Positions 1 through 37,515 of a DNA stretch of 37,515 nucleotides are shown here, piece by piece (within the stretch, counting starts at the first letter, position 1; each line of letters starts with the position of its first letter). The position numbers and the translations under genes were made by a program. The DNA comes from a virus. Below the pieces are notes generated by a model. The model saw only the letters and a list, made by a program, of their open reading frames with translations, searched no databases and had not been told where the DNA came from. The DNA is taken from positions 1 to 37,515 of the IMG/VR virus record IMGVR_UViG_3300031774_000059. One strand, 5' to 3'.

Positions 1-509
1 AAATATCGTTGAACTGCTGGACTTGCTTCGTAATAAACTCTACGAACTTCTATTGCCTTTCCACTTTCTGAAACATCTGCAAATAATGTATTTAAATCAT
101 AAACTTGTGAACCACTATTAACACTAATTGAACCACTCTTATAATCTATTGTTCCACCTACTCCAGCCTCTGTACCATATTGTTCTGACATTCTGATACT
201 TTCTGCAAAATTAGATGTTACTCGTTTATGAGTTACATTTGAACCCGTTGAGTGTCCTCTTAATGATAATAAATTTTCTCTTATATTGAATTGATTAACT
301 TGTGAGGAATATTCTGTAATTGCTTCCTCAAAACAAGCATAAAATTGAGAATCTTGTAATTCAATTGCCATAATTGGATAACCAAGTCTCTTTGCACACC
401 AATTAGCAAATTTTGGTGAATCTGATTGAAATGTTGTGTCGTTGTCGTATAGTGCAAATGGTGTATTTCCACTAACTGCTGAACCACTTCCTGGCCATAT
501 AGCTTCCAT
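1..509 (-). CDS. Putative virion structural protein, C-terminus cut by the window edge
   Basis: This open frame starts at ATG 509 and runs off the left edge after 169 codons, so the C-terminus is missing. The start follows a clear AGGAG about 6 bases upstream. The protein begins MEAIWPGSGSAVSG and continues with a segment reading WCAKRLGYPIMAIELQD, then FEEAITEYSSQVNQFNIREN. It has no signal peptide or membrane segment. Its place just after the capsid gene, behind its own terminator and promoter-like motif, suggests the next morphogenesis transcript, for example a neck or tail-completion protein. I recall similar sequences in marine T4-like phages annotated as structural. The exact role is not known to me. 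Confidence 0.75.
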   Translation of the reverse strand, partial: MEAIWPGSGSAVSGNTPFALYDNDTTFQSDSPKFANWCAKRLGYPIMAIELQDSQFYACFEEAITEYSSQVNQFNIRENLLSLRGHSTGSNVTHKRVTSNFAESIRMSEQYGTEAGVGGTIDYKSGSISVNSGSQVYDLNTLFADVSESGKAIEVRRVYYEASPAVQRY

Positions 510-539
510 ATTATTCTCCTAAAGGATATTCTTTGTCAT

Positions 540-550
540 CTATAAATATA
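540..550 (-). promoter_or_regulatory. Putative late promoter motif, copy 1
   Basis: The minus strand reads GTTATATTTATAGATG here. The motif lies directly after the capsid-gene terminator and about 30 bases before the AGGAG-led start at 509, where a promoter would be expected. The TATATTTATA core recurs at five other gene-group boundaries. The promoter role is inferred from position and recurrence only. Confidence 0.5.
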
Positions 551-552
551 AC

Positions 553-585
553 GGCAATAAAAAAGGGGAGAAATAAATCTCCCCT
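553..585 (-). terminator. Intrinsic terminator after the major capsid gene
   Basis: A perfect 8-bp stem, AGGGGAGA (564-571) with TCTCCCCT (578-585), closes a 6-base loop. On the minus strand it is followed at once by TTTTTTATT (563-555). GC-rich stem plus T-run is the classic rho-independent form, correctly oriented about 30 bases after the capsid stop codon at 616. Confidence 0.85.
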
Positions 586-615
586 CTTTTATATGATCTA
601 CTGATTAATTACAAT

Positions 616-2232
616 TTAAACAAATTGTGTATCAGCGACGATTACTTTACCATAGAATTCAGGTCTTACCATCTTCTTAGCGTATCTTGTCATCACACCT
701 TTTCTTGGTGTAAAGTTAACAGGATCGTAAACAAGAGGAGTCATGATTAATGGTACATATGGTGCGTATACAGCTCCAGTTTCAAGGAAGTTACTTCCTC
801 TGAAACCCATAAGGACATCGTTTTCTAACATATAAGGGTTCTTATAAACCGTATATCTGTTATTCAATGCACCTACTTTTTGTACACCCATTGCATATGA
901 GTTATTAGTCGCGTCACCATCGGTATCAGCGGCGTATCCAGGAATACTCTCTATGATTGTAGCTGTTTCAGGTGAAATCACTATGAAATTAGCTCCACCA
1001 CGTAGAGTTTTCTGATGGATTGCGTTGGAAACAGACTGCATCTTGTTACCAAGAGTCTGGAACCACTCACCTTTAGTGTAAGCGTTAGAGTTACCACTAA
1101 CTTCACTAAAGACATTGCTTACTGAATCAAACTCAAATCCAACTTTAGCTGACCAATATTCGTGTTTTGCATTTGCGTTTTGCTTCAACATATCAAGGAT
1201 TTCCAAATCAATTTCCATTGAGATGTACTCACTTAACATTGAAGTCAATTCAGCTTCTGCATCAACACTATGATAAGCGTTAAGGTCTTGAGCTAGTTCA
1301 GGAGTCCATATTGCTTTTAACTTACGAGTCTTAGCAACAATAGATACTGAACGAAGTGCGATATCGATTTCAGGAATATCTACATCATCAGCACTGTTAG
1401 GTGCAGGTGTTGTAAATGAATCTTGTTCGAAATCACCACGAGTGATATCAGTTGGTTGTGAATGGTACTTAATACCAACACCACTATTTAATTCACCATC
1501 ACCAGTCTTAAAATAGAAATATACATTAGTATCATCATAATATGTATAAGCTGGGTAGGTTGCTGTAATATCAGATCCACTTAGTACAAAAGAACGAACA
1601 CCTTCAACATCAGGGTTAGTAAAGTTAGACCTTGCGACCGTACCTTTAATAATCTGATCAGATGCTGTTGTTGCAATTGATGCGGATAATGATTGTTCAA
1701 ATTCTACTTCTTTCCAAGAAGCGGATGCTACGGTTGGTGCTATCGTTGCAGTTGCTTGGTCATTGATTGAATATCCAAATTTACCTGCTCCATATAAACC
1801 ACCACTAGCGTCTGCGTTAGATGCTGAAGTATTACCATGAATGAACGAGTTCTTGTTATGATTACCAGTTTGGGCTGTACCATACTTGAAATCAAGATAG
1901 AATATAAGACCACTTGGTAGGTTCATAGGTTGAACACTAACAAAGTCTTGAGCTGCTAATTCACCAAAGATTCTACGAACCAATGGTAAAGCAACACCAC
2001 TCCATTCTTCTGAATTCGAAGCAGTACCAGTCTTTGATGATTCATCAATTAACTGACGTGCCTGATTTTCAAGAAGAACAGCCATTCCATGCTGTTTGTT
2101 TGTATCGGTAAGACCTTCAAGTAGTCCAGTAGGCTCCCACTTACTGACTAACTTTTGAGTCTCTGCCAAACGGCTTCTCTGAGAATCGTATGATTCCATC
2201 AAATTTTCGATGGAACTTAAATTGTCTGCCAT
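616..2232 (-). CDS. 23: Major capsid protein, T4 gp23 family
   Basis: A 538-residue protein, close to the 521 residues of T4 gp23. It forms the hexameric shell of the head. The N-terminal part reads GLLEGL near residue 37 and LLENQARQLIDESS near 53-66, the usual layout of a gp23 propeptide. LIDE64/S65 fits the gp21 cleavage rule (L/I)-x-x-E and falls almost exactly where T4 gp23 is cut (after E65). The mature part carries the conserved segment ending MRTRYAKKMVRPEFYGK-like near the C-terminus. The start has GGAG seven to eight bases upstream. It follows the scaffold gene by 39 bases, the same order as in T4, and ends in a strong terminator. I am very sure of the family. Confidence 0.95.
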   Translation of the reverse strand: MADNLSSIENLMESYDSQRSRLAETQKLVSKWEPTGLLEGLTDTNKQHGMAVLLENQARQLIDESSKTGTASNSEEWSGVALPLVRRIFGELAAQDFVSVQPMNLPSGLIFYLDFKYGTAQTGNHNKNSFIHGNTSASNADASGGLYGAGKFGYSINDQATATIAPTVASASWKEVEFEQSLSASIATTASDQIIKGTVARSNFTNPDVEGVRSFVLSGSDITATYPAYTYYDDTNVYFYFKTGDGELNSGVGIKYHSQPTDITRGDFEQDSFTTPAPNSADDVDIPEIDIALRSVSIVAKTRKLKAIWTPELAQDLNAYHSVDAEAELTSMLSEYISMEIDLEILDMLKQNANAKHEYWSAKVGFEFDSVSNVFSEVSGNSNAYTKGEWFQTLGNKMQSVSNAIHQKTLRGGANFIVISPETATIIESIPGYAADTDGDATNNSYAMGVQKVGALNNRYTVYKNPYMLENDVLMGFRGSNFLETGAVYAPYVPLIMTPLVYDPVNFTPRKGVMTRYAKKMVRPEFYGKVIVADTQFV

Positions 2233-2271
2233 TTTTTTTCTCCAAAAAAATTGTTATTAATTACTTTACTA

Positions 2272-3633
2272 TTACAGAATATTAGCTAACTTCTGAAAGC
2301 GTTTCTTCATATCAAATCCTTCTTCAATCACTTGTGGTGATGATTTAGGTTTGGTTGAAGCTACTGCTTTAGAGGCTGAACCTTTACTCTCTTTAATTGG
2401 TTTAGACTGCTTTGCGGTTTTGCTACCAAAAGATTCTGCCAAAGTTGAAAATACCAACTTGACTTCTCTAAGGTTTTTAGCTCTATCGAAAGTTTCCACC
2501 ACTTTTAACTTCTGTTCGTTATTTAAACCGTGTGCACGGAATAATTTGTTAGTAAACAAGAGTTTAGCATTAAGTAGATTAACTTCATTCAATTTTGAAC
2601 GAAGATACTTAACAACATTGCGATGTTCATTAAGTTCAGATGTGAGTTTAGAAATTGCTTCGTCTTTCTTTTCTGCTTCTTCTTCATCTACATCATCATC
2701 ACCTTCTGAAAGTGCTTTTAAGATTTCTTCAAGGTCGATGTCTTTGTCATCTTCTTCATTGACTTCTTCCTCATCTTCTTCTTTAATTGCACGATACTTT
2801 TGCCCATTTACTTCAACTAAGTCATCAACTACTTCAAGATTGTCATCTTCTTTTCCAGATTCAGAATCACTTCCTTCACCTTCAGGACCTTGTGCTCCTG
2901 TTTTAGACGAGTCATTTGCTTCATCATTGACTTTGTTATCACCAGCACCTATATCGGAAGATACATCATTCTCGGCTAATTCAGCTTCATCAGCTGTTTT
3001 AACTTCGTCTGAATCATGTCCGTCACCGACTGCATTTTCATCATATTCTTCATTAACATCGTCATCTTCACCTTCATCGGCTTCATCTTCGAGTTCTTTA
3101 AGAATAGATTCGAGGTCGAGTTCATCTTCATCAACTTCTTCTTCCTCTTTATACATTTCGTCAGCATCTTCTTCTTCTTCCTCAGATACTACTGGGGCGT
3201 ACTTTACACCATTGATTTCAATCACATCTTCTTCACCTTCATCAGCATCGTGTCCTTCACCTTCATCAGCATCAGCGATTTCATCGGCGTCCATAGCCAT
3301 TTCATCAGCATCAGCGATTTCATCGTGAGGTGCATCTTCTTCTTCATCAGCTACAGCTATTTCATCAGATGGTTCTTCACCAACTTCTGGCTCTACTGCC
3401 ACTTCAGGTTCTTCTTCTGCAGGTGCTTCAGGTGCTTCAGGTACTTCTTCTCCAGCCATTTCATCTTCATCATGAGGAGTTTCCTCATCTTCGATTTCAG
3501 ACTGAATCTTCTTTGAAAGCATAGATTGAATCCTTGGAGTAAATGCTTCTTCAAGAGCTATTTTAGCGTTTGCAAGTGCGGTCTCTCGGACTGCTTTAGC
3601 ATCTGCTATTGCGTCTTTTAAAAGATCATCCAT
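2272..3633 (-). CDS. 22: Prohead core scaffold protein, gp22-like (acidic)
   Basis: A 453-residue, extremely Glu/Asp-rich protein directly upstream of the capsid gene, where T4 has scaffold gene 22. The N-terminus (about 1-45) and C-terminus (about 325-453, basic and probably helical) flank a long acidic, low-complexity middle containing DEIADADE repeats. Two related blocks, near residues 137-192 and 272-316, each start V-E/I-x-NG-x-KY and run into an acidic stretch with a DLE-x-ILK core, which looks like an internal duplication. The C-terminus reads VIEEGFDMKKRFQKLANIL. Such cores are normally degraded by the prohead protease. The start has AGGAG upstream. Family assignment rests on composition and gene order more than on alignment. 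T4 gp22 is shorter (269 residues). Confidence 0.85.
   Translation of the reverse strand: MDDLLKDAIADAKAVRETALANAKIALEEAFTPRIQSMLSKKIQSEIEDEETPHDEDEMAGEEVPEAPEAPAEEEPEVAVEPEVGEEPSDEIAVADEEEDAPHDEIADADEMAMDADEIADADEGEGHDADEGEEDVIEINGVKYAPVVSEEEEEDADEMYKEEEEVDEDELDLESILKELEDEADEGEDDDVNEEYDENAVGDGHDSDEVKTADEAELAENDVSSDIGAGDNKVNDEANDSSKTGAQGPEGEGSDSESGKEDDNLEVVDDLVEVNGQKYRAIKEEDEEEVNEEDDKDIDLEEILKALSEGDDDVDEEEAEKKDEAISKLTSELNEHRNVVKYLRSKLNEVNLLNAKLLFTNKLFRAHGLNNEQKLKVVETFDRAKNLREVKLVFSTLAESFGSKTAKQSKPIKESKGSASKAVASTKPKSSPQVIEEGFDMKKRFQKLANIL
2686..2820 (-). repeat. Internal duplication in the scaffold gene, copy B
   Basis: This encodes roughly residues 272-316 of the scaffold protein, beginning LVEVNGQKYRAIKEED and including DIDLEEILKALSEGDDD. 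It matches copy A at 3058-3225 in its order of features: NG-x-KY, an acidic run, then a DLE-x-ILK helix and an acidic tail. Confidence 0.55.
3058..3225 (-). repeat. Internal duplication in the scaffold gene, copy A
   Basis: This encodes roughly residues 137-192, beginning VIEINGVKYAPVVSEEEE and including ELDLESILKELEDEADEGE. See copy B at 2686-2820. The copies are diverged, so the duplication is old or functionally constrained. Confidence 0.55.
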
Positions 3634-3656
3634 TATTTTTCTCCTAAGAGTTTATC

Positions 3657-3674
3657 CCAAGCATAAAAACTTGG
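3657..3674 (-). promoter_or_regulatory. Small hairpin just before the scaffold RBS
   Basis: CCAAG (3657-3661) pairs with CTTGG (3670-3674) around an 8-base AT loop, a few bases upstream of the AGGAG of the scaffold gene. The stem is short, so a regulatory role is a guess. Confidence 0.3.
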
Positions 3675-3725
3675 AATGGAATTAATAAAGTTATTAGGAA
3701 CTTTAATGTGGTTTACATTAGTCGG

Positions 3726-3751
3726 TATATCGTATGCGATTGAACGATATA
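3726..3751 (-). promoter_or_regulatory. 8-bp inverted repeat in the scaffold/capsid mRNA leader
   Basis: TATATCGT (3726-3733) is perfectly inverted as ACGATATA (3744-3751) around a 10-base loop. It lies just downstream, in minus-strand transcription, of the promoter-like motif at 3761-3776. It would be at the 5' end of the transcript for scaffold and capsid. Possible roles are mRNA stabilisation or an operator. The gap from 3634 to 3789 is the longest in the window. Confidence 0.4.
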
Positions 3752-3760
3752 TTCTTGTGT

Positions 3761-3776
3761 ATATAAATATATAAAA
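3761..3776 (-). promoter_or_regulatory. Putative late promoter motif, copy 2
   Basis: The minus strand reads GTTTTATATATTTATATAC between the bS21 gene and the scaffold gene. It would give a leader of about 120 bases ahead of the scaffold start. Same core as the other copies; role inferred. Confidence 0.45.
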
Positions 3777-3789
3777 CTTAGAAAAACGG

Positions 3790-4053
3790 TTATTTTTTGT
3801 ATTGTAATCGTTCTTTCTTAATTTTTTCTTTTAGTCCTGCTGTTGGTGGTTCTCCACACCAATCTGGATTCATTTGGTGTTGTTTAATCCAATTACGAAC
3901 CTTTCCCAACTTTCTCTGTTCTGACTTTTTTGCTGATGGTTTTTTATAGTATTGTCTTTCTCTCAACTCTACCATTAAACCACTATCTTTAATTTTTCTT
4001 TTTAATAACCTAAGAGCGAACTCTACATTATTCTTTTTTACTTTTACTTCCAA
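3790..4053 (-). CDS. rpsU: Ribosomal protein bS21 homologue
   Basis: An 87-residue basic protein whose first two thirds match bS21 of the bacterial 30S subunit. FALRLLKRKIKDSG (about 12-25) and ELRERQYYKKPSAKK (about 29-43) correspond to the conserved FKRKxxKxG and (R)RRxFYEKPS blocks. bS21 sits near the anti-Shine-Dalgarno end of 16S rRNA and helps select mRNAs at initiation. The protein is longer than E. coli bS21 (71 residues), with an added C-terminal segment containing NPDWCGEP. The start is TTG at 4053, preceded by a full GGAGG, the strongest ribosome site I saw in the window. It lies inside the capsid-assembly cluster, between a core-type protein and the scaffold. Phage-encoded bS21 is known, but this position is notable. 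Confidence 0.88.
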   Translation of the reverse strand: MEVKVKKNNVEFALRLLKRKIKDSGLMVELRERQYYKKPSAKKSEQRKLGKVRNWIKQHQMNPDWCGEPPTAGLKEKIKKERLQYKK

Positions 4054-4067
4054 GTAACCTCCGTTTT

Positions 4068-4733
4068 TTAGTCTGTTTCTGATTTTGCAGAATAATTTTT
4101 ATCTACATAATTGAAAAATTTTACTTTTTCATCATCATCAAGTTCATCTGGTGAACTTATATTAAATTTTTTCATTGCTGACTGAAAGAAATCTTCGTAA
4201 GAACCTTCTTTTACTGTGTCTGCCTCCACTCCATTACTTTCGTTAGTATCAGTAGGATTAGATTCATTAATTTCATAATATCTACCAAGAATATGTCCCA
4301 TATCTTCATATAGACCACTCATTCTTTCTTGTAATGCCTGTGCCTCAGTAGCAACTTTCTTAAATTGACCAGAGAGACCAGTTAGTTCTTTCATATTACG
4401 ATTTACCGTGATTTTATCAAACCAATCTTCGGTTTCTTGTAAAGTATGTTGTTTTGCAGTTTCTGCTAAACGAGAAAGTTTATTTGCTAATTCTTTAAGA
4501 TTACCTTCACGATAAATCTCATTACCATAGGAATTGTATTGTCCAATTTCTTGTACAAATTCCTTTACATTTACTTTTTGAGTAGATTGTCCGTAAACAT
4601 CCTCTACTATATCAGTAAGTTTTGTGGAACTTTTTTGTGTTCTAAATCCCATATTGAGATTTGAGAATGCAGGTTTAGATACGACTCCACCTAACATTGC
4701 GTTTTCTTTAATTAAATCTTTTAATTTAGCCAT
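4068..4733 (-). CDS. Putative packaged/core protein with capsid-targeting-like N-terminus
   Basis: A 221-residue protein starting MAKLKDLIKENAML, which fits the N-terminal tag shared by many proteins here (cleavage expected after LIKE10). The middle is helical. The C-terminal 45 residues, containing YEDFFQSAMKKFNISSPDEL and FFNYVDKNY, form a small module that I recall from other marine phage proteins. Two more sites that fit the prohead protease rule are YEINE/S and DTNE/S near residues 155-166. AGGAG precedes the start, with a promoter-like motif at 4754-4766. The role is unknown; internal head protein is the best guess. Confidence 0.75.
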   Translation of the reverse strand: MAKLKDLIKENAMLGGVVSKPAFSNLNMGFRTQKSSTKLTDIVEDVYGQSTQKVNVKEFVQEIGQYNSYGNEIYREGNLKELANKLSRLAETAKQHTLQETEDWFDKITVNRNMKELTGLSGQFKKVATEAQALQERMSGLYEDMGHILGRYYEINESNPTDTNESNGVEADTVKEGSYEDFFQSAMKKFNISSPDELDDDEKVKFFNYVDKNYSAKSETD

Positions 4734-4753
4734 TTTTGATTCTCCTTAATCAA

Positions 4754-4766
4754 CTATAAATATATA
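4754..4766 (-). promoter_or_regulatory. Putative late promoter motif, copy 3
   Basis: The minus strand reads GTTAGTATATATTTATAGTTG immediately after the stop codon at 4767, and about 20 bases before the ATG at 4733 with its AGGAG in between. Same core as the other copies. Confidence 0.5.
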
Positions 4767-5783
4767 CTAACTGAGTTTTTTGTCTTTTGAATATCTTCTA
4801 AATCCATCACGAACTTTGTTCCACAATTGTTGTAGAAAACCAAGTTCTCCGAAATGTGTTCTACCGGCGGGTCCTTCTTTTAAACCTCTTGATATATCCA
4901 TTGCAGTATATTTACCACCCTTTACACCATTCATCATAAGTTTAATAGATTGTTGTGATGCTTTACCTAAATGTTTTGACATCTTTTTAATGTCTTGGTT
5001 AACAAGTTGTCTTGCCTCTGATGAACTAAATGGTTTCATCTTCATAGGCATAGCTTCATCTACTGTTTCACCTACCCATTTGGTTGCAATTTCGTTATAC
5101 TGACCACTATTCATCAACCTATTCATTAACCTTGTAGCTGATGATGCTGTTTTAACCACTTTAATACTTTTACCTGAATGGTTGTCAAAAACTTCCCACA
5201 TACCTGGTTTGGCTGATTCACCATTTCTTACTCTAACACCCTCTACAATTGTTTTTATGGTTACACCCTCTTGAAATTTATCCTCTAATCCGTCTTTACC
5301 ATCTAAATAATTAAAAACACTCTGTAAGTAATCTTCTGCCTTAGTTAGTTTGGATTGAACCCAAGCTGGAAACTCAACTCCCTTACCCTTATCGACATTC
5401 TGTATCATATTGTAAATCATCTTAGAATACTTCATAGATCTTTCCAATTGTGATTTTGCCATCTTACCTTCGTGGTCTTTTATTTCTTTCATCTTTTTTT
5501 GTTCTTTATCTTTCTTAGAGTTTTTCTTTCTTACATCCTTTAACCCACCTAATAATTCATCACTATCATCTTCATCATCTATACCAATTGCCTTAAATGT
5601 AGATTTTTTAAATGCCATAGGTGTTTTATAAACTGGTATTGCAGAAGAATTTGTTGCCTCTAATTCTCGTTTAATAATACCACGAATCTTTTCCTTTAGA
5701 GCCTCCTCTTTTTCCCACTTTTTAGCCATTTTAGGTTTGTTAGCGTGCATCCATCTTCTTTGTTTTTCAGATTTAAAAGGCAT
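4767..5783 (-). CDS. Conserved phage protein with MPFKSEKQRRWMHAN N-terminus
   Basis: A 338-residue lysine-rich protein. The first 20 residues, MPFKSEKQRRWMHANKPKMA, are a signature I recall from many phage head-region proteins of unknown function. Next comes KIRGIIKRELEATNSS and then VYKTPMAFKKS near residues 49-64, a module shared with the protein at 11107-11823. A globular region around 165-245 contains GMWEVFDNHSGKSIKVV and NRLMNSGQYNEIA. There is no membrane segment. No ribosome site is visible; the start lies 5 bases after the preceding stop, so translation is probably coupled. Function unknown. Confidence 0.75.
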   Translation of the reverse strand: MPFKSEKQRRWMHANKPKMAKKWEKEEALKEKIRGIIKRELEATNSSAIPVYKTPMAFKKSTFKAIGIDDEDDSDELLGGLKDVRKKNSKKDKEQKKMKEIKDHEGKMAKSQLERSMKYSKMIYNMIQNVDKGKGVEFPAWVQSKLTKAEDYLQSVFNYLDGKDGLEDKFQEGVTIKTIVEGVRVRNGESAKPGMWEVFDNHSGKSIKVVKTASSATRLMNRLMNSGQYNEIATKWVGETVDEAMPMKMKPFSSSEARQLVNQDIKKMSKHLGKASQQSIKLMMNGVKGGKYTAMDISRGLKEGPAGRTHFGELGFLQQLWNKVRDGFRRYSKDKKLS

Positions 5784-5787
5784 CTAA

Positions 5788-6138
5788 TTATACATTATCG
5801 TTATTATCCCAGCTCTCTAACCATATCGAAGCTGTGTGTGCTTCTTGATATCTTGGTACTGCTGGTGGTGTTACACCTCTAATATTATTTTTATGTGTCC
5901 AAGTTACTAAATCAGTTTCACTACACCATTCTGCTAATTTTTGCTTGTTTGTATCTGACCAACCATCTGATGCTGAATACTGACCAGTATAGACGGAATT
6001 TGATACAAATGCCCCATATGATCCTAATTGTGTATCTAATGCTGAACCAGTTAACTGATTGAACTTTGCCCCATCATAATGTGTCCATAAACTTCCAGTT
6101 GCTGAATCTAAGTTTAAATATGCATCTAATTTTGCCAT
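5788..6138 (-). CDS. Small unknown head-region protein
   Basis: A 116-residue protein starting MAKLDAYLNLDSATGS, with AGGAG upstream. It is rich in Ser, Thr, Trp and aromatic residues (SLWTHYDGAKFNQ, DLVTWTHKNN, IWLESWDNND) and lacks the lysine-rich character of its neighbours, suggesting a folded beta-type domain, perhaps a decoration or minor structural protein. Its N-terminus is not clearly the LxxLLxE tag. I do not recognise the family. Confidence 0.7.
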   Translation of the reverse strand: MAKLDAYLNLDSATGSLWTHYDGAKFNQLTGSALDTQLGSYGAFVSNSVYTGQYSASDGWSDTNKQKLAEWCSETDLVTWTHKNNIRGVTPPAVPRYQEAHTASIWLESWDNNDNV

Positions 6139-6151
6139 TACTTTCTCCTAA

Positions 6152-6553
6152 TTATTTGTCTTTCTTACGATGTTTCTTTAAAATTGTATCCCACACCTTC
6201 CAAGAATTTTCCATATCTCTTAATGCGGAATTGAGTTTCTTACCTACCTTATCCATATGAGCGTGAAATTCTTTTGTTACATTGTTGTAATGACTTCTAT
6301 CATTCCAATCATACATATCGGATTCTGTTGGGCCGTAATCTCTAAATCTTTCTAACTCGTTAAACATATCTCCCCACTTACGGTGATAATCGGATACATC
6401 ACTTAGTTTTCCAAACTGAGGAAGTTTAGATTCGTTAATTGGTTCTTTAGAATCTTGATGTTGTTTCGTCACACTATTCAATGTCGGTAATTTATCACCG
6501 AACTCTCTTTTAAGGTACTTACTCTCGTGTAATATTTCTTTTAATTTTTTCAC
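6152..6553 (-). CDS. Putative packaged protein, tagged N-terminus (GTG start)
   Basis: I place the start at GTG 6553, which overlaps the previous stop as TAGTG and has GGAG 8 bases upstream, giving 133 residues. An in-frame start at 6607 would add a tail lying inside the previous gene. The protein then begins MKKLKEILHESKYLKREFGD, a capsid-targeting-like tag (cleavage expected after ILHE10). Residues 11-32 (KYLKREFGDKLPTLNSV, then TKQHQ) closely resemble the same region of the protein at 8653-9135, so the two share an N-terminal module. PINE/S near residue 40 is another possible protease site. The rest is helical and unrecognised. Confidence 0.75.
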   Translation of the reverse strand: MKKLKEILHESKYLKREFGDKLPTLNSVTKQHQDSKEPINESKLPQFGKLSDVSDYHRKWGDMFNELERFRDYGPTESDMYDWNDRSHYNNVTKEFHAHMDKVGKKLNSALRDMENSWKVWDTILKKHRKKDK

Positions 6554-7020
6554 TATCTTAACTCCGTCCAATCTCTTGGGTTTGAATATCGTGATTTGTA
6601 ATACCATTTCTTCTCTTTCATATTGTAGATATAAGCATATTCCTCACCACTATCAAATTTTACAGCGTCTCTGTTTCTCCAATTACTTGTCATTCTACCC
6701 TTTTCACCTCTATCTCTACCATAAAATACGGTTACATCTTTTTCAGGTTTTTCAAATGAATGGTCTTTACTTCCTTTAATCTTCTTACCAATTGTAGAAA
6801 TTCCTGCACTTCCAAGTTTTAAAAGTTGTTTTACTACTGCCGGATTTCTATAATACTTTTTCAAGTGTTTACCTGCCCATTCAGGATAACCATCGTAATG
6901 TCCGTATGTGGATAGAATTTTACCATTTGGTTGTTCAATACCAACCAACCAACGAGTTCCCTCTGTAAGAACACTTTGAACTTCTTCTTTAATTATTTCT
7001 CTTAGTCTTGATATTTTCAT
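6553..7020 (-). CDS. Conserved phage protein (IEQPNG...YGHYDGYP family), tagged
   Basis: A 155-residue protein with N-terminal tag MKISRLREIIKEEVQSVLTE followed by G, so cleavage would fall at VLTE20/G. The mature part starts TRWLVGIEQPNGKI and contains YGHYDGYPEWAGKHL and VVKQLLKLG. This small alpha/beta domain is one I recall from many T4-like and other phages under 'hypothetical protein', usually untagged. GGAG lies upstream of the ATG, which overlaps the previous gene's stop by 4 bases. Function unknown; the added tag suggests that this version is packaged. Confidence 0.78.
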   Translation of the reverse strand: MKISRLREIIKEEVQSVLTEGTRWLVGIEQPNGKILSTYGHYDGYPEWAGKHLKKYYRNPAVVKQLLKLGSAGISTIGKKIKGSKDHSFEKPEKDVTVFYGRDRGEKGRMTSNWRNRDAVKFDSGEEYAYIYNMKEKKWYYKSRYSNPRDWTELR

Positions 7021-8411
7021 CTTCTACTCCCAAATGTTGTGTATAATCCAGTATACTTTTCAATCATATCATGTAATTGGTCTACATATATACCTTTAAG
7101 TTTCTTTATGACCTTGAATTGATACTTGTATATCTTTCCAAATGTTAAGTTGTATAAATCTCTACCTCTGTCTAAATCAATAATGATGTGTGATACTCTC
7201 TTTGAATTTCTACCGATATGTAGGATTAATCCATCTTTACCGATACCCTTTGATTTCACACCCATTAACATTTCAAATTTTCTACCACCAAGTTGTTTCA
7301 TTATCTCTTGTGCCTGAGATTGACTAACACCCTCGTTTACGGATTCTTTTTTAGAGTAATCAGGATCTAACTTTCTCATCTTGATTAGAATATCACGGAT
7401 TCTTTCTCTATCAATACTATCGCCCGTGAAAGTGTCATTTGAATACTTTTTGAGATAAACTGAAAGGGCTTTGTTTATATCTCCAACTTTCAAATCTCTA
7501 CCTTTCTTATCAGGATAAATACCTTTTTTTCCGTAGAAATCACCCATGTATTTGTAAAATGGTATTAGATTTTCTTTTATAGACCTACCTTCGTCCATTT
7601 CTTCATACCCACTACCATATGGTGCTGATTTACCATCGTGATTAGGTGCTACATTTTCATTAGCCCATAATGATGACATTATTTCAGCCTTTTTGGTGGA
7701 GTTGGCTTTCTTGTACATCTTTGTAACCATATCGTAATATCTTAATTTTTCTGTGGCGTCTTTTTCATTATCACCTTTTTTCATCAAATATTGTTTTATC
7801 TTATCTTGTTCCGATTCATTTATGGATTCAAATCCTAACATATCTGCCGCTACTACCCAATTTGCGTCATCACCTTTTGATTTGTCTAATGGTATTAGTC
7901 GAACTCTCTTGAATGACCTTTTTAAAAATTTTTGTAGTTTCTTTGCTTCTCTATCATCATCTAAAAAATAACTCAAACTACCACTACCAGTATACATACT
8001 CACAACGGATTTTATACCTAATGACTTTGCTAATTTTTGCATCGTCTTTTCCATATTGTAATTTGGATTTGCGTGTGGTATTGATTTCTCTTTTATATCT
8101 TCTTTCTTCAAACGACTTTTTTCTGCTCGTCCTCTGTTTTTAGATTGTGATTCAAATCCCACTATCTTTCCCCCTTTGTGTGAGGCATCTTTACCATCAC
8201 CATTTCCATAAGTACCTTTCTTACGATTGTACTTATTTAATTCTGCTCTGTATTTTTTAGCCTTAGTGGATGAACCATATTTAGCATACTCTTTTTTGTA
8301 ATCTCGTTTCTTTTCCTCACCGAGACTAACAATTTCTTGTTTGACTATATCATTAATGTATTCTTTCATACGCTTATTGTAATCGTCCAAAGGTTCTTCC
8401 TCGTGTTTCAT
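7017..8411 (-). CDS. Large basic core-region protein with possible interrupted N-terminus
   Basis: A 464-residue, lysine-rich protein read from ATG 8411. Residues about 50-100 contain KGTYGNGDGKDASHKGGKIVGF and similar Gly/Lys-rich sequence. There are several sites fitting the prohead protease rule, such as ESINE/S near 200 and ESVNE/G near 360, which would cut it into pieces. The segment IPHANPNYNMEKTMQKLAKSLG opens a compact domain, and the last 100 residues (KFEMLMGVKSKGIGKDGLIL) form another. ATG 8411 has no ribosome site. An upstream ATG at 8465, overlapping the previous stop as TAATG, is in frame but interrupted by TGA at codon 8 (8442-8444). Function unknown. Confidence 0.75.
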   Translation of the reverse strand: MKHEEEPLDDYNKRMKEYINDIVKQEIVSLGEEKKRDYKKEYAKYGSSTKAKKYRAELNKYNRKKGTYGNGDGKDASHKGGKIVGFESQSKNRGRAEKSRLKKEDIKEKSIPHANPNYNMEKTMQKLAKSLGIKSVVSMYTGSGSLSYFLDDDREAKKLQKFLKRSFKRVRLIPLDKSKGDDANWVVAADMLGFESINESEQDKIKQYLMKKGDNEKDATEKLRYYDMVTKMYKKANSTKKAEIMSSLWANENVAPNHDGKSAPYGSGYEEMDEGRSIKENLIPFYKYMGDFYGKKGIYPDKKGRDLKVGDINKALSVYLKKYSNDTFTGDSIDRERIRDILIKMRKLDPDYSKKESVNEGVSQSQAQEIMKQLGGRKFEMLMGVKSKGIGKDGLILHIGRNSKRVSHIIIDLDRGRDLYNLTFGKIYKYQFKVIKKLKGIYVDQLHDMIEKYTGLYTTFGSRR

Positions 8412-8465
8412 CCAAACTGGATGTTCTTCACCACTATATGGTCAAGTATGGTGGCCATCTTTCAT
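8412..8465 (-). pseudogene. Likely lost N-terminal extension of the 464-residue protein (in-frame TGA)
   Basis: Reading from ATG 8465 gives MKDGHHT, a TGA stop (8444-8442), then PYSGEEHPVW leading in frame into the M at 8411. The TAATG overlap with the gene before it is the junction type used repeatedly in this genome, so 8465 looks like the original start. TGA differs from a Trp codon by one base. A recent nonsense change, a sequencing error or re-initiation at 8411 would all fit. Confidence 0.45.
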
Positions 8466-8653
8466 TATTTTATAATTTTTTTAACCTCGGTGTAGAATTT
8501 ATTTAATTCTTCTTCCGATAAGTTCTTTAAATTTTGTTCATTTACTGAATTGACAATGGATTTAATTTTAGATTCTGTTTTTTGCTCTTCATTAGTTTGA
8601 AGTCTAAACTTTCTCCAATTTTTGTTCATTTTAAATGTATCAGCTTTATTCAT
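8465..8653 (-). CDS. Small unknown helical protein
   Basis: A 62-residue charged protein, mostly helical by composition ([18 protein letters not shown] at the start, NLSEEELNKFYTEVKKIIK at the end). The ATG overlaps the previous stop as TAATG and has a weak AGGG site. It lies between two core-type proteins. I do not recognise it. Confidence 0.6.
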   Translation of the reverse strand: MNKADTFKMNKNWRKFRLQTNEEQKTESKIKSIVNSVNEQNLKNLSEEELNKFYTEVKKIIK

Positions 8654-9135
8654 TATAATCCCTTTTTGACTTTTCTAACATATCTCATCAATTCACTTGG
8701 TTCTATATTTAGCTGTTTAACAACACGACCAAGTATTGCTGTTACCCTTCTACGATTAAGTCTAGCACCTTGTACTGCGTTAAGAAATTTCTTTAAATAT
8801 CTTTCTATTTGTGCAGGTACAGGTTGGTCAAACTCATCAGCCTCTACTATATTTTTAATTTCGTTACGAACAAGCTTACGAATTGCATCTTCTTTTACAG
8901 AATCCTTCTTGATAGCTTTAGCAACTACTTTTCTACGATTTTTTAGATAATCATCAGTTTTATCTGAATCACCATCGTTATCCACATCATCATCCTCTTT
9001 ACCGACAGCATCTAAATCTTCTTTAAATTTATTCTCTTGGTGTTTTTTCATTACACTACTGAAAGTAGGAAGTGCTTCACCAAACTCTCGTTTGAGGACT
9101 TTACTCTCACTTATTAATTTTGTTAGTTTGGCCAT
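8653..9135 (-). CDS. Putative packaged/core protein with REFG...LPTF module
   Basis: A 160-residue protein with tag [20 protein letters not shown] (cleavage expected after LISE10). It continues [13 protein letters not shown], matching the N-terminus of the protein at 6152-6553. An acidic stretch ([15 protein letters not shown]) is followed by a basic C-terminal half with [19 protein letters not shown] and [16 protein letters not shown], probably a small helical bundle. AGGAG precedes the ATG. It follows the protease gene by one base. A prohead-core or internal protein is likely from tag and position. Confidence 0.75.
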
Positions 9136-9136
9136 T

Positions 9137-9757
9137 TTACTCTCCTCTAATTATGTCGTTTATAATACTTTCAACTTTACAATACTTACCACAGGTTCTA
9201 CCTTCGGTAATTGGTATTTCGTTTCCAACACTTTCTTTCATAGGATATAAGAAAGCTCCGTGTGTGGATGGATTTGATACGAAATCAAAAGCTATTAATT
9301 CGAAATCATCTCCTACTTGTTGTCCATCACCCTCACTCATTGGTTGAACTGAACCCATTCCACGAGAACTGATACCCAACTTAATACCTGCTTTAAATAA
9401 TTCTGTTAATATATTACCACTTGGTGTTCCAAGAACCTCGACCGTACCGACTAAGTTCTTACCTTCCCAATGCATTTCGGTAATATTATGAGATACATTC
9501 TGTAAATTAACTACTGATGATTCAGGATGGTCTAACTCACCCATTGCACGTTTCTGTTTGATGAAACCCTCATCATACTTACTCGATTCTCTTGCCAAAA
9601 TCTCATGTGGATAGACTCTACCATTTTGATTCTTAGCATCTGACCTCTGCAATACACCATGAACCACTAAACGACCATTATTCTGTTTAATTGATTCGTT
9701 TATCTGTTCTCTTGAAATCTCAAAAGGTAAATAATCTACTATTAATTGTTTTGACAT
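9137..9757 (-). CDS. 21: Prohead protease, T4 gp21 family
   Basis: A 206-residue serine protease that matures the T4-type prohead by cutting scaffold, capsid and internal proteins after (L/I)-x-E. The length matches T4 gp21 (212). Visible motifs are [10 protein letters not shown] (45-54), GELDHPES with catalytic His77, and GISSRGMGS with the serine at 130 or 131, in a herpesvirus-type protease fold. EQINE/S near residue 21 and PITE/G near 185 fit the enzyme's own specificity and may be self-cleavage sites. The start has AGGAG. It lies between portal and scaffold, as in T4. Confident. Confidence 0.93.
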
Positions 9758-9767
9758 TATATTACTC

Positions 9768-10568
9768 CTATCTCTTTAATCTTTGGTAGAATTCTGAAAA
9801 TTGATATTTTGGTTTTGATTCTACACTTTCATTGATTTTACGATATTCTTTACCATCTATTGTAAGAGTTTCTTGGTCTAATTCTTTTCCAGTTCTTCCA
9901 GTTGGTTTATCATATTTTTTACCTGTATATGGATCTGTACCTCCAGTTTCACGGGCTTTCTTTTGTTTATACAATAATTGTGCATTTTGGTCATCTCCAA
10001 ACACATCACTTTGTGTGCTAACTTGTATACCATAATTTTGCCTATCACCATCTTGATAAATGTTACCTTGTGCATCTACACCCACCATCATTCCATCTTC
10101 TTTGTCTTTCCATTGAATAATAGTTTGACCATTATCTGCTTCTTGTGTACCTTGTAATTCTAATCTATCTGGATCTTGAGTACCACCGATTTTACTTAAT
10201 ACACTGGATCCCATTCTTTGTGTATCTTTATCGTCTTTAATTGGTTTTATACCTGCATCTTTTCTATCTTCCGCATCTCTTGAATCTTGTGCGTCTTGAG
10301 TTTTCATATCATCTGCTTCATCATCAGCTGCTCTATCAGCATCATTACGAGGTTTTTGCCATCCCCCACCACTTTGATTTCTTGTTCCAAAAATAGAATC
10401 CATATCATCAGCAGTCCAACTTGGTGCTGCAGATGGTTCATCTTTCTTTTTCTTTTTTGCCGATTGTGCTTTTTTCGAATTAGGATTACTTTTTAAGTAT
10501 TTTGCCTGTCCTTCAGGACTTAAATCACTCCACCAATCTTCTTTAATTATTTTTTTAAATTTTGACAC
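9768..10568 (-). CDS. Putative packaged/core protein with WWSDLSPEGQ motif
   Basis: A 266-residue hydrophilic protein starting at GTG 10568 with GGAG upstream. The tag is MSKFKKIIKE, then DWWSDLSPEGQAKYLKSNPN, a short motif I recall at the N-termini of marine phage proteins. A long, low-complexity Asp/Lys-rich linker follows. Residues about 135-200 (TQEADNGQTIIQWKDKEDGM and GNIYQDGDRQNYG) look folded. The C-terminus has KINE/S, a further protease site, and a short helical tail. The composition suits a core protein that is cut during maturation. Function unknown. Confidence 0.72.
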   Translation of the reverse strand: MSKFKKIIKEDWWSDLSPEGQAKYLKSNPNSKKAQSAKKKKKDEPSAAPSWTADDMDSIFGTRNQSGGGWQKPRNDADRAADDEADDMKTQDAQDSRDAEDRKDAGIKPIKDDKDTQRMGSSVLSKIGGTQDPDRLELQGTQEADNGQTIIQWKDKEDGMMVGVDAQGNIYQDGDRQNYGIQVSTQSDVFGDDQNAQLLYKQKKARETGGTDPYTGKKYDKPTGRTGKELDQETLTIDGKEYRKINESVESKPKYQFSEFYQRLKR

Positions 10569-10577
10569 GCTAATCTC

Positions 10578-10916
10578 CTATCTCATAAAATCATATTCTT
10601 GATTTTTAAAAATTTGTTCAAATTCTTCTACATAATCCTTTGCTAACTGCTTTCTTTGTCTTTTTGGGAAAACATCTAAGTGATTTCCACCGTATGACCT
10701 AACATATCGTTTTGCACCATCGTCAATTAGATACATGAATGCTTTTTGGGCTAATGTTTTACGATAATTACCCTTTTTCTTCTTTTTTGACAAATTTTTC
10801 AATATTGGCATGTATCTTTGTCTATATAGACTCGAATCGTTGTCAATGTAGAGTTTTAGCTCTCCCATTTCTTCCGAAATACTTGCCTCTGTTAATAAAT
10901 CTCCGAGTTTTATCAC
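10578..10916 (-). CDS. Conserved small phage protein with capsid-targeting-like tag
   Basis: A 112-residue protein starting at GTG 10916 with a GAGG site. The tag MIKLGDLLTEAS is one of the clearest in the window (LLTE10/A). The rest (LKLYIDNDSSLYRQRYMPIL, LAQKAFMYLIDDGAKRYV) is a helical, basic domain that I recall as a conserved protein of T4-like marine phages near portal and protease. The start overlaps the end of the previous gene by 4 bases. By position it might replace T4 gp67/gp68, but I cannot show homology. Confidence 0.75.
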   Translation of the reverse strand: MIKLGDLLTEASISEEMGELKLYIDNDSSLYRQRYMPILKNLSKKKKKGNYRKTLAQKAFMYLIDDGAKRYVRSYGGNHLDVFPKRQRKQLAKDYVEEFEQIFKNQEYDFMR

Positions 10917-11101
10917 TTATCTTTCCTCATCATAATATCGTGTCTTAATTCTTCAAGTTTTTTAATCCACGCAGTTAACTTTTCAATCATATAGTTTTTA
11001 TCAACATCTTTGCTCTGTATTTCAGTATGCCATCTCTTTAGCATCGTTGAAATACTGAACAAAGAGTCCATAAAAGACTTTTTGTTCTGTTCGAATGTCA
11101 T
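10913..11101 (-). CDS. Small helical protein in the prohead-core region
   Basis: A 62-residue protein (MTFEQNKKSFMDSLFSIST at the start, then a helix with KLTAWIKKLEELRHDIM). No clear ribosome site precedes the ATG. It lies 5 bases after the previous gene and overlaps the next by 4 bases. I do not recognise it. Position and length would suit a small prohead-core protein, which is only an inference. Confidence 0.6.
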   Translation of the reverse strand: MTFEQNKKSFMDSLFSISTMLKRWHTEIQSKDVDKNYMIEKLTAWIKKLEELRHDIMMRKDK

Positions 11102-11106
11102 AATCT

Positions 11107-11823
11107 TTAATGTAGTTGTCCAACCTTATTAGCTAAATTAACTAATCTCTCACTTATTTTACTTAAAGCCTTATGTGTATTCTTCCAATATGACCTTGAG
11201 TCAACATTTAACTCATTTTTTAATTTTACATTATACTTGACAACTCGTTCTAACTCTGATAGATTATCACGAGTCTCTCTCATTGCCATTCCAATTTTTT
11301 GCTTGGGTGTTAAGGTATTATCATTTCTCCAAGCGTGATATCTACCTTCAGTAGTTAAATGTGGATTACTTTGAGCTCCTCTGTTCCAACTATTCATTAA
11401 CTTACTAAGTGGTATAAGATGTTTTTTAACATTTTTCATTAAAATTTTTCCATCGGTCTTATCACCTTTTAATTTAGTGATTTTATCAGCTATCTTAATA
11501 CATTTGTCATTGAAATCTTGTAGAGCATCAGTAAATTCTAAGTAAAGATTATTAGAATTTTTCTTTTCTTCACTTACTACCGATTCTTTTCTTAACTTAG
11601 GGTCCTCTGGTTCGAAATTATCAGTACCGATGGTCGGATCGTGGTGTCCACCATCAAATCCAGCCTTTTTCTTTTTCTTACCCGCCTTTCTTTTCTCACC
11701 TTTAAATGCAAGTGGTGTTTGATATTCACCACCGGCTGTTGCAGTAGAATTTGCCTCATCCAATTCGTTTTTAATTAACTCACGAATTAAATTAAGAAGT
11801 GTATCTCCGTTAGGACGCGACAT
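11107..11823 (-). CDS. Putative head-core protein with EANSTATAGG...TPLAF module
   Basis: A 238-residue protein with AGGAG 7 bases before the ATG. Near the N-terminus LLNLIRELIKNELDE/A resembles a longer capsid-targeting tag. It runs into NSTATAGGEYQTPLAFKG (about 25-42), a module shared with the protein at 4767-5783. A lysine- and glycine-rich linker follows, then a helical C-terminal half (ALQDFNDKCIKIADKITKLK, then KALSKISERLVNLANKVGQ). It overlaps the preceding gene by 14 bases. Function unknown. Confidence 0.72.
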   Translation of the reverse strand: MSRPNGDTLLNLIRELIKNELDEANSTATAGGEYQTPLAFKGEKRKAGKKKKKAGFDGGHHDPTIGTDNFEPEDPKLRKESVVSEEKKNSNNLYLEFTDALQDFNDKCIKIADKITKLKGDKTDGKILMKNVKKHLIPLSKLMNSWNRGAQSNPHLTTEGRYHAWRNDNTLTPKQKIGMAMRETRDNLSELERVVKYNVKLKNELNVDSRSYWKNTHKALSKISERLVNLANKVGQLH

Positions 11824-12676
11824 TCCTCAACTCCTTTATAAGTTCATAATACCTCATTAGTGCAACAACTTGTTTATCCTTAACTATCTTACCTTTTGTT
11901 ATAGAGTCTACTTGATTTATAGCCTCCGATAATTTAATTTTTGTGATATCATCTGAGACTTTAGGTAAAATCTTACTTAGAATTTGTTTTACCTTTATAA
12001 TTTCACCATTTACGAATTCTCTAAGAGAATTAGTATTAGAAATGTTATTAATGTACTCTTTTAGAAGATTTCTTTGCATAGAGTTTAACTTTTTATACTT
12101 ACCGTTGAAGTTATCTACCATTAACTGATAAGAAAGTAATCTTAAATCTTTATCTTCGTTCTTAAATTCAGAAATGACCTTACTATCTTTATTTTTAGAC
12201 TTAACTTTATTACGAGTAATGTGTTCTATGATAGAAAAGTTACTTTCAACTTCATTTACTGGATCAAATATTGGTGTAGTTTCACTAATAAATGATTTAT
12301 ATATAGAAGCATAAACCTTATAATTAGGTATTCTTGCTCTAAAAAAATCCTCTACGTTATAATTTGATTTAATCTCTCTAATAAGATTATATTTTTCAGT
12401 ACGCAGTCTTTTATTCTGTAATTTTTCTCTTGACTTTAAGACAGCCTCTACTAATTTTTCTGCCTTGCGGGTAGAATTGTAATTTTCTTTAAGTAAAACT
12501 TGATAGAGTTGATTCTCTTTACCAAGTTCTGTATTCTCATTAAAGAATTTTTTTAGCATTTCTACTGATTTACTCTTTTCATCACCATTCATTATATCTA
12601 CGGTGATTTGACGAGATATTAACTCAAAGAGTATTCCTGTATTCTTTATTTTCGAGTGTTTGACACGTTGGGCCAT
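11810..12676 (-). CDS. Conserved head-region protein (KNTGILFELISRQIT family)
   Basis: I choose ATG 12676 (288 residues) because AGGAG lies 7 bases upstream; the ATG at 12682 is almost touching that site. The protein begins MAQRVKHSKIKNTGILFELI and continues SRQITVDIMNG, a signature I recall in marine T4-like phages next to the portal. It is helical throughout, with a basic middle part and no membrane segment. A promoter-like motif lies about 30 bases upstream, so this gene probably leads a transcript. Probably structural or core-related; exact role unknown. Confidence 0.75.
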   Translation of the reverse strand: MAQRVKHSKIKNTGILFELISRQITVDIMNGDEKSKSVEMLKKFFNENTELGKENQLYQVLLKENYNSTRKAEKLVEAVLKSREKLQNKRLRTEKYNLIREIKSNYNVEDFFRARIPNYKVYASIYKSFISETTPIFDPVNEVESNFSIIEHITRNKVKSKNKDSKVISEFKNEDKDLRLLSYQLMVDNFNGKYKKLNSMQRNLLKEYINNISNTNSLREFVNGEIIKVKQILSKILPKVSDDITKIKLSEAINQVDSITKGKIVKDKQVVALMRYYELIKELRNVAS

Positions 12677-12707
12677 ATTCATGCTCCTAAATTGTATATT
12701 TCTTCAT

Positions 12708-12718
12708 CTATAAATATA
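12708..12718 (-). promoter_or_regulatory. Putative late promoter motif, copy 4
   Basis: The minus strand reads AGTTTTTATATTTATAGATG between the portal stop and the next gene. It matches copy 1 over 11 bases (TATATTTATAG) and the following ATG. Its distance to the start codon at 12676 is about 30 bases. Confidence 0.5.
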
Positions 12719-12740
12719 AAAACTTCTAATAATTCATCAT

Positions 12741-14621
12741 TTAAGTATCACTTTTACCCGATGATACTTCATTCTTATATTCTTGTTCTACATCAGAAGT
12801 TTCTGTAATTATTTTTACTTCTTCTTTACTGACTTTACCTAAATCTTGTTTTAATTTATCAAGGTGAGCTAGTGCAAGTCCGTACTTTGGACTACCACTA
12901 CTACCTTTTCTCTTATCGTGAGAACCTAATGGATCACGACCTCTTACACTTGAATCCTTCTTGTGTTTAGGTCCTTCCTTTGGACGACCACTTCCTGGCC
13001 AACCATCTTCTGGTATATCCATATCTAATTCACGACTTGTTCTTCCTGTTCTTGCTCCTGGTGGTTGAGGTCCAGAAAATCTCTGTCCTTCTCCATCACC
13101 CATATTATTCATCATCGCCCCTTGAGTTCCAACTGCTTCTTCACTTTGAACAGGATCATTACCTTCCATTTCAATCTGTGACCATCTAAATTTCCGTTTT
13201 TGGTCTTTTAGTAATCCAAGTCTGACTTTTTCTTTTTCTTCTTCTGAAAATTTAAACACATTATCATAAATCCACTCTGTGTCTGCTATTTTAGAATCCA
13301 TTAGACTTGAAGCAAGACTCTGTTTGTTATTCCACAACTCAATCTTTTCTTCTTCGTAAATCGTAGATGGATTTTTTAAATTTAATTCAAAATCAACAAG
13401 GTCTGCATCTGTATATCCTTGTGAATACAAATGAACTATTGCAATCTTTGTTAATTCACTCGTAACGATTCTCTGTATTCTTTCAATTGTTCTTGCAAAC
13501 CTTACATCTTCTGCTGCTAATGTTGCCTTACTACCAGCGGCTTCATCATAACCAAGAAAGGCCTTTGGTATCTTTAGGGATGCCATTAATTTATTTCTTA
13601 GGTATTCAATATCATCTACTGCCTCATATGTTAGTCCTGCTAAACTATCAATCTGTGTTCCACTATCTCCACCTCGAACAGGTAGGAAAAAATCTTCTGT
13701 AAGATTTTGTATGTTGTATTTTAAATTATAATCACCAGTTGTGGTATCTATGACAGGAGCCTTTTTCATTTTATTAACAATCTTTTGCATAAAATTTTCG
13801 ACTTCTGCGGGTGGAATATTTCCAATGTCAATCTTAAACACTCTCTTTTCTGGTGCTCTCATAATTCTATGAATCAACATAGCATCTTCCATAAGAGATA
13901 ATTGTTTCCAAATCTTACGACCACCTTCTATCATACCTTTACCATATGGTATAAAATTTGCATCTGATAACAAACGAAAATGTGCAATTTCAAAATTTTC
14001 CATTTCCTTATTTTGACTCATTGAAGAACTATGTCTCGAATCTCCATCCTCAACAATAAACTTTGTTCTATACGGATTTTCTGGATCTTCTCCCTCAACA
14101 CGAGTAACATCATATGCTGAAAGTGGTACTACATTGGTAACTCCATACTTTTCTTTTATATCTAAGTAGAGATAAAAATCTCCATACTTACATAGGTTAC
14201 GAACCCACGGCCAAAGATTAAATTCTATATTCAATACATCATAAAATAAATTATGTAGAATATCATGAATATTCTCATTTTCAGTTTGAATATCTAATAC
14301 TTTACCATACTCATTTTTCATTGTTGATTCATCAGAGTAAATATCTAACGCACTTGATATGATAGCATCGTTATCCATTTCTTCGTAATCTCTAAATAAA
14401 GCCAATCTTTGGGCTTGAAAACTAATTGCCTGTGATGCTCCGTACCCACCAGTATTCATATTGGTGTGTAGTCTTGACCACCTATCTACAAGACTATTTT
14501 TCTGAGCACTTTGTACTCTGTCTGTATCGGCAATCTTTAACTTTCTACCACCTGCATGTCTTACGATTACATTTGTAGAAAAAAGTCGTGTTAATCTTGC
14601 TCTTAAGCTTGTTTGTGCCAT
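12741..14621 (-). CDS. 20: Portal vertex protein, T4 gp20 family
   Basis: A 626-residue protein forming the dodecameric portal through which DNA is packaged. It shows the family's conserved features: FRDYEEMDNDAIISSALDIY (about 75-94), SDEST, the stem/crown segment with LMEDAMLIHRIMRAPEKRVF (about 243-262) and the clip/wing part with YLRNKLMASLKIPKAFLGYD (about 345-364). It is about 100 residues longer than T4 gp20 (524). The extra C-terminus is rich in Gly, Pro, Lys and Asp, and ends KIITETSDVEQ, which holds a possible protease site (IITE/T). GAGG precedes the ATG. It follows the terminase directly; the sheath and tube genes that separate them in T4 are absent. Confidence 0.94.
   Translation of the reverse strand: MAQTSLRARLTRLFSTNVIVRHAGGRKLKIADTDRVQSAQKNSLVDRWSRLHTNMNTGGYGASQAISFQAQRLALFRDYEEMDNDAIISSALDIYSDESTMKNEYGKVLDIQTENENIHDILHNLFYDVLNIEFNLWPWVRNLCKYGDFYLYLDIKEKYGVTNVVPLSAYDVTRVEGEDPENPYRTKFIVEDGDSRHSSSMSQNKEMENFEIAHFRLLSDANFIPYGKGMIEGGRKIWKQLSLMEDAMLIHRIMRAPEKRVFKIDIGNIPPAEVENFMQKIVNKMKKAPVIDTTTGDYNLKYNIQNLTEDFFLPVRGGDSGTQIDSLAGLTYEAVDDIEYLRNKLMASLKIPKAFLGYDEAAGSKATLAAEDVRFARTIERIQRIVTSELTKIAIVHLYSQGYTDADLVDFELNLKNPSTIYEEEKIELWNNKQSLASSLMDSKIADTEWIYDNVFKFSEEEKEKVRLGLLKDQKRKFRWSQIEMEGNDPVQSEEAVGTQGAMMNNMGDGEGQRFSGPQPPGARTGRTSRELDMDIPEDGWPGSGRPKEGPKHKKDSSVRGRDPLGSHDKRKGSSGSPKYGLALAHLDKLKQDLGKVSKEEVKIITETSDVEQEYKNEVSSGKSDT
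12743..12769 (-). terminator. Stem-loop at the 3' end of the portal gene
   Basis: AAGTATCA (12743-12750) is perfectly inverted as TGATACTT (12762-12769) around an 11-base loop, overlapping the last codons of the portal gene. A T-rich run follows only after about 20 bases, so it is not a classic terminator. It may be an attenuator or RNA-processing site before the promoter-like motif at 12708. Confidence 0.4.
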
Positions 14622-14633
14622 TTTATCCTCTTA

Positions 14634-16211
14634 TTATTTTACTAACCAAGTTAGATCTTCTTTTGTATTTCCAGTTTCCATCACCCAATCATCTGTTTTG
14701 TTATCTGATGGTGTGTAAACTGCTTCATAATCTAACATTTTATTTAAGACTGTTTTTTGTAATGCCATTCCTTCGGCATTTAATCGAAGTGCTGTATCCC
14801 TTACCCATAATCCTATTGCTAGACTCATTGTAAGGTCATCATTGTACCCTTCCATAGCCTCAGCTCTATTATTATGATAAATAAATACAAATAATTCATC
14901 GATTAATCTATCTGAATGAACGATGATAGATTTTTCTCTAAAATATTCTTCTAATTTCGCGATTACTAATGGTCTTGTTTTCATAGTCATACTGAATCCA
15001 GGAACCATTTGTCTTTCGGAATTTCTATATCGGTTTGTTACTTGTCTTGCGACATCAACATACCTTAAATCTTTACTTGTATAAAATAGGTTTTCGTATT
15101 CCCTATCAATTACTTGTTGAATTGCTGCCCAACCAATACTTGAGTTCTCAATAACAAGTAATGCGTTGTTATACTCCATAGCAGTATTCATACATAAATT
15201 ACCAAAATCTTTGGTAGAAATCTTTCCCTTGTATTCTGCAACTTGTTCCATATTTTCTATTTCTATTACATGAAATGCAGAAAAGTCTTGTCCATCACCA
15301 CGAGCAACATCAGCAGCAACTACATAATTCTTTGTATAATTAGGTTGTCTGTATATCCACAAGTTACTATCCATTCCTCTTTTTTCGATTGGTTTTTCAA
15401 TTAAAGTATTTTTATATTCTTCTAAAATTCTAGCATCAATAACACCACGACCAGAAGTGATGAAGTCACAATCACATTCTTGTGCGGCTCCACTTGGTCC
15501 TAATAACTTATCCTGTTCATCTCTCCAATCTTGTTCTCGTTCAGGATGAACCGTCCAATGAAGTTTTATCATATTCCAATCATTAGTTCCATTTTCTGCA
15601 CCAACCCAAGTTTTATGAAACCAATTACCAACACCATTTGGTGTGGATAGTGCAATACATTGACCACCAGTAGATAATGTACTTTGTGCAGCAGTCCATA
15701 TTGTATCAATCTTATCGATAAATGCTGCCTCATCCATAACGAGTAAGGATAGTGCCTCTGAACGACCTGCATCCTCAGTAGATGATACGGCCTTTACTTG
15801 TGAACCATTTGAATATCTAAGTGAGAGTTTGTTATCCTCAACACATTGTGACCTTACCCAACTCGGTAGGTTTGCATGCATCACTCGAATCTTCGTAACC
15901 AAATTCTTAGCGGTATCTTGTTTGGTTGCTATAACCAATATGTTCTTATCTGATTGAAATGTCATCATCCATAAAGAGTATCCAGCAGTTAATGTTGATA
16001 TACCTAACTGACGAGCTTTCAAAATAACATTATAATTATGATTCTTAAAATCTTTTAATGATGCTTCTTGAAATGGGTATAACTCAAATGGAACTTTACC
16101 TTTCATTGGATGCTGAATGACAGCATACTTTTTCAAAAAATATACTGGATCTTTAGCACATTTTAAATACTCTTTTTTGATTACTTCTTTTATTTTATTA
16201 TTATCAGTCAT
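14634..16211 (-). CDS. 17: Terminase large subunit, T4 gp17 family
   Basis: A 525-residue packaging motor with ATPase and nuclease domains. The ATPase has a Walker A-like loop KARQLGIST (65-73), in which the usual GK(T/S) lysine is replaced, as in other terminases with a displaced lysine. Walker B is LSLLVMDEAAFI (D160, E161), followed by coupling motif ALSTPNG (about 187-193). The RNase H-like nuclease shows AADVARGDGQDF (D301), LLVIENSS (E355) and NDDLTMSLAIG near 475-485. Length is slightly below T4 gp17 (610). The ATG overlaps the previous stop as TAATG. No small terminase was recognised in the window. Confidence 0.94.
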   Translation of the reverse strand: MTDNNKIKEVIKKEYLKCAKDPVYFLKKYAVIQHPMKGKVPFELYPFQEASLKDFKNHNYNVILKARQLGISTLTAGYSLWMMTFQSDKNILVIATKQDTAKNLVTKIRVMHANLPSWVRSQCVEDNKLSLRYSNGSQVKAVSSTEDAGRSEALSLLVMDEAAFIDKIDTIWTAAQSTLSTGGQCIALSTPNGVGNWFHKTWVGAENGTNDWNMIKLHWTVHPEREQDWRDEQDKLLGPSGAAQECDCDFITSGRGVIDARILEEYKNTLIEKPIEKRGMDSNLWIYRQPNYTKNYVVAADVARGDGQDFSAFHVIEIENMEQVAEYKGKISTKDFGNLCMNTAMEYNNALLVIENSSIGWAAIQQVIDREYENLFYTSKDLRYVDVARQVTNRYRNSERQMVPGFSMTMKTRPLVIAKLEEYFREKSIIVHSDRLIDELFVFIYHNNRAEAMEGYNDDLTMSLAIGLWVRDTALRLNAEGMALQKTVLNKMLDYEAVYTPSDNKTDDWVMETGNTKEDLTWLVK

Positions 16212-16591
16212 TAATCTGCTATATCCAATATTTTAATTCCAAAGTAAGTGGGAATGGTTACTGATGCCACCCCATATGTAAAGTATAGCCATTTATTTTC
16301 GTACCAACTCGGTTTTGCCAGTTTTGCCTTTTTTATGTAAGCCTCATTTTGTGCCTTTATCGAGACAATCTGTTTATCTTTTGCTACAAGTAGTAAAGAA
16401 TCTAACTCCATCTGTTCCTCATATTCCGTTACTAAGCCTTCGTAGATTTTAATCTGAGCTGATTTAGTACTATCAGAATATTGTAATTCTTTAATTTGAT
16501 TTGCTATTCCCAATACCTGTTCGTCTGTTAAAGTTGTTTGTGCAAACAATGGTATGGATAACAATAATATCCATAAGTGTTTCATATTCAT
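16211..16591 (-). CDS. Secreted coiled-coil membrane protein, possible lysis (spanin-like) protein
   Basis: A 126-residue protein with an N-terminal signal-type segment (MNMKHLWILLLSIPLFAQ), a charged helical middle that looks coiled-coil (about 40-95) and a hydrophobic segment near 100-120 (WLYFTYGVASVTIPTYFG). This exported or membrane-anchored layout is like phage spanins or other lysis accessories, but the order of elements is not a textbook Rz. The signal ending in FAQ is common in Bacteroidota and related marine phyla, a weak hint on host. The start could also be the second ATG, 6 bases in. Lysis role is an inference from topology. Confidence 0.65.
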   Translation of the reverse strand: MNMKHLWILLLSIPLFAQTTLTDEQVLGIANQIKELQYSDSTKSAQIKIYEGLVTEYEEQMELDSLLLVAKDKQIVSIKAQNEAYIKKAKLAKPSWYENKWLYFTYGVASVTIPTYFGIKILDIAD

Positions 16592-16594
16592 TAC

Positions 16595-16861
16595 CTATCT
16601 GTGTAATACATAAACTATACCACTTCCACCAATCACTACTTTCTTTGTTCCAATCGGATATAGTGTATCTGCTGACAAAGATGTTCCTGGTATCACTCCA
16701 CCATTTGCGGCATGAATAACAACATTAGTTACTACTTCACATATAAATGCTGCACCAGCATTTGAACCAGTCGCATGAAATGTTGTTGAAGAAGGAACTT
16801 TTGTTATTCTATTATAATCGCCAGTTGCACGAATTGTAGGTGTTGCTCTGTGCATGCTCAT
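16595..16861 (-). CDS. Small beta-rich phage protein of unknown function
   Basis: An 88-residue protein with AGGAG 8 bases before ATG 16861. It is rich in Gly, Thr, Val and Ala with little charge: SSTTFHATGSNAGAAFICEV, then IHAANGGVIPGTSL and YPIGTKKVVIGGSGIVYVLH. The composition suggests a small beta-structured protein such as a decoration or tail-associated domain, unlike the helical proteins around it. I recall similar short proteins in marine phages without assigned function. Confidence 0.68.
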   Translation of the reverse strand: MSMHRATPTIRATGDYNRITKVPSSTTFHATGSNAGAAFICEVVTNVVIHAANGGVIPGTSLSADTLYPIGTKKVVIGGSGIVYVLHR

Positions 16862-16885
16862 ATTGTTTTCTCCTTATATATATAA

Positions 16886-17200
16886 TTATTTAGATTTTGA
16901 AAACTTTCTTAAAAAAGCTGCTGCATCGTCTACGGCATCCTTTTCGAAAGTTACTTCCATCTTTTTTACCTCGTTCTTAGTACGAGTAAGTTTTCTTTTT
17001 AAATTTGTTATTTCTTTTTTGTTTTTGGTTTTATTTTCTTCTAATTTTTCCACTTCCTTTGCAACTTCTTTTTCTTTTTTCTTCTGTTCTTTAATTACTT
17101 TACCAAGTTCCTCTACTTCTTTTGATTTTTTAGCACTTAAAATAGTACTTAATCCAAAAAGTCCTAAAATACCAACTATGAGTTTCTTTAAAAAGTCCAT
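16886..17200 (-). CDS. Membrane-anchored coiled-coil protein
   Basis: A 104-residue protein with one N-terminal membrane helix (about 5-22, LKKLIVGILGLFGLSTIL), followed by a very charged Lys/Glu coiled coil (about 25-85) and a short tail. GGAG precedes the ATG. A single N-terminal anchor followed by a coiled coil is the layout of inner-membrane spanins, and a second such protein is at 20373-20636. Lysis or membrane-associated function is inferred. Confidence 0.65.
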   Translation of the reverse strand: MDFLKKLIVGILGLFGLSTILSAKKSKEVEELGKVIKEQKKKEKEVAKEVEKLEENKTKNKKEITNLKRKLTRTKNEVKKMEVTFEKDAVDDAAAFLRKFSKSK

Positions 17201-17202
17201 AT

Positions 17203-17490
17203 TTACATCTCCATTATTTGTTTGTATGTAGATTTACCCTCTAATTTTTTAGTTTTAGCTGGTTCATCAAAATCACTATCATCATTTTTTTTATATTTTC
17301 CGAATCCGTCCTTATCCCTAACCATTTTTTCATCAACGGGTTTTGGTATTCTAAAATTAACTACCTTTCTTCCGTTTATTGTTGGCATTCCATAATCATC
17401 TTTACCAATTTCTTTTACTTTAATTTTTTTGTTTTTAAATCTACCACCTAAGATGGTATCTCCAACATTTATATCTATTGTAATGGCCAT
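17203..17490 (-). CDS. Small conserved phage protein (MAITIDINVGDTILGGRFKN)
   Basis: A 95-residue protein with AGGAG before the ATG. The N-terminal half (DTILGGRFKNKKIKVKEIG, then YGMPTINGRKVVNFRI) looks like a compact SH3-type beta barrel. The C-terminal third is charged and probably disordered. I recall close relatives in marine phage genomes with no known function. Confidence 0.7.
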   Translation of the reverse strand: MAITIDINVGDTILGGRFKNKKIKVKEIGKDDYGMPTINGRKVVNFRIPKPVDEKMVRDKDGFGKYKKNDDSDFDEPAKTKKLEGKSTYKQIMEM

Positions 17491-18176
17491 TATTTAACTC
17501 CTTTAGGTAACAAATCAACTAACTTACCACCTTTCCATTCTCTACCTTTAACTGCACCCATTATTCTGTGGTCTTTCCATTTATTCCATAATTTTTTATT
17601 ACCTGCAAATACCGATTCTCCACCTTGCTGTACTTGTCTATATCCACTTACACTTCCCATTTCCTTAGAACCAGGTTCAGGTGTTGCTGGTACTCCACCA
17701 CTTTCTGTTCCCTCTGGTGGTGTTGTTGGTTTAATTAAAGTTTGAGCAGTTGTTACAAAATTTGCTGTTTCAGGTGGAATGGTATATTCTTGTTTTCTGT
17801 GAAATCCGTGTATTCCATAAGTTCTTTGTCTCGGTGATAATGGTGGTGTGTCATCTCTTAACTCATCAGATTTAATTTCTGAATTACCATCGGGATCACT
17901 TAAATATTTGTAAAGTTTACCTGCATCTCTTTTTGCCCGTCTTTCATTATTCTGACTATCAGGACCCCCATAGATATTATCTGATGCTGGAAAATCAACT
18001 TGTTGCATTCCACGAGTTAAACTTGCAGGTCCTACATATCGTCTTTCACCTCTTTTGGTAAATAAACCATCGGGCCATGCATCTCCTGTGGTTATTCCAG
18101 ATCCACCATATCCTGAAGTACCCGTTGGTGAAGCTTCGTTAATTAATTTCCACAATCCTTTTTCGAATATGTTCAC
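17490..18176 (-). CDS. Putative packaged protein, tagged N-terminus (GTG start)
   Basis: I choose GTG 18176, which gives 228 residues, has GGAG 6 bases upstream and overlaps the previous stop as TAGTG. TTG 18188 is the alternative and has no ribosome site. The protein begins MNIFEKGLWKLINEAS, so the tag would be cut at LINE/A. The rest is a Gly/Pro/Ser-rich, largely disordered chain. It has a short motif QVDFPASDNIYGG resembling QLHFPKADNPYD in the protein at 24865-25224, and a basic C-terminus. Its ribosome site lies within the last codons of the preceding ligase fragment. Function unknown. Confidence 0.7.
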   Translation of the reverse strand: MNIFEKGLWKLINEASPTGTSGYGGSGITTGDAWPDGLFTKRGERRYVGPASLTRGMQQVDFPASDNIYGGPDSQNNERRAKRDAGKLYKYLSDPDGNSEIKSDELRDDTPPLSPRQRTYGIHGFHRKQEYTIPPETANFVTTAQTLIKPTTPPEGTESGGVPATPEPGSKEMGSVSGYRQVQQGGESVFAGNKKLWNKWKDHRIMGAVKGREWKGGKLVDLLPKGVK

Positions 18177-18925
18177 TAATTTCTCCAACTTATCATAAGG
18201 TTTTGTCCATCAAGTTTTTCAGTTACATTATCTTCCCTATCTAACTGACCACCTAAACCTCTTTCTATGATATTTTTTAAATCTTTAAATGTTAAATTTT
18301 TATCATCAAAAGGATGTGCCATATGTCCGTATGCTCCACCTTCTGTGATTAATTCTCTAAGTTCATCATCCCACCAATCTTTTGAAAGTGGTGAATATTT
18401 CTCAACATGAAGTCTTGGACGACCACCTTTAAATTTCTTTTTTGTTTTCTTTGCCGCTAAATCAGTATCTGCTTCGTTATTTTCTTTACGAGTTTTAGCA
18501 TCAATTCCTGATGCTATAGGTGGGCCGGCCATTTGTTGGTCTTTATCAACTCCCATCCACTTCATGACTTTCCAACCCAAATTATCCATTACATTCCGTA
18601 AAGTTTTTTTATACTTTTTTACCTCTCCGTGAGATATTGGATTTGTTGCTCTATGTGACATAGTGTAATCTTCTTCTGGATCCATTGCTCCATCACTTAG
18701 TATATAATCAATTACTTTCCAACCTAAATCATTCTGTAATGATTGTATCCAATCTTCAGACTCGGATTTGTATTGTCCCAAAGATTTGTAAAATGTAGGT
18801 GGCCCGTCATCAGTTGGTGCATTATTTGTTGCCGAACCAGCCTCATTTAAAATATCTTTAATATCATTCTCAACTAAAAAATCACCAATGACATCATCAC
18901 TAAATTCTTTTAAGTAATCTCTCAT
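18176..18925 (-). CDS. Tagged protein ending in the N-terminal (motif I) fragment of an RNA ligase
   Basis: A 249-residue protein. The N-terminal tag is long (MRDYLKEFSDDVIGDFLVEN, then DIKDILNE/A). The middle has two LGWKV repeats (about 67 and 116). After ELITE195 comes GGAYGHMAHPFDDKNLTFKD and finally TEKLDGQNLMISWRN at the very end. KLDG (K237) is nucleotidyltransferase motif I, holding the lysine that is adenylylated in DNA/RNA ligases, but the chain stops 12 residues later, long before motifs III-V. Those motifs are in the protein at 20636-22366. The ATG overlaps the previous gene by 4 bases; no ribosome site. Either a trans-acting half-enzyme or a broken one. Confidence 0.72.
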   Translation of the reverse strand: MRDYLKEFSDDVIGDFLVENDIKDILNEAGSATNNAPTDDGPPTFYKSLGQYKSESEDWIQSLQNDLGWKVIDYILSDGAMDPEEDYTMSHRATNPISHGEVKKYKKTLRNVMDNLGWKVMKWMGVDKDQQMAGPPIASGIDAKTRKENNEADTDLAAKKTKKKFKGGRPRLHVEKYSPLSKDWWDDELRELITEGGAYGHMAHPFDDKNLTFKDLKNIIERGLGGQLDREDNVTEKLDGQNLMISWRN

Positions 18926-19476
18926 CTTGTTTCAACTTTGTTTTTATCTAACCACCATTGAACTTTAGCAACTAACATATCCTCATCTCTACCACCTCGT
19001 CTTGCACTAAAACTATTTAAATAATCTTTAACTAAATAGTAAGCTGGTTCTTCATCTTTTGAACCAGGTCTGATATTTCCTACAACTTGCGATGCTTGCA
19101 TATCAGTATTTACATGGTACTTTAAATAATCATAATCAAATATACCATCATTATATCCTGATGTTTGAACCCAATTTAAAATCTTATCACCTTTATCACT
19201 TCTCCAATCCCAATCATTTTTGTATTTAGAATGTCCCCATCCTTGTACATAAGCGTAATACTGATACATTAAGTTAGTAGGTTGTCTTTTCTTACCAGGC
19301 TTACCTCTATAATCTAATTTATGAAAACCATCTTTCATTACTTCTTTACAAAGTTTTATTGTTTTTGATGGTATTTTAGGTTTAGCGCCAGTTGCCTTTT
19401 TAGCCATATTTATGACTTTATGAAAGTCACTATGTGTTACAATTCGTTCTACTATTAATTCTTTTAATTTAATCAT
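18922..19476 (-). CDS. Putative packaged protein with capsid-targeting-like tag
   Basis: A 184-residue basic protein with tag MIKLKELIVER (cleavage expected after LIVE10). It is rich in aromatic residues (NLMYQYYAYVQGWGHSKYK, DWDWRSDKGDKILNWV) and looks folded rather than disordered. The C-terminus has DEDMLVAKVQWWLDKNK. The ATG has only a weak GGAAA site and overlaps the previous gene by 4 bases. I do not recognise the domain; the tag suggests it travels inside the head. Confidence 0.7.
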   Translation of the reverse strand: MIKLKELIVERIVTHSDFHKVINMAKKATGAKPKIPSKTIKLCKEVMKDGFHKLDYRGKPGKKRQPTNLMYQYYAYVQGWGHSKYKNDWDWRSDKGDKILNWVQTSGYNDGIFDYDYLKYHVNTDMQASQVVGNIRPGSKDEEPAYYLVKDYLNSFSARRGGRDEDMLVAKVQWWLDKNKVETR

Positions 19477-19733
19477 CTTTTTTCCAAATCAAATGCCCTG
19501 GTTAACATTGCACCAGCATTTTGAAGTTTAAGACGAGCTTCATCATATTTTTTAAAGTATCTCATTAAAGTTCTATTCTTACTCTTTTTAATATCATCCT
19601 CAAGTTCATACCAAAGTTTCCCATCTCGTGCCTTATAAATGTAATTACTTCCAACCCTTAGTAATTTTTGGTGATTCATAGAAATATCATCAAGGTCTAC
19701 CTTTTCTTCTAATATTTTCTTCATTTTAATCAC
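19473..19733 (-). CDS. Small putative packaged protein with tag (GTG start)
   Basis: An 86-residue protein from GTG 19733, with GGAG 7 bases upstream. The tag is MIKMKKILEEK. The rest is charged and helical (NYIYKARDGKLWYELEDDIK, then YDEARLKLQNAGAMLTRAFD). A promoter-like motif lies about 30 bases upstream, so it may head a small transcript with the next two genes. Function unknown. Confidence 0.65.
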   Translation of the reverse strand: MIKMKKILEEKVDLDDISMNHQKLLRVGSNYIYKARDGKLWYELEDDIKKSKNRTLMRYFKKYDEARLKLQNAGAMLTRAFDLEKR

Positions 19734-19762
19734 TTATTTTCTCCGATATATATAGTTTCACA

Positions 19763-19778
19763 CATATAAATATTAAAC
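19763..19778 (-). promoter_or_regulatory. Putative late promoter motif, copy 5
   Basis: The minus strand reads AGTTTAATATTTATATGTG between the zinc-ribbon gene and the tagged gene starting at 19733. One base differs from the core of the other copies. Confidence 0.42.
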
Positions 19779-20369
19779 TTCTAAACTATTGAGTTTTTCT
19801 TCAACTTCTTCTTTAATTTTATTTAATTCTTCGAGGGCCTCGGTAGACATTTTTTCAACTTGTTCCTTATTCTGACTCCACTTTTCTTGTTGTAGTTCTA
19901 TTTCTTTAACACCAACCGAATCATAAATCTCTACTGGTTTAGAAGCCTCTACTTTCCAATCTTCTATACTTGAAATTTGGTCTCGTATATAAGAAAGTTG
20001 GTTGTTTAACACCTTACTTTCTTCCCACTTCTCGTATTTTCCTTCGATACGAAGTTTATTTTCAAATGTTATTTGACAATCAAAACAATGTTGATGTAAT
20101 CTATACATCTTATCATCTAATCGTTTTTTCATTACCTTTTTACACTTAGGACAAAACCAAGGCATTCTAGCATCCTTTAATGCAGCTGAGCGTTCATTTT
20201 TCTTTTCTCGTTCTAATCTTACTTCTTCTTCTCTTTTTTTCTTTTCGTCCAAATCTTCCATCTGAACATAAATCTTTTTCTCAACTTTATCACCACGAGC
20301 AACACGCTTAATATTTTCTATTTGTCTTTCTCGTTCTCTGTGATTAGTTGATAAAATACTATCACTCAT
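19773..20369 (-). CDS. Zinc-ribbon coiled-coil protein, conserved in T4-like marine phages
   Basis: A 198-residue protein. Charged helices flank a central zinc-binding module near residues 69-105: WFCPKCKKVMKKRLDDKMY followed by LHQHCFDCQ, giving CxxC and CxxC pairs with nearby histidines. The following ENKLRIEGKYEKWEE and the long C-terminal coiled coil are features I recall in similar marine phage proteins. AGGAG precedes the ATG. It has no capsid tag, so it may act in the infected cell. A nucleic-acid or assembly adaptor role is possible, but nothing shows it directly. Confidence 0.75.
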   Translation of the reverse strand: MSDSILSTNHRERERQIENIKRVARGDKVEKKIYVQMEDLDEKKKREEEVRLEREKKNERSAALKDARMPWFCPKCKKVMKKRLDDKMYRLHQHCFDCQITFENKLRIEGKYEKWEESKVLNNQLSYIRDQISSIEDWKVEASKPVEIYDSVGVKEIELQQEKWSQNKEQVEKMSTEALEELNKIKEEVEEKLNSLEV

Positions 20370-20372
20370 ACT

Positions 20373-20636
20373 CTAACTCCTTTGTAACGAATCAAGTTTA
20401 AACTTAAATTTTAAGTCCTCAAGTTCTTGATCTCTTTTCATTAATTCTAATTCGGCTTGTATTGCCTTAACACTATTTTCTTGTTCTATCTGTGTTTCTA
20501 ATGTTGATACTCTATTTTCTAACTTGTACCATCCACCACCTAATGCACCTACCAAACCAATAATATTAATAATAAATTTAATATTATTCATTTTTTTCAT
20601 CTTAAAGATTTCTTGTATATCTTCGAAATCTTCCAT
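20373..20636 (-). CDS. Small membrane-anchored coiled-coil protein, spanin-like layout
   Basis: An 87-residue protein with a membrane helix near residues 17-37 (NNIKFIINIIGLVGALGGGW), then a coiled coil (LENRVSTLETQIEQENS onward). The ATG overlaps the previous stop as TAATG, with no clear ribosome site; an internal ATG at residue 13 or 16 is possible. Inner-membrane spanin or holin accessory is a topology-based guess. Confidence 0.62.
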   Translation of the reverse strand: MEDFEDIQEIFKMKKMNNIKFIINIIGLVGALGGGWYKLENRVSTLETQIEQENSVKAIQAELELMKRDQELEDLKFKFKLDSLQRS

Positions 20637-22366
20637 TAGAATGTCATCAATCCTGTTATTTGATTAATAGGTGCAAATGCTCCTGTAAATTTAAATGTCT
20701 TTCCGTTGTATTTAAAAACTATTCCTTCACTTGGAACTATTGCCTTCAGACCACCAATCTTATTTAATTTATCCAATTGTAATTTTAATGTGTTAAGTTT
20801 TTTCAAATCCTTTTTACTTCTCACATCTTTAATTGCTGCATCTAATTGTTTCTTTACTCGTTGAACCGTAGAGTCAGGATTTGCTGCTAACCAACCACTT
20901 ACATTTGTCATTATTTCTGCACCAACTTCAAAGAACAATTCCTCAAATGGTTTCATATTCTTTTTAACCATTTTTGCGTGGTCTACTTTATCCGTAGTCA
21001 ATACCCAATCTAAAAATTCAGGATGATTTTTAAAATCTTTTTTAATCATTGGAACTTTATACGACTTATCAAAAAATGCCCATCTTTTAGTTAATTTTTT
21101 TAATGGTGCCTTTGGAATTGTAAATCCGTGTTGTTTTGCTGCATTAAATATAAATTCTTCCCAATAGGTTTGGTGATATACTGAAAGTGAATCACTATCT
21201 TTTAAGTTATATTGTTTCTGTAATCTATTTAACTTATTTATAAAATACTTTTTCTTCTTTTCAAAATTTTGATGTTTAGGTACGGTTAAAAAATTAGGTT
21301 TTCCAATCTTATATCGTTTCTGTATGTTTTGGTTGACTTGTTTAATCATACCAGCTAACATTCTTGCACTATCTTTGACCTCTCCAATTGCATTTCCTTC
21401 ATCATCATATTCGAGTGCTCCGTGAAATACGATTTCTGCCTTGTCATAATTTATCACATTAGATGACTTTGGCCACATAACCTCAAGATTCATCCAAGCC
21501 TTACCATTCTTGAATATTCTGTTTCTTTGTTTTTCAGAAAGAGAACCGATGGCCTTTTCCAAATCCTTCATAGCAAAACTAAATGCGTCCGATATATCCC
21601 CCCTACCTTTAAACTTTGAAATTATTCCACCTGTGGTTAGTGCTGTCTTACCACCATTCTTCAAGTGTCCTTTGTTTCTAGCGGCTACTAATCTTTCTGT
21701 AAGTAAATTTTCTTTGATCTCAAATAACTTTCTAAACTTGTTGGTCATCATTTGATAAACACCTTTATCGAAATAACCAAATGCCTGTTTAAATAATTTA
21801 GGTCTTTCTTTATCATCTATTTTAGGTGAACCGAGTAATTCTCTCATTACCGTTCCACTAACTTCTTTTCCACCAACCCTAACTGATTGATGTGGAGCTA
21901 CCATAAAGTATCCGTGTTCTTCATATCCCTTTAGATTATTCTTGTGTTTTCTATAATCTTGGAAATACGATAAACCACCACTTTTCTTTTTACCACCTGC
22001 CAATCTACCAGCATCCTTAGCTCCAAATATATATATCACGGCTGTAGTCTCGGAATCGTATTTTTTTAGCACATTATTTGCCACCAATGGAACTTTTTCC
22101 TTTATAATACGATTCTTAGGAACACCCATCTTTACCATATGACGAAGTTTTTCTCTGTAATTCATAGGGTGTTTTGGTGGTTTTTTGATGTCTGATGTGG
22201 TGATGTAAGCATCATCTACCTTTGACTTTAACCACTTGTAAGTTTTTAAGTGATGTGGGCCAAATGGTTGATACCTACCACCATAGATTCCTACAATCTT
22301 TTTAATCTTAGGTCTATCTTCTTCGGGTAGTAAATCTCTTATCAATTCTCTTGTTAATTTATCCAT
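20636..22366 (-). CDS. NMN-adenylyltransferase-like domain fused to RNA ligase C-terminal part
   Basis: A 576-residue, two-domain protein. Residues about 20-215 are a cytidylyltransferase-fold domain: GIYGGRYQPFGPHHL (26-40) is the (H/T)xGH-type nucleotide site and VSGTVMREL (169-177) the ISSTxxR-like motif, as in NMNAT and related NAD enzymes. After KENLLTE223 the chain jumps straight into RLVAARNKGHLKNGG, followed by WMNLEVMWP (about 291-299, motif III-like), PSEGIVFKYNGK (545-556, motif IV) and FKFTGAFAP (motif V-like) of an ATP-dependent RNA ligase. There is no KxDG motif I in this protein; it is in 18176-18925. GGGAG precedes the ATG, which overlaps the previous stop as TAATG. Confidence 0.8.
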   Translation of the reverse strand: MDKLTRELIRDLLPEEDRPKIKKIVGIYGGRYQPFGPHHLKTYKWLKSKVDDAYITTSDIKKPPKHPMNYREKLRHMVKMGVPKNRIIKEKVPLVANNVLKKYDSETTAVIYIFGAKDAGRLAGGKKKSGGLSYFQDYRKHKNNLKGYEEHGYFMVAPHQSVRVGGKEVSGTVMRELLGSPKIDDKERPKLFKQAFGYFDKGVYQMMTNKFRKLFEIKENLLTERLVAARNKGHLKNGGKTALTTGGIISKFKGRGDISDAFSFAMKDLEKAIGSLSEKQRNRIFKNGKAWMNLEVMWPKSSNVINYDKAEIVFHGALEYDDEGNAIGEVKDSARMLAGMIKQVNQNIQKRYKIGKPNFLTVPKHQNFEKKKKYFINKLNRLQKQYNLKDSDSLSVYHQTYWEEFIFNAAKQHGFTIPKAPLKKLTKRWAFFDKSYKVPMIKKDFKNHPEFLDWVLTTDKVDHAKMVKKNMKPFEELFFEVGAEIMTNVSGWLAANPDSTVQRVKKQLDAAIKDVRSKKDLKKLNTLKLQLDKLNKIGGLKAIVPSEGIVFKYNGKTFKFTGAFAPINQITGLMTF

Positions 22367-23952
22367 TATACTCTCCCACCTTTATCGAAGGTTGTAAATT
22401 TCTTTAACTTATCAAATGCTCTAAATTTTTTCATCTTTTCTTGTTTTGTCCATTTCATCTTATCAAATACTTTCATTCTCATGTGTTGTTTTACTATCCA
22501 ATAAATATCAAGTGGATTACCACCCATTGATTTTATCCACTTGGCGTATTTCTTAACCAATTTAGCTGATACATGCTCATGTCCATAATGAGTCCAAAAC
22601 CCTTTCTTTGGATGTAATTTAGCAGTTGAGTCTTTTCCTATATCGTGAAACAATGCTGATAGAGCGAAGTCTATATCACCTGTTTTAAGTGCCCTATTCG
22701 TAACAGCAATAGTATGTTTTAAAACATTACCTTCAGGATGTGCATCTCTCCTCTGGTCGTAGTTTTTTAGATTATACACGCGTTTCTTCAAGTCACTTGG
22801 TAACGCGTTATAAATGTCTTTGAATTTCTTCGGTTTTTTCCGAACTGCTATTTCATTTAAGAATTTATCTTTTTCCATATTTTGTATTGCTTTACCGATG
22901 TCCCTTCCTTTTAAATCACTTGAAACATCACTACCCCTTACCGATAGTTTAAATCTAATTAATTTTTTAAAATCTTTTCCAATGTACTTACCCCATTTAA
23001 GAATTTGACCTTTACTCAATTTGGTCTTTTCTTGAAACTTTTTAATCAAAAAAATATTCTCAGGTTTAAAATTCTGTAATGAATTTAAAAACTGAATATC
23101 AACTATTTCTTGAGTAGGATAGGCTAAACCATTTAATTTCCTTATTGAATTTACATCATTTTTTCGTAAAATCCAAGCTAAAAATAAAATATAATCGTTT
23201 TCATTTATGTATGGAATCTTAACTTGTAATCCAGGTAATATCTGTTTTGTAAATCCTAACGAATCAGCAAGCTGTAAATACCTCTTGGGTGATTTTGCCT
23301 TTCTAATCGACTTGACAAACTCATCTCTGATTCTTTCTTTACTCACACCTTTAAGACTTGGATTCTGTCTTAGTGCCCTTTCAGTTTCCTTACCTAACTT
23401 ACCACCGAGTGCACCTTGAAATCTTAATGCCCTCATCTTTCTTAACGGATCTTCATCAAATCTTTCGACAGCATTTCCAACGGTTCGAATCTTCTTCTTT
23501 TTTAAATCTGCTATACCACCAACCAAGTCTACAATTTCACCCCTATCCATATCGTAGAACAACGCATTTATGGTCAAATCCCTTCTTTTTACATCACCCT
23601 CGATGTCGGTATAATCAACTGAACTTGGGCGTCTCCCTTTACCAATATCCTTTCTGAATGTTGCTATTTCGTGTCCACCAACTATCACGACACCGAATTG
23701 TTTTCCAACCTCTACGGTTTTCAATCCACCTTTTTTTGCTATTTGTAATACCTCATCGGGTTTAGCATCGGTGGCTAAATCAAAATCTTTTGGACTCTTT
23801 CCTAATATTGCATCCCTTACTGCTCCACCCACAACAAAAAGTTTTTTCTTGTTTTTCTTAAAAAGCTTGTGTATCTTCCTGATGTCAGAGGGGATGTTGA
23901 GCCTAAATTTAGAATACTCATTCAACGGAATTAAATTAGAAAGATAAATCAT
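22366..23952 (-). CDS. cca: CCA-adding enzyme / poly(A) polymerase family with HD domain, tagged
   Basis: I choose ATG 23952 (528 residues), which overlaps the previous stop as ATGA and gives tag MIYLSNLIPLNEY. A start at 23988 would add 12 residues. The class II nucleotidyltransferase head shows FVVGGAVRDAIL (about 39-50), DFDLAT (57-62, metal-binding acidic pair), RRDLTINALFYD (123-134) and DEDPLRKMRALRF (about 166-178). An HD domain follows near 405-470, with LKH412 and FHD436-437, as in E. coli Cca, where it has 2',3'-cyclic phosphodiesterase and phosphatase activity. It repairs or builds tRNA 3' CCA ends. The capsid-like tag on such an enzyme is unusual. It lies just before the NMNAT/ligase gene. 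Confidence 0.87.
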   Translation of the reverse strand: MIYLSNLIPLNEYSKFRLNIPSDIRKIHKLFKKNKKKLFVVGGAVRDAILGKSPKDFDLATDAKPDEVLQIAKKGGLKTVEVGKQFGVVIVGGHEIATFRKDIGKGRRPSSVDYTDIEGDVKRRDLTINALFYDMDRGEIVDLVGGIADLKKKKIRTVGNAVERFDEDPLRKMRALRFQGALGGKLGKETERALRQNPSLKGVSKERIRDEFVKSIRKAKSPKRYLQLADSLGFTKQILPGLQVKIPYINENDYILFLAWILRKNDVNSIRKLNGLAYPTQEIVDIQFLNSLQNFKPENIFLIKKFQEKTKLSKGQILKWGKYIGKDFKKLIRFKLSVRGSDVSSDLKGRDIGKAIQNMEKDKFLNEIAVRKKPKKFKDIYNALPSDLKKRVYNLKNYDQRRDAHPEGNVLKHTIAVTNRALKTGDIDFALSALFHDIGKDSTAKLHPKKGFWTHYGHEHVSAKLVKKYAKWIKSMGGNPLDIYWIVKQHMRMKVFDKMKWTKQEKMKKFRAFDKLKKFTTFDKGGRV

Positions 23953-24863
23953 ACTTGGTCTATTATTCCTTCTCTGTCCTTGTACCATTTTCTAAATTTT
24001 GCTGGTGTACCGATTGTTATTTTGTTCTTGGGGACATATTTGAGAATTTCTTTTTGCCAAGGTCCTGGTTTATTGTCTCCCCATTGTTGCATCCAATATC
24101 CATCCCTTGTAATCCTCTCCATTACAAAAACATCTATAATCTTAGGATTATATATAAGAATTTCATTCCACCATGCCGATGGTTTATCTTCTGGATTTAT
24201 AAGATTCTTCTTTATTTTTGATTTATTCTTTACCAACCACTTGTTTTGCCAATCAAACCACTCTTTTATAAATTTACTAATATAAGGTCCTGCTTCTTTT
24301 ACTGTTAATTTTTTATATTCATCATATTCAATTTCATCATCTGTCATCCATAAGTCATGAAATACCGCATCTATTCGTCTAATTTTATTTTCCATTGTTT
24401 CAAGTTTCTTAAAGAATCCAGCTCTTTTCATAGCATTTTTAAAAATCATTCTATCACCAGTTATGTAATGTGATTCTATCCATCTACGACCAGTCTTATC
24501 GGGTACTGTATCGAAGTCCATGTATCGTTTAGCAAGTAAGTTTCCCCTAACATAAAATATAACTCCACCCGTACCTGTTTGAATACCTCTACCTTTAGCA
24601 AGTGGTGAGTCATTGTTAGCACGAGTGAATGTTGATATGGATTTTTTCTTACCTATTATCTTACCAATTGTTTTTATGTGGTCTGGATTAGTAACATGAA
24701 ATGAACTAATAGGTATTTTACCAAACATCTTTTCGTGTAATTTAGGATAGAGTGCTATCTTATCCCCATATTTTATATTATCTAATGTTTTTCTTGTATG
24801 AGCAGGATACCACTTATTATCGTCTAACCAATCTTCTGTTAATAATTGTTTTAATTTAATCAT
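23949..24863 (-). CDS. Tagged protein, possibly ADP-ribosyltransferase-like
   Basis: I choose ATG 24863 (304 residues) because it yields the tag MIKLKQLLTED and follows the previous stop by one base. An earlier ATG (24902) lies inside the previous gene. After the tag come ISSFHVTNPDHIKTI, KKKSISTFTRAN and TGTGGVIFYVRGN, then TGRRWIESHY. H/R, S-T-x-T and E in this order are faintly like the ART fold, the fold of T4 Alt, which is itself packaged. The C-terminal half is tryptophan- and lysine-rich and unrecognised. The ART idea is a weak structural guess; the tag is what I am surer of. Confidence 0.6.
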   Translation of the reverse strand: MIKLKQLLTEDWLDDNKWYPAHTRKTLDNIKYGDKIALYPKLHEKMFGKIPISSFHVTNPDHIKTIGKIIGKKKSISTFTRANNDSPLAKGRGIQTGTGGVIFYVRGNLLAKRYMDFDTVPDKTGRRWIESHYITGDRMIFKNAMKRAGFFKKLETMENKIRRIDAVFHDLWMTDDEIEYDEYKKLTVKEAGPYISKFIKEWFDWQNKWLVKNKSKIKKNLINPEDKPSAWWNEILIYNPKIIDVFVMERITRDGYWMQQWGDNKPGPWQKEILKYVPKNKITIGTPAKFRKWYKDREGIIDQV

Positions 24864-24864
24864 A

Positions 24865-25224
24865 CTATTTCTCAAAATCCGTTGAATAATCTTGACCACC
24901 ATATTTATCCCAACTTGCTATAGTGTCATAAAAATCTTCATATTTAAGTCCAGTATTGATAACTCTCTTTATCACCTGAACTCTCTGAATACTCTTATCA
25001 TCACCTCTACCTTTTGCTGCATCATATGGATTATCCGCCTTTGGAAAATGAAGTTGAGTATATCTACCCTTCTCAAACCAAGGCTCGGGTTTACTACTAT
25101 CCACTCCTAACTTTCGTTTTCTTCGTGGATTCGTCCAACCTGTTTCGGGTTCACCTGCATCCGAACCGCCCGTTGAACCGTTGTTATGTGAATACTCATT
25201 AAGTATATCCACAAGTTTAATCAT
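24865..25224 (-). CDS. Small putative packaged protein with capsid-targeting-like tag
   Basis: I choose ATG 25224 (119 residues), giving tag MIKLVDILNEYSHNNG. An earlier start at 25248 would add eight residues inside the ferredoxin gene. It is hydrophilic: GSTGGSDAGEPETGW, then YTQLHFPKADNPYD, similar to a motif in 17490-18176, and a helical tail (RVQVIKRVINTGLKYEDFYD). The start overlaps the ferredoxin gene by 8 bases. Function unknown. Confidence 0.68.
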   Translation of the reverse strand: MIKLVDILNEYSHNNGSTGGSDAGEPETGWTNPRRKRKLGVDSSKPEPWFEKGRYTQLHFPKADNPYDAAKGRGDDKSIQRVQVIKRVINTGLKYEDFYDTIASWDKYGGQDYSTDFEK

Positions 25225-25519
25225 TGAACTCTCTACCAAAAAATTCATAATTTAATTTTGTATACTTTTCCCATTCTTCAGGAACATCATCTTCTTCAAA
25301 AATCGCCTCAACTGGACATTCAGGCTCACAAGCCCCACAATCGATACATTCTTCTGGATCGATGTAAAGTTGTTTTCCGTCAGGATTAAATCCATCTGCC
25401 TTTGCCTCATCTCCTCTACCTTCTCTGTCATCAGGTCCGTGAATACAATCAACAGGACAAACTTCTACACAAGCTGTATCGCAAGTACCCACACAAGGTT
25501 CTACTATTATAAACGCCAT
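25217..25519 (-). CDS. 7Fe-type ferredoxin ([3Fe-4S][4Fe-4S], FdxA-like)
   Basis: A 100-residue low-potential electron carrier. The cysteines C9, C17, C21(P), C25 and C58, C61, C64, C68(P) match Azotobacter ferredoxin I, where they hold one 3Fe and one 4Fe cluster, and the flanking VEVCPVDCIHGPDD and CIDCGACEPECPVEAIF are typical. An extra C13 is present. About 18 residues are inserted between the two halves (REGRGDEAKADGFNPDGKQ). The C-terminus follows the FdxA pattern (DDVPEEWEKYTKLN). No capsid tag. Start at ATG 25519 with an AGGAG site. A possible user is the radical-SAM protein at 27653-30577. Ferredoxins are rare in phages. Confidence 0.93.
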   Translation of the reverse strand: MAFIIVEPCVGTCDTACVEVCPVDCIHGPDDREGRGDEAKADGFNPDGKQLYIDPEECIDCGACEPECPVEAIFEEDDVPEEWEKYTKLNYEFFGREFND

Positions 25520-25520
25520 T

Positions 25521-26309
25521 TTAACTCCTTTTTAACATTTGCTTTAAATCTTTTTTTGGTACTAAACTTTGTTGTTTCATCCATTTTTTTGCTATTTTAT
25601 TTTTAACTGGTTTTTTCATAAACTTATCAATTCCTTGACCAACTAACATCTTAAATTTCTTTTCTGCCTGTTTTGGTTCTAAGTGTTTATTGTTATCCAC
25701 AATTAAAAAATTACTACCACCGAACAACCCTTGAAAGAATGCCATATTTTTCTGAACATCTTTCCAACTATCCTCTACCACATCTGCTGGTAATACTCGT
25801 GGTCTTGTTTCGTTTCTTTGCTGTGCAACTTCTAATGAGGTTGTTACGAAAACCATATAAGTATCATAACCTAAATCTATCAATCTTTTTCTTTTCTTTT
25901 GTACGGATTTAAATTTATGACCAGTTCCATCGATAATAACGCCCAAACGACCTTCCAAGTATTGTGCCATTCTCTGTTTATTTAGTGATTTAGCATAACC
26001 TCGTAAACCACTATATCCTGCATAATCTGGATCTGTAAGTTGTTTAAATAATTCGTCAGGAAACTTTTGAATGTTAAGGTAATCTACGGATGAATCTTGC
26101 CCATAAAATTTCTTTAAAAGCATTTCTAATTCTTGGTCTTGATTAACCATTTTTAATCCATACTTGGAAACATTTATTTTTTCAGGAATACCGAATAAAC
26201 CCTTTGCAACATAGGATTTACCACTACCAGGTCCTCCAGCCAAGAATATACCTTTAAAGATACCTGGATCTCGAACTCCTTCGTTTAGTAAATCTACCAA
26301 TTTTATCAT
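25521..26309 (-). CDS. P-loop kinase (zeta-toxin/polynucleotide-kinase-like), tagged
   Basis: I choose ATG 26309 (262 residues), with GGAG 7 bases upstream and tag MIKLVDLLNEG; the upstream TTG would be too close to the GGAG. Walker A is GGPGSGKS (25-32), followed by a region reading VIIDGTGHKFKSVQKKRKRL (Walker B-like) and ATP-binding lid arginines in QQRNETRPR. This is the architecture of zeta toxins and of phage polynucleotide kinases. The substrate cannot be read from the sequence. With the nearby CCA enzyme and ligase parts, RNA 5'-end repair is plausible; a UDP-GlcNAc or other small-molecule kinase is the alternative. A promoter-like motif precedes it. Confidence 0.82.
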   Translation of the reverse strand: MIKLVDLLNEGVRDPGIFKGIFLAGGPGSGKSYVAKGLFGIPEKINVSKYGLKMVNQDQELEMLLKKFYGQDSSVDYLNIQKFPDELFKQLTDPDYAGYSGLRGYAKSLNKQRMAQYLEGRLGVIIDGTGHKFKSVQKKRKRLIDLGYDTYMVFVTTSLEVAQQRNETRPRVLPADVVEDSWKDVQKNMAFFQGLFGGSNFLIVDNNKHLEPKQAEKKFKMLVGQGIDKFMKKPVKNKIAKKWMKQQSLVPKKDLKQMLKRS

Positions 26310-26339
26310 AAGCAAACTCCGTTTAGGTGTAATGATTCA

Positions 26340-26352
26340 CTAATAAATATAA
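26340..26352 (-). promoter_or_regulatory. Putative late promoter motif, copy 6
   Basis: The minus strand reads CTTTTCTTATATTTATTAG in the 66-base gap between the sugar dehydrogenase gene and the tagged kinase. It would start transcription of the accessory block. One base differs from the core (TATATTTATT). Confidence 0.42.
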
Positions 26353-26375
26353 GAAAAGGAAAATTTTAGAAGTTA

Positions 26376-27656
26376 TTAGATGGATTCGCCTATACCGATG
26401 TGAATAACTTTATAGTCCTCTGATGTAGGAATGTATCTCCAAGGATCAATTATTACTGAACCTTTTTCAAACGGAAAACTTGTAAATTCAGGATGTTTAG
26501 TTCCGATAAAATATAATTGAGAATGATTCTCAGTTTCACTATCATCGTACATTTCCTTTATTTTTTCCCAAGGCTCATCAACATACGGATCCCATATAAA
26601 TACTCCATGTCCTCTTTCTTCTAATATATTCTGTAATAAGATGGATGGACTGCCTGTTGCAATGTTGGTTTCAGGTTTGAAAGATTTTCCGAGTATATTT
26701 ATTCCTCTATCTTCAGCATGTTTTTCTATCAAATCGGCTAACCAATCAGTTTGATTTTCTCGTTGTTTCATTATATTATCAAACCAATCATGAGATAAAT
26801 CTAACTCTTGTGATAACCAACTAAGTGCTATGTTATCTCTTGGGTGACATCCACCACCATCTCCCATACCACCTGACCAATAGGATTCGGCTAATATTCT
26901 TTTAGTACCAAGTGATAACGCATTCATCACATCATCACAATTGGTATTAGGTAGTTTATGACACATTTCCATTACGGTATTTGCAAAAGATAATTTTGTA
27001 GATATAAAAGTATTGTAAGAAACCTTAATCAATTCGGCATTTTCAATTGTAGTTTCAAACACAGGAGCATGTGTTATTGTTTTGTAAAACTTTCTTGCAG
27101 TTTTTAATGCCCAATCATCATCTTGACCAAATAAAATAAATTCAGGATGTAAAAAATCTCTCATTGTTGTTCCCATAGCAATAAAGAATGGATTGTAACA
27201 CAATTTAAAATATGGATTGTGGTCTATAATTGGTTTAATTTCTTTACGGATTGTACCAGGTAAAACCGTAGAAATAATAATAACCACTTTTGGTCGCTGT
27301 TCATCCCATATTTCTATTTCTAAATCTTTAATACCTTGTTTTAAATAAGTGTAATCAAAATCTTTTCTATGCTTTGGTATCCGTGTAATTCCTTCAAATT
27401 CATCTCCGTGTGGTGTCTGAATCGGAACGAAAATAATATCAGATTCCTGTACAACTTCTCTTATCGATTTTATTTCTATCTTACTTTTATCTAAATGGTC
27501 TTGAGCCCATATTTCCTGATATTGAAGTTTCTTTGTATCGACAATTTCTTTAACTTGTTCTGAAGGATCATAACCTACTACTTTATGACCTCTCGATTCT
27601 ACTGCCAAAGCACAAGGTAAACCAAGTTTACCCAATCCTATAAATCCTACATTCAT
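26376..27656 (-). CDS. UDP-glucose/GDP-mannose dehydrogenase family enzyme
   Basis: A 426-residue NAD-dependent nucleotide-sugar dehydrogenase that would oxidise a sugar C6 to a uronate. N-terminal NAD-binding fold with GFIGLGKLGLP (4-14) and GYD30. The central part has YNPFFIAMGTTMRDFLHPE (the family's NPEFLREGxAxxDxxxP block), then ENAELIKVSYNTFISTKLSF with K211 and K221. The catalytic cysteine is C270 in GGGCHPRD; the usual motif is GGxC(L/F)PKD, so the lysine is an arginine here. The family's C-terminal UDP-binding domain follows. The ATG overlaps the previous stop (ATGA). Last gene of the sugar cassette. Confidence 0.9.
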   Translation of the reverse strand: MNVGFIGLGKLGLPCALAVESRGHKVVGYDPSEQVKEIVDTKKLQYQEIWAQDHLDKSKIEIKSIREVVQESDIIFVPIQTPHGDEFEGITRIPKHRKDFDYTYLKQGIKDLEIEIWDEQRPKVVIIISTVLPGTIRKEIKPIIDHNPYFKLCYNPFFIAMGTTMRDFLHPEFILFGQDDDWALKTARKFYKTITHAPVFETTIENAELIKVSYNTFISTKLSFANTVMEMCHKLPNTNCDDVMNALSLGTKRILAESYWSGGMGDGGGCHPRDNIALSWLSQELDLSHDWFDNIMKQRENQTDWLADLIEKHAEDRGINILGKSFKPETNIATGSPSILLQNILEERGHGVFIWDPYVDEPWEKIKEMYDDSETENHSQLYFIGTKHPEFTSFPFEKGSVIIDPWRYIPTSEDYKVIHIGIGESI

Positions 27657-30577
27657 GATACTAACTCCTTTTCTAACTCATCCATCTCTTTATGAATAAG
27701 TTCTTTTGAATTATAAAAAATTTCTTGATTATGTTTTATTTTAGGTAAAACAGAAACATATTTTTCGTGTAATTCTTCTTTAGGTAAATTACACACTCTT
27801 TCTACTTCGTTCATTATAAAGAAAAATCTTTCCTTATCGTTTTCAATTTCATCATAACTTTCATCAAACATTTCTGGAAAAGTTTCAAATCCTCTACTCC
27901 GTAAATGTTTTAATGTATATGCACATCCCAATAAAATCATAGGGTGTAATAGCATAGTTCTATAAACTTTTTCTGTTATAAATTTAAATTCATTTGGACT
28001 ATCAAAACCACTACCAAGTACTGAATCCATTACGAATGAAAAATAACTATTCTCAAAATACTTATGTGGAATCGCCTTTTTATCCTCTAATATTGGCCAT
28101 TTATTATCAAGAGACGCCCTTATTTCTGTTTCATCAAATTCATCTAAATTTACAAATCTGGCAGTTGAATCGGTCATTTCTGTAAATTTTCCACTTGGAT
28201 TTATATGCTGTACCATATCTAAAACTAATGGAAGTTTTTTCCATTCCTCATATTCAAAGGAATTTGGATACCAATTATTTTCTACTGCAGTATCAGTTGA
28301 ATTATATGCTTTATTCATTTCTTCTGCACTTTTCAAAGAATTATGATAATCAATTTCATCTTGATTTCCAAAGTATGCTGAAACATACCCCTTATCTAAA
28401 ATATTTCTTCTAAATATTTCATTTAAAGAAAACTTTCTATGTATGTGCAAAGTAGAACAGAGTGCAATATATGTTTTTGGTTTTCTATGATTTTCTAAAA
28501 ATTTAAAATACTCATCTGTATAAGGTATCTTGTTACCAAATAAATATTTTTTTCTAACAAGAAATTCAATTTGATAAAATTCCGAATCTACCCCAACAAC
28601 ATTAGGATGAAGATTTTTTGCAGTATTACTATCTAAAATTTTTACTTTGCCTGATTCAACCCCAACTTTTTCTAAATCGTTTAATATTTTATTTACCATC
28701 CACCTCTCTAATATTTCACCATGATGATTTAATATCAAAGGATATTTTATATTTGAATTTTTATAACTATGTGTTTTCTGATCAAACTGAGAATCATTAA
28801 AATTAGTTTGATTGGTTATCATGGGTGAATCATAATGTTCCCCCTCATTATTATAACTTGCATCTTTTATAGCAGCAGAATCATCACCTATATAATCATT
28901 GATTTTAGGATATGCTCCACCATATTCATAATGATTAAAAATTGGTGATGGAAATCTGTCGTCTGTACTATTCCAAAATCCACCAGTTTCACATATAATT
29001 TCTATAACATCAAATCGAGTTGGTACTTTGTTATCTTTTCTATCAAGAGTAACTTTACTCATTTCTTCAATATTATTTCGTGCAACCTTACCGAGTTTAT
29101 TCTCTATTTTATCTAAAAATAATTCATCAGTATGATACTCTTTCCACGCAGAATCTCTAAATTTTAATATTTCATCAGATGATAATTGTTTTGAAGTTGT
29201 TGGTTTTGTATCGTATGAGTGAAACGAATACGAACTATATTTTTTATTTAAAAAGTAATCTGAACTATCTTTGTACCATTGAGTACCAGGCAATGATATT
29301 GCAGGGTAGGCATTCCACCCAACGGTATTTAATTCTTTACTAAACTCTAAGGTTTCTTTCATAGTATCTAAGGTATCGGTTGGTAAACCAAAGATATAAT
29401 TTGCCATAACATGAATATTGGCATCTTCTACTTTTTTAACCACATCCTTAATGTCTACATCTTCAAATTTACCTTTAGAAACTTCTAACCTTATACTTTT
29501 CTGTGAACTTTCAATACCAAGTGCCAACCATCTTATTCCTGCATCTCTTAATAATTTTAAAACTTTTGGTTTTTTAATAGTATCTACTCTTGAATATGCC
29601 CACATTATTAATTCAGAACCATATCCTCTTTCTATCAATCCCTCACATAAAGGTACATAATATTTTGGATTAAGTAAAAACATCTCATCAATAATTCTAA
29701 TAGTTTTTACTCCCATCCCTACCAACTTATCAAATTGTTTTAATATAAACTCAGTTGACCAAAACCTCATTTTATTATAGTTACCGGCAACACCTATTTC
29801 TTCATTATCATCCCTATTAATCATATTAATCATACAAAATTCACATTGAAATACACAACCTAACGATGTGTATATAGAAGCATAAGGTGTTCTTTTTTTC
29901 TCATCGTATTCTGCATGCCACATTGGTGAACGATACAAATCAAAAGGTTTTTCTTTATATGGTAATAAATCCCAAGCATATCCAGGTAAATCTATATCCA
30001 TTCTTTCTTGTGGTACAACTTGTTGTGGTTCTGTTAATATTTGTGTTTTTTTATGTGATTCATCTATCCTATAACCAATACCTTTTACTTTTTGTAAATA
30101 ATCCGTAATCCAAATTTCTTCACGATCTAGTTTTAAAATTTCCCACAAAGAATAAACACCTTCGTTTGTAAAAACAATATCAACACTCAATTCTTCTCTC
30201 AAAACTTTAGTAGGCAATGCCTGTACATGAGAACCCAAAAAGGATATCGGAGCTCTCGGATGTATCCATTCTTTTGCTTTTAATAACTTAGACAATCGAA
30301 GTGCACCTTCCATTTGTGCAGTTCCACCATTTACATTTTCTCCATATACACAAAAGACTATTAATTTTGGATTTATATCAAAAACACGTTTAATGAATGT
30401 ATCATCATCAAGTTTTTCTGCCAATACATCAATTATCTTTACTTTGTGTTTTTTAGAACGACAAGATTCTGCTAATAATAAGGCCCAATATGGTGTTCCT
30501 ATGGCAGAATATTCATTTGAAAGATTTTGATATACCTCTTTTGAACTCGCAGGATTTATAAATAGTACATCCGTCAT
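27653..30577 (-). CDS. B12-binding-type radical SAM protein fused to glycosyltransferase-like domain
   Basis: A 974-residue fusion protein. Residues about 1-190 form a Rossmann-like domain of the cobalamin-binding radical-SAM type (DVLFINPASS, IGTPYWALLLAES). The radical SAM core follows with C241-x3-C245-x2-C248 in LGCVFQCEFCMIN, then TIRIIDEMFLLNP and WLALGIESSQKSIRL. From about residue 640 to the end it carries the domain found at the ends of the three neighbouring proteins: KKLPLVLDM, EFKFITEKVYRTM, HLRSRGFETFPEMFDESYDE and LPKIKHNQE. The substrate is unknown; methylation or rearrangement of a sugar is plausible by context. Start and stop both overlap neighbours as ATGA. Confidence 0.85.
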   Translation of the reverse strand: MTDVLFINPASSKEVYQNLSNEYSAIGTPYWALLLAESCRSKKHKVKIIDVLAEKLDDDTFIKRVFDINPKLIVFCVYGENVNGGTAQMEGALRLSKLLKAKEWIHPRAPISFLGSHVQALPTKVLREELSVDIVFTNEGVYSLWEILKLDREEIWITDYLQKVKGIGYRIDESHKKTQILTEPQQVVPQERMDIDLPGYAWDLLPYKEKPFDLYRSPMWHAEYDEKKRTPYASIYTSLGCVFQCEFCMINMINRDDNEEIGVAGNYNKMRFWSTEFILKQFDKLVGMGVKTIRIIDEMFLLNPKYYVPLCEGLIERGYGSELIMWAYSRVDTIKKPKVLKLLRDAGIRWLALGIESSQKSIRLEVSKGKFEDVDIKDVVKKVEDANIHVMANYIFGLPTDTLDTMKETLEFSKELNTVGWNAYPAISLPGTQWYKDSSDYFLNKKYSSYSFHSYDTKPTTSKQLSSDEILKFRDSAWKEYHTDELFLDKIENKLGKVARNNIEEMSKVTLDRKDNKVPTRFDVIEIICETGGFWNSTDDRFPSPIFNHYEYGGAYPKINDYIGDDSAAIKDASYNNEGEHYDSPMITNQTNFNDSQFDQKTHSYKNSNIKYPLILNHHGEILERWMVNKILNDLEKVGVESGKVKILDSNTAKNLHPNVVGVDSEFYQIEFLVRKKYLFGNKIPYTDEYFKFLENHRKPKTYIALCSTLHIHRKFSLNEIFRRNILDKGYVSAYFGNQDEIDYHNSLKSAEEMNKAYNSTDTAVENNWYPNSFEYEEWKKLPLVLDMVQHINPSGKFTEMTDSTARFVNLDEFDETEIRASLDNKWPILEDKKAIPHKYFENSYFSFVMDSVLGSGFDSPNEFKFITEKVYRTMLLHPMILLGCAYTLKHLRSRGFETFPEMFDESYDEIENDKERFFFIMNEVERVCNLPKEELHEKYVSVLPKIKHNQEIFYNSKELIHKEMDELEKELVS

Positions 30578-31383
30578 TTGTATAACCTTCTAAATTCTTT
30601 ATATAAAAAATCTGCCCATAATGAATGTGATTTTTCATCAGGATGTGAACCATTAAATCCACTCCATCCACCCTTAGTATTTTTAAATGTATTTACTTTA
30701 TTATCCCACTCAAGAATACCACCTGTTTTCTTTTTCACCTCATCCATTATCCAATCTTCTTGACATTGATGGTAAATTTTATCAAGGTTATACAAATTTT
30801 CATAATTACCTTGTATGTGATGTAATACATTATTCTCCATAGAAAAATAAAAGTAGTATTTTATATTATATTTTTCTAATAATTGTTGCATTGCAAATAC
30901 TCGTAGGGCAGTTTCTTCGTTAAAATAATTATCATCAAAATAATACTTTACATATTGTTCCCAAAAGTTTTGTGATGGTGACATACCTAAAAATGGGCCG
31001 TGGTCTTTATTACCTGCGGGATCTCCACTAGCATCCATTCCATTATTATTGGAAGCAGACATATATTCTGGTTGAACAGCAAAATTTATTGATTCATACA
31101 TATTAGCAATATCATTATACCTTTCTGTTCTTACCGATTGTGACCAACCTAAAACTATAAAAGTATCTTTCAACTTATCTTTATTATTAAAAATCCAATC
31201 TTTTGTTGTCCTATAAATTCTATTATTAGAACTTCCATTTTGTGAATGGTTTATTTCTTCAACTCCCATTTTATCTGAAAGTACTTTACTCCATCGATGG
31301 GTAAATTGCCAATTACTATCATTTGGATTTTGTAATTCATCTCCCCAAACAAAGCTACAACCATTTGTATATAAATATTTCAT
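30574..31383 (-). CDS. SGNH/GDSL hydrolase-like protein
   Basis: A 269-residue protein with the block layout of SGNH hydrolases: TNGCSFVWG (6-14, putative nucleophile S10), NGSSNNRIYRT (49-59) carrying the block III Asn, LGWSQSVRTE (78-87) and HPDEKSHSLWADFL (247-260) near the C-terminus with the Asp/His pair. No signal peptide, so it acts in the cell or on virions. In a sugar cassette, a carbohydrate esterase or acetyltransferase-type role is likely. I recall similar NGCSFxxG proteins in marine phages. The gene overlaps both neighbours by 4 bases (ATGA). Confidence 0.75.
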   Translation of the reverse strand: MKYLYTNGCSFVWGDELQNPNDSNWQFTHRWSKVLSDKMGVEEINHSQNGSSNNRIYRTTKDWIFNNKDKLKDTFIVLGWSQSVRTERYNDIANMYESINFAVQPEYMSASNNNGMDASGDPAGNKDHGPFLGMSPSQNFWEQYVKYYFDDNYFNEETALRVFAMQQLLEKYNIKYYFYFSMENNVLHHIQGNYENLYNLDKIYHQCQEDWIMDEVKKKTGGILEWDNKVNTFKNTKGGWSGFNGSHPDEKSHSLWADFLYKEFRRLYK

Positions 31384-32501
31384 AACACATTCCTAATTTG
31401 TTCATCCATTGCCAACTTCATAACATTGAGTAATTCAGTATAGGAATGTTGATTTATATTACAATTTGCGTATTTTTTTAATATTTTTTTATTGTGAATA
31501 ATCTTAGGTTTAACCATTTCTAATAAATCTTGTAATTCTTGATTTGACTTGTCTTGTAGTTTTTTTAAATTATCTATAATAATTTCTGTCCGTTTTTTCA
31601 AATCATTTTCTTCATCATAACTCTCATCAAACAATTCAGGAAAAGTTTCAAATCCATATTTTTTAATCCACTTTAATAGACTTGGTGAACCCAAAACCAT
31701 AAATGGTTGATTGTACATTATTGGAAAATAAAATTTTTCTGTAAATCTTATATTAAATTTATGATATTCTGATTCTGTAACTACACTACAAAATGCATCT
31801 TTATAATAAGGAAGTATGGAATGAACTGAACTTAAATGTGATGTTTCTTGTTGATGGATACCACGGTGTGGGCCCAATCCCAAATCATCAAGATAAACTT
31901 CTTTCCATCTTGCAGAAACATGACCATCCTTTAACAAATTATTTTCTTTTAATTTATAATATAATAATTCACGATGATCTCCTTTACTACTCATAGGACA
32001 GATAAATAATTTACTTCCGTCAAATTTTACTTCTTCTGTATAATCGTTAAGTGTATTCTTATGAGTATCCAAAGATGATATTAAACAATGGTTAAAGGAA
32101 ACACTATTAAATCTCATTTTCTTATCAAGATTGATGTGGTCATAGTATTTATACATTCCATGATTTGGCCCTTGATATATTATTTTTTCCATTGGTATGT
32201 TACACCACTTAAAAAAATTGTAATAATCTTTAATGGTATCTTTATGAAACATCCACTCCACAGGTTCATATATTACAAGATAATCAAATTCAACTTCTAA
32301 TAAGGCCTGTTTTGCACTAACCCAAGATGAATGATTAGAATTATCTTTAAAACTACATTTCCAATATTCCTCTTGGTCATAACACGGCCAAGGAAATTGT
32401 ATGATTACAAATTTCTTATCATAATGTCTTTCAAAATAATTATTAATTACTTCGACTCCACCATAGTTCCATCCGTCTGGCCAAGGTTTATGTAAAATCA
32501 T
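31380..32501 (-). CDS. Putative glycosyltransferase, shared C-terminal domain (member 1)
   Basis: A 373-residue protein without membrane segments. The N-terminal half is individual (WPDGWNYGGVEVINNYFERH, EPVEWMFHKDT). The C-terminal half has the cassette's common block: DAFCSVVTESEYHKF, RFTEKFYFPIMYNQPFMVLG, YGFETFPELFDESYDEE and KPKIIHNKKI. The VTES...FTEK...P...G pattern resembles the nucleotide-sugar-binding half of GT-B glycosyltransferases such as family GT10, which is my reason for the call. Overlaps both neighbours by ATGA. The acceptor and donor are unknown. Confidence 0.7.
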   Translation of the reverse strand: MILHKPWPDGWNYGGVEVINNYFERHYDKKFVIIQFPWPCYDQEEYWKCSFKDNSNHSSWVSAKQALLEVEFDYLVIYEPVEWMFHKDTIKDYYNFFKWCNIPMEKIIYQGPNHGMYKYYDHINLDKKMRFNSVSFNHCLISSLDTHKNTLNDYTEEVKFDGSKLFICPMSSKGDHRELLYYKLKENNLLKDGHVSARWKEVYLDDLGLGPHRGIHQQETSHLSSVHSILPYYKDAFCSVVTESEYHKFNIRFTEKFYFPIMYNQPFMVLGSPSLLKWIKKYGFETFPELFDESYDEENDLKKRTEIIIDNLKKLQDKSNQELQDLLEMVKPKIIHNKKILKKYANCNINQHSYTELLNVMKLAMDEQIRNVL

Positions 32502-33967
32502 ACTTTAATTTCCTGTAACGAATTTAAAACTATCTGTTCTTTGTCAATTTTTTCCATAACTGATTGATTGTGTTTAATTGTTGGTAATAACTGTATATAA
32601 ATATCATGTAACTCATCAAATGACATATTAATTACTCTATGTACTTCTAATGTTACAAATTTAATCCTTTCTACATAATCTTCTATTTCATCATAACTCT
32701 CGTCAAACAATTCAGGAAAAGTTTTAAACCCCAGCCCCCTAAGATATTTTAAATGATAAGGTGCTGTATAAAAAATACACGGATGAAACATCAAAGATTG
32801 TATTGTTTTGTCTGTACTTTTATGAATAGTACTATGTATATTATCGTCAAGATAAGGATCGTGTTCAATAAAATCTATCGGTGGACTTTCAGTAACAATT
32901 GAAAAATAAGAGTTTTTATAATTTATATATCCTGGAGTATTTTCTACTATTGAACCACCATATGGTGCATAACCAAATTTTTGAATTGTTCTATCGTGTC
33001 GATATTCAGCATCTTTTCCAGCAAACCATTGTTGAACAATTCGTTTTTCATCTATGTTATCTATCTCATCAACTATTTTCTCATCACTCAAATCATATTT
33101 TTCCCAAACTCTTTTTATATTTTTTGGTAAAATAAAATCTTTATGTGTTATATGTGATAATTGTGCCTCATCGATATCAGCGTGTTTTGAATGTGTTGCA
33201 CCTTTGTCTAATAACAAAGGAAGTTTTGATAAAAAATCCTTGACTTCTTCTTGAGATATTGTTAAATTTAATACACCAAAAAACTCATATATAAAATCTT
33301 CAAGTTCGTCTGGTTGGTCTTTACAAGAACCACAAGATATTAAACCATATTCATCAAGTTTATGTTGAAGTAAATATGCAATTAATCCAGCTCGGTATGG
33401 ATGTAATGTACCATTGAATGTCACATACTTAAATGGCTTTCTATACTTTGTTAAATAATTAGTTTGATTTTCATCGTATGGAACTACATCATCAAACATT
33501 TTCAAATAACATTCTGAATATCTATATGGTGCCCAATCAATTGTTAAATTATTTTCAAGTGGTAACGAACAATTTCCTTTATCTTTTATTTTGAAATTAA
33601 TATTACCATCAAAAATATAAATATTATCCGTGTTAAATCCCCTTTTCTCAAATAAATCAAATAGGTAAATACGAACCGTAAGTAAAACTTGCTCAGTTCT
33701 TCTATCTAATATCAATATTAATTTATTTTGGTTTACTAAATCTTTTACTCTTTCGTAATTAGACCAATCAAAATCAATAGATTTAGTTACAAAATTCCAA
33801 GGCGGAATATTAACAAAAAATAAATTTGTATATTCATCACTTAAATCTTCATATTTCGTTATAGGATTTTCGAAAAATGGATTATTAGTTTTGTAATGTA
33901 TTTCCCAATTTACACAAGGTTCTAAACTACAATCTTTAGGTATAAATTGTCTATATGGATATTTCAT
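32498..33967 (-). CDS. Putative glycosyltransferase, shared C-terminal domain (member 2)
   Basis: A 489-residue protein. The N-terminal region includes CVNWEIHYKTNNPFFENP and LFFVNIPPWNFVTKSIDFDW. The central and C-terminal part carries the common domain: KPFKYVTFNGTLHPYRAGL, KLPLLLDKGATHSKHAD, SYFSIVTESPP, LKYLRGLGFKTFPELFDESY and LLPTIKHNQS. Where the other members read TEK it has HKSTDKT, so part of the putative donor site is changed. It is the closest in layout to the C-terminal part of the radical-SAM fusion. It overlaps the previous gene by 17 bases. Confidence 0.7.
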   Translation of the reverse strand: MKYPYRQFIPKDCSLEPCVNWEIHYKTNNPFFENPITKYEDLSDEYTNLFFVNIPPWNFVTKSIDFDWSNYERVKDLVNQNKLILILDRRTEQVLLTVRIYLFDLFEKRGFNTDNIYIFDGNINFKIKDKGNCSLPLENNLTIDWAPYRYSECYLKMFDDVVPYDENQTNYLTKYRKPFKYVTFNGTLHPYRAGLIAYLLQHKLDEYGLISCGSCKDQPDELEDFIYEFFGVLNLTISQEEVKDFLSKLPLLLDKGATHSKHADIDEAQLSHITHKDFILPKNIKRVWEKYDLSDEKIVDEIDNIDEKRIVQQWFAGKDAEYRHDRTIQKFGYAPYGGSIVENTPGYINYKNSYFSIVTESPPIDFIEHDPYLDDNIHSTIHKSTDKTIQSLMFHPCIFYTAPYHLKYLRGLGFKTFPELFDESYDEIEDYVERIKFVTLEVHRVINMSFDELHDIYIQLLPTIKHNQSVMEKIDKEQIVLNSLQEIKV

Positions 33968-35306
33968 TTAAAAAATTATTTCGTTGTTCCACCGAGTATA
34001 CTTTATAAAAGTGCTTATAATTGTGTTTCAATATATCTTTTATTGACCAATACCATTCATGTAATTCTTCTAATGATTTCTCACATAATTTATTAATCTC
34101 TTTTTCTATAGCCAGAAATCTTTGTCCTGTATCATCAATGTTATCATATGACTCATCAATAAAAGGTTCAAATGTTTTAAAACCATATTCCTTTAATTTT
34201 TTCAAACTACCAGCGTTACCTACATAAACAAACGGATGAAAATTGAGAATAGGTTTCCAAGTCTTTTCTGTAAATCCTATTGAATTACCATTTTTCTCTC
34301 GTGTTTCAAAATGTGATTCTGTACATATAGTAAAATATGTATCTAAATAATGTGGAATAATATTATTAATAACTGAATGACATACTGTAAAATCTTTTTT
34401 ATCTAAAACTAAAGGTAGTTTTTTCTTGAGATCATCGGCCCCATTTTCGTACTTACTTTCTACCTCTTTATCATTTAAAAGATATCCGTAATGTTGCGAC
34501 TTTAAATAATCTTCCTCTTTGTCAACAACATCCCAACTACTCATACCATAATCAGGAAATGATACTATACCTTTATCTAAATTATTATTGATATCTAAAG
34601 ATAAAACTACTAATGCTCTATGTTCTTTGGGAAGTCTGTTATAGCATAAAAAATATTTACTTCTTACATTATTCTCACCATCTTCCCATTTTTCTCTATT
34701 TTCTATACTTCTTGAATGTCCACCATGATATAAATTATTTTTATGTTCGTTATTAAATCTATCAACGGTATTAGTACAATAATTAGAAACTACCATTTTA
34801 ATATCATTAATATCTGATTCTTCATTCAACAATACATTAGCATCACTATATATTACATTTTTTAATGGTATTTCTTTTTTTAATAGTTTTTTTACAAACT
34901 CATCATACAATCTAAATAAAGAATCACCATGTATAGAATCTTCTTCATATCCATAATATACTAATAATTTTGCTTGATTATTACGAAGATGTTCTAAAGT
35001 TGTATTCGGAATAAAATCTAAAAATGATGTGTTGACATCCTTATTAGACCAAATATCTATACCTATCGAATGTCCAAAATTTCTCACACATACAGGATAT
35101 ACATATTTTTCATTTTTTATTTTCGATACTAATTTAATATCTACATCTTGATTTTCAAAATATTCACCAATTACAAAACCAGAATCACAAGGGAAGTAGT
35201 CAAATGATTTATACTCAATACAATTATCTATCGGTGTGAATCTTCCTTGTGTAGTTACTCTTGGTGGGCCTTCATCTGAAAATTTATCAACTCCTATTGT
35301 TAACAT
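33951..35306 (-). CDS. Putative glycosyltransferase, shared C-terminal domain (member 3)
   Basis: I choose ATG 35306 (451 residues, MLTIGVDKFSDEGPPRV) because the earlier ATG at 35369 would overlap the SDR gene by 83 bases; neither has a clear ribosome site. The common domain has SKYFLCYNRLPKEHRALV, KKLPLVLDKKDF, TYFTICTESHF, GFTEKTWKPILNFHPFVYVG, YGFKTFEPFIDESYDN and ILKHNYKHF. This copy keeps the clearest TEK motif. The N-terminal half (QGRFTPIDNCIEYKSFDYFP) is individual. Role inferred from the shared domain and the sugar context. Confidence 0.7.
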   Translation of the reverse strand: MLTIGVDKFSDEGPPRVTTQGRFTPIDNCIEYKSFDYFPCDSGFVIGEYFENQDVDIKLVSKIKNEKYVYPVCVRNFGHSIGIDIWSNKDVNTSFLDFIPNTTLEHLRNNQAKLLVYYGYEEDSIHGDSLFRLYDEFVKKLLKKEIPLKNVIYSDANVLLNEESDINDIKMVVSNYCTNTVDRFNNEHKNNLYHGGHSRSIENREKWEDGENNVRSKYFLCYNRLPKEHRALVVLSLDINNNLDKGIVSFPDYGMSSWDVVDKEEDYLKSQHYGYLLNDKEVESKYENGADDLKKKLPLVLDKKDFTVCHSVINNIIPHYLDTYFTICTESHFETREKNGNSIGFTEKTWKPILNFHPFVYVGNAGSLKKLKEYGFKTFEPFIDESYDNIDDTGQRFLAIEKEINKLCEKSLEELHEWYWSIKDILKHNYKHFYKVYSVEQRNNFLNEISI

Positions 35307-36237
35307 ACCAATCCACAGTTTTTTTAATTCCTTCTTCAAAAGACCACTTTGGTTCAAATCCAAGTTCATCTTTAATTCTTTCGGTACTTACCATTCTAAA
35401 AGGTATCGTGGTTGGTTTTGTTTCATCATATTGTACTTTTGGATTTTTATTTGTGGCCTTTAAAACTGCATCTACAATATCACCAACTGTAATTGCTGTT
35501 CCAGCCCCAACATTATATGGTCTCATAGATTCTCCCTTTTCTAAAACTAACAATCCACCATCAACTACATCTCTGACATATAAAAAATCCCTAACAACAT
35601 CTGATGTTCCCCAAACCACAAACGGATCCTCACCACTTAAAACTCTGTTAATTAGTGCAGGAACTACATGACAAGTTTTAGGATTAAAGTTGTCAAATGG
35701 CCCATACATTGCAGTTCCTCTTGCTAAGGCTATTTTTAAATTGGAAAATCCACTTACAAACTCCATTAGTTTTTCTCTATACCTTCTCATCCACCCATAA
35801 CCAAAGTAAGATTCATGTGGTTCTTCATCCCAATATTCATCTTCTGTAATTGGATATCGTTTATCTGGATAACCAGTAGAACTATTTATATCCAAATAAC
35901 CTTTAAGTTCACATTTTGCTGCGGCCTCTAAAACATTTGCAGTACTATTAATGTTATGTAACAATACTTGAACATTAGTTCTTACTTCTGATGGATTTGT
36001 TATGTAACCACCACAATGAATAACATAGTCAGCACCTTCTAATAGTTTAATACAATCTTCAAGTTTAAATAAATCTATATTTTCTATAACTTTAATTCTA
36101 TCATCTTCTATTTCCATAGGTCTAACATGAGTGTGAGTGGTAACATCGGCACCTCTTTCAAGTAGTTCAAGTATAAAGTTTGTTCCTACGAAACCACTTC
36201 CACCCGTTACAACAACTTTTTTATCTTTATAAAACAT
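35287..36237 (-). CDS. NAD(P)-dependent SDR, GDP-fucose synthase/ColC-like, Y-x3-R active site
   Basis: A 316-residue extended SDR. TGGSGFVG (11-18) binds the cofactor. Overall pattern follows GDP-L-fucose synthase: SSTGYPDKRYPITEDE (119-134), FGYGWMRRYREK (145-156), MYGPFDNFNP (177-186) and HVVPALINR (190-198), VVWGTSDVVRDFLYVRD (207-223). The catalytic pair is normally Y-x3-K, but here Y147 is followed by R151. The reading frame around it is intact. Together with the ColD-like gene before it, an epimerase/reductase step for a deoxysugar such as colitose or fucose is likely. The ATG directly follows the previous stop. Confidence 0.85.
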   Translation of the reverse strand: MFYKDKKVVVTGGSGFVGTNFILELLERGADVTTHTHVRPMEIEDDRIKVIENIDLFKLEDCIKLLEGADYVIHCGGYITNPSEVRTNVQVLLHNINSTANVLEAAAKCELKGYLDINSSTGYPDKRYPITEDEYWDEEPHESYFGYGWMRRYREKLMEFVSGFSNLKIALARGTAMYGPFDNFNPKTCHVVPALINRVLSGEDPFVVWGTSDVVRDFLYVRDVVDGGLLVLEKGESMRPYNVGAGTAITVGDIVDAVLKATNKNPKVQYDETKPTTIPFRMVSTERIKDELGFEPKWSFEEGIKKTVDWYVNNRS

Positions 36238-37422
36238 TTATGACTCCTCATTTAATTTAGTACATAATTCTATTATTTGATTTTCTTTTAATTCAGGATG
36301 ATTCCCAACATACAATCCAAACTGATGTATGTAATCAGAATTTGGTAAATCACCAGCATAGTAATCATATTTTTCTAAATATGGTTGTTTAGCCTGATTA
36401 CCACCACCAGCAGTTCCTACTCTGTATTCTACTTGGTTATCTTCTAATATATCACATACTCTAATAAATCTGTCTTTATCATTGTTTAAAACTATTAATG
36501 GTAGTGCAAAATTACTATTTCCATCTGTTTGATAATCAGTTTTGAACACAGACGAATCTAATTTACCTAACCAAAGATATAAATTATCTACTCGTTTATC
36601 TATATTATAATCTAATCTTTTTATTTGAGATAAACCAAGTATTGCATTTAATTCTTGATTTCTCATATTATAACCTGGTACTGCAAAAGTAAAAAGTGGG
36701 TTTAAATCAGGATGTGATATTTCGTATTTTTTTTGTAATTTTCTTCCCAATTCATCATTTTGTAAATAATCCAATCGAGTCATTCCGTGTGAACGAAACA
36801 TTTTTGCATATTGATATATTTCATCATCATTTGTACAAACCATACCACCTTCAATTGTTGTCATGTGGTGTCCAAAATAAAATGAAAAATTAGACACATC
36901 ACCAAAAGTTCCTATTTTATTACCTTCGTATGTTGCACCATGAGATTCACAACAATCCTCAATTAAGAATAAATCATTGTCCTTACAATATTTTACCAAC
37001 TCGTGTGTTATTGCGTTGAAACCCAAACAATGAACAAGTGTAACTCCAATTGTATTTTTATTTACCAAAGATTTTATCTTTTCTAAATCAGTAGAAAAGG
37101 TTTCCAAAGAAACATCTACAAAAACTGGCTTTAATCCAAGATTCACGATAGGTGATACATCACTCACCCAACCTAAAGTTGGAACTATAACTTCACCAAC
37201 TCCCCTCATTTCTTTCATAATAGAAACCATTATGTAATTTGCTGAGGCTCCTGAATTTACAAAAACACTATGTTTCACATCTAACCATTCCGACCAAACA
37301 TTTTCAAACTCTTTTACTTTACTTCCTTGAGTAAATCTTGCATTATCGATACTGATGTAATCAATAAGTTGTTGTTTATCTTCTTGAGTTATACTATCGT
37401 TTATAAGTTGCCATTTAAACAT
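36238..37422 (-). CDS. DegT-family PLP enzyme with active-site His, ColD/RfbH-type 3-dehydratase
   Basis: A 394-residue protein of the sugar aminotransferase (DegT/DnrJ/EryC1/StrS) family. PLP-binding features are SGASANYIMV (57-66), IEDCCESHGATY with D156, and FYFGHHMTTIEGGMV (181-195). At the position of the catalytic lysine there is H185. This Lys-to-His change is the hallmark of the dehydratase branch (ColD, GDP-4-keto-6-deoxymannose 3-dehydratase; RfbH/E1), which removes O3 instead of transaminating. Length fits ColD (388). The following SDR resembles the next enzyme of the colitose pathway. ATG overlaps the previous stop as TAATG. Confidence 0.85.
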   Translation of the reverse strand: MFKWQLINDSITQEDKQQLIDYISIDNARFTQGSKVKEFENVWSEWLDVKHSVFVNSGASANYIMVSIMKEMRGVGEVIVPTLGWVSDVSPIVNLGLKPVFVDVSLETFSTDLEKIKSLVNKNTIGVTLVHCLGFNAITHELVKYCKDNDLFLIEDCCESHGATYEGNKIGTFGDVSNFSFYFGHHMTTIEGGMVCTNDDEIYQYAKMFRSHGMTRLDYLQNDELGRKLQKKYEISHPDLNPLFTFAVPGYNMRNQELNAILGLSQIKRLDYNIDKRVDNLYLWLGKLDSSVFKTDYQTDGNSNFALPLIVLNNDKDRFIRVCDILEDNQVEYRVGTAGGGNQAKQPYLEKYDYYAGDLPNSDYIHQFGLYVGNHPELKENQIIELCTKLNEES

Positions 37423-37515
37423 TAATCATTACCCCATTCTTCATCATTCGTATTGGATGGATAAAATCTTCCATTTTGATATTTGATTGGTTCAATATAC
37501 ATATTTGAACTGAAC
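37422..37515 (-). CDS. C-terminus of an unidentified gene, cut by the window edge
   Basis: An open minus-strand frame from the right edge ends at TAA 37424-37422, overlapping the next ATG as TAATG. The visible 30 residues end YPSNTNDEEWGND and include MYIEPIKYQNGRF. The tight junction shows it is the upstream member of the sugar operon. Too short to assign. Confidence 0.6.
   Translation of the reverse strand, partial: FSSNMYIEPIKYQNGRFYPSNTNDEEWGND

Follow-up and report, generated by a model that had tools for sequence, protein, structure and literature searches.

The ATP-dependent RNA ligases, which include the Rnl3-type archaeal enzymes and T4 Rnl1 (PF09414), belong to the covalent nucleotidyltransferase superfamily and use the lysine of a KxDG motif as nucleophile. 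Enzymes made from two polypeptides are described in T4-like phages, where the split nrdA of Aeh1, the split gene 43 and the T4 topoisomerase are genes-in-pieces divided by inserted homing endonucleases or spacers, and the split NrdA of Aeh1 has been shown to be active (PMC2988022). A natural split of phage RNA ligase 1, a different ligase family from the one considered here, is annotated in Acinetobacter phage 133 (rnlA-A/rnlA-B, HM114315). Its two parts are collinear with an HNH-like ORF between them, and the cut lies ahead of motif I, the KADG being in rnlA-B with all that follows. The trypanosome editing ligases also have a ligase domain supplied in trans, by KREPA partners, but only the OB-fold is provided in this way and the catalytic domain is whole (PMC4366279). 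The capsid-targeted internal proteins IPI–III and Alt of T4 are processed by the prohead protease gp21, which recognises and cuts after the motif L/I-X-E (PMC9026906).

We describe here a ligase whose catalytic domain is itself broken, motif I lying on a separate polypeptide from the other motifs. To our knowledge no natural ligase of the superfamily is split between these parts, and a limited search of the literature found none. The locus is in a marine viral contig, analysed over a window comprising the whole stretch of 37,515 nucleotides. The relevant features are as follows.

18179..18340, minus strand: LigN, the motif-I piece, 54 aa, GGAYGHMAHPF..TEKLDGQNLMISWRN, residues 196–249 of the 18176–18925 protein
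18476..18841, minus strand: the 'WKV' module, carried on the LigN gene, LGWKV..LGWKVMKW, function not assigned
19773..20369, minus strand: ZNR, a zinc-ribbon-like gene, CPKC..C..C, the zinc ribbon being read from the Cys pattern
20639..21694, minus strand: LigC, the rest of the ligase, 352 aa, RLVAARN.. NLEVMWP.. IVFHG.. SEGIVFKY..KFTG
21728..22300, minus strand: NMNAT-like nucleotidyltransferase domain, GRYQPFGPHHLKTYKWL .. VSGTVMR, PF01467 E 0.003

The two carrier proteins, of 249 aa (18176–18925) and 576 aa (20636–22366), are both on the minus strand, and the coordinates given for them earlier hold. The first-pass annotation had proposed an RNA ligase divided between them in swapped order, with the motif I block as if moved, and alignment of a continuous relative, L060, together with the synteny, bears this out: its residues 1–55 map to 18176–18340 and, separately, 55–405 to 20642–21697. 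No further copy of either stretch was found in the window with L060. LigN aligns to residues 1–55 of the continuous ligases and LigC is 71% identical to their residues 55–405. The block following ELITE, estimated at about 54 residues, is exactly that long (GGAYGHM...SWRN) and is directly followed by a TAG stop; in the 249-aa protein the TEKLDG lysine is K237. LigC forms the C-terminal 352 residues of the 576-aa protein, joined at NLLTE/RLVAARNKGH behind the NMNAT-like domain at its N-terminus (PF01467 E 4.8e-5 in the homologue L048), and a KxDG was looked for in this larger protein and is absent, as first noted. The C-piece is transcribed first and the motif-I piece second. Judged from sequence, LigN and LigC add up to a single complete ligase, present in relatives as a continuous chain.

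Continuous homologues in marine phages, mentioned in the first-pass annotation, do exist; at least 140 distinct relatives have this form. Microcystis phage Mel-JY01, a cultured relative, has the continuous ligase with IIAE/GG at its start. The split is found again in numerous marine viral contigs that are independent of one another, which supply 25 distinct N-pieces and 33 distinct C-pieces, and its junctions are the same in many different metagenomes at 74–100% identity. The split loci fall into two gene arrangements, class a and class b, the class b junction being different. In both, the C-piece lies ahead of the N-piece and the motif-I block is downstream of the C-piece, beyond the zinc-ribbon gene; across the 293 sequences used for synteny, ZNR follows immediately after the ligase where this is continuous, and here it separates the two pieces. 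In each of 14 split contigs the N-piece and the C-piece match exactly once, and no second, whole ligase was found in these genome fragments. Among the 293 sequences there was no locus with two copies of either piece or with a whole ligase plus a piece, and both pieces are present wherever a contig spans both places. A contig misassembly or chimera could be suspected when the first-pass annotation had a single contig, but the recurrence of the junctions in contigs from many independent metagenomes, and the distinct class b junction, indicate that the split is neither chance nor misassembly; we regard the latter as ruled out for practical purposes. In 50,697 records of annotated phages only three relatives were found, every one continuous and named, where named at all, cytidylyltransferase-like.

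The first-pass annotation left it open whether the two parts work in trans or are dead. A dead or decaying remnant of a rearrangement might be expected from the separation of motif I from the other motifs, there being no chain with the full set. Against this, dN/dS for the two halves comes to 0.056/0.088 (class a) and 0.019/0.047 (class b), with ample synonymous change, so that both halves are, by this measure, under purifying selection. The near-invariant columns are retained in 425/425 cells of the N-pieces (17/17 columns in every one) and 1515/1518 of the C-pieces, 1940/1943 in total, and the split persists across two well supported clades. Since near-invariant residues are kept and both halves are under selection, the ligase does not appear to be dead; we reject that option as highly improbable, and working in trans is favoured over it. 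The pieces might instead have acquired separate new functions, for example regulation for the motif-I piece and RNA binding for the C-piece, in keeping with their different carrier proteins and with neighbours that differ between classes a and b. We consider this very unlikely, because the catalytic residues of both sides stay invariant together and both pieces are found wherever a contig reaches both places.

The motif I residues E41, K42, D44 and G45 are near-invariant in 140 continuous ligases and are kept in all split N-pieces. Key residues in NLEVMWP, IVFHG, EGIVF and KxTG are also near-invariant, and these segments are labelled motifs III, IIIa, IV and V by analogy. The locus resembles the ATP-dependent RNA ligases in its KxDG lysine, its conserved motif-like segments and its fold matches, the top 26 in the PDB all being ATP-dependent RNA or DNA ligases with archaeal RNA ligases and T4 Rnl1 first. 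It differs in that the matches are weak: the best fold match has E 0.049 and a TM of about 0.23, and the continuous ligase matches the Pfam RNA_ligase family at E 0.016, under the cut-off. Searched by sequence against PHROGs and the PDB, neither the window proteins nor the continuous ligase yielded a usable family name. The 'RNA' in the name is taken from the presumed family, and an RNA substrate is putative. As a separate observation, a CCA enzyme and a polynucleotide-kinase-like kinase are encoded nearby, a context in which an RNA role is a candidate.

A continuous relative modelled with AlphaFold (pLDDT 89, pTM 0.82) has strands at residues 46–53 and 56–60, and the split point is at 54–55. 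On this model, the ligase is cut in the turn of a beta-hairpin after motif I, a position at which adjacent strands could pair without a covalent link. The 576-aa window protein modelled alone gave a poor result (pLDDT 56) from a shallow alignment, which has no bearing on assembly, for or against. Split inteins, RNA trans-splicing and programmed DNA rearrangement join split genes in other systems, and a similar rejoining could be envisaged here. The N-piece, however, ends 1–3 residues past SWR/K without intein sequence, IntN and IntC were sought at the break and are absent, and the core of the C-piece follows xE directly or within 4 residues. An Rfam search of the window matched no family, and the order is identical in all split contigs, the joined form occurring in none. 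With no sign of intein or RNA splicing at the junctions or in the Rfam search, we give rejoining almost no weight.

The first-pass annotation noticed ELITE and NLLTE but missed what they are. By comparison of motifs, the LITE/LLTE shared by the junctions is the L/I-x-E of the T4-type prohead protease, and the window encodes such a protease together with a T4-type major head protein, portal and terminase. The protease, its predicted sites and further neighbouring genes are as follows.

9137..9757, minus strand: prohead protease of the T4 gp21 family (Peptidase_S77), PF03420 E 3e-26, phrog_207 E 9e-51
17203..17490, minus strand: gene of the IGDT module, a homologue of the module found at the N-terminus of the polyproteins, with matches in 33 polyproteins
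17490..18188, minus strand: TAG232, the tagged gene that follows LigN, MNIFEKGLWKLINE/A, with an internal GTG start
18341..18349, minus strand: I-T-E, predicted prohead protease site directly ahead of LigN, ELITE/GG
21695..21703, minus strand: L-T-E, predicted prohead protease site directly ahead of LigC, NLLTE/RL
22366..23988, minus strand: CCA-adding-type tRNA nucleotidyltransferase with HD domain, PF01743 E 1e-31, HD E 6e-9, phrog_2244 E 3e-66
25521..26315, minus strand: P-loop kinase, polynucleotide-kinase-like, PF13671 E 6e-10, phrog_505 polynucleotide kinase E 1e-7, with the tag MIKLVDLLNE/G

Of the distinct leaders of split pieces, 49/49 for N have a [LIM]xE immediately ahead of GGA and 31/31 for C have one no more than 4 residues from the core (some class b junctions having MxE rather than L/I-x-E); at the C-junction position it is found in 0/99 continuous ligases. 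The motif is short, with a density of 0.017 per residue, so that the presence of a site does not prove cleavage. An N-terminal hydrophobic-xE tag is carried by 17/41 window proteins, against 2.0 ± 1.2 expected, and by none of the 8 genes in the sugar cluster. This ligase N-terminus is marked independently by continuous relatives in which an internal ribosome-binding site and an ATG coincide with the same GGA start (22/24 versus 11/99). Such a start stands in place of the protease site in about one-fifth of continuous ligases, and packaging may therefore not hold family-wide.

The arrangement resembles that of T4 IPI–III and Alt in the S77 protease of the phage, the short N-terminal hydrophobic-xE leaders and the site at the piece boundary, and differs in that the putative cargo is two pieces of one enzyme and that sites are internal as well as N-terminal. 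In relatives, polyproteins combine kinase, CCA enzyme, NMNAT, WKV and ligase; the kinase is fused in 49 of them, the CCA-adding enzyme within the 2463-aa polyprotein of L054, and a homologue of the WKV module sits between NMNAT and ligase in fused continuous forms. These recall the polyvalent proteins, large phage proteins of several domains for which injection and processing have been proposed, but in the part of PMC5512222 considered here processing is attributed to built-in metallopeptidases rather than a prohead protease, and polyproteins of RNA ligase and CCA enzyme with prohead protease sites are not reported there. Pfam searches of ZNR and family searches of TAG232 gave no match.

We think it likely that two polypeptides trimmed by the prohead protease form a nicked, active ligase, probably carried in the virion for RNA repair. 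The N-piece with the motif-I lysine would be made as the C-terminus of one protein and the C-piece, with the other motifs, behind the NMNAT-like domain of the second. The S77 protease would then cut at the L/I-x-E before each, removing the upstream modules and yielding GGAYGHM..SWRN (54 aa) and RLVAARN..F (352 aa), equivalent to the mature continuous ligase, which would assemble into a nicked, working enzyme. Because L/I-x-E sites mark T4-like capsid cargo and the neighbours are similarly tagged, the pieces are probably packaged, alongside the kinase and CCA-adding enzyme, and may enter the host together with the viral DNA, where the kit would mend RNA cleaved by the host. A competing account is that full-length fusions assemble in trans in the cytoplasm of the infected cell, L/I-x-E being unused for packaging. 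Two-chain enzymes of this kind are known in T4-like phages (split NrdA and DNA polymerase, PMC2988022), and the apparent internal ligase start in some continuous relatives suggests cytoplasmic use. We consider it unlikely, though the most serious of the alternatives, in view of the protease-type sites exactly at both new N-termini and absent there in continuous chains, the head-gene neighbourhood and the tagged neighbours.

The split sequences form two well supported clades, and a single origin inside the continuous family is most simply read from the tree, with moderate support (83/81); two independent splits are the alternative. The swapped order would most readily have arisen through duplication with subsequent complementary loss, or through the motif-I block being transferred across the zinc-ribbon gene. 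As in the genes-in-pieces of T4-like phages (PMC2988022), one enzyme would come from two polypeptides, with reassembly here predicted; unlike in those, the order is swapped and a protease-type site accompanies each piece. Of the 4 ORFs between the pieces, none has a convincing match in Pfam and none matches HNH or GIY-YIG, and no homing endonuclease was recognised among them. That the order is swapped with no such endonuclease recognisable points to a way of making split enzymes whose module joints are sites of protease cleavage, the capsid protease allowing a phage to shuffle, fuse and even cut its enzymes freely. Natural two-piece ligases with a cut in a hairpin turn would be ready-made split reporters. 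For this marine T4-like clade, we put at about even the chances that the capsid holds an RNA-repair kit of ligase, kinase, CCA enzyme and NMNAT-like protein, as cargo processed by the prohead protease, and that in part of the clade the ligase catalytic domain arrives as two order-swapped, separately tagged pieces, matched and active only once both have been trimmed. If such a kit is packaged, tRNA repair could begin at the moment of infection, ahead of any phage gene expression, and a delivered counter to anticodon-nuclease defences would become directly testable.

The 249-aa protein (18176–18925) ends in ELITE/GGAYGHMAHPFDDKNLTFKDLKNIIERGLGGQLDREDNVTEKLDGQNLMISWRN, with K237 as the KxDG lysine, and the 576-aa protein (20636–22366) comprises an NMNAT-like domain followed by NLLTE/RLVAARNKGH... 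(the slash marks the junction). All the genes under discussion lie on the minus strand of the window and that of the 576-aa protein is transcribed before that of the 249-aa protein; the ligase is therefore split with its pieces, here LigC (352 aa) and LigN (the 54-aa motif-I piece), in swapped order. The split and the swapped order agree with the first-pass annotation, which had claimed both.

We compared 293 sequences from viral contig scans, among them the window and a small number of MAG or GenBank contigs. About 190 have a continuous ligase, LxE/GGAYGHM..EKLDG..SWKDGKLIAARNKGH, without interruption. The split form falls into two classes, a and b.

Gene orders of the split and continuous forms (WKV, a module)
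Class a (window type): NMNAT-LigC, zinc-ribbon gene, WKV-LigN, terminase
Class b: NMNAT-WKV-LigC, zinc-ribbon gene, small gene consisting of a tag and LigN, terminase
Continuous phages: NMNAT(-WKV)-LigN-LigC, zinc-ribbon gene, terminase

These orders indicate that LigC has not moved and that the motif-I block lies beyond the zinc-ribbon gene. The split is a recurrent arrangement rather than an accident. Searched whole, 14 split contigs, themselves fragments of genomes, each gave one N match (to residue 55–62), one C match (from residue 47–55) and no further ligase match; an intact copy may lie in other parts of those genomes.

Both pieces are maintained by selection. Columns with at least 98% identity in 140 continuous ligases (17 N-side and 46 C-side) are retained in the split pieces in 425/425 and 1515/1518 cells, respectively. 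For class a, the median pairwise dN/dS (Nei–Gojobori) is 0.056 on the N side and 0.088 on the C side; the corresponding class b values are 0.019 and 0.047. In an AlphaFold2 model of one continuous relative (44-row alignment; pLDDT 89, pTM 0.82), strands 46–53 and 56–60 form a hairpin after motif I, and the chain break, at 54–55, lies in the hairpin turn. Together, LigN and LigC lack at most about one residue of the continuous ligase, and the C-terminal end of LigN is freely variable (N, T, A, V, S, G, D, ED, EK), which fits a free chain end. The sequence profile match is faint (PF09414, E 0.016), and the top PDB fold matches, each weak (best E 0.049), are all ATP-dependent ligases, with archaeal RNA ligases and T4 Rnl1 ranking first. 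From the motifs and this consistent ranking, the identity as a ligase is well founded; RNA is the likely substrate.

Known examples of split enzymes in T4-like phages are NrdA of Aeh1, DNA polymerase and topoisomerase (PMC2988022), and rnlA of Acinetobacter phage 133 is annotated as split (L292:32227–34304). On translation, the latter is cut before KADG, upstream of motif I, into collinear pieces with an HNH-like ORF between them. The window-type ligase, in contrast, is cut within the active-site domain, its order is reversed, its junctions are tagged and no endonuclease is recognisable between its pieces.

In the C-part tree, class a (100/97) and class b (100/99) group together (83/81) inside the continuous family, and a single origin, moderately supported, is the simplest reading. 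The observed order could have arisen by tandem duplication, if the first copy then lost LigN and the second LigC, or by transfer of the motif-I block over the zinc-ribbon gene. No two-copy locus was found among the 293 sequences. One continuous locus (L133:5318–9300), whose flanks are the most window-like of those compared, has the unique order zinc-ribbon gene, WKV, NMNAT-like domain, LigN, LigC, tagged gene; its whole ligase occupies the downstream slot where split phages have the motif-I piece alone, which shows that this slot can hold a full copy. The L133 ligase itself has diverged too far to have given rise directly to the split form.

T4 gp21 cleaves after L/I-X-E, and internal proteins are directed to the head by capsid targeting sequences, which are short, N-terminal and end in a site of this kind (PMC9026906). 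The motif [LIM]xE immediately precedes GGA in all distinct LigN leaders (49/49); in the distinct LigC leaders it lies at most 4 residues from the core (31/31). A few sites of class b read MxE. At the equivalent place of continuous chains the motif occurs in 0/99. Cleavage at both junctions would give two fragments summing to the mature continuous ligase. Among 82 distinct continuous ligases, 63 themselves begin after LxE, and nearly all other continuous lineages read KELLLM/GGA. There the DNA reads AAGGAG-TTATTATTA-ATG, which supplies a start codon behind a ribosome-binding site; this is present in 22/24 against 11/99 of the remainder. In these 24 continuous loci (for example L062, L066 and L073), an in-frame AAGGAG...ATG internal translation start within the long ORF replaces the missing protease site. 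Internal start and protease site would be alternative routes to one mature N-terminus, GGA being thereby marked independently as the true ligase start.

The 37.5-kb window is a viral contig from IMG/VR. Its T4-type head module comprises portal and large terminase as well as:

616–2232, minus strand: major head protein (phrog_138)
minus strand: S77 prohead protease (PF03420, E 3e-26)

In the major head protein, residues 61–64 read LIDE, near the cut position of T4 gp23; this is consistent with LxE specificity in this phage. Adjoining its gene, 2272–3633 encodes a strongly acidic protein with numerous LxE sites and no match in a PHROG search, which may be a gp22-like scaffold core. A phage-encoded ribosomal protein S21 homologue lies at 3790–4053 (phrog_21469, E 1e-11).

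A hydrophobic-xE tag, such as MIKLKELIVE or MIKLVDLLNE, is found within the first 30 residues of 17 of the 41 predicted window proteins; the expectation from internal stretches is 2.0 ± 1.2. It is present in 0/8 sugar-cluster genes. The tagged genes span 3–26315, and their tags resemble capsid targeting sequences, ending in L/I-x-E. This suggests that the 17 proteins form a large packaged set. In the window, a polynucleotide-kinase-like kinase, a CCA-adding enzyme with an HD domain, NMNAT, the WKV module and the ligase are encoded separately; three relatives fuse various sets of these modules, flanked by LxE sites.

Polyproteins of relatives (1774–2463 aa)
L054:1668–9056
L048:2370–7691
L287:829–6555

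The L287 polyprotein has an extra domain homologous to window 23949–24902, a tagged protein (MIKLKQLLTE/D) without a match in Pfam or PHROG, its likeness to ADP-ribosyltransferases being by eye only. Fusion with the kinase, CCA-adding enzyme and other modules ties the ligase to RNA-end chemistry. The arrangement supports a putative modular cargo set delimited by protease sites, and we infer that the ligase pieces are packaged into the capsid.
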